Shown in pieces: positions 1 through 64,000 of a stretch of DNA of 64,000 bases. The notes beneath the pieces were generated by a model. It was not told where the DNA came from. It saw nothing but the letters and a program-made list of their open reading frames with translations, and made no database searches. Location of the stretch: NCBI GenBank assembly GCA_003569705.1, contig BGOU01000003.1, positions 186,001 through 250,000 of the forward strand, in the 5' to 3' direction. This DNA comes from Nitrosarchaeum sp. Its GTDB lineage: Archaea > Thermoproteota > Nitrososphaeria > Nitrososphaerales > Nitrosopumilaceae. How positions within the stretch are numbered: position 1 is the first letter of the stretch; each line of letters starts with the position of its first letter. Both the position numbers and the translations under genes were made by a program.

Positions 1-330
1 AGCGCCAGCTAGAATAACAGCCGATGTGGTACCGTCGCCTACTTCATTATCAGTAGTCTTTGATATTTCAACAAGCATTTTTGCCGCTGGATGTTGTACA
101 TCAATTTCTTTTAAGATGGTTGCACCATCATTAGTAATAGTAACATCCCCCAAAGAATCAACTAGCATTTTATCCATACCCCTTGGACCAAGGCTGGTAT
201 GAACAATTTCAGCAATTATCTTAGCTGCTGCAATGTTATTTTTTTGTGCGTCTCGTCCTTTAGTTTCAGAGCCTCCTTCCTTTAGTAATACAACAGGCAT
301 AGTGCCTTTAGAAGTTGCTTGCATACCCAT
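1..330 (-). CDS. Thermosome (group II chaperonin) subunit, N-terminal part
   Basis: The first 110 codons of an archaeal chaperonin subunit, which folds proteins in the cytoplasm in a double-ring ATPase complex. The gene runs off the left edge. The translation begins MGMQATSKG and contains the family signatures [20 protein letters not shown] and GDGTTSA, which belong to the ATP-binding equatorial domain. The start at 330 is chosen because a GGAGGT ribosome-binding site lies about 10 bases upstream; a second ATG two codons in (324) is possible. It is transcribed divergently from glyA. The family is certain, but the subunit (alpha or beta) cannot be told from this fragment. Confidence 0.97.
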
Positions 331-437
331 AGATAGAAAAACCTCCGACTCCCCTTTTATACGTTCCAGATCAAAAAATCATAAATGAAATGGTCTAAAA
401 TCGGTGTTTTTAAATTGGGAAAATCAATTCGCAAAAC
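331..437. promoter_or_regulatory. Divergent promoter region, thermosome / glyA
   Basis: On the minus strand GTATAAAAGG (about 352-361) is a good archaeal TATA box for the thermosome gene, with a GGAGGT ribosome-binding site following at about 341-346. On the plus strand TTTTTAAATT (about 407-416) lies about 25 bases before the glyA ATG, which suggests a leaderless glyA transcript. This is inferred from motif and spacing only. Confidence 0.55.
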
Positions 438-1676
438 ATGGTCAAGTCTACAAATAAAGAGTCTTACAATAAAATTTTCTCAAAGTTAAAAGAACATCAT
501 AAATGGTTTGAAAATTCTATTCCATTAATTGCAAGTGAAAACATACCTAGTCCAGCAGTTAGAGAGGCAATAATATCAGATTTTGGTAATAGATATGCTG
601 AGGGCTGGCCTGGTGAGAGAGTCTATGCAGGATGTGTGTACATTGATGATGTTGAGTTTGAATGTATGAAGCTTGCAAAAAAGTTGTACAAGGCTAAATT
701 TGCAGATGTAAGACCTATTTCTGGTGTAGTTGCCAATCTTGCAGTATATTCTGCTTTTACAAATCCAGGGGATGTGATGTTAGCACCTTCAATTCCTGCT
801 GGAGGTCATATCTCCCATGGTAAAAAAGAACATTCAGGAACTGCGGGATTGGTTCATGGTTTGGAAATTGAATTTTACCCATTTGATGCCGAAGAGATGA
901 CAATTGATGTTGACAAGACAAAACAAAAAGTAGAAGAGTTAAAGAAAATAGGTCGTCTACCTAAGATGGCAATGTTTGGTGGATCATTATTTTTGTTTCC
1001 ACATCCTGTCAAAGAATTGGCAGATTTTCTAAAGAGTTTTGATATGCATATCAATTATGATGCAGCACATGTAGCAGGGTTGATTGCTGGTGGAAAGTTT
1101 CAGGATCCATTACGTGAGGGTGCAGATACTATGACTATGAGTACTCATAAAACTTTGTTTGGACCTCAAGGTGGACTTGTTTTGGGTTCTGAAAAACATG
1201 AAGATGTAATAAAAAAAGCAATATTTCCGGGATTAACTAGTAGTCATCATATTCATCATATGGCAGGAAAAGCAGTAGCTTTTGCAGAAGCATTAGAATT
1301 TGGAAAGGATTATGCCAGTCAAATTATAAAAAATGCAAAAGTGTTTGCTCAAGCTCTAAATGATGTAGGTTTCAAAGTATTAGGGGAAAGTAAGGGATTT
1401 ACAGAATCACATCAAGTCGCTGTAAATGTTTTAGATTATTCTGATGGTGGAAAAGTCGAGGCAGATTTAGAAAAAGCCAATATTATTGTCAATAGACAAC
1501 TTATTCCAGGGGACATTAAAGCCGGTCGTAATTATTTTCATCCAGGAGGAATAAGATTAGGAGTTTCTGAAATTACAAGACTCGGTATGAAACAAAATGA
1601 GATGAAAGAGATTGCATCGTATATCAAAGAGGTCATAATTGAGAAAAAGGATCCTAAAAAATTCTTTCAAAAGTAA
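438..1676 (+). CDS. glyA: Serine hydroxymethyltransferase
   Basis: PLP-dependent enzyme that interconverts serine and glycine and passes a one-carbon unit to a folate or pterin carrier in the cytoplasm. At 412 residues it has normal length for the family. Visible motifs are the N-terminal LIASENIPSP, the PLP-site DAAHVAGLIAGG (about 208-219), and STHKTLFGPQGG, where Lys238 should be the Schiff-base lysine. The ATG at 438 follows a TATA-like box by about 25 bases, so translation is probably leaderless. It is divergent from the thermosome gene and convergent with the PolD large subunit gene. Confidence 0.97.
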   Translation: MVKSTNKESYNKIFSKLKEHHKWFENSIPLIASENIPSPAVREAIISDFGNRYAEGWPGERVYAGCVYIDDVEFECMKLAKKLYKAKFADVRPISGVVANLAVYSAFTNPGDVMLAPSIPAGGHISHGKKEHSGTAGLVHGLEIEFYPFDAEEMTIDVDKTKQKVEELKKIGRLPKMAMFGGSLFLFPHPVKELADFLKSFDMHINYDAAHVAGLIAGGKFQDPLREGADTMTMSTHKTLFGPQGGLVLGSEKHEDVIKKAIFPGLTSSHHIHHMAGKAVAFAEALEFGKDYASQIIKNAKVFAQALNDVGFKVLGESKGFTESHQVAVNVLDYSDGGKVEADLEKANIIVNRQLIPGDIKAGRNYFHPGGIRLGVSEITRLGMKQNEMKEIASYIKEVIIEKKDPKKFFQK

Positions 1677-1763
1677 AATCTTTCAGAAAGAATTATCAAA
1701 AAGTTCATTATTGTTTTGACAATAAACTTGGGGCATATGAATACGTCAAATTAAGATAAGATT

Positions 1764-4700
1764 CTAAGTATAATCAGTTAATAGTGATTGATCGCCTTTA
1801 TTCTTTCCAAAAACTAAATCAATTTCATCAGATAGTGCCTGGATTCTTCCTCTTTGGTATGCACCAACATCATATTTTTCAACTAATCTCTTTGCAAGAC
1901 TAAGATATTTTTCTACAGAACCTCTAGTTATAGTTGGAATTAGATTATGACCACAGATACAAGTTTGAATCAACGGCATCCTACGATATGATTTTCCACA
2001 ACCAGTACATCTGAAATTTTGTCTAGCATAAGCACGGAGATTTCCCATAATATCAGGAACTAGATGTGTGGAGATTACATTTGAAACAATTTCTGATGTA
2101 TTTACTGCATCAATTAGTTCAGCATTTCTAATTTGCATATCGAATTTGTCAAGCATGGAACCAAGTGTGGAATATGCACTACGTGATTTTGATGTGGTAA
2201 GAGAAGTTGTAGAATGTGTAAAATAATATCCAAAAAATTGTCTTTCTGTTTCAAGGCGGGATTTGATAATATCTACACATGTAACATCTGAGGCTTTGTT
2301 TTGTTGAATTGTTGATTTAAAGAATTCAAGTGGTAGAAATTTAACGACTTCTAGATTGTGTGCTTGTGGTTGTGATTCATGTGGTAATACAAGTGGTTGA
2401 ATCAATAATGGTGCGTCCATCAATCCACCAATTCTGTCAGAAAGAAACTGTCTTGAAAAATTTAGAAGGCTATCCATCAAGAGCATAATAGAATCAGCAT
2501 CTCCATCTGCATCTCTTCTTTTAGCAGAATGCCAATTCGGAGTAGCAAAACAAACATGTGTTTCAGTATAGCCAATTATTCTTCCAACAATACCTACAGA
2601 TGTATGAGGTGCTAATCCAATTATTAGATGACCAACTAATTCATCCGTATTTTTAATATTATAGAAAGTTGATTTTTCATAAAATTTCTCTAAGATAGTA
2701 TCAATGTATTTACAGGTAGATACAAGATATCTTCCACTCTCGTTTGGAATAATTACATCTTGCATTCGAAGTTCAACTATCTGATCTGAATTTGTTAATG
2801 GTTTTCCATCAATATCATGAGTATAACCAAGACTGTTTAGTTTCTGAATAGATGTTCCAATCCATGATGGTTTGAATTGAGTAAGAGGAGAATTTGTTGC
2901 ATCAAAACGTACAGTTCCATCTTTGAATACTGTAAGACCAAAGTTTTGACGAACTAAGCCTTTTTCCAGTGGTTCTGCTATTCTATCTTGATTGATTAAT
3001 TCCTTAACTCCTTTGAATGGTTCTTGTGCGCGTAACCCCATTTTTTCTTGTGCTATCAATAATTTTGTTTTTAATGGAAACGCTTGATGAGAATGCGATG
3101 ATGCTTTTCGTTTACATTTTTCACAATATGGGTTATCAAGTTCATCTCGACAGTTACTACATCGATAAATTATTGATGTTTTAGTGCCACATTTTGAACA
3201 TTTTATTCCAATTGATGGTTCATTACATTCATTACAATGTCTATTGAAAATATTTGTAAAAAAATTATCTTGTCTTGAGGCTTTTAGTAGATCTCTAGTT
3301 GGACCTCCTTTGTCATTAACTGGAAATAGGATATGTGTTGGAGGTTTCATTTGTCTAGGAGCCGCTTTTTCAGGTCTTCCTATTCTAACTCCAATTGAAG
3401 TTGAGAATTTATTTTTAATTTGAATTCCAGATGATTTTGAAAGAATTTTTGGTATAGATGAATCATTAATTTGTGGTTCTTGTCTAAATAATAGATTATA
3501 AAAAATTCTTGCTTCTTCTTTTTCAAGAATTATTTGATTGTTATTCATTTTATGTGGTACACCAAGTTTTTCAAGAATATTTTTTACTTTTATAGAATAT
3601 TCTATGGAGTTTTCATTAATTTTGTTTGGGTATAAGATTTTTGAGAGTTCTTCAGGTGATATTTGATCCCAATAATACAAGTATTGTGGATGTAGTGGTA
3701 TTTGAAAATCCAATGATAGTTTCAATGCTTCATCTAAAGTAGGAATTTTGGTTAGAAATTGAATTAGAAATTCATCATCTGGAGCATATTTTGCTAATTT
3801 TTCTTTTAATTCTTCAATCCAAAATTCTTCGACATACCCAGTAGGCACAAGTTGAGCATTATTTTCTAAGAAATCTCCAAATGATATTAGGATGTCACCT
3901 AAATGAAGAATTTTTTCAATTTCACCTTTAATTTCAATTCCATGTTTTACATCTTTTATTTTTACAACATCACCATTTTTTAGTCGAACAATTGGTGTAT
4001 CAATAGAATCAACAAAAGCTACAGTTGCACCTTTACCTGGAATGTCAATTTTGACTTGAGTGCCAACAGCAATGGTATGATCTAAGATCTCAGCAATTAT
4101 AGGATTAATTCCTACAGCTGCAAATCCTGTATTACAAGCTCTACCATATCTTAAACGAAAACCACCAAGTTTGTTAGGCATGGATAGGACGGATCTTCCT
4201 GTAATTACTTCACGCATTCTCTTGGCTGCTGCGTCTTCCTGATTATCTCCTGTTTGAACTGCTCCTTTTAGATCTCCAAGCCACTCCCAACCATCTAATT
4301 TGTACAGTTCAATTCTTTTGAGTAGTTTTTTAGATCTTCCAATTAATCCATCATTTAGAACTCTTAATGCACCTCCTCTAACTCTATTTGTTTTAATGCG
4401 AGTCATTCCTTTATGATTTACAACTTCAAAAGGATCTGTATCTACACCATCTAACTCTACAGGTAGATTTGATATAACATGAATAATATCTTCATCTAGA
4501 ATATGAAATTGGAAGCTACTAGCTTCTCTTTCATAAATTCGAAGCTCTTCAACAAATCGGCCAGTTTCATCATCATTAAAACAATTTGCTTGATATTTTG
4601 ATAAGCCAGCTGTTTTTCTGACATGATCAGCAATTAGTATTGTTACCGCTGATTCGGTTCCTCCAGCTGAACGCATTGGTCCAGCAATAGATACAGAAAG

Positions 4701-5144
4701 ATATTCACTCCCATCTTTGTTTTTCTTTATCTTAACTTCACTAATTCCTTGTAATGGAGCAATTGTTACTCCCTCTGTTACTATAGCTAGACCTACTCTA
4801 ACTGCCAAATCTAGTTTTTGTTCTAAAGTTGCATCAGTAAGTGAATATTTTCCTAATGCAATTTCTTTTGATAGAATTAATGCAGATAGTTCTTTACCGT
4901 GTATTTTTAATAATTCTCGTAAAGGTTCAGCAATATCAATATCATGCATTTTGGCAACTCGATCTGCCAAATCAAATGCAATTTTAGGCTCAATTACTCC
5001 TGAAGAATCTACTAGACTGGATTTTGCTAGAGCTGCATGCTCAAAAATAGTATAGGTGTCTTTTGAAAGATTAGAATAATAATCAAGATAATAATTTGGC
5101 ATCTTAATATCACTAATACGAGAAATAGCGTCATTTTCAGACAT
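1764..5144 (-). CDS. polC: DNA polymerase D large (catalytic) subunit DP2
   Basis: Catalytic subunit of the archaeal family-D replicative polymerase, 1126 residues. Visible features are the N-terminal GPMRSAGGTESA segment, a cysteine-rich zinc-binding region (about 633-676, several CxxC pairs), the acidic catalytic motif with DADGDADS (about 878-886), and a C-terminal zinc ribbon (CTGCGKSY followed by CICGHN, about 1057-1078) that normally contacts PCNA and DP1. No intein is seen. GGGP synthase lies 13 bases upstream on the same strand, so the two are probably co-transcribed. The partner subunit DP1 is encoded at 9419-10870, on the other side of the proposed origin. Confidence 0.98.
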   Translation of the reverse strand: MSENDAISRISDIKMPNYYLDYYSNLSKDTYTIFEHAALAKSSLVDSSGVIEPKIAFDLADRVAKMHDIDIAEPLRELLKIHGKELSALILSKEIALGKYSLTDATLEQKLDLAVRVGLAIVTEGVTIAPLQGISEVKIKKNKDGSEYLSVSIAGPMRSAGGTESAVTILIADHVRKTAGLSKYQANCFNDDETGRFVEELRIYEREASSFQFHILDEDIIHVISNLPVELDGVDTDPFEVVNHKGMTRIKTNRVRGGALRVLNDGLIGRSKKLLKRIELYKLDGWEWLGDLKGAVQTGDNQEDAAAKRMREVITGRSVLSMPNKLGGFRLRYGRACNTGFAAVGINPIIAEILDHTIAVGTQVKIDIPGKGATVAFVDSIDTPIVRLKNGDVVKIKDVKHGIEIKGEIEKILHLGDILISFGDFLENNAQLVPTGYVEEFWIEELKEKLAKYAPDDEFLIQFLTKIPTLDEALKLSLDFQIPLHPQYLYYWDQISPEELSKILYPNKINENSIEYSIKVKNILEKLGVPHKMNNNQIILEKEEARIFYNLLFRQEPQINDSSIPKILSKSSGIQIKNKFSTSIGVRIGRPEKAAPRQMKPPTHILFPVNDKGGPTRDLLKASRQDNFFTNIFNRHCNECNEPSIGIKCSKCGTKTSIIYRCSNCRDELDNPYCEKCKRKASSHSHQAFPLKTKLLIAQEKMGLRAQEPFKGVKELINQDRIAEPLEKGLVRQNFGLTVFKDGTVRFDATNSPLTQFKPSWIGTSIQKLNSLGYTHDIDGKPLTNSDQIVELRMQDVIIPNESGRYLVSTCKYIDTILEKFYEKSTFYNIKNTDELVGHLIIGLAPHTSVGIVGRIIGYTETHVCFATPNWHSAKRRDADGDADSIMLLMDSLLNFSRQFLSDRIGGLMDAPLLIQPLVLPHESQPQAHNLEVVKFLPLEFFKSTIQQNKASDVTCVDIIKSRLETERQFFGYYFTHSTTSLTTSKSRSAYSTLGSMLDKFDMQIRNAELIDAVNTSEIVSNVISTHLVPDIMGNLRAYARQNFRCTGCGKSYRRMPLIQTCICGHNLIPTITRGSVEKYLSLAKRLVEKYDVGAYQRGRIQALSDEIDLVFGKNKGDQSLLTDYT

Positions 5145-5157
5145 AATACGAATCCTA

Positions 5158-5907
5158 TTACTTGCTTCTTTGAATTGCTTTTGCTATTTCTGCTAGTTTC
5201 TCAACACTTCCACCTTTCTCTAGAAAGGTTCCAATAACTAGGGCATCGGCTCCTGCTTTGACTAGATCTGTTGCAGTTTTAATATCTCTAATTCCACCAC
5301 CTACTATCAGAAATCCATTAAAGGCTTTTCTTACTGTTTTAACCATCTCTGGAGTAACACTGGATTTTGCACCTGAACCTGCTTCCAGATAGACAAATCT
5401 CATTCCAAGAAATTGTGCTGCAAGTGCATACGCTGCAGCGATTTTTGGTTTTTCAAACGGAATTCCTCTTGCAGAACCTACAAACCATGCAGAAGTTCCA
5501 TCTCCAATAACCAAATATGCTGTTGGTAGTGGTTCCAACCCAAATTTGAGAACACTTGGTGCTCCTAATGCTTGTGCCTGAGTGATAAAATATGGATTTT
5601 CTGAATTCATTAATGAACTAAAAAGAATTGCATCTGCATCAGGTACTACTCCAGTGACGTTTCCAGGAAAAAGAATAATCGGTATTTTGATACCTTTTTT
5701 GATACCTTTGACTACCTCAGCCATTTCAATTTGATCCGTTGCAGATGAACCACCTATTAGTATCGCAGATACACCTATCTTTTCAACGTCTTGAGCAAGT
5801 TTTCGTGAAGATTCTAACTTTGAGACTTCAGAATCAATTAGTACAAACAATAATGCATTTTTCTTTTTTAGTTCAGATTTTAGGAATAATTCAATTTTTC
5901 CAGTCAT
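5158..5907 (-). CDS. Geranylgeranylglyceryl phosphate synthase
   Basis: TIM-barrel prenyltransferase that makes the first ether bond of archaeal membrane lipids, from sn-glycerol-1-phosphate and geranylgeranyl diphosphate. At 249 residues it is full length. Recognisable stretches are LIGGSSATDQ (about 50-59), YLEAGSGA (about 173-180) and the phosphate-binding IVGGGIRD followed by GADALVIGTF near the C terminus. It lies 13 bases before the PolD large subunit gene on the same strand and probably heads that operon. Confidence 0.95.
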   Translation of the reverse strand: MTGKIELFLKSELKKKNALLFVLIDSEVSKLESSRKLAQDVEKIGVSAILIGGSSATDQIEMAEVVKGIKKGIKIPIILFPGNVTGVVPDADAILFSSLMNSENPYFITQAQALGAPSVLKFGLEPLPTAYLVIGDGTSAWFVGSARGIPFEKPKIAAAYALAAQFLGMRFVYLEAGSGAKSSVTPEMVKTVRKAFNGFLIVGGGIRDIKTATDLVKAGADALVIGTFLEKGGSVEKLAEIAKAIQRSK

Positions 5908-5971
5908 AACAGGGATTTGTAGATGACTCTTTAAAGTTTAATTGTAGTGAGGTATACAGATATGTATAGCT

Positions 5972-6334
5972 ATGGCAGAGTTTGAACAATCTAATTTTAA
6001 TAATATTATTCGTCAAATTATCAAAAAATCATTATTTACTGAACGACAAATTGAAATTATTTTAAATCAGAAAGATCTTCTGAACTCCAAATTTACTATT
6101 ACTAAAGGTGCGTATTATAGACAAGTTGGTCAATCTAGAGATAAATTAGTAGCATTATTCTATTCAATCATACTTTTACGTGGTTTAGGCATACTTTTGC
6201 CTGATGATATTGATGTGATATCAAAGCTTTCTGAGCAGATACATGTGATAAATGAGAGTGATATATTCCCCGAAAGAGAAGATGAGGTCATTAATGTGAT
6301 TGATAGATTGATACGTCAGGCATGTAATGTGTGA
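5972..6334 (+). CDS. Small helical protein of unknown function
   Basis: A 120-residue soluble protein that I do not recognise by function. It is predicted mostly helical, with a KGAYYRQVGQSRDKL segment that could belong to a helix-turn-helix fold. It has no signal peptide or membrane segment. It starts with ATG, is divergent from the GGGP synthase gene and is followed by a membrane-anchored wHTH gene on the same strand. Composition matches its neighbours, so it is probably a real lineage-conserved gene. Confidence 0.7.
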   Translation: MAEFEQSNFNNIIRQIIKKSLFTERQIEIILNQKDLLNSKFTITKGAYYRQVGQSRDKLVALFYSIILLRGLGILLPDDIDVISKLSEQIHVINESDIFPEREDEVINVIDRLIRQACNV

Positions 6335-6444
6335 TATCATCATTTAGAGTTGTATGATATGATTGAATTTTTTGTGATATGAAGTGTGTCTTTGTTAATC
6401 TAAAGTGTGAAATAATATTGTTCAATCACGATAAATCACAACAT

Positions 6445-7035
6445 ATGAATAATTTTGTGATGTTAATAGAAATTCCTGAACCTGAAGTGATTTTAGGTGT
6501 GATAGTTTCGTTTGTTATAGGTTTAGTAGGCTTGTATAGTTATTACAAAATACGACCATTCATCAAAACTAAGAATGAAATGGTAGATTCATCACAATTA
6601 GAGCGTTTAGAATACTATGAAAGACAGTTAATTGATATGAAAATACGCTTAGATGCAATGGAAATGCAAGGTTTTGAACAAAAAACTGAAGATCCTAATC
6701 TAGAATTAAAACAATTCCTAGAGAAATTAGCTAAAAATCAACAAGTTATTCAAAAACCTACTGATCTTCTCATAAAGACAGATATTATGAGTAAAGAGGA
6801 GCCAGTTTCTATTCGTCGTATGCCTAATTTAGATCATAATAATGCAACAGACTATGTGTTACATCTAATCACAGATAAAGCTATGACATCACGTGACATA
6901 CAAATCACATTAAAGCGAAGTAGAGAGCATACTTCAAGGTTAATGAAGAAGTTATTTGAAGATGCATATGTTCAAAGAAACACCAATACAAAACCATATA
7001 CTTATTCAATTACAAAAAAGGAAAAGAAAAGATAG
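6445..7035 (+). CDS. Membrane-anchored winged-helix protein
   Basis: One N-terminal transmembrane helix (VILGVIVSFVIGLVGLYSYY, about residues 14-33 from this start) is followed by a charged coiled-coil segment and a C-terminal winged helix (DYVLHLITDKAMTSRDIQ, then REHTSRLMKKLFEDAYVQR). This is the layout of a membrane-tethered DNA-binding regulator. The reading frame extends upstream to 6379, but I prefer the ATG at 6445 because it places the membrane helix close to the N terminus. Its targets are unknown. Confidence 0.7.
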   Translation: MNNFVMLIEIPEPEVILGVIVSFVIGLVGLYSYYKIRPFIKTKNEMVDSSQLERLEYYERQLIDMKIRLDAMEMQGFEQKTEDPNLELKQFLEKLAKNQQVIQKPTDLLIKTDIMSKEEPVSIRRMPNLDHNNATDYVLHLITDKAMTSRDIQITLKRSREHTSRLMKKLFEDAYVQRNTNTKPYTYSITKKEKKR

Positions 7036-7200
7036 AAGCCATACAATCTAACTCCATAATTGCATAATAAATTTCTGTATTTTGTAAGATTGATTTTAGT
7101 TTAATTTTATCAAAAATTGGTTAGAAAAGGTAATTTTAGTTATATATTATAAAAACATAAAAATATTAAATTATATATATTATTAAATTATAATAATATT

Positions 7201-7362
7201 ATGTCAGTACAAGAAAATGAGGTTTTAGTAAAAATTACATCTGCAGGAACAATTTCTATTCCAAAACAGTTTCGAAAATACATGGATCTTCAAAAGGGTG
7301 AATATGTAAAAATTATCTTAGGTAAGGATCGTCTTATAGTACGAAAAATTATAATTTCTTAA
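7201..7362 (+). CDS. AbrB/SpoVT-like DNA-binding protein, 53 residues
   Basis: A short gene translating as MSVQENEVLVKITSAGTIS, continuing with IPKQFRKYMDLQKGEYVKI. It matches the swapped-hairpin AbrB/MazE fold (VKITSAGTISIPKQFRK, then GEYVKIIL) found in small transcription factors and antitoxins. ATG start, TAA stop at 7360-7362. No toxin gene is adjacent. A TATA-rich stretch (7140-7200) precedes it. Its last 14 bases overlap the 3' end of the convergent gene 7349-7750. It may act as a local regulator near the origin; this is inference. Confidence 0.75.
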   Translation: MSVQENEVLVKITSAGTISIPKQFRKYMDLQKGEYVKIILGKDRLIVRKIIIS

Positions 7363-7750
7363 TTGATTGTTGTTTTTGACCAAGTTTTATGGTTTGATAT
7401 GTCCATTCACGGCCAGTTCTAATCCTATCAATCTTACCTTTAGTAGAAAATCTGGATAAATATGTAGAGATTATGCTTAATTTAACAGGCTCATTGTATT
7501 CATCTTCATATTTTTCAAGTATGTTTGTAGATGTGAACTTGCCAATTAGGAAGAATTTGTCTACAATATGCCATATTTTTGAGCCTATCGAATCCATATT
7601 AGTGGTTTCTTGTTCTTCTTCTATATTCATTAAATCCATCATTTCAAATATTTTTAGAACCTTTTCTCGAGTGACATTACCCTCTAATTTGATGTCATAT
7701 CGTGCTCCATCAGCGTCTTCCATATCAATTCTAATACGTTTTTTAGCCAT
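7349..7750 (-). CDS. Winged-helix-like protein of unknown function
   Basis: A 133-residue soluble protein. Residues 1-35 form a short strand-helix unit (KKRIRIDMEDADGARYDIK). The C-terminal half (about 58-120; KIWHIVDKFFLIGKFTSTN, then YLSRFSTKGKIDRIR) looks like a winged helix with a basic wing. It is transcribed away from the proposed origin, so its promoter lies inside the origin region and could be sensitive to Orc1/Cdc6 binding. I do not recognise a named family. Confidence 0.7.
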   Translation of the reverse strand: MAKKRIRIDMEDADGARYDIKLEGNVTREKVLKIFEMMDLMNIEEEQETTNMDSIGSKIWHIVDKFFLIGKFTSTNILEKYEDEYNEPVKLSIISTYLSRFSTKGKIDRIRTGREWTYQTIKLGQKQQSIKKL

Positions 7751-7844
7751 CTTTGAGATCTATGAGGATCTAATGTTAACAGTTCAAGTGATCCCAGAAC
7801 ATTTGTCAACTAAGAGGTTTGTTAACATTGACTGCCTAGACCAC

Positions 7845-7854
7845 GCCTAGAGTG
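7845..7854 (+). promoter_or_regulatory. Degenerate half ORB-like element
   Basis: GCCTAGAGTG matches nine of ten bases of the left part of the ORB element at 7911 (GCCTGGAGTG), but the following GGAAAC-AAGGGGG part is replaced by a T-run. It may be a decayed or weak site, or chance. Confidence 0.3.
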
Positions 7855-7910
7855 TTTTTTGTTATTAACAATATTAATAATTTTGATTTATTAATAATTC
7901 TCCAAATTAT

Positions 7911-7933
7911 GCCTGGAGTGGAAACAAGGGGGT
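7911..7933 (+). promoter_or_regulatory. Origin recognition box 1 (ORB-like)
   Basis: Core GGAGTGGAAACAAGGGGG, preceded by GCCT. It has the TGGAAAC core followed by a G-run that characterises archaeal Orc1/Cdc6 binding sites. It is the best-preserved copy here and is in direct orientation with ORB2, 62 bp away (about six helical turns). Confidence 0.85.
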
Positions 7934-7972
7934 CTGTTTTAGGATATTCACATTGTTAACGTTAATCTTAAC

Positions 7973-7995
7973 GCCTGGAATGGAAATAAGGGGGT
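7973..7995 (+). promoter_or_regulatory. Origin recognition box 2 (ORB-like)
   Basis: Core GGAATGGAAATAAGGGGG, preceded by GCCT. It differs from ORB1 at only two positions in 23 bases and is flanked on both sides by TTAA. It faces the AT-rich stretch 8019-8060. Confidence 0.83.
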
Positions 7996-8018
7996 TAAAA
8001 TGACCTTTTTAGGAGTTT

Positions 8019-8060
8019 TCTTAACAGGAAATTAACAAATTGTTAATAATTTATTGGATT
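8019..8060. other. Probable duplex unwinding element
   Basis: About 40 bases of nearly pure A+T between ORB2 (pointing right) and ORB3 (pointing left). It contains a perfect inverted repeat with arms ATTAACAA and TTGTTAAT around a single A (8031-8047). Position and composition fit an unwinding element; this is an inference from layout. Confidence 0.6.
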
Positions 8061-8067
8061 AAACCCA

Positions 8068-8086
8068 CACACCTTTCTTTCCACTC
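8068..8086 (-). promoter_or_regulatory. Origin recognition box 3 (inverted ORB-like)
   Basis: On the minus strand it reads GAGTGGAAAGAAAGGTGTG. It shares GAGTGGAAA and the AA-GG spacing with ORB1, but its G-run is interrupted. It is inverted relative to ORB1 and ORB2, so the pair flanks the AT-rich stretch. Confidence 0.7.
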
Positions 8087-8212
8087 TATCTTTTTCTTTA
8101 ATTTTTTTTATTGAAAATCTAAAATCTAACTAAAAATAATTAATTATAAACTAAACTAGAATAACTATTCTCTTCTATACTCTCTAAATCCAAATATCAT
8201 TATGTTACTATT

Positions 8213-8231
8213 GAGTAGAAACATAGGTGTG
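8213..8231 (+). promoter_or_regulatory. ORB-like element overlapping the cdc6 start
   Basis: GAGTAGAAACATAGGTGTG resembles ORB3 (GAGTGGAAAGAAAGGTGTG), with four differences in 19 bases. It ends on the first base of the GTG start codon of cdc6. Binding here would block cdc6 transcription or translation, so autoregulation is a reasonable inference. Confidence 0.55.
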
Positions 8232-9442
8232 TGAGTATGTCTGACCCAATTGATAGATTACTTGATGCAGCTGAATCTGGCAAATCAATAATCAAAAATA
8301 GAGAAATACTTCAGGATACATATATTCCAAATATTATTCAACATAGAATTTTGGAACAAGAACAAATAACACATTCCTTACTACCAATTCTTAAACATTC
8401 AAGACCATCAAACTTACTAGTATATGGCTCAACAGGAAGCGGAAAAACACTAGTAGTAAAAAAAATACTAAATAAAATTCAAGAAAGAGTAGAAAAATCA
8501 AAATTTCCAATAAAACTAGTTTATTCTAATTCTAAAGAAGAAGCAACCCTTTATGGATTCTTAGTAAGTTTTGGGAGACAATTAGGTTTAACTGATAAAG
8601 AATTACCTAGTACGGGCTTAGCAATAAGTGAAGTCTTTAAACGAATACTAACCAGAATAGACGAATCTAAAATAAACGCAATTTTTGTTATTGATGAAAT
8701 TGATTCTCTTGCTGAATTAGTAACAAAAACTGGTAATGATATTTTATATCAATTAACTCGAGCCAATGAGCGTCTAAAACAAGGTTCATTGGCTTTAGTA
8801 GGTATTTCAAATAATCTTAGATTTAAAGAAAACCTTGATCCCAGAGTAATTAGCAGTCTAGGTGAAGAAGAAGTGGTTTTTGGGAATTATGATTTAGAAC
8901 AATTAACCAAAATATTAGAGGAGCGAATCAGAGAGGCATTTATTCCGAATTCTGTAGAAGAATCAGCTTTGAATCTATGTGCTGGTATAGCTAAAAAACA
9001 AGGTGGTGATGCTAGAAGATTAATTGAATTAATTCGCGTTGCAGGAGACATTGCTGAAAGACAACAATCACCCAAAGTTATAGTAGAACACATTAGAGAA
9101 GCATTACAAAAAATCGATGTAGATAAAGAAGAAACAGTTCTAGAGGCATACGGTCTTCATGAAAAACTTGTTATGGTTGCAATAATGAAAGCAGGAGGTT
9201 CTTCATCTACAGGAGAGATTTATTCATTTTACAAAGGATTGTGTAAAACATTAGGACAAGATGAATTGACACAAAGACGAATTACTCAATATCTGAATGA
9301 AATTGAAATGTCTGGAATGATTTCTGGAAGACTAATTCATCAAGGAATACATGGAAATACAAAAAAATACAAACTTGAAATCAAACCCGAAACGATAAAA
9401 AAATCCTTTAAAGATGATTTAACTTTGCAGAATATTATTTAA
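8231..9442 (+). CDS. cdc6: Orc1/Cdc6 replication initiator
   Basis: AAA+ ATPase that binds origin recognition boxes and helps load the MCM helicase. It has 403 residues. Walker A is GSTGSGKT (about 66-73), Walker B is FVIDEID (about 151-157), and a C-terminal winged helix begins near residue 310 (MVAIMKAGGSSSTGEIYSF). The start is GTG at 8231 or ATG at 8237, two codons later. The gene directly adjoins the proposed origin and an ORB-like site touches its start. Its 3' end overlaps the convergent PolD small subunit gene by 24 bases. Confidence 0.96.
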   Translation: MSMSDPIDRLLDAAESGKSIIKNREILQDTYIPNIIQHRILEQEQITHSLLPILKHSRPSNLLVYGSTGSGKTLVVKKILNKIQERVEKSKFPIKLVYSNSKEEATLYGFLVSFGRQLGLTDKELPSTGLAISEVFKRILTRIDESKINAIFVIDEIDSLAELVTKTGNDILYQLTRANERLKQGSLALVGISNNLRFKENLDPRVISSLGEEEVVFGNYDLEQLTKILEERIREAFIPNSVEESALNLCAGIAKKQGGDARRLIELIRVAGDIAERQQSPKVIVEHIREALQKIDVDKEETVLEAYGLHEKLVMVAIMKAGGSSSTGEIYSFYKGLCKTLGQDELTQRRITQYLNEIEMSGMISGRLIHQGIHGNTKKYKLEIKPETIKKSFKDDLTLQNII

Positions 9443-10870
9443 TTTATTAGAATTATAATTTTCATGATAAACTTTGAAAGTCTTCAAATTTACCATAAGT
9501 GCTATTCCTGGATTAGGAGTCATTCCAACACTGGCTTGAAATGGAGTCTGTTTTTGCCAAGAACCAGAATTTAATAAAAGAATTCCTTTGTACATATCCA
9601 ATTCAGCTCTATGTACATGACCAACATGAAAAATATCAGGAATATCATCAATTACCATCAAGTCTTCCATTTCAGGTGCAATTGGGGTTTGACTACCATA
9701 AATTGGACTAAGATGTCTGGCTCTAAGAAGATGTTTCATTACATTTGTGGGTTTATCATAACTTAGACCTGGTGTAGTTTTTACAATATCATCGATACTT
9801 TGACCATGAAACATCATTACCTTTACACCATTCAAAGAAATAACAGCTGGATTTCCAACCATGAACATATTCTCTTTTTCCCATAATGCAGAATTGTATT
9901 TTTTTGGAATGGCTGGTTGTGGTAATGCTCTACGTCCAGGATCATGATTTCCTGGTATAATGAATATTTTGATGTAATTAGGAATTCTACTAAGAAGGTC
10001 TTCAGCCTTTTTTAGTTGCTCTTCGATGGTTTGACATACTAATTCTTTATCTTGATTTGGATAGATTCCAACACCATCTACCAAATCTCCACAAATTAAC
10101 ACAAAACGAATTTTCCTTGCTATTGGATCTGGAGTAGATAACCATGATACAAATTCAGTAAATTCATCTTCCATGAAGTACTTACTACCAATATGTAGAT
10201 CTGAAAGAAAAGCGGCATATGTCTCAGTTTCAGACTTATTTGAGGCTTGATCAGGAATATCAGGCGAAATCAAATCTTTTATGATAAAACCAGCATTTTT
10301 CCCAAAACCTATTCGTGCCATAATGAATTGATCACTAAGTAATGAACCTGCTATTTTTTGCAATTCAGCATCAAAAACAATTCCTTCAAATGAACCTGAA
10401 GGATCTTCTAAGACTAATTTTGTTATATTTCTCTCAGTACTTCTGGTAGTTACAAGACCACAAACATACATGTCATCATCAGATTTTATAGTTTTGATAG
10501 AAGCAATCGACTTTAACATTCTTGATTCTGGCCTATCTGAGATTATTCGTTTTAATTTGTTAAAACGACTTGAAAAAAGAGCATTATACCCTTTTACTCC
10601 CTCACCAGTAGTAATTCTCAAAGTTGGATCAAAGATTATTTTATGATCATTTTGTAATGTTTGATCCTCTTTAATTCCTAGATAAACTTCCAAATCATCT
10701 TGATTAATTTGAAATAATTTTTGTTTTGTTTTCTCACGAACAATTTCTTTAATTATTTTTTCTAATTTTTTTACATCAATATTCTCTAAAAACTTGAATG
10801 CATCAGGATGAATTTGAAACCCTTTATTCAAAGCATAATTCAAAGCAACAGTTAGCTCCTTTTTCATCAT
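9419..10870 (-). CDS. polB: DNA polymerase D small subunit DP1 (proofreading exonuclease)
   Basis: Small subunit of the archaeal family-D polymerase. It has an N-terminal helical domain, an OB-fold (about 130-200) and a C-terminal calcineurin-like phosphoesterase domain that provides 3'-5' exonuclease activity. The metal-binding motifs are all present: DLHIG (about 225), GDLVDG (about 262), GNHDPG (about 308), HGQS and GHVH near the C terminus, so proofreading should be active. The frame opens with TTG-ATG-ATG; I take the ATG at 10870 (10867 is equally possible). It overlaps cdc6 tail to tail. Confidence 0.96.
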   Translation of the reverse strand: MMKKELTVALNYALNKGFQIHPDAFKFLENIDVKKLEKIIKEIVREKTKQKLFQINQDDLEVYLGIKEDQTLQNDHKIIFDPTLRITTGEGVKGYNALFSSRFNKLKRIISDRPESRMLKSIASIKTIKSDDDMYVCGLVTTRSTERNITKLVLEDPSGSFEGIVFDAELQKIAGSLLSDQFIMARIGFGKNAGFIIKDLISPDIPDQASNKSETETYAAFLSDLHIGSKYFMEDEFTEFVSWLSTPDPIARKIRFVLICGDLVDGVGIYPNQDKELVCQTIEEQLKKAEDLLSRIPNYIKIFIIPGNHDPGRRALPQPAIPKKYNSALWEKENMFMVGNPAVISLNGVKVMMFHGQSIDDIVKTTPGLSYDKPTNVMKHLLRARHLSPIYGSQTPIAPEMEDLMVIDDIPDIFHVGHVHRAELDMYKGILLLNSGSWQKQTPFQASVGMTPNPGIALMVNLKTFKVYHENYNSNKLNNILQS

Positions 10871-10945
10871 CAAAGAATGTTTTTTGGTTTAATTAAATCT
10901 GCGCCTATACCCAACCCTCAAATATTGTTTCTAGTAAAAGATAAC

Positions 10946-11488
10946 ATGTCTAAGATTAGAATAATTACCTTTTTCGTATTTATGGGATTATTTGCAGCAA
11001 CTTATCAAATCGGGTCAATGTTTCAAGTTAGTGAAGAAGAGGCAAATACATTCATGTCTGAATTTGAAAAATTAACTAATAATGGTATGATTGATGCAAT
11101 AGGAATTTTCCTTCATAACTCATCCGTATCATTACCAATGTTTATTCCAGGATTTGGAGTTGTATGGGGGTTATTTTCAGCATGGTCTACCGGATTTGCT
11201 TTTTCAGCAATAGTTTCAGTCTCACCAGAATTAGCAAAAATTCCACCACTTGCAATTCTCTTTCTTTCACCATTTGGTATCATGGAACTTACTGCATATT
11301 CTATAGCGACATCTAGAAGTTTCATGTTGATAAGAGCAATATCGAAAAAAACTAACTTAATTCCATTTATCAAACCGACGGCTATAGAAATTGGAATAGT
11401 GATAGGACTTCTTTTGGCAGGAGGATATTTGGAAGATTTTATGATAAAACTAGCTCATGAAAAGAGTATTGGCTTACCTGGTTTGTAA
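10946..11488 (+). CDS. SpoIIM/DUF95-like integral membrane protein
   Basis: A 180-residue membrane protein with about four to five hydrophobic segments. The stretch FLHNSSVSLPMFIPGFGV followed by a Gly- and aromatic-rich helix, and later FGIMELTAYSIA, resembles the stage II sporulation protein M (DUF95) family, which is widespread in archaea and has no fixed function there. The frame could start at 10877, but the ATG at 10946 gives MSKIRIITFFVF directly before the first membrane helix and is preferred. It is divergent from the DP1 gene. Confidence 0.75.
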   Translation: MSKIRIITFFVFMGLFAATYQIGSMFQVSEEEANTFMSEFEKLTNNGMIDAIGIFLHNSSVSLPMFIPGFGVVWGLFSAWSTGFAFSAIVSVSPELAKIPPLAILFLSPFGIMELTAYSIATSRSFMLIRAISKKTNLIPFIKPTAIEIGIVIGLLLAGGYLEDFMIKLAHEKSIGLPGL

Positions 11489-11573
11489 TTTCGAGAAAAA
11501 CCCATGGATTTGCCTAATCAGTCTAAAATAATTTAGTAGTAAATTATAAACCAAATTAAATAGAAAATATAGT

Positions 11574-12506
11574 ATGAAATTAACTATTACAGTACTCTTA
11601 GTGTTACTTGGTCTTTCAGGGTTTGTTTTTGTTGATTCTTTTGCAATGATCTCTCCAAACAGTGCTTTTACTTTGGAAGGATCTGGATATGCAGTAACAA
11701 AAGATACGATAAAAACTTCTGAAATTGATTTGGCATTATCTACACAAAAACAAACTGGAAGTAGTGTTAAATCTTCAATTGAAGATGGATTCATTACTTT
11801 AGATGATAAAAATTTTCTAGTCACCAAATTAGAGGCAACAACATTACATGAAGGCAAATACATTAGAATTAATGGAAATGTTGAAAGTGATACTGATGGT
11901 AAAGCAACCATTAAATTTTTTGGAAGACTAATTGAAGAAAGTAAAAACGCATCAATTTATGGATTTACAGGAAAAATAACAATTACTGATAAAGATTACA
12001 AAATAATCTATACAGCAAAACTCTCCGAACTCTCAAAAATTAAGGTTACACCAACAGAATCCAAAATAAATAAAAAACTCATAATCCATATTGCTAAAGG
12101 TTCATCGACTCAAGGTATAGGTACATACATTGATCTTGCAGGAGTTAAACAGAAAGCATCAGAAATTCAAAGTTCTACTGATTCATTAAGATTCAGATAT
12201 TTTTCACAAGATAGAATTTCAATTGAACCAGGAACAACAATTACTATTGTAAATGATGATGTGGTATCACATAGGGTTTTCAGTGGAAAAGAAAATTACG
12301 GTGATCGTTATAATCAATTTATTGCTGATGGTAGAGTCTCAACTGATAAAATATTATCAGGTGAATCAATTAACATTACATTAGATGAAGCAGGATTTTA
12401 TAGATTATATGATCCAGATTACCAATGGATGAAAATTGTGGCATATGTATTTCCAAATATTAAGGACAATGTAATTCTTGGACAAGGAAAGAACTTGGGT
12501 AACTAG
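11574..12506 (+). CDS. Secreted protein with cupredoxin-like C-terminal domain
   Basis: A signal peptide (MKLTITVLLVLLGLSGFVFV, likely cut after about residue 24) precedes two unrecognised beta-rich regions and a C-terminal cupredoxin-type domain (about 200-300; ISIEPGTTITIVNDDVVSHR). Ammonia-oxidising archaea carry many such blue-copper-like proteins. The first ligand-position His is present in VSHRV, but the usual Cys-X-His-X-Met cluster is replaced by GFYRLYDPDYQW, so a type 1 copper site looks incomplete. The 3' end overlaps cbiE by 4 bases. Confidence 0.75.
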   Translation: MKLTITVLLVLLGLSGFVFVDSFAMISPNSAFTLEGSGYAVTKDTIKTSEIDLALSTQKQTGSSVKSSIEDGFITLDDKNFLVTKLEATTLHEGKYIRINGNVESDTDGKATIKFFGRLIEESKNASIYGFTGKITITDKDYKIIYTAKLSELSKIKVTPTESKINKKLIIHIAKGSSTQGIGTYIDLAGVKQKASEIQSSTDSLRFRYFSQDRISIEPGTTITIVNDDVVSHRVFSGKENYGDRYNQFIADGRVSTDKILSGESINITLDEAGFYRLYDPDYQWMKIVAYVFPNIKDNVILGQGKNLGN

Positions 12507-13219
12507 TTTTTCCACTGCCACTTGTAATTCATATATGAATCCAAAACAAATTGATTGAAAACCATTACTGACAAATCCGAAAATTTTTTTCCTTCTAAAT
12601 CTTTTACACTTCCAACAAAACTAGTTTCATTCTCAGTAGTTAATGCTTCAAAAACATGAACTTTCATGTTATCTGTATCAAAACCATTATTTTTTAGATA
12701 TATTGCAATTTCTGATGGCATAAAATGCTTTTCAGGTTGTTTAGGCCACGGTCTTGGGACCAAAATTACACTATATCCGTCAATCAATGCTTTTTGCAAT
12801 TCTAATTTCTTTTCCTCAATTGAAGTTGTTACATGCATTGTAATTATCTTGGATTTATCAAGTGGCACTCTTGCTTTTGATGCAGCAACTTGAATTGAAC
12901 TTATTCCTGGAATTATTTCAATCTCACCAAAAATCTCAATTAATCTATCTACAACTTCAGATTCTGAAAAATTAACATCACCAGTAAATGGAATAACTAA
13001 AGAACGATTACCTAATTCTGGAAGAATTTTTTGATATGATTCTTCTTGATTGTTCATAGTAATCTCATGAATTTCTTTACCTACAAGCAAATCTTCGATT
13101 GTTTTTAATGTGTATTTGTAACCAATTACTATATCACAATTCTCTATTACATCTCTTACAATTTCAGTAACATATTTTGGCGAACCTGGCCCTACACCCA
13201 CAGCATAAATTTTTCTCAA
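12503..13219 (-). CDS. cbiE: Cobalt-precorrin-7 C5-methyltransferase
   Basis: SAM-dependent tetrapyrrole methylase of the anaerobic cobalamin pathway, 238 residues. The SAM-site motif VGVGPGSP lies at about 7-14, followed by FTGDVNFSES (about 78-87) and EIIPGISSIQVAASK (about 100-114), typical of the CbiE/CbiF/CbiL superfamily. The partner decarboxylase/methylase CbiT is encoded elsewhere in the window (51906-52492). The start is ATG at 13219, three bases after the upstream gene's stop, so the two are probably co-transcribed. Assignment to CbiE rather than another family member is by overall similarity. Confidence 0.88.
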   Translation of the reverse strand: MRKIYAVGVGPGSPKYVTEIVRDVIENCDIVIGYKYTLKTIEDLLVGKEIHEITMNNQEESYQKILPELGNRSLVIPFTGDVNFSESEVVDRLIEIFGEIEIIPGISSIQVAASKARVPLDKSKIITMHVTTSIEEKKLELQKALIDGYSVILVPRPWPKQPEKHFMPSEIAIYLKNNGFDTDNMKVHVFEALTTENETSFVGSVKDLEGKKFSDLSVMVFNQFVLDSYMNYKWQWKN

Positions 13220-13221
13220 TT

Positions 13222-13713
13222 TTACTTTGTAAATTTTTGTCTGTCTTTAATATATTGCACAAAAGGTTCCCAATCTACTTTCATGTACTTTGTAGGCTCT
13301 TTAGCTGGATACTTTACCCAATCTTGGGCAATTGAATATTGATATTTTTGTCGTTTACCATCTTTTTCATACTCTAGTAGTAAAATACTACCCCACTCTT
13401 TTTCCTCATATGTGATATTCAAAATATCATCAAATGATAATTGTATGTTTTTTTCATTTCCTATATCTTCCATTAGATTACTTTCTTCATAACCATCATG
13501 ACGAATCATGGTGTTTTTTGATTTTAAAAAACTAATAACTTGTCTTTGTCTAATGGATTGCCACCATCTCATTTTAGCCTCTGTCTTATGGATAAACATC
13601 AAATGTTTATCAGTTAAAATCAACATACCTTCTTTTCCACCTATTGAAAAGAATTTTTTTGGTTCTCTCCATACTGAAACCAAATGCGCTTGAATTTTTT
13701 CATCAGGTTGCAT
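13222..13713 (-). CDS. PH/GRAM-like domain protein of unknown function
   Basis: A 163-residue soluble protein. The pattern GGKEGMLILTDKHLMFIHK is typical of the start of a PH/GRAM-like beta barrel, and the C-terminal part has a further amphipathic helix (WEPFVQYIKDRQ). It has no signal or membrane segment. It lies directly upstream of cbiE, two bases apart, on the same strand, but a role in cobalamin synthesis does not follow from that. The fold call is tentative. Confidence 0.65.
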   Translation of the reverse strand: MQPDEKIQAHLVSVWREPKKFFSIGGKEGMLILTDKHLMFIHKTEAKMRWWQSIRQRQVISFLKSKNTMIRHDGYEESNLMEDIGNEKNIQLSFDDILNITYEEKEWGSILLLEYEKDGKRQKYQYSIAQDWVKYPAKEPTKYMKVDWEPFVQYIKDRQKFTK

Positions 13714-13785
13714 AATGATTTGTTATTCTAACTTGTTAAAAACTAATACAATTAACTTTTAAGTAAGATATTTTGAGAAAATTTA

Positions 13786-15315
13786 TTGAAAAGAATTCTT
13801 ATTGTGATATTTTTATCATTATTTTTAATTAATTTAGGAAATCAATCACTTGCACAATCTGATGATAAGTTAGTAATTTTACATACCAATCTTGGAAAGA
13901 TGGTGATAGAGTTTTTCCCTAATGATGCTCCGAACCATGTTAACAACTTCATTAAATTATCTGAAAATGGATTCTATGATGATACTATATTTCATAGAAT
14001 AATTCCTGGATTTATGATTCAAGGTGGAGATCCCAATACAAAAAATGGAGATAAGAGTACTTGGGGAACTGGAGGACCAGGTAATTTTGTAAATGCTGAA
14101 TTTAACAACATAAAACATAATCGCGGAATTGTTTCAATGGCAAGATCAGCTGATCCAAACAGTGCTGGGTCCCAATTTTTTATAGTTCATAAAGATTCAA
14201 ATTTTCTTGATGAACAATATACTGTCTTTGGGAGGATTGTAACAGAAGAAAGTTTTGAAACACTTGACAAAATTGCTTTAGTGAAAACAGGAGACAAAGA
14301 TATTCCAATAAATACTGAACAAGTAAAAATTACAAAAGTTGAGGTTGTAAATCGTTCCGAAGTATCTAATTTACTTGAACTATCAGATCCTGAAAGAATT
14401 ACCACGCCAATTGAAAAATCTTCAGGTAGTCAACTTTTTGAAAACAAAGCACTAGACGTTGCATTTAATGTACCTGAAGGCTGGTTATTACAGCAACCAA
14501 AAAAAACCAGTGAAAATTCTCCTGACGTAGTTGCAGTAGGACCTAAAGTTGGACTCATCAATCCAGTATTTTCTTTGACCATTTCTAATGCCAAGGGAAA
14601 AACTCTAGATGATTTAATCAAAGAAAAAGATGAATTTCTAAAAAATGCCCTTAAATCAGGTAATTTAGAAATTATTTCTCAAGAAAAATCAATAATTAAT
14701 GAAAAACAAGTATATGTTACTAATGCTAAAGGTCTTTTTCAAAGTAATGGAACATCATATAATGTACAATTTAGAGAAGTGATTATTTCAACTCCTGAAA
14801 AATTTTATACTTTTGCATATAGTAATGGAGTAGATAATTTTACTGATCAAATTTCTAGATTTGAAGAATCTGTCAATTCTTTTAAAATAACATCTGAACC
14901 AACTAAAGAAGTGAAATCTCCAGATTTTTTAGGTAAAGATGGAGAAAAAGGTGGTGGATGTCTAATTGCCACTGCAGCATTTGGTTCAGAGTTATCTCCA
15001 CAAGTGCAACAACTTAGAGAATTACGAGACAATACAATTCTAAATACAAAATCCGGAATGGCATTCATGACAACGTTTAATCAATTTTATTATTCATTTT
15101 CACCAACAGTTGCAGACTTTGAAAGAGAACAGCCAATTTTCAAAGAAGTTGTTAAACTAACACTAACGCCAATGTTGACATCACTATCCATACTAAATCA
15201 CGTCAATATTGATTCAGAGCAAGAAATGTTAGGATATGGAATCTCTATAATTTTACTAAATGTTGGAATGTATTTTATTGCACCGGCTATGATAATTCAG
15301 AGACTAAGAAAATAA
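13786..15315 (+). CDS. Secreted cyclophilin-type peptidyl-prolyl isomerase with CFI-box C terminus
   Basis: A signal peptide (about 1-23, ending NQSLAQ) is followed by a cyclophilin domain (about 27-190) containing FHRIIPGFMIQGGDP and SAGSQFFIVH, which catalyses cis-trans isomerisation of prolyl bonds, here outside the cell. A second beta-rich domain (about 215-375) resembles the lipid- or stress-related PsbP/DcrB type. The C terminus carries GGGCLIATAAFGSELS, then FYYSFSP and a final transmembrane helix, which is the CFI-box C-terminal module known from bacteria and common in thaumarchaeal surface proteins. TTG start. The gene abuts the convergent ndh gene. Confidence 0.88.
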   Translation: MKRILIVIFLSLFLINLGNQSLAQSDDKLVILHTNLGKMVIEFFPNDAPNHVNNFIKLSENGFYDDTIFHRIIPGFMIQGGDPNTKNGDKSTWGTGGPGNFVNAEFNNIKHNRGIVSMARSADPNSAGSQFFIVHKDSNFLDEQYTVFGRIVTEESFETLDKIALVKTGDKDIPINTEQVKITKVEVVNRSEVSNLLELSDPERITTPIEKSSGSQLFENKALDVAFNVPEGWLLQQPKKTSENSPDVVAVGPKVGLINPVFSLTISNAKGKTLDDLIKEKDEFLKNALKSGNLEIISQEKSIINEKQVYVTNAKGLFQSNGTSYNVQFREVIISTPEKFYTFAYSNGVDNFTDQISRFEESVNSFKITSEPTKEVKSPDFLGKDGEKGGGCLIATAAFGSELSPQVQQLRELRDNTILNTKSGMAFMTTFNQFYYSFSPTVADFEREQPIFKEVVKLTLTPMLTSLSILNHVNIDSEQEMLGYGISIILLNVGMYFIAPAMIIQRLRK

Positions 15316-16674
15316 TTACCAAACATCGTCAACTTCATCAAGAACTTTGTATTCTTTTTCTGTCTCATGTTTTACGAGTTTCAGTCTTGAAATATCCCTA
15401 TCAAATAACAAATCAATTGTCCAATCTAAGAAAACTCTGATTTTTTTATCAGGCAATGCAATTTTTGAAAGGTAGACATTTCTCCAAATAAGCCAAGCTA
15501 ATAATCCAGAAATATTCATCCCTAAAAATGTCGCAATACCAGTTCTTTTTCCAATTATTGCCATTTGTCCCTTGGAATGATATTCAAATTTTTTCTTCTC
15601 TAAATTTTTAATTAAAGCATTCAGATTATAGGCTGCAATTTTAGCTTGTGATTCTGCAATTTGTGCAGTTGGTGCAAATGGTCTATTTGTTTGAGGATCC
15701 ATAAATAATGCACAATCTCCAATTGCAAAAACCCCAGAAAATTCTGGAACTTCAAGAAAATCGTTTACAATAACTTTACCTTTATCAGTTTTGAACATTG
15801 ATCTTTTAATTGTATTAACAGGTGTAACACCTGCAGTCCAAATCAGCGTTTTAGTTCTAATTACATCCATCTTTGATTCATCCATAGGATCTTTTGGATT
15901 TTCATCTAATGATTTTACAATAACCTCTATTCCATCAAAACTTGTAACTGCTGTTCGAAGTCTAATGTCAATACCTCGCTCTATCATCTTTCCTTTTGCA
16001 AACTCTGCCAACTTTTCATTAAAGCCAGGGAGAATCATCGGAAGAGCTTCTAAAACTATTACACGAATATCGCCTTTGTGAATTGTAGGATAATATTTTC
16101 TTGCATCTAGTAAAAGATCCATCAACTCTCCTGCAGTTTCAATTCCTGCAAATCCACCACCCACTACAACAAATGTCAAAAAACTATTTCGAAGAATAGG
16201 ATCTGTTTCATTCTCAGCTTGTTCAAGCATATCTATCGCTCTATTTCTTAGCATTACTGCATCATTGAGAGTCTTCATTGTGTAAGCATTTTTTTCAACA
16301 TCTGCCATTCCAAAAAAATTGGTTTCACTACCTAATGCAACTACCAAATAATCATAATGAATTGAAACACCTCTTTTTTCACCTGTACCCCATAATGTTA
16401 CAAGTTTTCCAAAAGGATCAGCATTCTTTATTCTCCCTTCATAAAATTTTGTCTTTTTACAAATTGCTCTAATAGGCATTACAATATGCCTTGTTTCAAT
16501 CATACCTGATGCTACTTGAGGTAACATTGGAGTAAATAATAGAAAATTATCCTCACTTATCATTACCAACTCAATTTCAGAACTATTTCCAAAATACGAC
16601 TCTAATTGTCTGGCACATTCTACTCCTGCAAATCCTCCTCCTAAAATGACTATTTTCTTCTTATTTCTGACCAA
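15316..16674 (-). CDS. ndh: Type II NADH dehydrogenase-like FAD oxidoreductase
   Basis: A 452-residue pyridine nucleotide-disulfide oxidoreductase that would pass electrons from NAD(P)H through FAD to quinone at the inner membrane face without pumping protons. The FAD-binding GGGFAGVECA (about 10-19), the NADH-binding VVVGGGFAGIETAGEL (about 168-183) and the second FAD contact GVFAIGDCALF (about 315-325) are clear. The C-terminal region has hydrophobic, amphipathic segments for membrane attachment. Its stop touches the stop of the convergent cyclophilin gene. Confidence 0.92.
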   Translation of the reverse strand: MVRNKKKIVILGGGFAGVECARQLESYFGNSSEIELVMISEDNFLLFTPMLPQVASGMIETRHIVMPIRAICKKTKFYEGRIKNADPFGKLVTLWGTGEKRGVSIHYDYLVVALGSETNFFGMADVEKNAYTMKTLNDAVMLRNRAIDMLEQAENETDPILRNSFLTFVVVGGGFAGIETAGELMDLLLDARKYYPTIHKGDIRVIVLEALPMILPGFNEKLAEFAKGKMIERGIDIRLRTAVTSFDGIEVIVKSLDENPKDPMDESKMDVIRTKTLIWTAGVTPVNTIKRSMFKTDKGKVIVNDFLEVPEFSGVFAIGDCALFMDPQTNRPFAPTAQIAESQAKIAAYNLNALIKNLEKKKFEYHSKGQMAIIGKRTGIATFLGMNISGLLAWLIWRNVYLSKIALPDKKIRVFLDWTIDLLFDRDISRLKLVKHETEKEYKVLDEVDDVW

Positions 16675-16751
16675 TTATATCATACCCATGAAATTACTGA
16701 ATATATCCTATGAGATCATTTTTCTCAATAAACCATAAATAAATTCAGAAT

Positions 16752-17415
16752 TTATCCAATTCTAACTATATCTGAATGGAGTATTTCATATGCTCTAGAA
16801 GCATCTTTTTCATTTAGAATTATGATTATACTGTCTTGGCTGAAAAACGCATTTACAAGTTCTATTCCATTATCATGTAAAATCTCTGCAACATAAGATA
16901 CTATCTGATTGATTTTGGTTTACTGGAATTGAAATTCTAATCTTTGCAAGACCGGTACTAAATATATTTTCTCTATTTGGCATATTTTCAAAAATTTCTC
17001 TAATACTTTCCATATCCTCTGTAAGGAATCTAAATGAATCAGATAATCTAAAAAATTCATAATTACTGGTAATTTTTGAAAATTTATCTAAAATTGATAT
17101 AGGATCCATCTCTGCAGAATCTTTTATTGAAAATTTAATATCCATCATTCCATCAGTCAATACAAGTCTTGCATTTTTTAAAATAGATTCTTCTTTGACA
17201 TTCTCTTTAATTTCAAAAGAATCAGCATATCGTTTTATGGCAACTACAATTGTATTGAGATTCACAGAACTACCCAAAACCTTTTCAATTTCTGGTTGAA
17301 TCTTTACAGCCAATGCTGTATAGTTAATCAAATCCATTTTCATACAATCATAAATTGAACGATTTCTCGTGACAATTTCCCTAACTATTTCAGGAATAGA
17401 CATAATCCTCATCAT
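16752..17415 (-). pseudogene. ACT-domain-like regulatory protein, split by a +1 frameshift
   Basis: The first frame codes 180 residues, from the start at 17415 to IRISIPVNQ, then gives an unlikely tail. Removing one A from the AAAA run (T-run 16913-16916 on the plus strand) restores PVNQINQIVSYVAEILHDNG and a further ACT-like segment (NAFFSQDSIIIILNEKDA) ending at 16752. The joined span is 664 bases, exactly one more than a multiple of three. The intact protein would have about 220 residues, with a helical N terminus and tandem ACT-like small-molecule-binding parts. It is divergent from hsp20. Either a sequencing error or a recent mutation explains the break. Confidence 0.7.
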
Positions 17416-17444
17416 TTAACTATATGATGTCAATTATAATAGGA

Positions 17445-17502
17445 TTATGTAAGAAATTACATAAATATTCGTAATATTTATATAATGTAATATACATTAC
17501 AT
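17445..17502. promoter_or_regulatory. Three stacked inverted repeats in the hsp20 promoter
   Basis: Three perfect inverted repeats lie in 58 bases. TTATGTAA-GAAA-TTACATAA is at 17445-17464, ATAAATATT-CGT-AATATTTAT at 17461-17481 and ATGTAAT-ATAC-ATTACAT at 17485-17502. The first and third share ATGTAA/TTACAT arms. The likely TATA box (TTTATATAAT, about 17477-17486) overlaps the second and third. This is a convincing operator arrangement for a dimeric repressor of the chaperone operon and perhaps of the divergent ACT-like gene. Confidence 0.65.
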
Positions 17503-17515
17503 TGGATAGATAAAT

Positions 17516-18013
17516 ATGACAATGTTTGATGATGAATTTGATAGAACCTTCAAGAAAATGTCAAGCTCTTTTTTTGATATAGATGACATATTTGAAGAAT
17601 TTAAGGAAAATGGTTCCAACGCTAGTCCATTTTATTATGGCTATACCATGACTGTTGGTCCTGATGGAAAACCTGTTGTAAAAGAATATGGAAACGTAAA
17701 ACCAGGATTACCTCTATCAGTTGATACCAGAGAACCAATTGTAGATACAATTGTAGATGAAAAAGAAAAACTGGTAAAACTTGTAGCCGAGATACCTGGA
17801 GTTGAAAAAACAGACGTTAAAATTCTCGTACAAGATAAAATTGTAGATATTTCTGCAGAACATGGTGAAAAGAAATATCACGTAAAAGTTCCAATCAAAT
17901 ACAAAGTGGATGAAAACTCTGCAAAAGCTTCATACAAAAATGGAATTCTTGAACTAGTCTTCAAGTTAATCGAAGATGAAAAGCCAAAAGGCAAAAAGGT
18001 GGAGGTTGAATAA
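17516..18013 (+). CDS. hsp20: Small heat shock protein (Hsp20/alpha-crystallin)
   Basis: ATP-independent holdase chaperone of 165 residues. The alpha-crystallin domain covers about 78-160, with the characteristic LVKLVAEIPGVEKTDVKI and, near the end, YKNGILELVF. The N-terminal region is acidic and aromatic, as in other archaeal Hsp20s. The start is ATG at 17516 (an alternative ATG lies two codons in, at 17522). The CDC48 gene follows after 28 bases, forming a chaperone/unfoldase unit behind a promoter rich in inverted repeats. Confidence 0.95.
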   Translation: MTMFDDEFDRTFKKMSSSFFDIDDIFEEFKENGSNASPFYYGYTMTVGPDGKPVVKEYGNVKPGLPLSVDTREPIVDTIVDEKEKLVKLVAEIPGVEKTDVKILVQDKIVDISAEHGEKKYHVKVPIKYKVDENSAKASYKNGILELVFKLIEDEKPKGKKVEVE

Positions 18014-18041
18014 ACCCCACTAATTTTTATGGAGAAAAAAA

Positions 18042-20189
18042 ATGAGTGAAATTATTTTAAAAATTGTTGAAATTCCACAACAACATGTGGGAAGAGGAAG
18101 AGCTATAGTTGATCCTAAAATAATTGAAGATACTAAATGGAAACCAGGACAAATTTTAGAATTAATACACAACAAAAAAACCCATGTAAAACTTTGGCCT
18201 GGATCTCCTGAAGAATATGGTACGGGTATTATCAAAATTGATGGAATGACTAGACAAAATATTGGTGCTGGAATTGGTGATAAAATTTCTATAAAATCTG
18301 TAGAAGCTGCTGATGCTGAACAAATTACTTTATCTCCAATTGAAAAATTATCTATTGATGAAGAACAATTACATGATGTCATGATTACAAATTTCCAAAA
18401 TCATGTTTTTACTGTTCATGATTCAATCCAATTACCAACTCAAATGGGTGGAAAAATACAATTTATCATAACCAATACAAAACCATCAAAACCAGTAATT
18501 GTAACTGAAAGTACAATCTTCAAGCTTGGTCCTATGACCAAAGCAGTTGATGCAACTATTCCACGAATTACATATGATGAATTAGGAGGTTTGAAAAATG
18601 AAGTTCAAAAAATTCGTGAGATGGTAGAATTGCCTATGAAACATCCTGAATTATTTGAGAAAATAGGCGTGGAAGCTCCAAAAGGCGTGTTATTATACGG
18701 TCCACCTGGAACTGGAAAAACTCTATTGGCAAAAGCAGTTGCTGGTGAGACTAGTGCTCACTTTATTTCACTTAGTGGACCTGAAATTATGGGAAAATAT
18801 TATGGAGAAAGCGAAGAAAGAATTAGAGATATTTTCAAACAAGCAGAAGAAAACTCTCCAAGTATTGTATTTATTGATGAAATAGATTCAATTGCCCCAA
18901 AACGAGATGAGGTTTCCGGAGAAGTTGAAAAAAGAATTGTTTCTCAACTTTTGACATTGATGGACGGTATGAAAAGTAGAGGTAAAGTTGTAGTGATTGC
19001 AGCTACTAACAGACCAGACTCAATTGATCCTGCTCTTAGAAGACCTGGTAGATTTGATAGAGAAATTGAAATTGGAATTCCAGATGATGAAGGAAGATAT
19101 GATATTCTCTCAATTCATACACGAGGAATGCCAATTGATGAAAAAGTAGATCTCAAACAAATTGCAAAAATAACACATGGATTTGTAGGAGCTGATCTTG
19201 AAATGTTATCCAAAGAAGCAGCCATGCGATCTTTACGAAGAATTTTACCTAAAATTAATCTCAGCGAGGAAAAAGTTTCTACAGAAATTCTTCAAAAAAT
19301 TAAGATCACAAGTGATGACTTTAGAGATGCACTAAAAGAAGTAAGACCAAGTGCATTACGAGAAGTTCAAGTACAAATTCCAAATGTTAACTGGGAAGAT
19401 GTGGGTGGTCTTGACGAATTAAAAGAAGAGTTATGCGAAGCTGTAGAATGGCCAATTAAACACAAAGAAGCTTTTGAATACGTTGATGTAGAAGCTCCAA
19501 AAGGAATCTTACTTTACGGTCCACCTGGAACTGGAAAAACAATGATTGCAAAAGCATTAGCAACAATGACTGATTCTAACTTTATCAGCATTAAAGGTCC
19601 AGAACTACTTTCCAAATGGGTAGGTGAATCTGAAAAAGGAGTAAGAGAAATTTTCAGAAAAGCTCGTCAGGCAGCACCATGTATAATATTCCTTGATGAA
19701 GTAGATGCACTTGTACCAAGAAGAGGCAGTGGTGATTCAGGTTCACATGTAACAGAAAATGTTGTCTCTCAGATTCTCACTGAAATTGATGGATTAGAAG
19801 AACTACATAATGTCTTGATAATTGGTGCTACAAACAGACTTGATATTGTTGATGAAGCATTACTTAGACCTGGTAGATTTGATAGAATTATTGAGGTTCC
19901 AAATCCTGATTCTAAAGGAAGAGAACAAATATTTAGAATTCATTCCAAAAAGAAACCACTAGCAAACGATGTCAATATAACAAAAATTGTTGAATTAACA
20001 AATGGATTTAGTGGTGCAGAGATGGCTGCTATCACAAACAGAGCTGCAATTCTTGCTTTGAAAAGACATGTTAGTGTAAAATCAAAAAATATCAAGGATA
20101 TTAAAATAACACAGCAAGATTTACTTGATTCCATTGATAAGGTAAAACCCAGAAAAAAAGACATGCCTATGACTCAATCCATAAAATAG
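18042..20189 (+). CDS. cdc48: CDC48/VAT-family AAA+ ATPase
   Basis: Hexameric unfoldase of 715 residues that feeds proteins to the proteasome. It has an N-terminal double-psi barrel/four-strand domain (about 1-170), a D1 ATPase with Walker A GPPGTGKT (about 220-227) and Walker B FIDEID (about 277), and a D2 ATPase with GPPGTGKT (about 493-500) and FLDEVD (about 550). Arginine fingers are supplied by the [10 protein letters not shown] and [10 protein letters not shown] motifs. A ribosome-binding GGAG lies before the ATG. It is co-transcribed with hsp20, which supports a stress role. Confidence 0.97.
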
Positions 20190-20219
20190 TCTAAATACTA
20201 AGAAGGAGAATCACAAATT

Positions 20220-20438
20220 ATGAAACTCTATCTTGATTTTGAACCATGTAAAGAATGTAACACTATGATGAATGAACTAAGTAGTCCTGAAATGTTATTC
20301 GCAGACGCAAAGAAAAGAGCTGATGAATCTGCAAAATTCTTACGACATCTAACATATAATCACAATGAAGTAGTACAGGCTGTAATGGAAGATCTACCTA
20401 AACAAAAAAGAGATCAAGAGTTTGATTTCTTTAAATAA
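20220..20438 (+). CDS. Small CxxC protein of unknown function
   Basis: A 72-residue protein beginning MKLYLDFEPCKECNTMM. The CxxC may bind a metal or be redox active. The rest is helical and charged. An AAGGAG ribosome-binding site lies eight bases before the ATG, and the gene follows cdc48 by 30 bases, so it is probably the last gene of the hsp20-cdc48 operon. I know no named family for it. Confidence 0.7.
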   Translation: MKLYLDFEPCKECNTMMNELSSPEMLFADAKKRADESAKFLRHLTYNHNEVVQAVMEDLPKQKRDQEFDFFK

Positions 20439-20503
20439 ATTATTTTTAATATTCCTCTTAGAAACCAAAAATATCTAATAATGCAAAAAATTAGAGGTAA
20501 ACA

Positions 20504-20884
20504 TTGAAAGGTTTAGAATTTGTATTTTTAGCAGTAGGATCTGTACTTGGAGTTTTTCTAAGATATAAAATCACAGAATCTCCATTATTGTTTAATACTT
20601 TACCTCTCAATGTTTTGATTGTTAATATTCTTGGAGCATTTATCCTAGGAATGTTTGTCATTTTATCAGAACAATGGAATCTTGATGGAAGGTATTCCCT
20701 CTTAATTGCAATTGGTTTTTGTGGTTCACTTACTACGATGTCATCATTTGCACTTGACTCTAGTAATCTCTTGGATAATCATCACTATGGTACTTTAGCT
20801 GTTAATCTCATAGCAAACATAGGGCTATCTATTGGTGCATTAATTGGTGGGAAATCACTAATGGCTGCTATAATAAATGGTTAA
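20504..20884 (+). CDS. crcB: Fluoride exporter CrcB/Fluc
   Basis: A 126-residue membrane protein with four hydrophobic helices. The family motifs VLGVFLRYKI, NILGAFILGMF and GFCGSLTTMSSFALD are all visible; the Asn and the S/T-rich break line the fluoride pore of the dual-topology dimer. TTG is the only reasonable start, preceded by AGAGGT. I looked for a fluoride riboswitch in the 65 bases upstream and saw none. Confidence 0.92.
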   Translation: MKGLEFVFLAVGSVLGVFLRYKITESPLLFNTLPLNVLIVNILGAFILGMFVILSEQWNLDGRYSLLIAIGFCGSLTTMSSFALDSSNLLDNHHYGTLAVNLIANIGLSIGALIGGKSLMAAIING

Positions 20885-20905
20885 TCAACTATAGGGGGTG
20901 TACAA

Positions 20906-21101
20906 AATGGTATTCTTTTTGATGATGACATAACTTATGGTAATGAATGACCAAAAATCATAAACTATGCAAATAACAAATCATATAATATTATTATAAT
21001 AGGCTTAAAGAGTAATGGGTTCTATTAAAGAGGCTTTTCTTGGAAGTACTTCAAATTATGTTTTACATAAATCCAAAATTCTTGTTTTAATAGTAAAATA
21101 A
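20906..21101 (+). pseudogene. Remnant of a universal stress protein gene
   Basis: Only the C-terminal part of a UspA-family protein survives. One frame reads TYGNE, a TGA stop, then PKIINYANNKSYNIIIIGLKS. After a one-base shift near 21017-21019 it continues MGSIKEAFLGSTSNYVLH and ends with an ILVLIVK tail at 21101. YGN...I..YA...Y..I.IG and GS.KE.FLGSTS are diagnostic of the family. The nucleotide-binding N terminus and a start codon are missing, so this is genuine decay and not only a sequencing slip. Confidence 0.75.
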
Positions 21102-21181
21102 CTAATTTTTTCATATTAGATAATTTCTTGATATGAAAATAAGGATCTTATTTATTAGAAGAAAATATTTGATAATAAGAC

Positions 21182-21622
21182 ATGGTACATACATTCGTAA
21201 AAGACGTAATGATCAGTGATTTGACCACATTAGATATATCTACTTCAATTAGGGACGCTGCTAAATTGATGGACGAAAAGGATATTGGTTGTATCATTGT
21301 AACTAAAAATCAATTACCAATAGGCATCTTAACAGAAAGAGATTTTGTTAAACGAATAACTGCTAAAGAAATACCACTGATCGCTTCATTAGAAAAAGTA
21401 ATGTCATCACCATTAATTGAAATAGATTCAAACGAAACAGTTTGGGAAGCAGCACAAATTATGAAAACAAATAACATTCACAAACTACCTGTCAAACAAA
21501 ATAATCAAATTATTGGAATAGTAACAACCACTGATTTAGTAAAAATTTGCAGTGTTGGGTCTGATTCTGAAATGAGAAAAATTTGTGATCAGATAATTAC
21601 TAGAATACAAAAAGAGCGGTAA
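21182..21622 (+). CDS. CBS domain pair protein
   Basis: A 146-residue cytoplasmic protein made of two CBS motifs (about 7-60 and 70-130) that together form one Bateman module, which in other proteins binds AMP, ATP or SAM and regulates a partner. Typical CBS strings are IGCIIVTKNQLPIGILTERD and IHKLPVKQNNQIIGIVTTTD. No effector domain is present. It sits next to another CBS protein and a USP remnant, a grouping often seen in energy-sensing loci. Confidence 0.9.
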   Translation: MVHTFVKDVMISDLTTLDISTSIRDAAKLMDEKDIGCIIVTKNQLPIGILTERDFVKRITAKEIPLIASLEKVMSSPLIEIDSNETVWEAAQIMKTNNIHKLPVKQNNQIIGIVTTTDLVKICSVGSDSEMRKICDQIITRIQKER

Positions 21623-21631
21623 GTTCTAAAC

Positions 21632-21862
21632 ATGGTTTTTTCTTATCACGTTATTAAATTTGAAACCATCTCATTTTTACAAGGTACACATTGGTCTCAA
21701 TCAGTAGGAGATAAGGGAATTTTATACAAATCTCTCAAGGATCCTTATTCCAAGTTAATAATCCAATCATCAGATAACTCAGAAAAACTATTTCATATTC
21801 CTAAAGATAGAACCGTAATTGTTGTAAACACAGTTGTTCATTTTCTAGGTGAATTAGTCTAA
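21632..21862 (+). CDS. Small hypothetical protein
   Basis: A 76-residue frame nine bases downstream of the CBS gene. The translation (MVFSYHVIKFETISFLQG, ending VVNTVVHFLGELV) has no motif I recognise. The spacing suggests operon membership and the composition is not unusual. It could be a real small protein or chance. Confidence 0.4.
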   Translation: MVFSYHVIKFETISFLQGTHWSQSVGDKGILYKSLKDPYSKLIIQSSDNSEKLFHIPKDRTVIVVNTVVHFLGELV

Positions 21863-22011
21863 AATCTATCTGACTAGTAATATAGGACATTTAGCTTGCT
21901 TAGAAACCCTTACTAATTTTACTGGTTAAATATATTGACTCAAATATCATTCATGAAAATCTAGGCTTTCTTTTAATTTAAAACAGGTAGATTCATAGTA
22001 GATACAGCAAG

Positions 22012-23177
22012 ATGATTACTGATACAATTCATGCTCATATGAGGGATATTCAATCTACCAAAATAAAATCTCTAATTTCAAAAGCAACCACTGTAGAACC
22101 AACAGATACACTTTCACACGTAATCAGTAAAATTACTAAGGATAATTCCTATGACGTTTTTTATCTTAAAGATAAAAATGTACTTTCTACAAATATTAGA
22201 GCACTATTAAATGCCAAAAATATTAATGATATGAAAGTAGAACCATTTCTTTATTCGATTCCACATGTGACTCAAAATGATTCTGTTCAGAAAGTAGCAA
22301 ACATAATCACTCATTATAGAATAAGAGAAGTACCTGTGGTAGACAAAAACAGAATAATTGGTGTAGTTACAGCCAAACGAATTATCAAACTATTATCATC
22401 AAAAGATAACAAATGGATTAAAGCTAATCTAATTTATACTCAAAATCCAATTACAGTGCCTGCTGATGAATCTATTAGTAATGCAAGACGAATTATGACT
22501 ACTAAACGAATTGATCATCTACCAGTAATGAATCAAGGTAAAATCAAACAGGTCCTTACATCATATCATATACTGCAATCAATCATGCCATCAGAAAAAC
22601 AATCCCGTAACTCTATGATTGCAAGAACTGAACATGCATTAGAACTTAAAATTGGTAATACTGGAAGTACTAGAATTCCTCAATGCTTGGCTAATGATGA
22701 TTTAAATAAAATTATCAATTCAATGCTTAAAGCAGATACTACATGTTGTTTAGTTAATCTACATGATACTCTTCAAGGCATTATTACTTTTAGGGACATA
22801 CTTGGTTTACTTGCATCCAAATTAGAAACTCCAATTCCATTATACATTGTTGGTATGCCAGAAGATCAACAAAATGTAAATTTGATCAGTTCAAAATTTG
22901 GAAAAACTCTCAAAGATTACAACAAGTTTATTCAGAGATACATGAAGCTAGAGTTTCAATAAAACAACAAAGAACTGGAAATAGAAAAGAAGGAAAATAT
23001 GAAGTATCTATTATGATTATTACCCCCCATCATACTCCTCTAATGTACAATTCAGTAGGATTTGATTTAAGTGAAGTTTTAGAAGATCTAAGTGAAAAAT
23101 TGTTAAGAACACTATCTAAACGTGCAAAAAATAGATCAAAAGACAGTATTAGAAAAATTGGATTACCTATATTCTAA
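22012..23177 (+). CDS. Four-CBS protein fused to a ribosome-hibernation-like domain; frameshifted
   Basis: The first frame (22012-22962) has four CBS motifs, for example VREVPVVDKNRIIGVVTAKR-type and IDHLPVMNQGKIKQVLTSYH. It then breaks. In the -1 frame the sequence continues EIHEARVSIKQQRTGNRKEG, with a C-terminal YEVSIMIITP, VGFDLSEVLEDLSEKLLRTL and an SKR..NR basic tail, ending at 23177. This tail resembles the sigma-54 modulation/S30EA (HPF/RaiA) type of 30S-binding protein. The joined span is one base short of a multiple of three. Adding one C near 22933 would read KFIPEIHEAR. The fusion is an inference from two frames. Confidence 0.65.
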
Positions 23178-23317
23178 TTATGAAAATTAGTAAAATAACA
23201 TCTCACTAGTTGATTTCTCAAGTAAAATCGATAACAAAAAAACTTCTGCCAAGTTTAAAAAATGTAGATTAAAAATAATAATTCCAAAGACAATTTTTAG
23301 TCGTGAAATAAAAATAA

Positions 23318-23653
23318 TTATTTGAAGAACTTGTCTATCTGATCTCTATATTTCAAAGCTAATTTTCCAAACTCTAAAAAGTCTTCAGATGTTGGATATT
23401 TCATCCTTATTGCATACTGATTTACAAAAACAGATAATGCACTACCTATAATTAGATTGTAAATTCCATCTGCTAAATTTTTTGAATAAGGAAATACTAT
23501 TTTGATGACAGGAATATATGTCTCAGTCTGCGAAATCATTAATTTGATATTTTTTTCAACGTATTCCTGAACATCATCTGGAATTGCCATAATTATTGCT
23601 AGTATTGATTTCTTATAATGTTTTATTATTCTGTATGAATTAATCATCATCAT
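23318..23653 (-). CDS. Hypothetical helical protein
   Basis: A protein of about 111 residues with several amphipathic helices (for example IPDDVQEYVEKNIKLMIS and FLEFGKLALKYRDQIDKFFK). The frame opens at a TTG (23662), but three consecutive ATG codons follow at 23653-23645; I use the first. It has no clear membrane segment or signal. It is divergent from the RHH-like gene at 23817. The function is unknown. Confidence 0.6.
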   Translation of the reverse strand: MMMINSYRIIKHYKKSILAIIMAIPDDVQEYVEKNIKLMISQTETYIPVIKIVFPYSKNLADGIYNLIIGSALSVFVNQYAIRMKYPTSEDFLEFGKLALKYRDQIDKFFK

Positions 23654-23816
23654 TTGGTCCAATTTTAGATGTTTTTTGAGATGTCTTGTACTTAATTTAT
23701 TTATGAATAATTTTTAAAAGATTCTAAATAATGTAATTAAAAACGAATCAATATTTTTTAGGAAAAATCATAATTAAATATAATCTGATATATACTCAAT
23801 ACTGGAGTTAAATGCA

Positions 23817-24404
23817 GTGAAATCTACACCAACTAATAGACAATCCCACCCCACAAAAAAAGAAACAACACGCAGTATTACTTATCGACTACCGTCTAAA
23901 ATTGTAGAAGAATTAGAAACAGAGGCAATGCACAAAAATATATCACAAAATGTTCTAGTAAAACAAATTCTTGAGAAATATGTAAACTGGGATCGATTTA
24001 GTGATAAAATTGGCATGATTCCAATTCCTAAAGGAATTTTGGATTCTCTTGGTGCTGAAATGGATGGAGAAGATATCAATGAAATTATTAAAACAGTTTT
24101 ACCAATAATCAAAGATACAGTTCTTTTTATGAAAGGAAAATATGATTTGAAACGATGTATTGAAACATTGGAAGATTATATGCGAGCATCTGGAATGAAA
24201 TCAGATCACAGAGTTGAAGGAGAATTCCATCATTTTATTATCCAACATGAATTAGGTATGAACTGGTCATTTTTCACTGAACAATTATTAAAAGAAATTT
24301 TTAATCAATTTCTACCAAATAAAAATATCAAATTTCAAACAACCAAAAACACAGTAATTACAACAATAGAATTAGGTTCAGATTTTAGTGAACACGGTTA
24401 CTAA
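23817..24404 (+). CDS. Ribbon-helix-helix-like DNA-binding protein
   Basis: A 195-residue protein with a GTG start. After a basic N terminus, residues about 20-50 (SITYRLPSKIVEELETEA, then NVLVKQILEKY) fit a CopG/Arc-type strand-helix-helix DNA-binding unit. The remaining 140 residues form an alpha/beta domain (HRVEGEFHHFIIQHELGMNW) of unknown function. Proteins of this kind are multicopy in thaumarchaeal genomes, to my knowledge. The last four bases overlap the convergent zinc-finger gene. Confidence 0.7.
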   Translation: MKSTPTNRQSHPTKKETTRSITYRLPSKIVEELETEAMHKNISQNVLVKQILEKYVNWDRFSDKIGMIPIPKGILDSLGAEMDGEDINEIIKTVLPIIKDTVLFMKGKYDLKRCIETLEDYMRASGMKSDHRVEGEFHHFIIQHELGMNWSFFTEQLLKEIFNQFLPNKNIKFQTTKNTVITTIELGSDFSEHGY

Positions 24405-24523
24405 TGTTTATGAATATTATGTGAACACGCATAACATAATTTTTTATCGTTTTCTGAATCAAAATAACAATTTTTACACTTACTACATTGACAAATCTTT
24501 AAAGAATCTATCTGAATCAACAT
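24401..24523 (-). CDS. Tiny zinc-binding protein, 40 residues
   Basis: MLIQIDSLKICQCSKCKN continues to CYACSHNIHKH. Six cysteines in CxCxxCxxC and CxxC spacing, plus two C-terminal His, suggest a treble-clef or zinc-ribbon mini-protein. Most of the length is the metal site itself, which argues that the frame is real. ATG at 24523, TAG at 24401, convergent with the RHH-like gene. Confidence 0.6.
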   Translation of the reverse strand: MLIQIDSLKICQCSKCKNCYFDSENDKKLCYACSHNIHKH

Positions 24524-24716
24524 GTATAGTTTTCTTTTAAATTCTAATTAAATTACAGCATTAATATCAAATTTGAGAAAGTGATTGCAATGTATACGTA
24601 CTTCTTATCTCTTTATTTATAAAATATCTCTTCATGTATAAAATTAGTACTCAAAAAAATATTATATTATACATAATACCAAATTGAATTTATAACATTA
24701 AATGGAGTTTTGATTA

Positions 24717-25016
24717 TTGACTGAATTAAATAAAAAAGTATTTGGGAAAATTACTATAAAAGAAATCATAGGGGCAATTCCACCTGCAATTCCTGATACA
24801 AAGAAATTACTAGAAAATGAACTTCAAAATTTGATCAATGAACTTGAATCACAAACCAAAGATGATTTAAAAAAACTGTTAAAAGAACAACAAATAGCCA
24901 ATAAACATATCAATAGTAGGCCAGGTGCTATGGCTCTAGCTCAAGACAAAATTCGATTATTCACCGAATATAATCAAAAATATATTCAAACTATTAATGA
25001 AAAACTAAAGTCCTAA
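24717..25016 (+). CDS. Hypothetical charged helical protein
   Basis: A 99-residue soluble protein starting at TTG with GGAG about ten bases upstream. The central part is strongly helical and charged (ELQNLINELESQTKDDLKKL), with a conserved-looking SRPGAMALAQDKIR turn. The function is unrecognised. It ends three bases before the stop of a convergent small membrane protein gene. Confidence 0.6.
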   Translation: MTELNKKVFGKITIKEIIGAIPPAIPDTKKLLENELQNLINELESQTKDDLKKLLKEQQIANKHINSRPGAMALAQDKIRLFTEYNQKYIQTINEKLKS

Positions 25017-25019
25017 TTC

Positions 25020-25214
25020 TCATATTTTCTCTTTCTTTTGTAGATTCTTGGCTTTTTTAATTACTAATGAAATAATACCATTCGTAATTGGTCTGAAAAT
25101 TAAGGTAAACACAGAATACATAACTACGAAAAGCTGAATATCACAGAATGATAAATGGTAAATAAAACCAAAAAATATCCCATCTGTAATAGGAATTATA
25201 GAAGTGATTATCAT
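25020..25214 (-). CDS. Small membrane protein
   Basis: A 64-residue frame with two hydrophobic segments (IIPITDGIFFGFIYHLSF and LFVVMYSVFTLIF) and a basic C terminus (KKAKNLQKKEKI), as expected for a small inner-membrane protein with cytoplasmic tail. The positive-inside pattern supports it, but the size and AT-rich sequence leave doubt. Confidence 0.42.
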   Translation of the reverse strand: MIITSIIPITDGIFFGFIYHLSFCDIQLFVVMYSVFTLIFRPITNGIISLVIKKAKNLQKKEKI

Positions 25215-25294
25215 AAATCATTACTAGTATCTGAAATAATCTTTGGAGTTATAATTAGAAATTTATTTTTATAATAGAATTAATAATTTAACTT

Positions 25295-25723
25295 ATGAAT
25301 AAGAAAATTCTAGTTATACCTGCAGTATTTATAATAATTGTACTGGTGTTATCTTTTAATCAGGTTGATAAGAAAAGCAATAATGTAGTTTTTCATATTA
25401 CTTTGGCAGATCCTGATTTATACAAAAATGGAATTTATTCTAATACGTTTACTGTGAATAAAGGGAATTATCTTTTCAAATTTGTCCCCAATGGCGATAG
25501 TCCACAATCTCTAATTATTTTATTAAAAGGGGAAAACTATAATTTTTCTGAAAATTTCAAGTTGAAAGGGACTCTACATCAAACAGGAATATCTGAATAC
25601 TATACTTGGGATTATGATGGACAAAAAACAGTTTCAATTCCAATTCAACAAATGATAACCATTGAAATTAATCCAAATGGAAATGAATTAGGTCCAGTAT
25701 CTGTGGATGTCGTTGAAAATTAA
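25295..25723 (+). CDS. Membrane-anchored or secreted beta-rich protein
   Basis: An N-terminal hydrophobic helix (ILVIPAVFIIIVLVLSF, about 5-21) without an obvious cleavage site is followed by about 115 extracellular residues rich in beta strands (NYLFKFVPNGDSPQSLIILL, then GISEYYTWDYDG). I recognise the pattern as common among thaumarchaeal surface proteins, without a known function. It ends four bases before the structured RNA element. Confidence 0.65.
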   Translation: MNKKILVIPAVFIIIVLVLSFNQVDKKSNNVVFHITLADPDLYKNGIYSNTFTVNKGNYLFKFVPNGDSPQSLIILLKGENYNFSENFKLKGTLHQTGISEYYTWDYDGQKTVSIPIQQMITIEINPNGNELGPVSVDVVEN

Positions 25724-25726
25724 AAA

Positions 25727-25857
25727 GGCGTTTACCCCTTTACTGCAGAACTCTGAGAGATTTCCTCTCATGGTCAGGTCGTTAAAACGCCTGATTGCCT
25801 TTTTTGTTCTGCGGGGCAACGCTACTTTAGTCGATAGGAATTATATCCTTCGGCATC
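25727..25857. ncRNA. Candidate structured non-coding RNA
   Basis: A GC-rich island in AT-rich surroundings that folds into a branched structure. Outer helices pair GCGTT with AACGC, CCCC with GGGG and GCAGAAC with GTTCTGC. They enclose two perfect hairpins, TGAGAG/CTCTCA (25753-25769) and TCAGG...CCTGA with an inner CGTT/AACG (25774-25794). A third hairpin follows (25830-25854). For a minus-strand RNA there is a TATA-like TTAAATA 25 bases before the 5' end (25879-25885) and a terminal T-run at 25722-25726. G-U wobble pairs fit plus-strand transcription better, so the strand is open. It is not 5S rRNA, tRNA, SRP or RNase P RNA by any motif I can see. Confidence 0.6.
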
Positions 25858-26002
25858 AATTATTATAATTACTTTAACTATTTAAGATTTAATATGAAAA
25901 ATTATAATATTTTATAGAGTTTTATGAAAAATTTTAGTGCTAAGATATATTTGGAAAAAATTATGTCAAAATAATTAAAAAAATCCAATATGAATAATAT
26001 TC

Positions 26003-26023
26003 AATATCATGTGACATGATATT
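26003..26023. promoter_or_regulatory. Perfect 21-bp palindrome in AT-rich intergenic DNA
   Basis: AATATCATG-TGA-CATGATATT has nine-base arms. It lies in the otherwise featureless 25858-26173 intergenic region, 150 bases before an SDR gene. It could be an operator or a transcript hairpin. A second pair, GAATTCAT (26145) and ATGAATTC (26174), flanks the annotated start of the SDR gene. I see nothing else in this stretch apart from the TATA-like box of the candidate RNA. Confidence 0.4.
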
Positions 26024-26173
26024 TTGATTCAAAATTTGATTTTTGATATAAACAGAAACTAGGTGAATTATTCTGGAAAATAAATTAGATTTTAAATAAT
26101 AATTTGTAAAAATATGGAATGATAAAATTATTTTCAAATTACAAGAATTCATTCTATAATATAAAAAATATTC

Positions 26174-26977
26174 ATGAATTCTCATATTGTTAGTTTAAAG
26201 AGCTATAAATTACGAAATTTATTGAAAAAAATATTGAAGTTATCTGGGAAAGTTGCAATCATAACTGGTGGAAGTAGAGGTATTGGATTTGCAACTGCAA
26301 AAATTTTTGTTGAAAATGGTGCAAATGTAGTCATAACAGCAAAAGATTCAGAAAGATTAGAAAATGCAGTTAGTCAGCTTTCAAATACAATAGGAATAAC
26401 AGCTGATATTAGAAATCAAGATGATGTCAATAAAGTAATAGAACAAACCATTGAGAAATTTGGTAAATTGGATATTCTAGTAAATAATGCAGGAATTTTT
26501 CCAAAAATAAAACAATTACATGAAATTGATGAGTCTGAATGGAATGATGTTTTAGATGTAAATCTTACAGGACAATTTAGATTTACAAAAGCCGCAATAC
26601 CTTATTTACAAAAAACATCAGGATCAATAATCAATATTTCATCCGATGCCGGATTAAAAGCATATCAGGGATTTAATGCAGATGCATATTCTGCGGCAAA
26701 AGCTGGATTAATTATTCTTACAAAATGTTGGGCATTAGAATATGCAAAAAACAAAATTCGAGTTAATTGTATTTGTCCTGGTGTTGTTGATACAGATATG
26801 ACAAAACCATTTTTAAAAACTGAAAAAGATAGGGAATTTATGAATAATGAGCATCCCATAGGTAGAATTGGTCAACCAGAAGAAGTAGCTAAAGCAATTT
26901 TATATTTTGCTTCTGATGATGCTGCCTGGACAACAGGGGCAATACTTGCAGTTGATGGTGGAGAATCAATCAAGTAA
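26174..26977 (+). CDS. Short-chain dehydrogenase/reductase
   Basis: NAD(P)-dependent Rossmann oxidoreductase. TGGSRGIG (about 33-40) binds the cofactor, NNAG is present near 107, and the catalytic Ser, Tyr-X3-Lys triad is intact (IINISSDAG; YSAAKAG). The C terminus AWTTGAILAVDGGESIK resembles 3-oxoacyl-ACP reductase-like members. The substrate cannot be told. The ATG at 26174 gives an N-terminal extension of 16 to 20 residues over the family norm; TTG at 26222 or 26234 (MKLSGKVAIITGG) may be the true start. Confidence 0.88.
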   Translation: MNSHIVSLKSYKLRNLLKKILKLSGKVAIITGGSRGIGFATAKIFVENGANVVITAKDSERLENAVSQLSNTIGITADIRNQDDVNKVIEQTIEKFGKLDILVNNAGIFPKIKQLHEIDESEWNDVLDVNLTGQFRFTKAAIPYLQKTSGSIINISSDAGLKAYQGFNADAYSAAKAGLIILTKCWALEYAKNKIRVNCICPGVVDTDMTKPFLKTEKDREFMNNEHPIGRIGQPEEVAKAILYFASDDAAWTTGAILAVDGGESIK

Positions 26978-27018
26978 ATTCACATGGATTTAATACTGCT
27001 CAAAGAATACTGAAATTG

Positions 27019-27225
27019 ATGACAGATAGGAAGAAAAAGGCCAAATTAATTATCCTATTAGGAATAATCTGGGTAGTCATTACATTACCATTACCTTGGA
27101 TAGTCAATAATCCACAAGTATCAGAATCTCAATTTAACATAATACTTACAATTATCGGAATAATGTCAATTCCATTTATTGTCCTAGGAGTTGTCTGGAC
27201 ATTAAAACCAGAATTAACCACCTAG
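27019..27225 (+). CDS. Small two-helix membrane protein
   Basis: A protein of about 68 residues with a basic N terminus (MTDRKKKAK) and two transmembrane helices (LIILLGIIWVVITLPLPWIV and IMSIPFIVLGVVWTL). An in-frame TTG lies just upstream at 27016. It ends 10 bases before the CysQ-like gene and may be co-transcribed with it. The function is unknown. Confidence 0.6.
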   Translation: MTDRKKKAKLIILLGIIWVVITLPLPWIVNNPQVSESQFNIILTIIGIMSIPFIVLGVVWTLKPELTT

Positions 27226-27235
27226 GTAATTACTA

Positions 27236-28051
27236 TTGAAGAATATCCCAATTTTAGACAAAATGCCAGAGTTAGATATGGCTATTGAGGCTGCATATGA
27301 AGCAGGAAATTCAATTTTAGAGATATACGAGAGCAAATATGAAACATTCACTAAAAGTGATGATTCACCAATCACAGAAGCTGATCTAAAAAGTAATGAA
27401 ATCATTAAGGCTATTTTATCAAAAACTAATCATAAAATTTTATCTGAAGAAGATAAAGATGATCAAAAACGATTATCAGAAGAGATTATTTGGATAGTTG
27501 ATCCTCTTGATGGTACTTCTGATTTTATAGACAAAACTGGAGAATTTACTGTAATGATTGCACTGATAAAAAATAAAAAACCAATCATAGGTGTTATTGG
27601 TTGGCCTACAGAAAAAACTATTTTTGCAGCACAAAAAGGATGTGGCGCCTTTAGATTTTCAAAAGGTAAATGGGAGAAAATATCAGTTACAAAAGTTTCA
27701 GAACTTTCAAAATGTAAAGCAGTTGGTTCAAGACACCATCTTTCAGAAAAAGAAAAAATGTTTATCAAAAAATTAGGGATTAAAGATTTTACTAGTATAG
27801 GGAGTTCACTAAAAGTAGGGAAAATTAGTTCAGGAGAAGCTGAAGCATACATTACTACTACAAATAAGATGAAAGAATGGGATTCAGCTGCATCCTATTG
27901 TTTAATTTCTGAAGCAGGCGGAAAAATGACTGATATGTCTGGTAATGATATTACATACAATAACAAAATAGTAAACCATCAAAATGGAATTTTAGTAACT
28001 AATGGACTGATTCATGATAAAATAATTGAAGAATTTAAAAAACTAGATTAG
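27236..28051 (+). CDS. cysQ: 3'(2'),5'-bisphosphate nucleotidase / inositol-monophosphatase family (CysQ-like)
   Basis: Mg-dependent phosphatase of 271 residues, expected to remove the 3' phosphate of PAP or PAPS produced in sulfate assimilation. The family metal-binding motifs are LSEED (about 67), IVDPLDGTSDFI (about 85-96) and EWDSAA (about 218). TTG start. It is adjacent to cysC, with overlapping 3' ends, and sat and cysH are also in this window, which supports CysQ over inositol monophosphatase. Confidence 0.82.
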   Translation: MKNIPILDKMPELDMAIEAAYEAGNSILEIYESKYETFTKSDDSPITEADLKSNEIIKAILSKTNHKILSEEDKDDQKRLSEEIIWIVDPLDGTSDFIDKTGEFTVMIALIKNKKPIIGVIGWPTEKTIFAAQKGCGAFRFSKGKWEKISVTKVSELSKCKAVGSRHHLSEKEKMFIKKLGIKDFTSIGSSLKVGKISSGEAEAYITTTNKMKEWDSAASYCLISEAGGKMTDMSGNDITYNNKIVNHQNGILVTNGLIHDKIIEEFKKLD

Positions 28052-28558
28052 GTTTCTTTTCTTGAGAAATTCCTTTACATTTTTTGCACTATCTGTTAGT
28101 GCTTCATGCTCTGTGTCAATTAACAAGTCTGGATTCTGTGGAGCTTCATATGGATCATCAATTCCTGTAAATCCTTTGATCTCACCTTTTCTTGCCTTGG
28201 CATACATTCCCTTGACATCTCTTTGCTCACATTTCTCAACTGAACATTTGACGTAACATTCAGCAAACTGGTCGCCTGAACTGATGATCTTTCTTGCATC
28301 ATCTCTGTTCTCCTTGTATGGGGAAACAAGAGATACTACAGATGGAACTCCATGTTTTAGTAACAATTTTGCCAGATGAGCTACTCTTTTGTTGTGCTCA
28401 TCTCTTCCTGCCTTGGAAAAGTCTTTTGGTGAAAACCACTCTCTTAATTCATCTCCGTCAAGCATTGCTAGATTTGGAATATCTTTTTGGAGTTCTTTAA
28501 CAATTGTAGTCTTACCTGAACATGGCAGACCGGTCATCCATAAAACGAAAGGCTTCAT
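28043..28558 (-). CDS. cysC: Adenylylsulfate kinase
   Basis: Phosphorylates adenosine 5'-phosphosulfate to PAPS. At 171 residues it is full length for the stand-alone enzyme. The P-loop GLPCSGKTT is at about 10-18, LDGDELREWF at about 34-43, and the later RDVKGMYAKARKGEIKGFTG segment is diagnostic of APS kinases. The 3' end overlaps that of cysQ by nine bases. The presence of both this gene and a 4Fe-4S-type CysH suggests that APS is both reduced and converted to PAPS. Confidence 0.94.
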   Translation of the reverse strand: MKPFVLWMTGLPCSGKTTIVKELQKDIPNLAMLDGDELREWFSPKDFSKAGRDEHNKRVAHLAKLLLKHGVPSVVSLVSPYKENRDDARKIISSGDQFAECYVKCSVEKCEQRDVKGMYAKARKGEIKGFTGIDDPYEAPQNPDLLIDTEHEALTDSAKNVKEFLKKRNLI

Positions 28559-28591
28559 GATTTAAAATTTTCCAGTTAGGTCTTAAAGAGC

Positions 28592-29134
28592 TTACGTTAG
28601 AAACCAAGGGCGTTGTTCAAGATACTCGATTTCTTTAATCATATTTTGCATCTTTGTCGTAATTGCTATAACGGAGCGAAACTGCTCAAACATCTCAATT
28701 TCTTCTTCTTTTGATAACACTTCGCTTTCTGCCTTATCAAAAAACCGTTCCTCTTTTGACATGTGGTCCATAAGATAAATCGAATATGTCTTAAGGTATC
28801 TTGCTACGGGTTCTCTTGCATCTTCCCCGTTTTTCCAACGTGTCAGATGTGTTGATATATTTTTTGCAATTCTTCGCGAAAATTCATGCTCTATCATCAG
28901 ATCTCGTATCTCTTTTTTTAGATGATCATAGCTTGCTACACATGGAAAGTATGAGTCTTCCTCCCTTGAATAATGGATAGAGTCCAAGAATTCTGCAATT
29001 ACTAGATTTATTTTTTCAATATCATCAAATGGTATATCCTTTCCATCATAGAGATCCTCATAACACTTTATAATTATTTTATCTAGACGTTTGATCTGTT
29101 TGTGGTCTTCCCGTAAAGAGTCGGTCGCACTCAA
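28592..29134 (-). CDS. Hemerythrin-like (HHE) domain protein
   Basis: A 180-residue helical-bundle protein with the repeated His/Glu pattern of HHE cation-binding domains: REDHKQIKRLDKII (about 8), HYSREEDSYFPC (about 54), IEHEFSRRIAKNI (about 79) and YLMDHMSKEERFF (about 116). These should bind a di-iron or haem-iron centre for oxygen, nitric oxide or redox sensing. It is a stand-alone protein with no signal peptide. It lies upstream of cysC on the same strand with a 33-base gap. Confidence 0.85.
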   Translation of the reverse strand: MSATDSLREDHKQIKRLDKIIIKCYEDLYDGKDIPFDDIEKINLVIAEFLDSIHYSREEDSYFPCVASYDHLKKEIRDLMIEHEFSRRIAKNISTHLTRWKNGEDAREPVARYLKTYSIYLMDHMSKEERFFDKAESEVLSKEEEIEMFEQFRSVIAITTKMQNMIKEIEYLEQRPWFLT

Positions 29135-29566
29135 TGATATAAAATTGTTTATGATGATTTAATGTGTATCTAGTTTACAAAATCACTCTTCTTGGATTGT
29201 CTTGGTTTATTCTAAAATGTGGTTTTTCCATTCAATCACTATCATACATTGTTAGTGATGTTGGTACGCCAATACTATACTATATCACCACATTCATCTT
29301 GTCCAAATGATCTCCATTTTGACCCATTCTTGTTCTACTATTCTGTAGCAATAAAACCACGTTTGAAGTCAAATTTCTCCGTATTGGAAATTAGTTAAAA
29401 TCACTCGTTACAACGTTGAGATTCACTAGAATCAGCACTTGAGCCATAAATTCATCTTCATTTTATGCTTAAAAAAAGTTGAATAATACAAAATTGGGTC
29501 GATTTTTCTGAATTTAGGCCTAAAAAAAATATTTAAATACAATTTTTTTATCCACACAAGCATAGA
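29135..29566. other. Non-coding stretch with palindromic promoter of the zinc-finger gene
   Basis: No convincing gene. At the right end a perfect 12-bp palindrome TTTAGGCCTAAA (29513-29524) is followed by a TATA-like TTTAAATA (29532-29539), about 30 bases before the ATG at 29567. A weak hairpin (TCACTA/TAGTGA) occurs near 29236-29258. The rest shows nothing I can name. Confidence 0.4.
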
Positions 29567-29671
29567 ATGGTAAAATGTCCTTTATGCGGAGAGTCGCTAA
29601 ATAAGAGTTCTGTGATTCCAAATCACATCCAAAAAATGCATCCACAGAGAGTATCAATCCTAAATCTTTAG
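29567..29671 (+). CDS. Mini C2H2 zinc-finger protein, 34 residues
   Basis: MVKCPLCGESLNKSSVIPNH continues IQKMHPQRVSILNL. CPLC and H-X4-H at C2H2 distance form one complete zinc finger, which is almost the whole protein. A good TATA box lies about 30 bases upstream, implying a leaderless transcript, and a palindrome precedes the TATA box. It may be a small nucleic-acid-binding regulator, possibly for the following cdvB gene. Confidence 0.68.
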   Translation: MVKCPLCGESLNKSSVIPNHIQKMHPQRVSILNL

Positions 29672-29759
29672 AAAAGACATATTCTTGTTAGTAATATTTT
29701 ATTTACTGTTAAGCAATGTTTACACCTGAAATTAAGTACAAATTACAAAATTAATCTCA

Positions 29760-30401
29760 TTGTCAGATTTACAAAATAAATGGAATAGGCAACAAAAACC
29801 AGGAATCACAGATAAAATCAATGATGCATTTAATCCAAAAGGAGCATTAAAACCTAAAATCGAAAATGGAATCAAACAATTACAAACACAAATTACCAAA
29901 CTTGATTCAATGATTGTAAAATTAAATGAAAGAGACAGTAAACTTTTCAAAAGAATAGTTGAAGCAACTCAGTCACACGATGTGAATACAAGTAGAATTT
30001 TATCCAAAGAATTAGTAGAGGTAAGAAAAACTACAAAAATTTTAGGCAATGCAAGAATAGCATTGGAACAAATTGAATTAAGATTAACAACTTATCATGA
30101 TCTTGGAGATACTGTGGTTACTATCATGCCTACAATAGGTCTGATGAAGAATCTTAAATCATCCCTTGTAAAATTCATGCCAAGTGCTGACCAAGAAATT
30201 AGTCAGATGGCACAAATGTTAGGTGGATTTATGACTGATAGTTTCTCAGGTGATGCTACATTTGGAATGGATGAGACAACCAACTCTGAATCAGAAAAAA
30301 TTCTACAAGAGGCAGCGGCTGTAGCTGAAAGTTCTGTTGGAGATAGATTTCCCTCAATGCCTACAAATACTAGAACTTCAACTAAAAGTAAATTTTTCTA
30401 A
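29760..30401 (+). CDS. cdvB: CdvB-like ESCRT-III homologue (paralogue 1)
   Basis: Snf7-type helical protein of 213 residues, of the archaeal cell-division (Cdv) machinery, which assembles on membranes and is remodelled by the CdvC/Vps4 ATPase. The core (PKIENGIKQLQTQITKLDSM and KILGNARIALEQIELRL) forms the long ESCRT-III helical hairpin. A C-terminal acidic segment and flexible tail follow. TTG start. It is clearly related to the protein at 54859-55503. No cdvA or cdvC is nearby, so this is a dispersed paralogue. Confidence 0.92.
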   Translation: MSDLQNKWNRQQKPGITDKINDAFNPKGALKPKIENGIKQLQTQITKLDSMIVKLNERDSKLFKRIVEATQSHDVNTSRILSKELVEVRKTTKILGNARIALEQIELRLTTYHDLGDTVVTIMPTIGLMKNLKSSLVKFMPSADQEISQMAQMLGGFMTDSFSGDATFGMDETTNSESEKILQEAAAVAESSVGDRFPSMPTNTRTSTKSKFF

Positions 30402-30419
30402 CATCTAAAATTCTAAATC

Positions 30420-30890
30420 TTATAGAGAATCTCTAGATTCTTTAATTTTCTTAACTCTATTACCTTCATTATCGATTATTCTATCAATTCCAGATAATCT
30501 ATCTCTTAAACTATTGATAAGTGAGCCTACTTCATCTGCCTCATTTTCAACTTGTTGTCTCTTATGAGCCAGTTCTTTAATTCCTCTATTTTCCTCTTCA
30601 ATGTATTGACTTACTTTCTCTAATTTTTCTTTTAGATTTTTAATATCTACAGATTCTTCTTCAATATCTTTTTCTAAAACAGTTCTTTTATCTTTTAGAT
30701 TTTTTATCATTAAACCTACATAATCAATTGCTTCTTCCAATTTAGCGCGTTTATCCATTAGTTCTACAATTCCAATTTCTCCTACTGTTTCATTAGATGA
30801 AATGCCTCTGGATTTCATATTAGCATGTTCATCTACAGTTCTTTCTTCTGTCATTTCACCCTCTTCTTCCTTTTTGAATTTATCAAACAT
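30420..30890 (-). CDS. Coiled-coil protein
   Basis: About 156 residues; after MFDKFKKEEEGEMTEE, nearly the whole protein is heptad-rich helix (KLEEAIDYVGLMIKNLKDKR, then repeated leucine and charged positions). The ATG at 30890 is preferred to the TTG at 30908. It is convergent with cdvB, 18 bases apart. A structural or Cdv-associated role is possible but not shown. Confidence 0.65.
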   Translation of the reverse strand: MFDKFKKEEEGEMTEERTVDEHANMKSRGISSNETVGEIGIVELMDKRAKLEEAIDYVGLMIKNLKDKRTVLEKDIEEESVDIKNLKEKLEKVSQYIEEENRGIKELAHKRQQVENEADEVGSLINSLRDRLSGIDRIIDNEGNRVKKIKESRDSL

Positions 30891-31623
30891 TTTATGATCT
30901 CTTTTCAAAATGGGAATAAAAAGTTATTATGAATCTCAAAGCTGACCTAGTGACTGATTTTTTGATCATTGAAAAGAAAAATTATGACTATTTCACCAAA
31001 AAATTGAATTTCTAAATTAGAATTATAAAAATTTTCCAAGTTTACTTTATTATCTAATCTGAAACAGTACTAGTACTATCATCTACATCAGGACTTTTTA
31101 GACTAGAATTAATGAAATAACAGATACATTTGTACTGCATTTTTGTTATATTTCTAGAAAATATGATTCTAAACTATTCCTTTATCTGTAACTGTTCCTT
31201 GTATTACATATGAGATTATTGATACTACGTAAACCAATTCATATTATCAATCTTCAATATTGTCTAAATTTTTATATCTAAAAATTCTCTCTGGTCGAGT
31301 ATCTTCAAAAAGTACTATTTTGACATGAATATGAGTTAGATATGCTCAGATAATGTTCCACTATCTGTTCTTTATATATCAAAATTAGACAAAATCAATT
31401 AAAAATCATTTAAAACTACTCAAAAATAATTTTCTATCTAACTTTTTAAAAAATTTGATTTTTATATGAAAATTTTAGGCATAATAAAATTTGAGATTTT
31501 CTCTCACTGCAGTAATTTTTGTTAAAATTATTAATTTTAAGAGACGAAATCCATGTTCCGCTATGCGTTCCGCTTCAAAGTTTCAGAATGTTCCTCATTA
31601 ACTAATTAATCTCATACTAACAC
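30891..31623. other. 733-bp intergenic region without a recognised gene
   Basis: It is AT-rich. Visible details are a 12-bp palindrome AGTACTAGTACT (31066-31077) and a 12-bp tandem repeat, GTTCCGCTATGC then GTTCCGCTTCAA (31555-31578), in a short GC-richer patch just before the wHTH gene. No RNA or protein gene could be supported. Confidence 0.4.
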
Positions 31624-31911
31624 ATGTCAAAACAACAATACAGGTCCGAAATGGGCATAATGGGTGATATCTTAGATGTAACTGCCGGTGGCGGTCGTAC
31701 TGGAGTCATCGTATCTGCAATCTCTCGCAAAGCCAACCTATCTCACTATGCAGTACTAGACAAATGTGAAAAATTGGTAGAAGCAGGCTTGGTAGAGTCA
31801 GTCAAAAACGACAGGAATAGAGTCTTCTCAATTACTGAAAAAGGACTTCAATTTTTCCAGGAATTTAAGAGATTCCAGGGACTTGTCGAAAGTATGAATT
31901 TGAGGTACTAG
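31624..31911 (+). CDS. Archaeal winged-helix transcriptional regulator
   Basis: A 95-residue one-domain protein. Helices and wing are clear: GDILDVTAGGGRTGVIVSAI, AVLDKCEKLVEAGLVESV, RVFSITEKGLQFF. It resembles the small archaeal winged helix-turn-helix family (Pfam PF14947). It stands four bases before the membrane sensor-like gene 31915 and is the first gene of a three-gene operon. The codon composition is less AT-rich than that of its neighbours. Confidence 0.85.
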   Translation: MSKQQYRSEMGIMGDILDVTAGGGRTGVIVSAISRKANLSHYAVLDKCEKLVEAGLVESVKNDRNRVFSITEKGLQFFQEFKRFQGLVESMNLRY

Positions 31912-31914
31912 CCA

Positions 31915-32943
31915 ATGAACCCAGAAATCGTACCTGTTTATGAGAAAGAGTCTATTCGAGAAGATGGAATGCTTTTTGTAAGGACTGATGGTATCCTCGA
32001 AACAATGGTTAAGGCACCTTTGATACTCGCTGGCTTAATTATTGTGACAGTATTGATACCTCTTCAGACCTCATTCAGCTCTACTCGAACTCTTGAACTT
32101 ACCATTTATTCTGATGGATCCACACATGTATCTACAAAAATAGACGTGGATCCATTAGAACCTGATTTTGAGCTTAATTTGTTTGGCAAGTCAATAGATA
32201 ATTTTGTTGCAACAGGAGACACTGGATTTTTGTTATCTGAAAAAATAATTGAAGACAAAGCAATAATTGACATATTTGGTTCATCAAGTATTATAGTTGA
32301 TTATAATATTGATGATTTAGTTTCAAAAGAAGGACGAGTTTGGACATTCTCATTTGATTCTCCATCAAATTATACATTACTAATGCCAAAAAATTCAGTC
32401 ATAGTTGGAATGAGTGGTTTACCAAACAATATGGAACTAGTAGATGAGCAAACAAAACTTGGTCTTACTGCTGGATTATCTGAGATAAACTATATCTTTA
32501 CACCAATAAATCCAACTACTCACAAACCAACAATTTCAAGTGAATCATCATTTAATTATGTTAATACAATAATCATTGGTGGCTCAATTATAGCTGTAGT
32601 GATGGGTATAGTATTAATGCTAAAAAGAAAACAATCAAAATCTTTACCAACAATTATCCAAATAGAATCTACTGAAAAACAAACTGAAACAAAATTCAAT
32701 GATGCAGAAACTATATTCAATTTTAGACCTGAAATGCGTGAAGATGATAAAGAGATTGTAAAATTTATTTCCGATAAGGGAGGCCAAGCACTTGAAAGTG
32801 AATTAAGAAAGAAATTTCTTCAACCAAGGACTACTATGTGGAGAGCTGTAAAAAGATTAGAAAGGTTAGGCGTTATTGAAATTGATAAAAAAGATTTACA
32901 AAATTTAGTAAAACTGAAAAAAGATTTGGAGGAAGAAAAATGA
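31915..32943 (+). CDS. Membrane protein with extracellular domain and cytoplasmic winged helix
   Basis: 342 residues. A first membrane helix (APLILAGLIIVTVLIPL, about 34-50) is followed by an external beta-rich domain (about 55-215), a second membrane helix (IIIGGSIIAVVMGIVLML, about 224-241) and a cytoplasmic winged helix (about 280-335; IVKFISDKGGQALESELRKK). This is the architecture of a one-component transmembrane regulator. ATGs at 31963 or 32005 are alternative starts. Its stop overlaps the next start (ATGA), so translation is coupled to the secreted protein at 32940. Confidence 0.8.
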   Translation: MNPEIVPVYEKESIREDGMLFVRTDGILETMVKAPLILAGLIIVTVLIPLQTSFSSTRTLELTIYSDGSTHVSTKIDVDPLEPDFELNLFGKSIDNFVATGDTGFLLSEKIIEDKAIIDIFGSSSIIVDYNIDDLVSKEGRVWTFSFDSPSNYTLLMPKNSVIVGMSGLPNNMELVDEQTKLGLTAGLSEINYIFTPINPTTHKPTISSESSFNYVNTIIIGGSIIAVVMGIVLMLKRKQSKSLPTIIQIESTEKQTETKFNDAETIFNFRPEMREDDKEIVKFISDKGGQALESELRKKFLQPRTTMWRAVKRLERLGVIEIDKKDLQNLVKLKKDLEEEK

Positions 32944-33740
32944 AAAAAATAATCTCATTTGTATTATTGATTTTAGTATTTAGTATGGTTCTAGGCGGTA
33001 TGACTAATACTGCTCAAGCTCAAACTGATCCGACAATTCTTCTAAAAATTGCAAAACATGCCCAAAAACAACTCGAAAATCAGATAAATCAAAACTCATC
33101 AGATAAAACAAAACAACTTTTCAAAGAAGGTACACGACAAATCACGGCTTTAGAAGAATCTCTTAAAAATAATGACATTGATTCAGCAAAAAAATATTTT
33201 CTTTCTGCAATGCAAATATTCCAAGGGATATCTCAACAATTAACAAACAATCAATCTTCACAAGTAGAAGTGTACACTCTTAAAAATACAGTAACAGATC
33301 CCTCTGCTGATCTTCTTAGAATGCAAGACTATGTTAATAATCTTAAAATAATTGCTAAAAAATACAATACATCAATTAACTTTTCTGAAATAGATGATCT
33401 CTTTGTGACAGCAAAAAAACAGATTACAGATAAACAATTGGATGATGCACTACAAACAATTAGTAAAATTAAACAAATTACCAACGATTTCAATAACAAA
33501 ATTCGTGGAAATGCATCTCAACAAGAACAATCTCGTGCTAAAGAATATGCTCAAAAATATCTTGAACAACTTGATAGATTAATTGAAGATATAAAGAATC
33601 AAGGACTATCTGAAGATATTATCCAAAAACTTGTAGATGCCAGAAAAAATCTTTCCATAACAACAGACCCACAAGAGATAATCAAACAAATAAAGGAAAT
33701 CAAATCAATTAAAGAACATCTAAAAGAACGTAGAAAATAA
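32940..33740 (+). CDS. Secreted helical protein
   Basis: A signal peptide (about 1-27, ending NTAQAQ) is followed by about 240 residues of helical, charged sequence with a repeated pattern (KAKKYFLSAMQIF-, DALQTISKIKQI-, DARKNLSIT-like), reminiscent of repeats in archaeal envelope proteins. It overlaps the upstream sensor gene by four bases, so it may be the ligand, partner or target of that membrane wHTH protein (inference from context). Confidence 0.75.
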   Translation: MKKIISFVLLILVFSMVLGGMTNTAQAQTDPTILLKIAKHAQKQLENQINQNSSDKTKQLFKEGTRQITALEESLKNNDIDSAKKYFLSAMQIFQGISQQLTNNQSSQVEVYTLKNTVTDPSADLLRMQDYVNNLKIIAKKYNTSINFSEIDDLFVTAKKQITDKQLDDALQTISKIKQITNDFNNKIRGNASQQEQSRAKEYAQKYLEQLDRLIEDIKNQGLSEDIIQKLVDARKNLSITTDPQEIIKQIKEIKSIKEHLKERRK

Positions 33741-33763
33741 TCACATAGAATTGCACAATCTGA

Positions 33764-33892
33764 AAAATATTATTCAAATCATCTAACTCTGACAAATTAA
33801 GCCAGGTTGATCTAAATGCTAAAAAAACACTTCAAATCATTAAACGTCATTTAACTCAAGGTAAATTTGAAACTGCAAATGAATTATTATAA
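33764..33892 (+). pseudogene. Possible remnant of a helical-repeat gene
   Basis: A short open stretch without a start codon reads SNSDKLSQVDLNAKKTLQII, followed by KRHLTQGKFETANELL and a TAA. This is the same kind of helical repeat as in the gene just upstream, but in another frame and after stop codons in both frames. It may be the decayed tail of a formerly longer protein or of a duplicate. Confidence 0.4.
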
Positions 33893-33970
33893 TCATTAGC
33901 AACACTAGAACAGTTTTAGGATTAATCATCTTATCATAAACTTCATATACATTTTCTAACAGAATTGAGC

Positions 33971-34165
33971 ATGGCTTCTAAGGCAATTTCTGTTGGTGTA
34001 GGAATTCCAATGATTGTGGTTGGTGCTTTGATGGCATGGTTATGGGCTCCATTACAAGGTGAAATGCAAAACACTGTAGAATTTGTGGGAAGCTTGATTG
34101 GAATTTTGGGAGTAGTCTTCTTTATTTCCGGTTTATTCTATACAAAAGAACCTGTAATGCACTAA
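33971..34165 (+). CDS. Small two-helix membrane protein
   Basis: About 64 residues with two membrane helices (AISVGVGIPMIVVGALMAWLW and VGSLIGILGVVFFISGLFY) joined by a short acidic loop, ending in KEPVMH. An in-frame TTG lies two codons upstream at 33965. The composition and clean two-helix pattern make it a likely real, lineage-conserved protein of unknown function. Confidence 0.65.
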   Translation: MASKAISVGVGIPMIVVGALMAWLWAPLQGEMQNTVEFVGSLIGILGVVFFISGLFYTKEPVMH

Positions 34166-34209
34166 ATAAAACTCATTGAATAAATAATGAAAAAAAATAC
34201 CACAATTAC

Positions 34210-34923
34210 TTGAAAGTTAGATTATTTGAGATATTTACATCAGTTGAAGGAGAAGGTATTCTTTATGGTACAAAAACACTTTTTGTTCGATTAGCTGGTT
34301 GCCCATTTACTTGTTTTTATTGTGATACCAAAGAATCACTCCCACTTGATTCTGGAAAAGAATATACAATTGAGGAAGCGTGTAAACTAATAGATTCTAA
34401 TCTTAAAAATCAAACATATAAAGTAAATTTCACTGGAGGTGATCCACTAATACAACATGATGCAGTAGCTGAACTTGCAAAATATGTTCAAACTAAAAAA
34501 ATTCCAACTTATCTAGAGTCATCATGTTTTGACTCTGATAGATTCAATCATGTATTACCATTTATTGATATTGTTAAAATAGAATTCAAAACAAAAGATT
34601 CTGATTTTGTAGATTCTAAACATTATGAAAGATTAATTGATAATGCAATGAACTGTCTTAAATCATCTGTTGCATCTAAAAAAACTACATACATCAAAAT
34701 TGTTGTAAGCTCCAAAACAAAATTAGAAGATTTCAAAGATTTGGTTGATAAAATATTTCATGTTATTTCAAAGCAAGACATTGATGGATTCATTATACAA
34801 CCAACATATGGTATTGCAGAACCTTCATTAGATCTACTGCTAAATTTGTATGACATAGTTTATCCACATTACATTGATGTCAAAGTTGTACCTCAGCTTC
34901 ACAAATTCATTGGAGCTCCATAA
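34210..34923 (+). CDS. queE: 7-carboxy-7-deazaguanine synthase
   Basis: Radical SAM enzyme that converts 6-carboxy-tetrahydropterin to 7-carboxy-7-deazaguanine on the route to preQ0 and archaeosine. The iron-sulfur motif is AGCPFTCFYCDT (C-x3-C-x2-C, about 30-41), followed by NFTGGDP for SAM binding. 237 residues. The TTG start at 34210 gives MKVRLFEIFTSVEGEG, the usual family N terminus. It is followed by folE (65 bases) and, convergently, queC. Confidence 0.94.
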   Translation: MKVRLFEIFTSVEGEGILYGTKTLFVRLAGCPFTCFYCDTKESLPLDSGKEYTIEEACKLIDSNLKNQTYKVNFTGGDPLIQHDAVAELAKYVQTKKIPTYLESSCFDSDRFNHVLPFIDIVKIEFKTKDSDFVDSKHYERLIDNAMNCLKSSVASKKTTYIKIVVSSKTKLEDFKDLVDKIFHVISKQDIDGFIIQPTYGIAEPSLDLLLNLYDIVYPHYIDVKVVPQLHKFIGAP

Positions 34924-34987
34924 TCTTACCACCAGCCTAGAAACCAGACTAGGTTCAAATACTAGAAAAAATCTGTGAAAATATAAA

Positions 34988-35545
34988 ATGGATAAAGAAC
35001 GTGTAAAAAAACTCGTTAGAGAATTAATCATAGAAATTGGTGAGGATCCCACTCGTGAAGGTCTTAAAGATACTCCTGAAAGAATTGCAAATATGTATGA
35101 GGAAATTTTTGGTGGATATGAGTCTGATTCTGAATTATCCGTACAATTCTCTGAAGATTCTGATGTAGTTGTTGCACGTAATATTCAATTTTATTCAATG
35201 TGTGAGCACCATATGTTGCCATTTTTTGGAAAGATCCACATCGCATATTCTCCTAACGGCAGAGTTTTTGGAATCTCAAAACTGGTAAGATTAGTTGAAA
35301 AATACTCTAAAAGGCTACAAATTCAAGAACGACTAACCAAGAATATAGCTGATGAGCTATTTGCTCAAGGTGTAAAGGGAGTAGTAGTTTTGGCTGATGC
35401 AGAACACTTCTGTATGAAAATGCGTGGAGTTAGAAATGATGCAACACTTACCTCTTCTGCATATAGAGGAATTTATGAGAATAAGGAGGAAAAAGAGAGT
35501 ATTATGACTATGATTAGACGACGTACCTCTGATACACCACTTTAG
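34988..35545 (+). CDS. folE: GTP cyclohydrolase I (type IA)
   Basis: Converts GTP to dihydroneopterin triphosphate, the first step to preQ0 and to folate-like pterins. It has 185 residues. The zinc ligands are in MCEHHMLPF and HFCMKMRG, and the signature GISKLVRLVEKYSKRLQ...Q..LT is present. Most archaea use other enzymes, so a FolE of this bacterial/eukaryal type is characteristic of Thaumarchaeota. It lies between queE and queC, consistent with supplying the archaeosine pathway. No queD is visible here. Confidence 0.95.
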   Translation: MDKERVKKLVRELIIEIGEDPTREGLKDTPERIANMYEEIFGGYESDSELSVQFSEDSDVVVARNIQFYSMCEHHMLPFFGKIHIAYSPNGRVFGISKLVRLVEKYSKRLQIQERLTKNIADELFAQGVKGVVVLADAEHFCMKMRGVRNDATLTSSAYRGIYENKEEKESIMTMIRRRTSDTPL

Positions 35546-35588
35546 GTTCTCCTGAAAAATTAAATAATCAATCTTTTAGACAAAAGCC

Positions 35589-35840
35589 ATGGGAGCTAAT
35601 CCTAATGTCCACATTCCAAAAGAATCATGGCCTAATTGGACATGGTATGCAATTGAATTTGGAATTGTTATTGCTATTTCAATGTTAGTTTCAAGAGAAA
35701 TTACTAATTCGATAAAAGGACTAACTCCAGAAATTCAAAATTATGTATTTATGGGAATTGTTGGTGGGATATTCTTTATTTGGTATATTATAATTAGAAA
35801 TTTTGTTTTCAAAAAGAAAATTCTTGATAACAAATACTAG
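35589..35840 (+). CDS. Small membrane protein of unknown function
   Basis: 83 residues. A hydrophilic start (MGANPNVHIPKESWPNW) is followed by two membrane helices (YAIEFGIVIAISMLV and FMGIVGGIFFIWYIII) and a basic tail (FKKKILDNKY). It sits four bases before the end of the convergent queC gene. It appears genuine from its topology pattern; the function is unknown. Confidence 0.65.
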   Translation: MGANPNVHIPKESWPNWTWYAIEFGIVIAISMLVSREITNSIKGLTPEIQNYVFMGIVGGIFFIWYIIIRNFVFKKKILDNKY

Positions 35841-35843
35841 AGA

Positions 35844-36518
35844 CTATTTTAGATATTTTGTTTTATCTATAATACCAGCTTTTTGAAAGGCTATTTTTCT
35901 ATTATTACAAGACTCACAAACACCACAATGATGTTTCTCATTGGAATAACAACTCCATGTTTCGAAGATAGAATTACCCAAAGCCTTGAAACCAATTTTT
36001 AGCAAATCACTTTTTGAAAGACCCTCACGATATGGAGACCATATTTTGATGTTTTTTCGTAATCCTGAATCTATTCCATCATTCTCACCTTGATTAAAAG
36101 CAGATTCTAACTTTTTTGCAAATACCGGTCTGCAATCAGGATAGTGTTTATCACCTGTATGCGCACCATATCCTACAAATGATGCATTAAGAGTAAATGC
36201 CCATGCTGAAGCAATTGATAGAAATACCGCATTTCTAATTGGAACCACAATGGAATAGTCAAATTCGCTTGGAATTTTTCTCTTTGAACTAGTTAAAACA
36301 TTAGAATCACCATACAATTCTTTCATAAAGCCAATATTGATAATTTTATGTTGCTTTAATCCAAGCTTTTTTGCGAAAGTTTTTGCTGCAATAATTTCTC
36401 TGTTAGCTTTTTGACCATATGAAAATGAAATTCCATATAGATCATATTTTGATTTTAGATAACTAACTACACAAACTGAATCTATTCCACCGCTGAACAA
36501 AATAACTGCTTTTTTCAT
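35844..36518 (-). CDS. queC: 7-cyano-7-deazaguanine (preQ0) synthase
   Basis: ATP-dependent amidation and dehydration of 7-carboxy-7-deazaguanine to preQ0, the base inserted into tRNA for archaeosine. It has 224 residues. The PP-loop FSGGIDSV lies at about 8-15 and the C-terminal zinc site is HCGVCESCNNR. It is 16 bases downstream of thrB on the same strand, with queE and folE facing it. Confidence 0.96.
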   Translation of the reverse strand: MKKAVILFSGGIDSVCVVSYLKSKYDLYGISFSYGQKANREIIAAKTFAKKLGLKQHKIINIGFMKELYGDSNVLTSSKRKIPSEFDYSIVVPIRNAVFLSIASAWAFTLNASFVGYGAHTGDKHYPDCRPVFAKKLESAFNQGENDGIDSGLRKNIKIWSPYREGLSKSDLLKIGFKALGNSIFETWSCYSNEKHHCGVCESCNNRKIAFQKAGIIDKTKYLK

Positions 36519-36534
36519 AAATTCTCTTTCCAGA

Positions 36535-37458
36535 TTATTTTTTTATTACTACTGCACCCTTACTTGGCTTGCAAATTACAGTTTGGCATTTGATATTTGC
36601 AGATGCAAATCCTTTTGACATTGCTAAACTTATTTTCTTTAAATCTACTGAACTCTCTGAAAATGCAATTACTGAAGGACCTGCACCACTAATTGTTACA
36701 CCCAATGCCCCTGCCTTGAGAGCATTTTCTTTAACTTTAGCAAATCCTGGTATCATATGCTGTCTTGCAGGCTCTACGATCACATCTTTTATCGAATCTC
36801 CTATCAACTTGGGATCTTTTTTCATAAATCCTGCAACAATTGCTGCAGCATTTGACAAGTTTGCAACACTGTCAATTAATCTGACTTTTTTAGGTAACAC
36901 ACCTCGTGATACTTTGGTTTTCTTTTTTGGAACCACAAGTTTTGGAACTGCAATACACATTCTTAGATTCATTGGCGGTTCAATTTTGATTACATTTAGA
37001 GGATTTGTCCTAACAATTACAAATCCTCCCAATACTGATGCTGCTACATTATCATAATGAATAGAACCTGCACTAGCCTTTTCTCCGTATCCTGCAAATT
37101 CTACAAGGGTATTTTCATCTAATTTCAATCCATACATCTTATCAAATGCAACTACTGTAGCTGCTGCAGAAGCTGCACTGCTTCCCATTCCAAATCCTGC
37201 AGGAACTCCCTTTTTGATTTTAATTTCTATACCGTCTTTAATTTTGAATTTTTTTATCATGTTTTTAACAACTAATCCTGCTGTGTTACTATCCGGATTT
37301 GTTGGAATATCATCTTCAGTAATTATGCTTATTCCGCTTTTCTTTTTTGTTAAAGTAATTTCATCAAAAAAAGCATCAACTGCTAATCCAAACACATCAA
37401 ATCCTGGGCCCAAGTTTGCAGTAGAAGATGGAGCTTTTACAGTAATCTTTGATATCAA
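36535..37458 (-). CDS. thrB: Homoserine kinase
   Basis: GHMP-family kinase of 307 residues that phosphorylates homoserine on the way to threonine. Motif 1 is SSTANLGPGFDVFG (about 11-24), the ATP-binding motif 2 is PAGFGMGSSAASAAA (about 85-99), and motif 3 is GVTISGAGPSVIAF near residue 260. It directly adjoins the GPN GTPase gene (stop/start contact at 37458/37459) and precedes queC. Confidence 0.95.
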   Translation of the reverse strand: MISKITVKAPSSTANLGPGFDVFGLAVDAFFDEITLTKKKSGISIITEDDIPTNPDSNTAGLVVKNMIKKFKIKDGIEIKIKKGVPAGFGMGSSAASAAATVVAFDKMYGLKLDENTLVEFAGYGEKASAGSIHYDNVAASVLGGFVIVRTNPLNVIKIEPPMNLRMCIAVPKLVVPKKKTKVSRGVLPKKVRLIDSVANLSNAAAIVAGFMKKDPKLIGDSIKDVIVEPARQHMIPGFAKVKENALKAGALGVTISGAGPSVIAFSESSVDLKKISLAMSKGFASANIKCQTVICKPSKGAVVIKK

Positions 37459-38217
37459 CTAATCCTCTACCTCTTCACCCAAATTAAGAATTCTGCTTAG
37501 TGCTGCTTCTAAATTCACTAATCCATCTCCTGTAACATTAGAAACTGGAATTAATCCTTGAGCAAATCCACCTAGATTCAAGCCTCGTAAAATATTTGTA
37601 GTTAAACTATATGTTTCTCCATCTGCCTCTTTGGCAATGGCATTTTCTAATAATTTCAGATTACTTGACCATTCTAAAATATCTTTTAGTTTAGAACCTA
37701 TTAGATCTGTTTTAGTAATGATGTTAATAGTTGGTAAATTCAAGCGTAATCTTATTGATGTTGCAAGAAGAGCAATTGAGACAAAGTTTACTGGCGTAGT
37801 AATTAATGCACCGTCAAAAAGAAATATGTTTGTTTTTTCTTCAGATGAAATATTTTCTACAACAAAGCGACCGCTAGAACGATATGCAAACAGTTCAATT
37901 TGACCTGGTGTATCCACAATTAGATAATCTGGATTCACTTTACCAATATGTTCTCGAATTTCATCAATTTTAGAAGCAATCAGATCATTTGCCATAACTA
38001 TGGCACCATTTGGACCTAGATCATATTTTTCCATTATATCTATAACATCAACATAATCTCTAACATCAATATCACATGTATAGGGTAAATTCCTAACACC
38101 GGGATCCAAATTCAATACAGCTGCAAATGCACTATTTTTTGTATAATACTCGTATAGTTTTGATGTTAAAAGAGATTTTCCTGCCCCAGCTGTTCCTGTT
38201 ACAAAAATTGCTTTCAA
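37459..38217 (-). CDS. GPN-loop GTPase
   Basis: A dimeric SIMIBI GTPase of 252 residues, related to eukaryotic GPN1/Npa3, which assists RNA polymerase II assembly. Motifs: G1 GTAGAGKSL (about 7-15), the GPN loop LGPNGAI (about 71-77), G3 DTPGQIE (about 103-109) and G4 TKTD-type IITKTDLIG (about 165). The archaeal role is not settled. It is co-directional with and immediately upstream of thrB. Confidence 0.94.
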   Translation of the reverse strand: MKAIFVTGTAGAGKSLLTSKLYEYYTKNSAFAAVLNLDPGVRNLPYTCDIDVRDYVDVIDIMEKYDLGPNGAIVMANDLIASKIDEIREHIGKVNPDYLIVDTPGQIELFAYRSSGRFVVENISSEEKTNIFLFDGALITTPVNFVSIALLATSIRLRLNLPTINIITKTDLIGSKLKDILEWSSNLKLLENAIAKEADGETYSLTTNILRGLNLGGFAQGLIPVSNVTGDGLVNLEAALSRILNLGEEVED

Positions 38218-38356
38218 TACTAACTAAATTTTCTTTCTTGGCTTATATTTCAAACTAGTTACTTTTGATATCAATTCTTCAAAATATGCCACAACGGTAA
38301 TCAATAATTAAATAAAATTCCGACTGATCTATAATCTGTAACATTACATAAAATGT

Positions 38357-38512
38357 ATGATTTCGAACTCTATTGATGAAAAAGAGATGCATCTAAAAGA
38401 ACTAGTTATCAAATTATTAGAAGAAAAAAACTTTTCAGATTCTGACCTTTTGGATTCATTATTTGCTGAAGTCAAACAAGAAATTCAAAAAACCCGTCAA
38501 CTAACTAGCTAA
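38357..38512 (+). CDS. Small helical protein, 51 residues
   Basis: MISNSIDEKEMHLKELVIKL continues LEEKNFSDSDLLDSLFAEVK and a polar tail. It is acidic and amphipathic, with a clean ATG and TAA. A shorter frame from the ATG at 38354 stops quickly. The protein-like composition and its position between divergent genes make it plausible, but I know no homologue. Confidence 0.45.
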   Translation: MISNSIDEKEMHLKELVIKLLEEKNFSDSDLLDSLFAEVKQEIQKTRQLTS

Positions 38513-38535
38513 GTCTTAGAGTTTTTCAAAATTTG

Positions 38536-38551
38536 TGCCTAAATATAGGCA
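38536..38551. promoter_or_regulatory. Inverted repeat upstream of the flippase-like gene
   Basis: TGCCTA-AATA-TAGGCA has perfect six-base arms. It lies about 60 bases before a TATA-rich sequence (ATATATAAAA, about 38595-38604) and the ATG at 38613. It is a possible operator, or a terminator hairpin for the preceding small gene. Confidence 0.4.
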
Positions 38552-38612
38552 TTCAATATTGTTATTGAAATTTAGTCAACTTTCATATTTGAATATATAA
38601 AAAAAATCATCG

Positions 38613-39629
38613 ATGAATTGGAGAATTATTGCTATTCCTGCAACTCTTATCCCTATTTTCATTATAGCAATCCAATTTGATATAAAATTTGAAGATGTAT
38701 TGGCAATTGGACTTGTTCCATTTGTAGCAGCTGTAATTGCCATGATGATAAAACTAGGTCTTCAGGGAATAAAATTTGCATACATTACACACAAATATCT
38801 TGGAAAATTTGATTCTTTTTGGAAGTTATGCGGTGTTAGAATTGGAAGTGAATTTATCAAATTTACCACTCCGATGTTTGTAGGTGCCGAATTTGTTATA
38901 ATTTATTATTTGCATAAAAAAGGTGTTGCACCTTCAAAATCAACTTGGATTGCAATAATGGATATAGTCACTGAAGTTTTTGCGGGAGGTTTGTTATCAA
39001 TTATGGCTGGCATTTTTGCATTGATGAATGGAGCATATGTTGTAGGTGTTATAATTTTAGGAATCAGTATTACCGTAACTTCGTTGTGGATGGTTCTGTT
39101 CTTTTTGTCATCCAGGAGAACTTTCCAAGTTCCAAGGATACTAGTTAGTTTAACTAAACGATTTGCTAAAGTTAAAGGAGAAAAATACATTGAGCAGACT
39201 AATTCTTGGATGGAAGAAGTTTGTACAATGAGTAGAAAAAATCTAAAAACAACAGAATCAAGAAAAATCTTTACAATATCTTTTCTCTTTTCACTTGCAT
39301 CTTGGTCATTTTATGGAATATCATTTATGATAATTACAATGGGAACAGGATCAATGATTGGTATTTTTGATTCAATCATGGCTGTAATGGGTGCAAATGC
39401 AATTGGAAACTTACCAATCACACTAGGTGGTTCTGGATTAGCAGAATTTGGTATTATCGCATATTTGAATAACTTGGATCCGTTCAATCTTACTATTCCT
39501 CAAGGAACTGTTACATGGAATGCAGTAATTGGTTGGAGAATTGCTACTTACTATGTACCTATTATGATAACTTGGCTTTTACTGGTAAAACTAGCCTTGA
39601 GTAAAATCCCAAAGAAGGAAAAATCATAG
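38613..39629 (+). CDS. Flippase-like integral membrane protein (LPG_synthase_TM / UPF0104 family)
   Basis: 338 residues with about eight to nine membrane helices. The conserved GSEFIKFTTPMFVGAE (about 77-92) and LPITLGGSGLAEFG (about 268-281) correspond to the family's two signature regions. Members include the flippase part of MprF and putative lipid or glycolipid translocases. In archaea the substrate is unknown. A TATA-like box sits about 15-20 bases before the ATG. Confidence 0.85.
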   Translation: MNWRIIAIPATLIPIFIIAIQFDIKFEDVLAIGLVPFVAAVIAMMIKLGLQGIKFAYITHKYLGKFDSFWKLCGVRIGSEFIKFTTPMFVGAEFVIIYYLHKKGVAPSKSTWIAIMDIVTEVFAGGLLSIMAGIFALMNGAYVVGVIILGISITVTSLWMVLFFLSSRRTFQVPRILVSLTKRFAKVKGEKYIEQTNSWMEEVCTMSRKNLKTTESRKIFTISFLFSLASWSFYGISFMIITMGTGSMIGIFDSIMAVMGANAIGNLPITLGGSGLAEFGIIAYLNNLDPFNLTIPQGTVTWNAVIGWRIATYYVPIMITWLLLVKLALSKIPKKEKS

Positions 39630-39663
39630 AAACCACTTTATCTTTTAACGAATTTTTTGATTT

Positions 39664-40460
39664 ATGGATTTCAAAGATAAGGTTGTGCTAATTACAGGCG
39701 CTTCATCTGGAATAGGCAAAGAAGCTGCTATTCAATTTGCCAAAAAAGGCTCCAAAGTAATTCTAGTTGCACGAAGAAAACAAAAATTAGAACAAATAGC
39801 TAATGATCTAAAAAAATCAAATATCCCTACTCTGATTTGTGAATGTGATGTTTCTGATAAATTACAAGTAGAGAAAATGTCAAAACTTGTTTTAGAAAAA
39901 TATGGATCTATTGATATTTTGGTAAATAATGCTGGATTTGCAATTTATGGTTCTGTTTTTGATTTAACAACTGAAGAAATTGAATCACAGATGGCAACAA
40001 ATTATTTTGGTATGATTTACTGCATCAAAAATTTTCTTCCATCAATGCTTGAAAAAAAATCTGGACATATTGTTAATGTCGCCTCTGTTGCAGCAAGTTT
40101 TGGTTTACCTGGAATTGCATCATACTGTGCATCAAAGTTTGCAATGTTGGGTTTTTCAGAAGGTCTAAAACACGAGCTTAAAGGAACTGGTATTGGAATA
40201 ACAGTTGTAAGTCCAATAATGGTTCGAACTAACTTTTTTGATCATCCTTCTTTTAAAAAATGCCGAAATACTCACTAACATCTCTTAGTGATAAAACAGT
40301 TGCAAAAGCAATCTTAAGAGCTGCAAATTCTCCACGATTAGAAATTATTGTTCCTTCAGTAGTTCGTGGGGCTGTATGGTTAAAAAATACATTTCCATAC
40401 TTGATTAACCCTATTTTGGGTATGGCTTTTAAAAAACAATTAAACTCTAAAACAAAATAG
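39664..40460 (+). CDS. Short-chain dehydrogenase, split by a -1 frameshift
   Basis: An SDR of about 265 residues with ITGASSGIGKEAA (about 9-21), NNAGFAIYG and the catalytic YCASKFA. The first frame ends at 40278 after HPSFKKCRNTH. Adding one A to the A6 run (40255-40260) gives HPSFKKMPKYSLTSLSDKTV and a normal C terminus, with a hydrophobic segment (WLKNTFPYLINPILGMAF), ending at 40460. The span is one base short of a multiple of three. A sequencing error is the likeliest cause. It is similar to membrane-associated DHRS7-like reductases. Confidence 0.85.
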
Positions 40461-40462
40461 TC

Positions 40463-40909
40463 TTAATCTTCTAATTCTTCATCTACAGATGCAGCACTAG
40501 ATCCTACATCAAGTAACTCCATTTTTTTTAATTCAAATTGATATATTGCATTCATATCTATTTCTTTTTCTTTTTGTAGATACTCTGTCACCTTTTTACT
40601 TAATGGTGCTTTATGTTGATCAAAAGTAAATTCATAGACTAGTCCCTTTTCTAAATCTGAAGTTTTAATTTTTTTTGGCAAATCAAGTGTAACTATATGT
40701 CTACCATCTTCAACTGAATCATACAATTGAGTATCAATTTTATTGTCTGAATCATAAATTTCAAGAATATATCCAGCTCTTTTTAGTTCTTCTGGTTTCT
40801 CAAACTTTGCATTTTGAATTTCATCAGAAACCCAACTTGGAATATCATCCTCTTTAGCTGACTTTTTTTCTTTCTTAGCTGGTTTCTCTCCGTCTGTCTT
40901 TTTTGCCAT
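40463..40909 (-). CDS. Conserved hypothetical protein with Lys-rich N terminus
   Basis: 148 residues. The first 20 are very basic (MAKKTDGEKPAKKEKKSAKE), as in archaeal nucleic-acid or ribosome-associated proteins. A beta-rich core follows (YILEIYDSDNKIDTQ, GRHIVTLDLPKKI) and an acidic C terminus (SVDEELED). It lies 12 bases after the zinc-ribbon gene 40922-41230 on the same strand, so the two are probably co-transcribed. The function is unknown. Confidence 0.65.
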   Translation of the reverse strand: MAKKTDGEKPAKKEKKSAKEDDIPSWVSDEIQNAKFEKPEELKRAGYILEIYDSDNKIDTQLYDSVEDGRHIVTLDLPKKIKTSDLEKGLVYEFTFDQHKAPLSKKVTEYLQKEKEIDMNAIYQFELKKMELLDVGSSAASVDEELED

Positions 40910-40921
40910 AAAATAACAACT

Positions 40922-41230
40922 CTAGTCTAATTCTTTATCTTTCTTACTTTTTTGCCACCATTCCAGATAATCATCTTGTTTATCTTCACGTGTTTTTTCT
41001 TTTTGATTTAGTCTGTATTTGATGTCAGAAACTTGTTCTCGTGTAGCATACAAACCACATCTCTTACAAATGAAATGTTTTGTAGCAGAATCCATTTTCA
41101 TAGGAATTTCAACTTCATCAAATAACTTGAATAAATCATCTCTGCCCCTATTTTCTTCTGCAGTGTCTGTTTCATATTTTGCTTGAATTTTCTTTCTCTC
41201 TCTTGCAGTACATTCTGGACAGTTAGGCAC
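40922..41230 (-). CDS. Zinc-ribbon protein of unknown function
   Basis: 102 residues. The CPEC at residues 4-7 and CKRCG in the middle form a probable zinc ribbon. Between them is a charged linker, and the C terminus is a long basic/acidic helix (KYRLNQKEKTREDKQDDYLE). A TATA-like CTTTTATGG lies about 25 bases before the ATG, indicating a leaderless mRNA. It may be a nucleic-acid-binding partner of the Lys-rich protein encoded next to it. Confidence 0.68.
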   Translation of the reverse strand: MPNCPECTARERKKIQAKYETDTAEENRGRDDLFKLFDEVEIPMKMDSATKHFICKRCGLYATREQVSDIKYRLNQKEKTREDKQDDYLEWWQKSKKDKELD

Positions 41231-41283
41231 TAATAATTTGGCTTAATTTTTTCCATAAAAGCGTTCCCACGTTATTATTTGAT

Positions 41284-41360
41284 CGATTTAAAATCTGACA
41301 CGCGGATTTTATCGTCATCCCTTGCGGTCCGTTCGCCCATCGAAATCCCGCGTGCCAGAT
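41284..41360. ncRNA. GC-rich element with two mutually exclusive hairpins
   Basis: A long hairpin pairs ATCTG (41293) with CAGAT (41356), CACGCGG with CCGCGTG, and ATTT with AAAT. Together these give a stem of about 16 bp around a purine/pyrimidine-biased loop of about 32 bases. A second hairpin, CGAT-AAAATC with GATTTT-ATCG (41284-41314), uses the same left arm, so both cannot form at once. The one G-U versus A-C position favours the minus strand. It could be an RNA switch, a terminator or a MITE-like insertion. Confidence 0.5.
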
Positions 41361-41385
41361 AAACTAAAAATATCAAAATAAAGTA

Positions 41386-42621
41386 TTATTTCTTTTCTTC
41401 TAGAATACTTGCTGCTATCTTTGCTGTATTTTCTGCTCCATTAGGAACAAAATTTTTGGAAAAATCAGCTAAATTTTCTTCAAATTTGTTATAATTATCT
41501 TTAATTTTTGAAATAGACTCAATGACTTGCTTTGTTTTAACTGCTAATACTCCAAGGTTTTTCTCTTCAGCCCATTTGATATTATTTGTGTGCTCATCAT
41601 AAATTGGAATACCAATTATTGGTTTTGACTTTCCTCCAAGAATTTCACCCATTACAGTATGAGAACCATTTACTACGGCATATTTACACAAATTCAAAAC
41701 AGTTTCTTTTTCTTGTTCTGATAGAAAACCAATATCAATTTGAATCCAATCAATTTTTCTCTCCAAAGCACTAGATATCGTATATTTTTTTCCATCTTTT
41801 CCTAAAACAGAATCAATTTTTGAATCATTTTTTGCATGAGAGATAATTCTTTTTTCATTTTTCATTTCATTTTGATGAAATGCTTCTTCATACCTTTGAC
41901 CTGTTCCATCATTAGTTGATTTGTTTCCAGTTCTCATCCAATATCCAAATTCTGAGTTTTCTATGAGTTTTTCAAGATCCGATGTCGCTTTTTTCTCAAT
42001 ATTTACACTGGTGGTAAAATGACCAACATAGGTTACCTTTTCTTTGACATCTTTTGTGAAATTTAGATTATATTCACACATAGTGTATGGTGGGGGAGAG
42101 TCTGCTACAATAATTCTGGAAGCTTTTGCGATTTGTTTTGAAACAAAAATTATTGCTGGATAAAAATAAGATCTTGATTTATACAATTTTGGTCTAAATT
42201 GATTTGTTATAAACAAACTTGGAGTTTGACGATTTTTTGCTATAATATTTGAACCCATATCTCCATCATTAATTACTAGATCAAATTTTTCATCATCATA
42301 CAATTTACTTTCTTGTTTCAAATAGCTTGTAACTTGTTTTACAAGAGGTGGATTTTTTGAAACTGGTAATAACAAATTTAGCAGTGATAATGAAATACTC
42401 GGTCCAAATTTCCCATCAATTGGAGTTGGCATTAATATCTCATGGATTTGATTTTTTTGATTAGGAAATTTCTCTAGTAACTTTTGATAAACATGATCCT
42501 TGCTTGAAAAATGAACTTCAAATTTTTCTTTTATATGATCACTTAATACTGCATTTAGCCTCATCATTCGGGAATAATGACCACTTCCCCAAGGATAGAT
42601 GAATTCGCCGATTTTTAACAC
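41386..42621 (-). CDS. GT-B-fold glycosyltransferase-like protein
   Basis: 411 residues. The N terminus GEFIYPWGSGHYSRMMRL has the GxGHxxR acceptor-side motif of MurG/MJ1255-type glycosyltransferases. The second half ends with a typical nucleotide-sugar-binding region (YAVVNGSHTVMGEILGGKSK, then IPIYDEHTNN). There is no membrane segment. The donor and acceptor are unknown; envelope or protein glycosylation is likely. It lies 40 bases downstream of the ThiI-like gene on the same strand. Confidence 0.75.
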   Translation of the reverse strand: MLKIGEFIYPWGSGHYSRMMRLNAVLSDHIKEKFEVHFSSKDHVYQKLLEKFPNQKNQIHEILMPTPIDGKFGPSISLSLLNLLLPVSKNPPLVKQVTSYLKQESKLYDDEKFDLVINDGDMGSNIIAKNRQTPSLFITNQFRPKLYKSRSYFYPAIIFVSKQIAKASRIIVADSPPPYTMCEYNLNFTKDVKEKVTYVGHFTTSVNIEKKATSDLEKLIENSEFGYWMRTGNKSTNDGTGQRYEEAFHQNEMKNEKRIISHAKNDSKIDSVLGKDGKKYTISSALERKIDWIQIDIGFLSEQEKETVLNLCKYAVVNGSHTVMGEILGGKSKPIIGIPIYDEHTNNIKWAEEKNLGVLAVKTKQVIESISKIKDNYNKFEENLADFSKNFVPNGAENTAKIAASILEEKK

Positions 42622-42661
42622 AGATTGTAATCCTCAAATGCCGTTTAAATTCTCAGTGATT

Positions 42662-43780
42662 TTATTCCAGAGAATCAAGGATATCATGCACATTATTTGG
42701 TCCTATTTTTACAGTGACACTTTTCTTTGATTTTATTGCAAAATCTATATCTTTGTTTGAGAAATTTGGTATTTCATTTGAATTAATTGTAAATAATTTT
42801 TCTAATTTTGGAATTTGTTTTTCCAATCCAATCTCTTTGGCTTCTTCAAAAAGTTTGGTATCTACACCACTTAATGGCATTATTGGTAATCTATCTTTTT
42901 GAAATACACGTTTCATTGAATAATCAATAAAATTTGTAGAAAATATCAGTGGAGACAATGCAAGAGATATGTGACTTATCTTATTTGACTTTGTTTCATG
43001 AAGCATAATTTCTAATATTGAATTTACAAAGATTAGATAGTTTTTGATTCCTGTTTGATCAATCTTAAGATTAAAGAATTCCAACACAATTTCTTGTTTT
43101 ACTAATCTTGGAATTATTTGATTGATCATTTTAACTAAATTCATTAATTCTGATTTTTGTCTATAACAGACAATTATTTTTGAATCAAATCCCTGTTTTA
43201 TTGTTTCAAAACAAGAAATTGCAGAAATCTCATCATAAACACTGCATATGGCATTTTTATTTTGAGATTGATATGGTATACCACCTTGACCTTTATCTGA
43301 AAAAATACAAACATATGCATTATTTTTTGTTAGATACGTGTATAGTAACTTGTCAAAATTTTCTTCTGTTCCAGGACGTGCACCCATATTGGATTTTTTT
43401 TCTATGATTAGTGATGTTGCTGCAATTTCAATGTCTTTTGTAAAAAATCCCTTTGATGTTCCTTCAACTTTAACAAGAAATCTTTCCCCCTTTAAGAGCA
43501 AGTTTCCACCTATTGTAGTAATTTCTGATATGACTTTTTGAAAATCATTTTTTACCTGCCTAGCAATAGCAATTTTTTCAATACCAAAAAGCAAATTGAT
43601 TGCAGACGATGAAAACACAGGATCATTTGCATCTACTAAAATAACATCCCCATCACGTTTTACTGATTTGAATTCTTGATTTTGAATCTTTAGAATTTTT
43701 TTAATATTTATGATTAATTGTGGAATTTTATTTTTAGAAAACACTGTTGGAAAAACTACTACATAAGAAATCTCTACCAT
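42662..43780 (-). CDS. ThiI-like THUMP-domain protein without PP-loop
   Basis: 372 residues. The N-terminal ferredoxin-like/THUMP region (about 60-170; LLKGERFLVKVEGTSKGFFT and IIEKKSNMGARPG) resembles tRNA 4-thiouridine synthetase ThiI and should bind tRNA acceptor stems. The usual ATP-binding SGG[FI]DS loop is absent; the closest string is KQGFDSKIIVC. Catalysis by adenylation therefore seems unlikely. A conserved-looking IFSDKGQGGIPYQSQ follows the THUMP part. It may be a tRNA-binding relative that works with another protein. Confidence 0.65.
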   Translation of the reverse strand: MVEISYVVVFPTVFSKNKIPQLIINIKKILKIQNQEFKSVKRDGDVILVDANDPVFSSSAINLLFGIEKIAIARQVKNDFQKVISEITTIGGNLLLKGERFLVKVEGTSKGFFTKDIEIAATSLIIEKKSNMGARPGTEENFDKLLYTYLTKNNAYVCIFSDKGQGGIPYQSQNKNAICSVYDEISAISCFETIKQGFDSKIIVCYRQKSELMNLVKMINQIIPRLVKQEIVLEFFNLKIDQTGIKNYLIFVNSILEIMLHETKSNKISHISLALSPLIFSTNFIDYSMKRVFQKDRLPIMPLSGVDTKLFEEAKEIGLEKQIPKLEKLFTINSNEIPNFSNKDIDFAIKSKKSVTVKIGPNNVHDILDSLE

Positions 43781-43866
43781 CTCTTCTTTTTTGAAATATG
43801 CCTGTTTATAATTTAGGATAAATCATTCGGGTAATCAATATAAAACAAAACAATTCAAGTGTATTT

Positions 43867-44583
43867 GTGAAAAAATTTACCCAAGAACAAGTAGATGAAC
43901 TCAATTCAAAAATAAAGACAACAAACGAGGCACTTCAATGGGTCTCTGATAATCTTCATCCACGAGTTGCAAAAGCATCAAGTTTTGGTGCAGAAGATGC
44001 AGTAATTATGGATATTATGCTTAAGATTAATCCCAAGTTTAGATTCTTTACATTAGATACAGGAAGACTACCGCAAGAAACTTATGACATTATGGATGTT
44101 GTGAGAAAAAAATATAATATAACAATTGAAGTTTTGTTTCCTGATACTAGAGAAGTTGAAGATATGGTTAGAGAAAAAGGAATGAATCTTTTCTATGAGA
44201 GTGTGGAAAATAGAAAACTATGTTGTGAAATCCGCAAAGTGCATCCAATTAATAGAATGTTATCTACACTAGATGGTTGGATTACTGGATTAAGACGTGA
44301 TCAGACTGAAGTAAGAAAAGATGTAAATATTTTCCAAATAGATAATGGATATGATGGAATTTTAAAAATTAATCCAATAATAAATTGGACTTGGGATCAA
44401 ATTCAAGATTATATCAAGAAAAATAATTTACCATACAATAGTCTTCTTGACAAAGGCTATCCAAGTATTGGATGTGAGCCATGTACTAGAGCAATCAAAC
44501 CTGGAGAAGACTTGAGAGCAGGACGTTGGTGGTGGGAACAAGGAGGGAACAAAGAATGTGGCCTTCATATAGACCATAAATAG
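43867..44583 (+). CDS. cysH: APS/PAPS reductase
   Basis: 238 residues; reduces adenylyl sulfate to sulfite in assimilation. The substrate-binding [14 protein letters not shown] lies at about 37-50. The cysteine pairs KLCCEIRK (about 118) and [14 protein letters not shown] (about 200) form the CC...CxxC set that binds a 4Fe-4S cluster in APS-type reductases. GTG start at 43867. The sat gene follows after 10 bases, so the two form an operon. Confidence 0.93.
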
Positions 44584-44593
44584 GGAATTTAGC

Positions 44594-45733
44594 ATGTCTG
44601 ATAATTCAATTAAACCACATGGAGGAAAACTGGTAAATAGAATTACCAAAGCTGATCCATCCGGATTATATTCAATATCAATCTCAGAAGACCTTGCAAA
44701 TGATGTTGAAAACATTGCAGATGGAATTTTTAGCCCCTTAGAGGGATTCCTGGGAAAAAAAGACTTTGAAAATGTCATATCAAAAGGTAGACTATCAAAT
44801 GGTTTGGCTTGGACAATTCCAATAGTTCTTGATGTAGATGAATCCACAGCTGCAAAAATGAAAAAAGCTGGCAAAGTATTACTGCAAAATCATCAGGGAT
44901 TAGGTATAGCAATTTTACATGTCAAAGAGACATTTACCTTTGATAAAGAAAAGACTGCAAAGGGAGTATATGGAACAACTGACTCCTCACATCCTGGTGT
45001 TGCAAAGACAATGTCTATGCAAGACTATCTAGTTGGCGGTAAAATTGATTACATTGCAAGACCTGAAGAGACTGAAATTAGAAAATACAGATTAACTCCT
45101 TTGCAAACCCGAGAGATATTTGCTAAAGCAGGATGGAAGACAATCGTAGCTTTTCAGACAAGAAATCCCCCACATGTAGCACATGAGATGCTTCAAAAAA
45201 CATCCATCACAACAAGAGATGGAGTATTTGTAAATCCAGTAATTGGCAAGAAAAAGTCTGGTGATTTTGTAGATGAAGTAATTGTAAAATGCTATGAAAC
45301 TATGATTAAACATTATTATCCGGAAAATAGATGTAAGCTTGGAACTTTGCATACAGAGATGAAGTATGCTGGACCAAAAGAAGCAATCCATCACGCAATT
45401 ATGAGACAAAATTATGGGTGCTCACACATCATTATTGGTCGAGATCATGCAGGAGTTGGAACATTTTATGATCCATTTGCAGCACAAAAAATCTTTGGCG
45501 ACTATCCTGAATTAGAAATATCTCCAGTATTTTTTCCAGCATTTTTCTATTGCAGAAAATGTCTAACCTATACAAATCCAAAGGCATGCCCACATGATGA
45601 TGATGCAAAAGAGCAGATTAGTGGAACCAAACTAAGACAAATGATTGATGATGGTAAATCCCCATCTGAATTTATCTTAAGACCCGAAGTCTCAAAGGTA
45701 ATTCTGGATTATCCTCATCCATTTGTTGATTAG
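44594..45733 (+). CDS. sat: ATP sulfurylase
   Basis: Activates sulfate with ATP to adenosine 5'-phosphosulfate. 379 residues. [12 protein letters not shown] (about 190-201) holds the catalytic HxxH, and [10 protein letters not shown] (about 278) is the second nucleotide-binding signature. A C-terminal zinc site ([16 protein letters not shown]) is of the archaeal/thermophile kind. It is co-transcribed with cysH; cysC and cysQ lie at 27-28 kb. Confidence 0.96.
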
Positions 45734-45763
45734 GTATTTATTCACTCAAACTAGATTTAGCTC

Positions 45764-46432
45764 GTGAAGTATCTTCTTGCATTAATTTTACTTTCTGGAT
45801 TTATCACATTACCTGTTTTTGCAGAAGAATCAAAAAATCCAACATTAATTATTGATACAATAGAATTCCCATCATACGAATTTAATAAAATTCTTCGAGA
45901 TACAGACATTATCACTATGCAAAGAACACATTCAATAGCTTGGCAAGTTACTATTGATAACAATCTTTTGTATGCAAATCCTGATGGAAATGCAGTTTTG
46001 AGACTTTATGATAAAGATAATCCTGAGAAAATAGTTGAAATAGGTATGGGCTCACAACCACATGAAAAATTCTGGATTGCAGTGCAGACTCCTAAAGAGG
46101 GATACGTTGTTGTGCATAGTGACTTGGAGAGAGGATGGTCTCCTGAATCTAAAACAATTATCTCATACACTGAAAGAGCAGGATTAACAGTTAACAACGG
46201 CGCAAGAATAGTAGTATCTAATCTTGATATCGGTATATTTGCAATTAATTCCTATTCTGTTCATGGAATGGAAAGCCCTACTGACCCACCAGCAGTAAAT
46301 TCTGGAAGTATGATTGTAGAATTTATTTCAGGGGATCCTGCAAAGAATCCATTTGCATTATTTCCATTTTATGTGGCTGCAGGAATTGGAATACTGGTAG
46401 GCGCATTATATCTAACTAAGAAGCGTTCCTAG
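45764..46432 (+). CDS. Secreted protein with C-terminal membrane anchor
   Basis: 222 residues with a signal peptide (LLALILLSGFITLPVFA, cut after about residue 20), a beta-rich external domain and a C-terminal membrane helix (FPFYVAAGIGILVGALYL) plus basic tail (TKKRS). GTG start. It lies 30 bases after sat, but nothing in it suggests sulfur metabolism. The last 17 bases overlap nth tail to tail. Confidence 0.7.
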   Translation: MKYLLALILLSGFITLPVFAEESKNPTLIIDTIEFPSYEFNKILRDTDIITMQRTHSIAWQVTIDNNLLYANPDGNAVLRLYDKDNPEKIVEIGMGSQPHEKFWIAVQTPKEGYVVVHSDLERGWSPESKTIISYTERAGLTVNNGARIVVSNLDIGIFAINSYSVHGMESPTDPPAVNSGSMIVEFISGDPAKNPFALFPFYVAAGIGILVGALYLTKKRS

Positions 46433-47090
46433 TTTTATAATATTTACAATCTCTTTTAATTTTACATACACTGCACATTGGCGATCTTGGCTTGCAAATA
46501 TTTTGACCATACATTACAAAAGTATCATTAATCTCAATCCAGTATTTTTTTGGAATCTTTTTCATTAATTCCTGTTCTGTTTCTTCAGGAGTTTTTGTAT
46601 CTACTAGTCCCAATCTATTTGAGATTCTGTGAACATGAATGTCTACTGGAATAGCTGGTTTGTCAAATGCGTACACCAGTACACAGTTTGCAGTTTTTCT
46701 TCCAACTCCTGGAAGCTCTATTAATTTTTCTAAACTATCTGGAACTTTTCCTTTGTACTTGGAATCAATAATTTTAGCAACCTCGATTATTCTTTTTGAT
46801 TTTACATGATAGAAACCAATTGACTTTATAATTTTCTCAACGTCTTTTGTTTTTGCATTGGCAAGTTCCTTTACATTTTTGTATTTTGAAAATAATGCTT
46901 TGACTGCTTTTGTTGTAGTCTCATCTTTTGTTCTTGCTGAAAGTATTGTTCCAATTAAAATGCTAAATGATCCTATCTCTGCTTCATGCAGCTCCCTTAA
47001 TGCAGTCATTCTTGGAGGTTTTACTGAGATCATAGTATCTGTCATTCCACGAAGAATTTTTTGCATCTCTGTATGAAATTTTACGTACAA
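46416..47090 (-). CDS. nth: Endonuclease III (base-excision repair)
   Basis: Bifunctional DNA glycosylase/AP lyase for oxidised pyrimidines. 224 residues. The helix-hairpin-helix LIELPGVGRKTANCVL includes the catalytic Lys, and IPVDIHVHRISNRLG carries the catalytic Asp. The C-terminal 4Fe-4S site has the canonical C-x6-C-x2-C-x5-C spacing (CKPRSPMCSVCKIKRDC). The start at 47090 or the Met at codon 9 (MQKILRG) are both possible. Confidence 0.95.
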   Translation of the reverse strand: MYVKFHTEMQKILRGMTDTMISVKPPRMTALRELHEAEIGSFSILIGTILSARTKDETTTKAVKALFSKYKNVKELANAKTKDVEKIIKSIGFYHVKSKRIIEVAKIIDSKYKGKVPDSLEKLIELPGVGRKTANCVLVYAFDKPAIPVDIHVHRISNRLGLVDTKTPEETEQELMKKIPKKYWIEINDTFVMYGQNICKPRSPMCSVCKIKRDCKYYKTRNAS

Positions 47091-47122
47091 GTATTATATC
47101 TGTAATACTCAAACTAGTACTG

Positions 47123-48277
47123 TTGGAGTTAACAAGAGAAGAAGAATCTGCACTAAAAGGTGAACAAGGTGAAATTATGCAGATGGCATACAGAATTTTG
47201 CTTGCAACAGGCGAGGCAACAGATGCAGATAAACTAATTCCAATTGAATGGGCACATCTTTCTGGTGTAAACTATAATACAATTGGAGATGCAGGCGAGG
47301 AATTTTTATCAGGTATTAGTAAAAATGCTAGAGTCAAAGTCAAAACAACTCTTAATCCAATGGGATTTGACATTGATAATGTATCAAATTATGGTCTGGA
47401 TGATAATTTTATTTCAAAACAACTCTCCATTAGAAAATCATATGAGACAATGGGTGTAACTCCGTCATTTTCTTGTATTCCATACGAAATTTTTGATATC
47501 CCTAAAGGGGGAACACAAGTATCTTTTGCAGAAAGCAATGCTGCAATTCACGCAAATTCATTTGATAATCTAAAAACTAACAAGGAAAGCTCATTTAGCG
47601 CACTTGCAAGTGCAATTACTGGAAAAAGTCCATACTCTTCACTAAGAAAAGAAGATTCTCCAAATATAACAATTAGAATGAAGGTAGATAATCCAAACGA
47701 GCTGACATATGGAATGCTTGGATTTTTTGCAGGCAAAGTTGGAAACAATTCTGTGAATATTTCCGGTGTTGGAGAAATGGACAGACGTAGCTGCAAAGCA
47801 CTGTGTGGTGGAATGGGAACTTCAGGAACATGCGCCAAATTTCTTTTTGGTGATGGTGATTCTGGTTGTGAAAAAGTAGATTTTGATAAAAAAGAGATGA
47901 ATGAAATTCATGATGAATTAAACACTGCAGAAAAAGGTGATCTAATCACACTTGGCAGTCCTCAGCTGGGTCTGGAAGAAATTTCTGAACTTACTGGCAA
48001 ACTGAAGGGTCGTTCCTTTAAAAAAAGATGTATGATCTTTTGTCCTAGAACAGTAAAGGAGCAAGCAAAAAAGATTGGTTATACTAATGAATTAGAACGA
48101 GCTGGATGTGAGATTCTTGCTGATTGCTGTACATGTCTTACTCCATTAATCAGTAAAGATAACATTGATTCAGTCACAACAAATAGCATCAAGGGAGCAT
48201 ACTATTTGAAAAATTCCAACGGTGTAGATGTAAATCTAAAATCACTTTCTCAAATAATTAAAGATGAGACAAGATGA
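47123..48277 (+). CDS. Aconitase X catalytic subunit; probable phosphomevalonate dehydratase large subunit
   Basis: 384 residues, DUF521/AcnX large-subunit family. In archaea this enzyme dehydrates mevalonate 5-phosphate in the modified mevalonate pathway to isoprenoids. Iron-sulfur ligand candidates are in RSCKALCGGMGTSGTC (about 219-234), FCPRTVKEQAKKIG and ILADCCTCLTPL. The N terminus LTREEESALKGEQGEIMQMA is typical. TTG start. Its stop overlaps the start of the small-subunit gene (ATGA). It supplies precursors for the ether lipids whose first ether bond is made by the GGGP synthase at 5158. Confidence 0.92.
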   Translation: MELTREEESALKGEQGEIMQMAYRILLATGEATDADKLIPIEWAHLSGVNYNTIGDAGEEFLSGISKNARVKVKTTLNPMGFDIDNVSNYGLDDNFISKQLSIRKSYETMGVTPSFSCIPYEIFDIPKGGTQVSFAESNAAIHANSFDNLKTNKESSFSALASAITGKSPYSSLRKEDSPNITIRMKVDNPNELTYGMLGFFAGKVGNNSVNISGVGEMDRRSCKALCGGMGTSGTCAKFLFGDGDSGCEKVDFDKKEMNEIHDELNTAEKGDLITLGSPQLGLEEISELTGKLKGRSFKKRCMIFCPRTVKEQAKKIGYTNELERAGCEILADCCTCLTPLISKDNIDSVTTNSIKGAYYLKNSNGVDVNLKSLSQIIKDETR

Positions 48278-48660
48278 AAATTCTAGTTCAAGGAAAAACA
48301 CAAGGAATAATCCTAAAATCACAACATCCCATTAATTTTCTAGGTACGGTTGACAAAAAAACCGGAATTATTAGCGACAAAAATCATGAGCTCTTTGATA
48401 AATCCATTAAAGATAAAATCCTGGTATTCCCAAACGGTGTTGGAAGCAGCGTAGGGGCATATACTATCTACTCTATCAAATCTAATAATGTCGCACCGCT
48501 TGCAATGATTTGTCATAAAGCAGATCTTACTGTTGCAACAGGATGTGCTCTAGCTAACATTCCTCTTGTCATAATTAATGATAAGGAATTTTCATCACTT
48601 CAAACTGGACAAAAAATTTCATTAGATACTGAATCTTTCAATCCTATAGCATTTCTCTAA
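48274..48660 (+). CDS. Aconitase X small subunit (DUF126); phosphomevalonate dehydratase small subunit
   Basis: 128 residues, swivelling-domain subunit that pairs with the large subunit encoded immediately upstream (4-base overlap). The motif LVFPNGVGSSVGAYTIY (about 49-65) and the following IVINDKEF-type strand are typical of DUF126. The two together form the active AcnX-type dehydratase. The 3' end overlaps the convergent AMMECR1 gene by 17 bases. Confidence 0.92.
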   Translation: MKILVQGKTQGIILKSQHPINFLGTVDKKTGIISDKNHELFDKSIKDKILVFPNGVGSSVGAYTIYSIKSNNVAPLAMICHKADLTVATGCALANIPLVIINDKEFSSLQTGQKISLDTESFNPIAFL

Positions 48661-49255
48661 TAACTATACCATTTGGTTTTTCTTCTTTGAAAACAATCCC
48701 TTCAAATTTTTGAATCTCTGTCTCTGAATTTTTCCAATAATTTTTTGGCAATCCAGCTTTCTCACATGTGTATTCTAGAAACTCTTTTTCATTCCATCCA
48801 TACTCAATTGGAACCTGTGGTAACAGCAAACCAGAATAAAATCCATGTTTGACAATCAATCCATCTCTTCCTACTTTGATCTTTGATACATATTCCTCAG
48901 GTTTACTCACAACAATTTTTTCTGGTGGTGTAAGTATAGTTACTTCAAATGTAATTGAATCCAATTCTTTAGATTTAACAGCAGGAAATCTTGAGTCTTT
49001 TGTTGCAGCTGAAATTGCTGCATCCTCTAATGCATTAAACAATGATTTGTCTGGTAATGGATATCCGATACAGCCTCTTAATCCCAGAGTACTATTCAAA
49101 GTGACAAATACGCCTGATTTAAAAGAAAAATTATCTGTAAATTCTTTTTCTAGTTTTGGCTTTGTGCCATTTTTCAGATATTGAGTAACAATCATTCTTG
49201 CAGTTTTTACAAGAGTATGACCATCATCATTTGATAGATTGTTGTAATCTTTCAT
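48644..49255 (-). CDS. AMMECR1-domain protein
   Basis: 203 residues. The strongly conserved family motif LRGCIGYPLPDKSL (about 59-72) is present, as are AISAATKDSRFP and GLIVKHGFYSGLLLPQV. The AMMECR1 fold is universal in archaea and eukaryotes; its biochemical function is not settled. The start is ATG at 49255. Confidence 0.93.
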   Translation of the reverse strand: MKDYNNLSNDDGHTLVKTARMIVTQYLKNGTKPKLEKEFTDNFSFKSGVFVTLNSTLGLRGCIGYPLPDKSLFNALEDAAISAATKDSRFPAVKSKELDSITFEVTILTPPEKIVVSKPEEYVSKIKVGRDGLIVKHGFYSGLLLPQVPIEYGWNEKEFLEYTCEKAGLPKNYWKNSETEIQKFEGIVFKEEKPNGIVIREML

Positions 49256-49398
49256 TTATCTTATCTACAAACTCTTACAGATTTTTAATATGTGTACCTT
49301 TTCAGTGTTACTTGACTGCAACATTTGTACATAACTTGTAATTTTACTTTGCAGTATTTCTCAATCACATCAACAAAAATATTGAATCTATTTCTGTT

Positions 49399-51315
49399 TT
49401 AAGAGGCATCCCCTAAACCTACTTCTGTAATCTGACTTGCTCCTGCTGGAAGAGCACGAACAAAATCATCTATGTTTATTTTCTTTGTAATCTCTTCTTC
49501 CAGTTTTAAAAATTCCAGTCTGATTTTTTTTGCACTATCTACCATATCTGCCCCATGTGGCTCAATTATTGCATAACAAATAGAATTTTTTTTAATTGTT
49601 TCAGGAGGACCACATGTCACAACATAGTCGTCTCCCTGTGGTAATATTCCAACAGCCAATTTGAGAGTAGATATCTTGACAAAATTTCGCTGTCCTTCTA
49701 TGCTAAATGATCCTTTTGGAAGAAATTGTCCGCTTGGGGCTGATTTTTTGACTTGTTCTGGTTCTACCCAATATGCACTAACACCATACATGCCTTCTCT
49801 CCATGCTCTGCTAAAACAAACAGTTGCATGAGCAACTTCATTCATACTAGCTGTAGATGGATTTTCTGCATCCTTTAGTATGAAAAATGGAGATCCAAAA
49901 ATATCAGCGTGAAATATCTTGTCATTTTTTCCTAAATGTTTTCTTACTACAGCAGAATTTGAAGGAGCATCTCTACCACCTATTGCAAGAATTCCATCTG
50001 ATGTGAAAAACCATCTATATCTTTCATACCAATTCTTTTTTCTAATTTCTGCAAATGAAACTGAATCTTTTTCTGTTTTAGCTGTACTTTGTAACTTTGT
50101 TAATTTTTTCTGTGTGTTATTTTTAATTTGCTCAATGGATTTTATTGCACCTGATTTTCGTTTTGCTTCATTAAATAATACTGATGCAATTGATTGCAGT
50201 GAAGATTTTGAATCTACCTTTATCTTTTCATCATCAACTATAATGAGTAAAATTCCTTTCTCTTTAGTCAATTTAGAATTATGAGTTGCCAAAATCTCAT
50301 GAGCCCTTGAATCTTCAACAGACGTGATACCTTTTGAGATCATCTCAAAAAGTGAATTGGCAACACTAGTTATGTGAGTAGATTTTTCTTTTACTGTATC
50401 TATTGCCTTTTCTTGTTCTGCTAGCTGACTTTCAAGTTCTTTTATTTTCTTATCAGAACCGCCAGTTTGAATTGATTTGCCTATCTCTACAAGATTTTCT
50501 GTGAAAACAGTATCTAAACCTTCGATAAAGCTATTGACAACGGTACATTTGTCATCCATCTTTCCTAATCTAATAGGAATGATTTCTGTTTTTTCATTTC
50601 TAATAATTACCGGCTCATGTTTGCCTGTAATCACATTTGTAACAATATCTTTTGTTGTATCATAGAGTTTCTTTATCTGTTCAGATGTCAGATTATTTCC
50701 TAGACATTTTGAATCAATCTCAGATATTTCAAATATACCTTCAACATATTTTTTTGGTAAACCCAGTGTTCGTCCAAGCCATTTTGCTGCTGGCAAATCT
50801 GATGTTTTTAGTTCTTCAAAGTCTGACTCTGTTATTTTAATTACATCCAAACCGTTCATAGGTGGTGGCGTATACACTAAACCAACACCAAGCTTTCGGT
50901 GTCTTACATCAATAGAATGCTGTAATGCAAGAATCTTCATTTCATTATTACAGAGTAAAATATTTCCTTCACCAAAAAATTCACCAACAATTACAAATTC
51001 TTTATCAAATCCTGCAAAAGTAAAATATGTAATTCTTTCTGACGCTATTTGTTCTACTTTTTTTAATTTTAATCGTAACAGATCACTTCGTAATCTTTTT
51101 AGTAGTCTGTTTGGTTCCATTTGCTCAATTTTTACAGATGTCAACCAAACACCAGACGTGGATATCATCATAAAAATATCTGATTTTTCAGTATGATGAA
51201 GTTTGAATAATATGCTGTCTTTTGTAACACCATAGATGTTACTTACATAGTAGTCCTGTATTGCTTCTGAAATTTGATCCACCAAATAACGAAGTTCTAT
51301 TCCTGCTAGAGTCAC
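49399..51315 (-). CDS. rqcH: Ribosome quality control factor RqcH/NEMF/Rqc2 family
   Basis: 638 residues, formerly annotated as fibronectin-binding protein. Domains in order are NFACT-N (about 1-190), helix-hairpin-helix, a long coiled coil (about 275-400; KIKELESQLAEQEKAIDTVK) and NFACT-R (about 430-560; RWFFTSDGILAIGGRDAPSN). In bacteria and archaea the protein binds stalled 50S-peptidyl-tRNA and can add C-terminal Ala tails. The GGRDAPSN segment of the tRNA/ribosome contact is intact. Confidence 0.94.
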   Translation of the reverse strand: MTLAGIELRYLVDQISEAIQDYYVSNIYGVTKDSILFKLHHTEKSDIFMMISTSGVWLTSVKIEQMEPNRLLKRLRSDLLRLKLKKVEQIASERITYFTFAGFDKEFVIVGEFFGEGNILLCNNEMKILALQHSIDVRHRKLGVGLVYTPPPMNGLDVIKITESDFEELKTSDLPAAKWLGRTLGLPKKYVEGIFEISEIDSKCLGNNLTSEQIKKLYDTTKDIVTNVITGKHEPVIIRNEKTEIIPIRLGKMDDKCTVVNSFIEGLDTVFTENLVEIGKSIQTGGSDKKIKELESQLAEQEKAIDTVKEKSTHITSVANSLFEMISKGITSVEDSRAHEILATHNSKLTKEKGILLIIVDDEKIKVDSKSSLQSIASVLFNEAKRKSGAIKSIEQIKNNTQKKLTKLQSTAKTEKDSVSFAEIRKKNWYERYRWFFTSDGILAIGGRDAPSNSAVVRKHLGKNDKIFHADIFGSPFFILKDAENPSTASMNEVAHATVCFSRAWREGMYGVSAYWVEPEQVKKSAPSGQFLPKGSFSIEGQRNFVKISTLKLAVGILPQGDDYVVTCGPPETIKKNSICYAIIEPHGADMVDSAKKIRLEFLKLEEEITKKINIDDFVRALPAGASQITEVGLGDAS

Positions 51316-51419
51316 AACAATCTATCTGGTATCTGAAATTATATTCTTACTCTATTTCATGCTTGTTTTGTGACCAAAGATTTTAAACAAGGCTAAATAA
51401 AGTCAACCTAGAAATTTAC

Positions 51420-51889
51420 TTGGCAAAATTCAAAAAAAGAAATCTGAACCGACACCTGATCCTGAAGATTCTAAAAAAGAGTCAATTAAAGAGGAAAATA
51501 ATGAAATTCCAGAGACAGAATCAAGCAGTTCTGAATCTGAACCTACAAGTCAGACAGGAAAAAGTGAAAAAGACAAGAAATTAGACAAACTATTCTACTT
51601 GAGGGTTGGTTTTGCAGTAATTGCTGGTACTCTAGCAACTTTTCTCTTTGAAGATATTCAGGGAGAAGAGAGAAGATGGGCATCAATTGTATTTATGATT
51701 ATTATTTTTATTGTAACTATATTCATTGCAAAATCAATGAATATGCAATTACCATCATCTGATAGAAAAAAGATTATTACACAAGGCATAGGAAGTTACA
51801 TTTTCCTATACTTGTTTGTCTGGATTCTAACATATACTATAGCACATGCCGGTACTGTCTCAACTGGTATTCCCTCTCCACTGTCATAA
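51420..51889 (+). CDS. Membrane protein with acidic cytoplasmic head; -1 frameshift near the start
   Basis: About 156 residues after correction. From TTG at 51420 the sequence reads MAKFKKK; adding one A to the A7 run (51432-51438) gives KKKKSEPTPDPEDSKKES, a long acidic, Ser-rich segment and then two to three membrane helices (VGFAVIAGTLATFLF, IVFMIIIFIVTIFIA, YIFLYLFVWILTYTI). The span is one base short of a multiple of three. Without the correction only the membrane part (from 51599) has a start. The function is unknown. It is 16 bases before cbiT. Confidence 0.7.
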
Positions 51890-51905
51890 TTGTTGATCTG
51901 AGTTT

Positions 51906-52492
51906 ATGTGGAATTATAAAACACCGGGAATTCCCGATGATGCTTTTGAGCGTTCTGAGAACGTACCAATAACAAAAGAAGAGGTACGAGTTATCCAAAT
52001 TAGTAAAGCACGACTTTGTCCAGGGTATACCGTATATGATATTGGATGTGGAAGCGGTTCAATATCTATAGAAGCTGCAATTCAAGTTGAATCAGGTAAA
52101 GTAATTGCAATAGACTATGATATCAATGCAATTGAATTGACAAAAAAAAATATTGAAAATTTGGATTGACAAATATCTCTGTAATATTTGGCAACGCAAA
52201 AGAAAAGATCTCAGAACTTGATTTAGCTGATACTATATTTGTCGGAGGAACTGGAGGTGATACAGAAGAAATTGTGAATCTATGTCAGGATAAACTCAAA
52301 TCTGGAGGGAGAATTGTCATTGGAATCATCTTAATTGAGACTCTATACTCTGTCTTGCAAGTTTTAGAGAAATTACAATTTGATTCAGTAGATATCACTC
52401 AAGTAACCATCTCTAAGAGCAGAAAGACCTCAAAAGGTACCATGATGCTTGCTAGAAATCCAGTTACAATAATCTCTGCAACAAAAATCTAA
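51906..52492 (+). CDS. cbiT: Cobalt-precorrin-6B C15-methyltransferase (decarboxylating), frameshifted
   Basis: SAM-dependent methylase of about 195 residues acting with CbiE. The SAM site YDIGCGSGSISIEA lies at about 41-54 and FVGGTGGDTEE in the second half. The first frame stops at 52169 after NIENLD. One more A in the A4 run 52156-52159 gives NIEKFGLTNISVIFGNAKEK and reads on to 52492. The span is one base short of a multiple of three. It is the first of three cobalamin genes in a row (cbiT, cbiL, cbiF). Confidence 0.85.
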
Positions 52493-52528
52493 TCTAGATT
52501 TTTAATTGGGAATAAAACTCTATTTTTC

Positions 52529-53250
52529 ATGCCTGAATTAATTGGAATAGGAGTGGGTCCAGGCGATCCTGAATTGCTTACGGTAAAAGCCGCCAAGGCA
52601 ATTCAAAATGCTGATACCATAATGTGTCCTGCTTCAAGTGAAGACAGACCAAGCATTGCATTTTCCATTGTATCTTCACTAATTGACAAATCAAAAAATC
52701 AAGAAATAATAAAATTAATCTTTCCAATGACTAAAGACAAAGACATTCTTGAAGCAACATGGAAAAAAAATGCAAAGATTATGGCTGAAAAAGTTTTAAT
52801 GGGAAAAATGTTGTCTATCTTACAATAGGTGATCCATATTTGTACAGTACTTGGATTTACATGCATAAAGATATAGAATTGAATCATCCGGAAATCAAAA
52901 TCAGTGTAATTCCAGGAATTGTTTCCATGTTTACTTTTGCAGCCAAAGTTGGTGTAAGTATTGCAGAAGGTGCAGAAAAAGTTGCAATCATTCCGTCTTG
53001 TTATGATTTGAGTACAGTAAAGGAAATTGCAAAACATTCTGAAACAATGGTTTTTTTAAAAGACGGTAGATATTTTGATAAAGTAATTGACTTGCTAAGA
53101 GAAGCTGGCTTTCCTGATAACTCTATTTTTGCAATTGGACAAGATCTTGGAACCGAAAATGAAATTATTAGAAAACTAACATTGGGTGAAGTAAATGACG
53201 GAACACTAACTACAAAATATTTCTCAATCTTGGTGGTAAAGCGTGTCTAG
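52529..53250 (+). CDS. cbiL: Cobalt-precorrin-2 C20-methyltransferase, frameshifted
   Basis: Tetrapyrrole methylase of about 240 residues. GIGVGPGDPELLTVKA (about 6-21) is the SAM site. The first frame ends at 52828. Inserting one base at the AA of 52798-52799 (VLNGKNVVYLTIGDPYLYST) restores the family's second conserved GDP motif and continues to VIPGIVSMFTFAA and the end at 53250. The span is one base short of a multiple of three. It overlaps cbiF by eight bases. Confidence 0.87.
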
Positions 53251-54007
53251 CGTTTATTTTGTCGGATGCGGTCCAGGTGACCCAGAATTAATTACAATCA
53301 AAGCCAAAAAATTAATTCAAAAAGCAGACATTGTAGTATATTCTGGATCTCTAATTCCACCTCCAATTCTAAAATTATGCAAAAAAGGAGAATTACATGA
53401 TGCAGCTGGTTTGGTAAGAGAAGAAATCTTTGATCTGCTTTACAAAAACGCAAAGAGTGACAAACTAGTTGTCAGACTGCATGATGGTGATCCATCAATT
53501 TATGGAGCAATCAAAGAACAAATAGATAATCTAGAAAAAAAAGGAATTGAATCAATAATAGTTCCAGGCATTACCGCATTTTTAGCCTCAGCTGCTGCAC
53601 TGGGAATTCAACTTACACTTCCAGGTGTAACTCAAACCATTATTGTTACTAGAGCAGAGTCTAGAACCAAAGTACCAAAGAGGGAAAAAATCTCCGAGCT
53701 TGCAAAACATAAAGCAACTTTGATTTTTTATCTTAGTGTTCATCTACTTTCTAATATTGTAAAAGAAGCAGTTGCTGGTGGATACAAAAAATCTACACCC
53801 GTTGGTGTGGTGTACAGGGCAAGCTGGAATGATCAAAAAATCATTAAAGGCACACTTGATGATATTGTAAAAAAAGTCAGAGATGAAAAAATAACACGAA
53901 CTGCAATTGTAATTATCAGCGATGTTATTGATCCAAAAACTTATGAATATTCAAAGCTATATGACAAGAAATTCAGTCATGGATACAGAAAGGCTAAAGT
54001 CAAGTAG
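53243..54007 (+). CDS. cbiF: Cobalt-precorrin-4 C11-methyltransferase
   Basis: 254 residues, intact. FVGCGPGDPELITIKAKK (about 6-23), HDGDPSIYGA (about 79-88) and IVPGITAFLASAAALG (about 104-119) are the standard motifs, and GVVYRASW together with the long C terminus is typical of CbiF/CobM. The GTG start lies inside the end of cbiL, so translation is probably coupled. The 3' end overlaps the convergent racemase-like gene by eight bases. Confidence 0.93.
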   Translation: MSSVYFVGCGPGDPELITIKAKKLIQKADIVVYSGSLIPPPILKLCKKGELHDAAGLVREEIFDLLYKNAKSDKLVVRLHDGDPSIYGAIKEQIDNLEKKGIESIIVPGITAFLASAAALGIQLTLPGVTQTIIVTRAESRTKVPKREKISELAKHKATLIFYLSVHLLSNIVKEAVAGGYKKSTPVGVVYRASWNDQKIIKGTLDDIVKKVRDEKITRTAIVIISDVIDPKTYEYSKLYDKKFSHGYRKAKVK

Positions 54008-54772
54008 ATAGAAAATTCACTTTATTTCTTATTCCAAGTTTGTTTAGATTCTTTTCAAAAAGTTTTACATTTCCAGATGTAAAAATTTTGATTGTATTTT
54101 TCTTTGATTCTTTTTTAATCTTTGTAAGAACCTTGTATGCTACCACATCTACAGGATCAACAAACTTTATTTTAGGAAATTCTGAACTTAATAATGATTT
54201 TAAAAATGACAAGTGTGTACTTGATAAAGTAGCCACATCTATTTTATTTGAAAATACATCAGAAAGAGTTTTTTTAATAATTTTTTTACAATATATTTTA
54301 TCTGTAATGAATTTATTTGATTCTACTAACTCAACTAGTGCAGATGAATTTACTTTGTAAATTTTTTTATCTTTTGAGAAATTGAATTTTTTTATGTAAC
54401 TGGAGAGACATTTGCTTTTAATTGCAGTTTGTGTTGCAAGTATTGCAATATTTTTTGTCTTGGATAGTGTCATGGCTTCTTTTATTGGAGGATATACCCC
54501 AATTACTTTTTTATTTACATTTACCATCAAACTTGGAGTGTTTGATGCCATTACTATAACATCTGGGGAAAATTTTCTTTTAACATCTTTATTGTTTTAT
54601 TTATGATCGTCTCTAGTTGCTTTTTTGATTTTTTTCCATATGGAAAATTTTTCTGGTCTGCAAAATAGATAATTTCTGATTTGCAAACCTTTTGTATTGC
54701 TTTAATTATTGACAAAGATCCCAATCCAGAATCAAAAACCGCAATCTTTACCATGATTAATTGAATTTCCAT
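54000..54772 (-). CDS. Glutamate/aspartate racemase-like protein lacking both catalytic cysteines; frameshifted
   Basis: About 257 residues after correction. IAVFDSGLGSLSI near the N terminus is the MurI signature. The first frame stops at 54554 after KENFPQML. One more base in the A4/T4 run (54569-54576) gives KENFSPDVIVMASNTPSLMV and continues to 54000. The first catalytic Cys (usually CNTAS) is Ser in SNTPS, and the second (usually GCTHYP) is Ser in SSTHLSF. Archaea have no murein, so a changed or non-catalytic role is likely. Confidence 0.78.
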
Positions 54773-54858
54773 CCAGAATTAGTTTGTTAGCTAAATTCAC
54801 TCTAAAGTTTATCTAAATTCACTCTGTGCATTAAGAGATAATTTTTAAATTACCCGAC

Positions 54859-55503
54859 ATGCCAAACTTCGATAAGACTTGGGCTCGACAAGAGACACCA
54901 GGTGTAACCGACAAACTCCGTGAGTCAATAAAACCTCAAGGTGCATTAAAACCACGAATCCAAACCGCAGTAAACAAACTACAAGTCCAAATAACAAAAA
55001 TGGACTCTATGCTTGGAAAACTGCATGAAAGAGACGCGCAGCTCTTCCAGAGAGTCGTGACTGCAATGCAGCAACATGATACAAGCACAAGCAGAGTTTT
55101 GTCAAACGAATTAGCTGAAATTCGTAAGGTTACAAAGATGCTCGGCAATGCAAGAATGTCATTGGAACAAGTCCAACTAAGACTAACGACTATTCATGAT
55201 CTAGGCGATGCTATGGTAGCAATCGGCCCAGCGATGTCTACAATGAAGGGATTGAAGTCATCACTAGGAAGATTCATGCCAGAAGCAGACTCGGAATTGA
55301 ATTCCATGACACAGACACTCAATGGTCTAATGATGGACTCTCTAGCAGGAGACTCATTTAGCATGGAGACTGGCGCTTCAAGTGAGGAAACCGAAAGAAT
55401 CCTACAAGAAGCATCTGCAGTAGCTGAGCAACAGGTTGGAGACAAATTCCCATCTGTACCAACACCAACTGGACTATCGTCCCAATCTACTTCTACATAT
55501 TAG
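54859..55503 (+). CDS. cdvB: CdvB-like ESCRT-III homologue (paralogue 2)
   Basis: 214 residues, clearly homologous along its whole length to the protein at 29760-30401 (shared ITKLD/ITKMDSM, ATQSHD/AMQQHDTSTSRVLS, KMLGNARMSLEQVQLRLTT). It forms the ESCRT-III helical core for membrane constriction in cell division. The codon use is visibly richer in G and C than that of neighbouring genes, which is typical of a highly expressed gene. The start is ATG at 54859. Confidence 0.94.
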   Translation: MPNFDKTWARQETPGVTDKLRESIKPQGALKPRIQTAVNKLQVQITKMDSMLGKLHERDAQLFQRVVTAMQQHDTSTSRVLSNELAEIRKVTKMLGNARMSLEQVQLRLTTIHDLGDAMVAIGPAMSTMKGLKSSLGRFMPEADSELNSMTQTLNGLMMDSLAGDSFSMETGASSEETERILQEASAVAEQQVGDKFPSVPTPTGLSSQSTSTY

Positions 55504-55620
55504 AAGTTAGGAAAAGACGACTGTCACTTTTTATTTTATTTTAAAAAATCATACTATGTATTCTTTTTATGAATATATTTAGTGAAAAATTCACATCTAT
55601 TACAAGTGTTTCAAAATTTA

Positions 55621-56400
55621 TTAGCTAAAATTTACTAATTTACGATACCTCTGTGTTCTTAATATAATGATCATCAGAAAAGGCACAACAAATACAAAAT
55701 ATAGAAAATGAAATTCTGGAAGTGACTTGTCAGGAGAATAAAATGTACCCCAGTAAAGTGGTGATGGAATTACAAAATTATTTTCTAATATTATGTCCCT
55801 TGGCCATGTATTCATAACATTTCTGTGAAAATCATAAACAGATAGATAGAAACTATACTCACTATTTCTTCCTATTAATTCCACTGGAATTTTAAATTCA
55901 TACGATGTATGTGGAACTGGAGTGTACCTATCTGCATTATCTGACATTGCTCCAACTCCAACAAAATTAGAATCGGATATTTTTTTAAAATTTCCAGAAA
56001 TAGCAATAGGCGAACCTCCTTGAAGCACTATGGGACTATTATCTCCCAAGGTTACTAAAAAGCAGTAATCATTTTCATTAGCAATTTTATTGTGGTTTGG
56101 TTCTCCAAAACATACAGTAGCTCTATCCATTCCTTTATCCTTAAAGACATCAGATAGATAATCTACAAATATGTAAATATAATTTCCATCATGTGCAGTT
56201 CTCAAAATAAGCCCTGATCCATCATTTAATCTCCATTCATTTAAACTACTTTCTTTCCATTCTCTAGTAAAAGTCCACTTTCCATCAAAAATTATCTTGT
56301 CTGTCTCTTCAGAATAAGTTGTTGGAATAGGTTCTTCTGCAAAAACAAATTGACTAATGCTGGTAAAAAAAAGGATAACGAGCAATATCTTCAAGTACAT
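55621..56400 (-). CDS. Secreted protein with DOMON/CBM9-like domain and PEFG-like C-terminal anchor
   Basis: 259 residues. A signal peptide ends FVFA (about residue 21). The external domain (about 35-215; IFDGKWTFTREWKESS, NYIYIFVDYLSDVF) resembles the CBM9/DOMON beta-sandwich that binds haem or sugars. The C terminus is LPEFHFLYFVFVVPFLMIII followed by basic residues, close to the PEFG-CTERM sorting signals known in Nitrosopumilus. A surface redox or binding role is an inference. Confidence 0.68.
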   Translation of the reverse strand: MYLKILLVILFFTSISQFVFAEEPIPTTYSEETDKIIFDGKWTFTREWKESSLNEWRLNDGSGLILRTAHDGNYIYIFVDYLSDVFKDKGMDRATVCFGEPNHNKIANENDYCFLVTLGDNSPIVLQGGSPIAISGNFKKISDSNFVGVGAMSDNADRYTPVPHTSYEFKIPVELIGRNSEYSFYLSVYDFHRNVMNTWPRDIILENNFVIPSPLYWGTFYSPDKSLPEFHFLYFVFVVPFLMIIILRTQRYRKLVNFS

Positions 56401-56452
56401 ATATTTTGTAACTAACTGAAAGTTTATAGATGTTAATTATATCATCAAATCA

Positions 56453-56641
56453 TTGAATAAAATCATCATTGCAGGAATAATTACAGCTATAGTAATAATT
56501 GGAATTGGCTACTTTTCTGGTGTGATGACTGGTCAAACCAAAAGTCAACATATTACTGATATTGTCCCACAACCCCAAACTTCAGGTAGAAATATCACTA
56601 TCAATCTTAACGAAGGACTAAATTTACAGGCTTCACCATAA
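56453..56641 (+). CDS. Small membrane-anchored protein
   Basis: 62 residues with a TTG start. A single N-terminal membrane helix (IIIAGIITAIVIIGIGYFSG) is followed by about 40 polar residues (QPQTSGRNITINLNEGLNLQ). It is probably exported or membrane-bound and is divergent from the PEFG-like gene. The function is unknown. Confidence 0.55.
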   Translation: MNKIIIAGIITAIVIIGIGYFSGVMTGQTKSQHITDIVPQPQTSGRNITINLNEGLNLQASP

Positions 56642-56717
56642 TAATATACCAATTTGGATACTATCTCAGTTAAAAATTTCCACTAAGGTTATTAAATAAA
56701 AAAATATTAGTTAAACA

Positions 56718-57365
56718 ATGAAAAATACTATAACAATAGTAGTAGTAGCCGCAATTATTGCAATAGGAGCAGGGTTTGCTGGATTTGGTTTTACATCTAA
56801 TCAATCTAGTCCAAATCAAACAGCACTTGTTACCTCTGCATTAATGAGCGGTCACATGCAACTAGTTGTTACCGATCCAGATGGTCAAATAAAAGCATAC
56901 AGACAAACAGATAATGCAATTACAACAAAAGCTGAAAACTGTGTAGCAAAATTGCTGTTCAAAGGTCCCAATTCAGGTACTGGTAATGGATGTACAGGAG
57001 CTATTACCAATCCATTTGCATACATTGCAGTTGGCACAAATTCTGCAACAGAAACAAATACCAATGTTGATCTTGGAGCCGAACTCACAACAAGTGGATT
57101 AACCAGAGCATTAGGTACTGTCTCCATAGCTAATTCCACATCAGGTGGAACAGGTTCAACATCATCAGATGTTACAATAACGAAAGCTTTCTCTGTAAGC
57201 GGTACACAAACAGTTACTGAGGCAGGTCTCTTTAATGATACAGCTGCTACCAGTACTGATTCAATGTTTGCAAGAAAAGTTTTCTCTGGTGTTACTGTTA
57301 ATAATCAAGACACCTTAACTGTAACTTGGACAATCAAGATAGGTAACTCTACATCACTCAATTAG
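56718..57365 (+). CDS. Secreted Thr/Ser/Asn-rich surface protein
   Basis: 215 residues. A hydrophobic N terminus (ITIVVVAAIIAIGAGFAGFG) acts as signal or anchor. The mature part is low in charge and rich in Thr, Ser, Asn and Gly, with several N-X-S/T sequons and two Cys (ENCVAKLLF, GNGCTGAI). The pattern GLTRALGTVSIANST, then TKAFSVSGTQTVTEAGLFND, resembles beta-strand repeats of virus tail or surface-fibre proteins. A filament or S-layer-associated role is possible. ATG start. Confidence 0.65.
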   Translation: MKNTITIVVVAAIIAIGAGFAGFGFTSNQSSPNQTALVTSALMSGHMQLVVTDPDGQIKAYRQTDNAITTKAENCVAKLLFKGPNSGTGNGCTGAITNPFAYIAVGTNSATETNTNVDLGAELTTSGLTRALGTVSIANSTSGGTGSTSSDVTITKAFSVSGTQTVTEAGLFNDTAATSTDSMFARKVFSGVTVNNQDTLTVTWTIKIGNSTSLN

Positions 57366-58281
57366 GAAATTTTTCCTTTTTTTATTTTTGTAAACTAATA
57401 TGTATTCTATTTTACCTTAAAATTAAAAGTATGAAAAACAACTGGAGATTCAGATCTGAATATAATTAATGATGATAAATGTCTTATATTTTATAAATTT
57501 TGTAAACATAAAAATCCAATTAAATATTATAACAAGACACTAAATATAAAATCAAAATACTAATAAAATCTCTTAATTGAAAACAAAGAGTTTAGTTATC
57601 TAGTTTAAATACCAAAATAAATGACACTTCATTTATAATTGATTATTTTAGAGATGGAATTCGTGTTGGATCTATAATTAATTTTTGATCTATCTGTATT
57701 AACTTCCAACGCTTCAAACAATTTCTTTAACGCTAAATACAATAACCTGTTCAAATTAAACATACACCATTTCAGTGAATGTCAGTTTTTTTCAGTTACA
57801 AGATAGTGCTTGATTGTAGTTATATGAACAACATAATTATTTATAATATCTTGTATTCACGTATTTCTTTCCAAATCACTGTAATGGCATCTGTTCTTGT
57901 TCTTTTTATTGGCAAATATCAAGTTCCAGAAACTAAAATTCCTGCAATAATTGTAATTACCGTAAATCTTACAATGATAGTGTTACTTGTAGTTGGAAAA
58001 TATGAGATCATATACATATCAAAGATGATCTTCTGTAATCTATCTAAAACAGGTTCTATCTATATTGAATGATTCTTGTTTAAATCAATCCCTAATTGAC
58101 AGAAATGACAAACCATATTAGTTGAATTATCATTTTATACACTAATAATTTGCTGTATTTCCTGACATGACTATCTGATCTAAATTATTCTACCGATCCA
58201 CTTTAGATCATAATATTTTCTATCTGCCATGTCTTGTAACTGTAAAACATAAACAAACCTCTTATAAGAAGAGGAGAAATT
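57366..58281. other. AT-rich accessory intergenic region
   Basis: It contains a 14-bp perfect palindrome ATTCAGATCTGAAT (57448-57461). One weak 97-codon frame (57779-58072, plus) has two possible membrane helices (MASVLVLFIGKYQV, IIVITVNLTMIVLLVVG); I cannot tell it from chance. A hairpin CCTCTT-ATAAG-AAGAGG (58258-58274) immediately precedes the decayed transposase. Confidence 0.35.
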
Positions 58282-58955
58282 ATGCTGTCTTTTGATGCTA
58301 TGACACAATGGGATACAGAACTAAATGAGATGAACCACAAAAAAGAAGGAAATCAATACAAATATCCTGATACACTAATGGAAGCATTATGGTATGTTCA
58401 TGCATATTTTTTGTTGCCATACAGGTAGACAGATGAACTCATAAAATTATATCTAAAAAATAAGAATATCAAAACACCAACATATTCAGCAATTTGGAAG
58501 AGTAAACAAGATAGACATCAAAATGAAGTCAAAGATTAGAAAAATATTGTAATTGCAATTGACAGTACAAGAATCAAGGTCGTAAACAGAGGTGAATGGA
58601 TGAGACAAAATTGACACAAGAGAAGAGAATTTCTGAAGATTCATGTCACAGTAGATGTAAAATCAAAACAAATCACAGGTTTGGAAATTACAAATGAAAA
58701 CTCGCATGATTCAAAACACATGGTATCTCTTGTGGAACAATCAAAAGAATTTGGTAACATTATCAAGATACTAGCTGACGGTGCATACGATGCAAAACAT
58801 TGTTTTTCTATCTGTACCGTGAAAATATCATTCCAGGAATCAAGGTCCGAAAAACACCATCAATCAAAACTGATTGCTATACAAGAAGAAAATCTGTTCT
58901 TGTACAACCATTCAATTATGAATTTTGGAAACATAGCATAAACTATGGGGATTGA
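58282..58955 (+). pseudogene. Decayed DDE transposase (IS5/IS4-superfamily type)
   Basis: The reading frame begins MLSFDAMTQWDTELNEMNHK and is interrupted by stops near 58426, 58538 and 58612. Conserved transposase strings remain: AIDSTRIKVVNRGEWMR with the first catalytic Asp, and ILADGAYDAK with the second. Another frameshift follows, after which the other frame gives ENIIPGIKVRKTPSIKTDCY and FNYEFWKHSINYGD. The C-terminal part with the catalytic Glu is missing. No intact terminal inverted repeats were found. It marks an old insertion in this accessory region. Confidence 0.8.
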
Positions 58956-59995
58956 TATAATTTTACAATGATATGTTGTATTAAATCACTCATTTATGTG
59001 AATGATATCATAGCATTATTCAGTTAATTTTTCTATGGTTATTTTCAGTTTGTTATACATATAATTACATCACCAAATTATTATTTTATGATTTCAATGT
59101 TAGTTGCTTTATTTTTTAATAAGTAAACTTCAACTAGATAAGAATAACAAATAAATGATCATTATAATAGATTCTAATCTAAGAATAGAATTATATAATT
59201 AATAAAAACACATGTAAATAAAATTTATATCAAATTAAACAATAAAGATTAATTTTTAATTATCTACAATAGAATACAATAGTATGATACTACTTGTAAC
59301 ATAAAATTTATAATTTATTTCAATATGCTATAATTCGATAGTGTCTATGCACCACATTTAGTATTCATTTTAATTAAGAGTTTAAAGAAAACAAATACAT
59401 CAAATATGTTGAACATGTAATATTTTTCTTAGACAAACATTAATCGGATTTTTTAAATATATTTCTGACATAAATTTATTCTCAATGATAAATTTTCAAG
59501 TTTACATCATAATTCCAACCCAATTAAAAATAACATGTATCTTTTATTGTGTTCTTATTTTAAAATATTTTTTATATTTAATAATTTTAATTACAAATTT
59601 TATTTATCCATATAAGAATAATTATAAATTAAATTTTTCATTATTTATTTTATTTAATGCTGATTCTCAAATTACACAAAATTTTTAATTAATTGAAAAT
59701 CACAGGCGTTAATCATAAAATAACAACTATGCGAAATAAATTTTTTATTCAATTTTGAAACACGTTTTTTATGCACTTTTTACTGCCAAAATTGTACTTC
59801 CAGCTTGGATTTTTGGATCCATGAAAACAACCATTTTGGAATTTGATATATTGAAAAAAATCCCTGTCTTTTACTAACTTTCAATTACAATGACATATCA
59901 TGAACTGGATTCAAAAAAGACGACCTTATTGAAAATAGATTCTATATTTTCAATTAGGATCAGAATAATTTGTTTTCACTTATTTAATGGAGTGT
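58956..59995. other. 1-kb AT-rich non-coding region
   Basis: Extremely AT-rich. I find no convincing gene or RNA. A 67-codon frame at 59485-59688 is hydrophobic only because of the base composition. The region separates the transposase remnant from the large surface-protein gene. Confidence 0.45.
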
Positions 59996-62900
59996 ATGAT
60001 TAATTTGAAAAAATTATTGTAATATTGTTAGTTGTTGGTCTATTAGCTGTTTTTCCAAATTACAGTGTTTCAAAAAATGGTTTTGCTGATAACCTAAATC
60101 AAGAAAATAGTAATACATTATCATATGAATCTAATAATTCATTAACATATGAAACTAGTAAATCTATATCACTTAATCTTTATGAGACTTTAATTATTCA
60201 ACAAGACAATTCACACTATGATCTAAAATCTTTACCAACAAATGTAAATTATAAAATTTCACTTGTTGATAATTTATATATTAATTTAGATGATAAAAAA
60301 TTAGATAAAATATTACTAGTTTCAAATCCATATGATAAAATTAAATTAATGGAACAAATAAGATCAAACAAGCAAGAAAATGTTTTCTCATCTGATAGTT
60401 ATTTAATTTCAAATCCTTTGATCGCAACTAATCTACAATATCCTAATGATCCAATTGTAGTTAACAATGAATTTAATTTATTACCTTTTGACTTTAATTA
60501 TTTCATTGATGATATTATTACAAAGAATAAATCCATTAATGAAATTTTCAAGTTAGATCAATTAACACAAAACTTTGATGGTCATCTTGTACTAATTTTC
60601 ATTCCATTTATTGGATTTCTATTTTTTAAATTAGAGTATGGAAAAATATCTATCGTAAGATCTAGATCATCATTAAGTTCATTTCTAGTAATTTTGCTAA
60701 TCTTCTCAGCATTTTCATCTCCATTTACAATCTCTTCTAATTATTATAGTTCTGCATATGCAGAAGAATTTTCATTTTCTGGTATAATGAATGATGATCT
60801 TATCAATCATTTGAACTCAAACAATGGTGTTAAAGTTACAATTGAACCACTTTTAGCATCAGATGTTTCAGATAATTCAACAAATTCTAATACAGAATCA
60901 ATCATTGATGCATCAACTGAGTCTATACTTAATTCTACATCAAATCTAGTAAACGCTACAACCACAGAGTCTATACTTAATTCTACATCAAATCTAGTAA
61001 ACGCTACAACCACAGAGTCTATACTTAATTCTACATCAAATCTAGTAAACGCTACAACCACAGAGTCTATACTTAATTCTACATCAAATCTAGTAAACGC
61101 TACAACCACAGAGCCTATCATTGAACCAACTGGAACTATTTTATCTACAGAATTAGATTCTCTTCAAAATAAACTTACAGAAACTGAAATTCTTGCTAAC
61201 CAAACATCAAGTTCCATTAAATTAGATGGTAACGATGATTTTGTAACAATAGTCAATGAAACATCTACTGATAATTTAGCAGAACTAACAATTTCTTCAT
61301 GGGTAAAACCAGATTATTCTCAAGGCTCTCAGGAATTTACTGTAATTAGTAAAGATAACTCGTTTATTTTATCAATTAATAATCTAATCACACCAACAAA
61401 AATTGCCAAATTTTCAGTCTTTGATGGTATAAAATGGACAAGTGTTGAATCTACTAGTATAATTGATGAAAAATGGACACAACTAGGTGCCACATTTAAT
61501 GGAACATCAATTCAAATCTATGTTAACGGACAACTAGAATCTACCAATACACTTGAAGATCAATTAACTTTATCTGTAAATGGCAAGCTTACTTCCACAA
61601 CAATTGATTCTTTATCATCAGAATCGGATATTGTTATTGGTGCATATGTTGATGTAAGAAAAGGTTCAGAACAAATTTCACAACAATTTTCTGGTCAAAT
61701 AGATGGTGTTTCATTATTTAATTCACAATTGGATAACTCACAAATTAAATCACTTTATGATGAAAAATCTGAATATTACATGTCACAAAATTCTGTAGAA
61801 ATTGATCTTGATGCAATATTGGCAGAAATAACAGCTGAACAATCTGTCAATGCAACCTCTACAGAACCTACTGAAATTATCGTTACTGAATTGATAGTAA
61901 ATGCAACTCTAGATTCTGTTAAAGAAAGCTATCTAATTACAGAAAATGCTAAACTAACTTTAGAATTCTATGATGAACATGATGTTTTGACAAATGAACT
62001 TGAAGAACTTGAAAGTTCTTTACTATTATTATCTAAATTAGAAGAAACAATCATTGCTAATGCTACTGCAACAGAACCAACAATAATTGCTAATGCTACT
62101 GCAACAGAATCAACAGATGATGAGCAATTAAAAATAGATATTGCAAATATCAAAGAACAAATTCTATTACTAAAAGAAAAAATTAATGCAATTAAAGCAA
62201 ATAAAGAAATTAATGAGCAAGACATCAAAGAATCTAAACTTCAACTTAAATCAATTCTAACAGAACTTGATCAAAATGCAAACAGTCTATCACAAAATAA
62301 TAATGACATGACACAGCAAATACAAAACTCTACTGATAACATTGAAGAAATTGGTGATGTAGAATCTGAAGCTATAATTCAGGAAGATATATGGGCTGGA
62401 AATGAAGAACAAATTACAACAGATGTTTATGATGCACAAGGTAATCTTGTAGATCTAAAAGCAAACTATGAAAAAATCAGAGATGGTAAATTCGAAATCA
62501 ATCTAGACTTTGATGCAAATGACAAGCCAGGTCTTTACAAAGTAAAGACAACATTACTTGTAAACGGAGAAACCCATACAGTAGAAAGCGAATTTGCATG
62601 GGGACTAGTATCACTAAACACTAAAAAAAGTACATACAAACCAGGTGAAACCGCAGATTTTGTAATTGTTGTATTGGATAACCAAGGACATCCAATAGGC
62701 GATGCTACACTATCAATGGATATTATTAATCCAAATTCTCAGATTACACATCTATCATCTGGAAATGGAATTGTTTCAGGTGCAGAAACAGGTCTTTATG
62801 ATACTAAATTTGTAACTGGGGAAGAAGGGGTTTACACAGTTGATATCAATGCAAAAGCAAATGGAATTGATACAAACTTTAGCACAACATTTAGTGTAAA

Positions 62901-64000
62901 ATCATTTGTAGAATATGATATTATAAGAACTGCTCAAAGCAAGATTGATCCTGTAAACAATCCAAACTCCTTTGATGTTAAAATTGATGTAGAATCATTT
63001 GTAGGAAATGACCCATTAGAGATTGTCGAGTATGTCCCAGCATCATTTGATATAAAGACTGACGGAAAAGTCACACAAGTTGGAGACAGAAAAACAATCA
63101 CATGGAATAAGGAACTAGTTGATGGTAAAACTGAAGTTTCTTATTCTTATTCCGTACCGCTAGTATTTCCAGATCTTTATGCACTTGGACCAATTAAGAT
63201 TAATTCTGGCTCTACATTTACAGAAGCAAGAAGCTGGTTTGTAGCAAACGATCCTGCAATTCCACAAAACAGAGGTGGTCTAATGGTTTATGCTGATACG
63301 GTAAATGTAGGTACTCCAAAATACAGAATCTTTGATGGTTCAACATTTGTTACAGAAGCTAGTGCAAGTAGTGTTGGTTCTTCAGCAATACAATGGATTA
63401 GAGTCGCAGCAAGTCCTACAAAAGACCAGTGGATCATAGCTACAAGAGATCTAGTAAATGTGATCAATGTACAAGTATGTACAGGAGACACTAGTGATAT
63501 AACATGTGGAACTCCAACCTCTGTTACCGGAACAGCTGGAGCATTTAATTTTAGAAACTTTGACGTAGAATATGAGAAACTCTCAGGCGAAGCAATTCTT
63601 GTATATGGTACATCAACAGCTGATCAATTAGGATATATGAGATATGATGGAACAAGCTGGATCACAAATTCTACAATAACAACTACTAACACATCAGGAA
63701 CTATAGAATGGGTTGAAATGGAATCAGATCCAAACTCTGATAAAATAGGTCTTGCTTGGTCTGACACTAACGATGATCTTGATGCACAAGTTTGGAGTGG
63801 CAGTGCATGGGGCAATGCACCAGGAAGTGCACTTACAACTGCTTTGTCAACTGTAGATGTAAGAAAATTTGATGTCTCTTGGGAGGGATCATCTGGGGAC
63901 TTTATTGTAGCAAATCAACTAGATCAAACTAGTACAACCACATTAGAAATTAACCAAATGATTACAGCAGGAACGTGGTCCGCTGTTACACAAGCTGGAT
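59996..64000 (+). CDS. Very large surface protein, 5' part (frameshift near start; continues past window)
   Basis: At least 1334 codons. From ATG 59996 the sequence reads MINLKK; one extra A in the A6 run 60008-60013 gives a signal peptide (IIVILLVVGLLAVFPN). Domains in order: polar N-terminal region, membrane helix (HLVLIFIPFIGFLFF, near 60585-60630), a second signal-like segment ending SSAYAEE (near 60680-60765), four 16-residue repeats, a LamG-like domain (60210-61780; SSSIKLDGNDDFVTI, LTISSWVKPD lie near 61210-61310), NATATE repeats, coiled coil (62120-62340), Ig/MG2-like domains (62400-63200), then beta-propeller-like repeats. It is probably a glycosylated adhesin or S-layer-associated protein. 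Confidence 0.82.
60919..61110 (+). repeat. Four exact 48-bp tandem repeats
   Basis: Units at 60919, 60967, 61015 and 61063 are identical at the DNA level, each coding ESILNSTSNLVNATTT. Each unit carries two N-glycosylation sequons (NST and NAT). Exact identity means recent expansion, so copy number probably varies between strains. It is in-frame and belongs to the large surface protein. Confidence 0.95.
62050..62115 (+). repeat. 33-bp tandem duplication in the surface protein
   Basis: Two near-identical 33-base units (62050-62082 and 62083-62115) code I-I-A-N-A-T-A-T-E-P/S-T, each with one NAT sequon. The two differ at two positions. They extend the sequon-rich linker between the LamG-like and coiled-coil regions. 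Confidence 0.85.

Follow-up and report, generated by a model that had tools for sequence, protein, structure and literature searches.

The window analysed here, 64,000 nucleotides in length (C3:186001-250000), belongs to a 1.46-Mb genome in 10 contigs from the Nitrosopumilaceae, and comparison of Cdc6 identifies Nitrosarchaeum as its nearest named relatives. Only one gene in this genome encodes a Cdc6_C domain, and the best PDB matches of its product, A. pernix ORC1 (2v1u) and S. solfataricus Orc1-1 (2qby_A), make it an initiator of the Orc1-1 type. The surroundings of this gene, a neighbourhood with genes for both subunits of DNA polymerase D, contain the following features:

1764 to 5144, minus strand: DNA polymerase D large subunit (DP2), in the same replication neighbourhood
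7349 to 7750, minus strand: divergent gene for a winged-helix protein (133 aa) that belongs to no named family, just beyond the GATC block
7752 to 7830, no strand: conserved GATC/GTTAAC block, with GATC at 7757, 7767 and 7790; a putative further cis element of the origin, distinct from the ORBs, or the operator of the divergent gene
7912 to 7935, plus strand: E1, an ORB with G-string (CCTGGAGTGGAAACAAGGGGGTCT), in the 24-mer frame of the PWM
7974 to 7997, plus strand: E2, an ORB 62 bp 3' of E1, in the 24-mer PWM frame
7998 to 8062, no strand: E2-E3 spacer with conserved TTAACA repeats, the alternative unwinding region (duplex stability at the 3.6-6.3 percentile; conservation)
8063 to 8090, minus strand: E3, an inverted ORB, GGTGTGTG variant; 24-mer PWM frame 8067-8090, with similarity extending to 8063
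8091 to 8208, no strand: AT-rich E3-E4 interval, the best candidate duplex-unwinding element (duplex stability, conservation) and probably also the cdc6 promoter
8209 to 8236, plus strand: E4, an ORB, GGTGTGTG variant; PWM frame 8209-8232, with similarity extending to 8236
8237 to 9442, plus strand: cdc6/orc1, Orc1-1 type initiator (Cdc6_C, Cdc6_lid), with GTG 8231 as alternative start
9419 to 10873, minus strand: DNA polymerase D small subunit (DP1), the neighbour of cdc6

A search of Rfam returned no match anywhere in the 64-kb window. Far to the right, between 58000 and 61000, GC content drops to as low as 22% and open reading frames are sparse; a tandem-repeat ORF at 60807-61121 on the minus strand carries four copies of VVVAFTRFDVELSIDS.

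Four ORB-like elements had been described beside cdc6 in the first-pass annotation, together with AT-rich inverted repeats among them. All four are present where they were placed, and the inverted repeats lie at 7862-7900 and 8038-8049. The boxes fall into two classes, E1 and E2 with GGGGT and E3 and E4 with GGTGTGTG, and the latter two form an inverted pair that is 81% complementary over 27 nt. They are also unique in the genome: the relaxed pattern RTRGAAANNWDGGKGT has exactly four matches in the 1.46 Mb, all of them at E1-E4, and the reversed control pattern has three. When contig C3 was scanned with a PWM trained on relatives, E1-E4 scored 27.8-36.9 bits and the next-best site 13.4; in the complete genome of a congener (G014, 1.6 Mb) the four corresponding sites again rank at the top (25.4-36.6), followed by a site at 11.5.

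The same elements recur upstream of cdc6 in related genomes, as had been anticipated for an origin. The order direct-direct-inverted-direct (>><>) is found in 77 of 82 distinct family loci, and the spacing between E1 and E2 is 61 or 62 bp in all but one of those 77; shuffled sequences yielded no ORB sites at all. Throughout most of the order a direct pair recurs at 60-64 bp, there with canonical ORBs.

Nucleotide skew places a chromosomal extremum close to this locus. In each of three genomes cumulative GC skew reaches its maximum 4-10 kb away from cdc6. On the host contig it falls at 189,766, some 4.5 kb from cdc6 at 194,231; in G014 it is at 1,524,125, with cdc6 at 1,534,105 and the minimum at 761,302 of 1,607,695; and in a third genome (G035, analysed without 800-1200 kb) it is at -4.2 kb relative to the point, beside cdc6, where the numbering begins, with the minimum at 613,014 of 1,232,128. 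The minimum is thus roughly opposite cdc6 in both genomes examined beyond one contig. The amplitude of GC skew in G014 is marginal by itself (block-shuffle p 0.056); AT skew and purine skew in that genome are strong (p 0.0005). In G014, G035 and C3 the origin coincides with the GC-skew maximum, not the minimum, and the leading strands are C- and T-rich; most bacteria have the opposite sign, with a minimum at the origin. The weakest duplex of the locus, at 8098-8157 between E3 and E4, belongs to the weakest 0.11% of the contig, and 8121-8165 in the same interval is strongly conserved.

Uniqueness of the sites, their conserved layout, the skew extremum, the weak duplex and the adjacent Orc1-1-type gene lead us to regard this as the place where the host very probably starts chromosome copying, in a known kind of layout and as first proposed. 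We are highly confident that 7751-8236 is the single chromosomal origin, with four ORBs for putative binding by Cdc6 through a family-specific interface. ORB clusters do occur without origin activity, as at haloarchaeal oriC2D (PMC3936714), and E1-E4 could by analogy be titration or regulatory sites only, replication starting elsewhere. That would leave the skew extremum at the locus, and its antipode opposite, to be accounted for in another way, and neither the pattern nor the PWM scans found a further ORB cluster in the genome; such an arrangement is therefore scarcely credible.

If the locus works as an origin, the Cdc6 encoded alongside would occupy the four ORBs, as polar monomers. Flanking the weakest duplex (8091-8208) in inverted orientation, E3 and E4 would, together with the direct pair E1/E2 at its fixed 62 bp, position MCM, and the whole arrangement would mark where the DNA unwinds for bidirectional replication. 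The interface between Cdc6 and its ORBs is predicted to be peculiar to the family, on whose branch both the Cdc6 wing and the left half-sites of the boxes have changed. Which spacer melts is less sure from the polarity of the boxes, since the G-strings of E3 and E4 point away from the interval between them and those of E2 and E3 face the E2-E3 spacer. The E3-E4 interval is the best candidate duplex-unwinding element, and the E2-E3 spacer could unwind as the alternative.

The fourth box had been described as overlapping the GTG start of cdc6. E4 is indeed at the start of the gene, but two start codons have to be considered, ATG 8237 and GTG 8231. The sequence AGGTG at 8225-8229, inside E4, is a possible Shine-Dalgarno well spaced for ATG 8237, and in two related loci (L037 and L039) small indels shift the GTG out of frame. 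Judged from this spacing and the broken frame, cdc6 probably starts at ATG 8237, and E4 would then abut the start codon without overlapping it.

E4 abuts or overlaps the cdc6 start in most family loci. Nine deep family loci have about 100 bp between the two and keep E4 nonetheless (L020, L022/L083, L024, L026, L027, L029, L030 and L091; eight are distinct, L022 and L083 being near-copies). E4 in these genomes stands 100-145 bp ahead of the start codon and holds its place relative to E3. The stretch from E4 to cdc6 in the insert genomes was also considered as a possible small ORF, and it has no conserved frame. The retention of E4 across such a gap points to an element that belongs primarily to the origin, the conserved constraint apparently acting on the origin and not on the start codon.

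It had been proposed that E4 implies repression of cdc6 by its own product, and the position of E4 at the gene start in most loci is in keeping with this. DnaA autorepresses at dnaA, and Cdc6 could similarly block transcription or translation of its own gene from a site at the gene start. Several outgroups at the level of the order also have E4-like sites some 40-57 bp in front of cdc6, and the Orc1-2 of Sulfolobus provides a case of an Orc1-family protein able to regulate promoters (PMC9738581). Against E4 being mainly an operator are the nine deep loci in which it is kept about 100 bp away, and the pair L027 and L085, whose Cdc6 proteins are 95.5% identical and of which only L027 has the insert. 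Insert gain or loss amounts to about five changes on the tree (4-5 in bootstraps), of which well-supported branches force only one. A main role as operator therefore seems rather unlikely. The PWM scores of E4 are lower in insert genomes, which allows for a secondary role, and in loci where E4 adjoins the start codon, Cdc6 bound there may repress its own gene. It is far less probable that E4 is no ORB at all and consists merely of a Shine-Dalgarno and start context: AGGTG does stand 7 nt before ATG 8237, but E3, distant from any start codon, shares GGTGTGTG with E4 and pairs with it along 27 nt, the GAAA core of E4 is conserved, and the element survives 100-145 bp from the start in the insert genomes. 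E4 is thus best viewed as an origin element first.

Comparison of the boxes with those of other archaea reveals a change in half of the recognition sequence. The canonical archaeal ORB is given by the common motif of Ori-Finder 2, TCCA[CG]T[TG]GAAA[TC][GA]AAGGGGT (PMC4164010). Its right half, TGGAAA with the G-string, is present in E1-E4, and its left half, TCCA forming a dyad with TGGA, is absent from family boxes. There TCCAnTGGAAA has become T[GA]GAnTGGAAA, and what was a palindrome, TCCAnTGGA, is now a direct repeat, TGGAnTGGA. Of 312 family sites 287 have G at base 4, and of 59 sites outside the family 54 have C. TRGA boxes occur in 15 of 15 family genomes sampled, in which the sole TCCA match lies off the origin; TCCA boxes occur in 37 of the 56 genomes examined from the rest of the order. 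The match to other archaeal ORB cores, and the deeply conserved initiator-DNA code that the first-pass annotation drew from it, accordingly extend to the right half (TGGAAA...GGGG), common to other archaea, and fail for the left half, recoded in the family together with the Cdc6 wing.

The arginines of the A. pernix Orc1 winged helix that lie near ORB DNA are R345/R346 and R367/R369 (PMC9738581). In an alignment with A. pernix ORC1 the latter two fall in the wing, RGRYG. Equivalents of R345/R346 are kept in all sequences, inside and outside the family. At the position of R369, a residue in contact with the ORB, all 25 outside sequences have Arg and none of the 85 family sequences does, their residues there being I, M, T or S; at the R367 position sequences outside the family vary and those inside have Gln. 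The change of the left-half base and the loss of the R369-equivalent arginine map to one and the same branch. The link is for this reason a correlation, from which we infer co-adaptation, and it stays at n = 1, since no second independent lineage with TDGA-type boxes was found in another 127 genomes of the phylum (five isolated single matches, no pairs).

The cdc6 gene (window 8200-9400) is in addition a trough of identity with congeners, 78-89%, the right flank being at 88-96%. At locus L097 (3001-4200) the identity of cdc6 falls to 69-76% and returns to 92% exactly at the gene end. These sequence profiles suggest allelic replacement of the initiator gene.

To the left of E1 lies the conserved GATC/GTTAAC block. 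Its GATC sites keep their offsets from E1 (-155, -145 and -122) across the family, the block occurs just once in G014 and once in contig C3, and a related GATC arrangement fills the insert between E4 and cdc6 in the nine deep family loci. Of 61 relatives, 53 have the divergent gene that lies beyond it, and throughout the order this gene almost always adjoins cdc6 or the origin; the 133-aa protein shows identities of 80-95% across Nitrosopumilus and Nitrosarchaeum and 59-76% in deep family loci. An AF2 model of the protein is a winged helix (pLDDT about 90), and the matches obtained were weak BlaI/CopY/MecI-like ones only. Kinship with WhiP or UBP was considered and dropped, as the fold search gave generic winged helices only, none at E <= 0.001. 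A literature search on GATC as a Dam/SeqA-like methylation switch yielded nothing on thaumarchaeal GATC control. The simplest reading is that the block is the operator of the divergent winged-helix gene, and it may be an origin site as well.

A larger scenario would join these observations. The ancestor of the Nitrosopumilaceae would have recoded Cdc6, with loss of the R369 equivalent, and all of its boxes, from C to G and from palindrome to direct repeat, by co-evolution; family Cdc6 would no longer recognise canonical archaeal ORBs, the converse would hold as well, and the winged-helix protein would bind the GATC/GTTAAC block as a second dedicated origin factor. Taken as a whole this is tentative, and we put it at somewhat under an even chance. 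Ammonia-oxidising archaea are abundant, and their origins are known from one mapped species in the literature searched. A fixed four-box layout, a swap of base for residue on one branch and a putative second origin-linked DNA-binding protein would open to direct test, with purified proteins, how initiator specificity can evolve without killing the cell.

That mapped species is Nitrosopumilus maritimus, of the same family, for which a single chromosomal origin is reported (Pelve et al. 2013, as cited in PMC4010727 and PMC5333045), and by analogy with which ORB repeats before a cdc gene have been mentioned (PMC5797428). The host resembles it in having one origin; the recoded left half, the loss of the wing arginine and the GATC block are features derived from the present analysis, and together with the family-wide fixed layout they have no description in the literature searched. 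As in archaeal origins of the oriC1 type, several ORBs, at least one pair of them inverted around an AT-rich region, stand beside an Orc1-1-type gene at an extremum of the nucleotide disparity curve. Sulfolobus oriC1 requires two inverted ORBs around its DUE (ORB3-DUE-ORB2, with Orc1-1; PMC12141716), and the host shares the adjacent Orc1-1-type gene and inverted ORBs flanking an AT-rich region, but has four sites in >><> order and differs in the left half-site and the wing arginines. With the canonical archaeal ORB it shares the TGGAAA core and G-string, with T[GA]GA in place of TCCA. Haloarchaeal oriC1 likewise has inverted ORBs with G-strings beside cdc6, with the G-rich repeat inside the ORB pair (PMC3936714), whereas in the host E3 and E4 point outward and E2 and E3 inward. 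The origin is thus of a known kind, and its recoded boxes with loss of the wing arginine, its fixed layout and its GATC block make it a variant of that kind.
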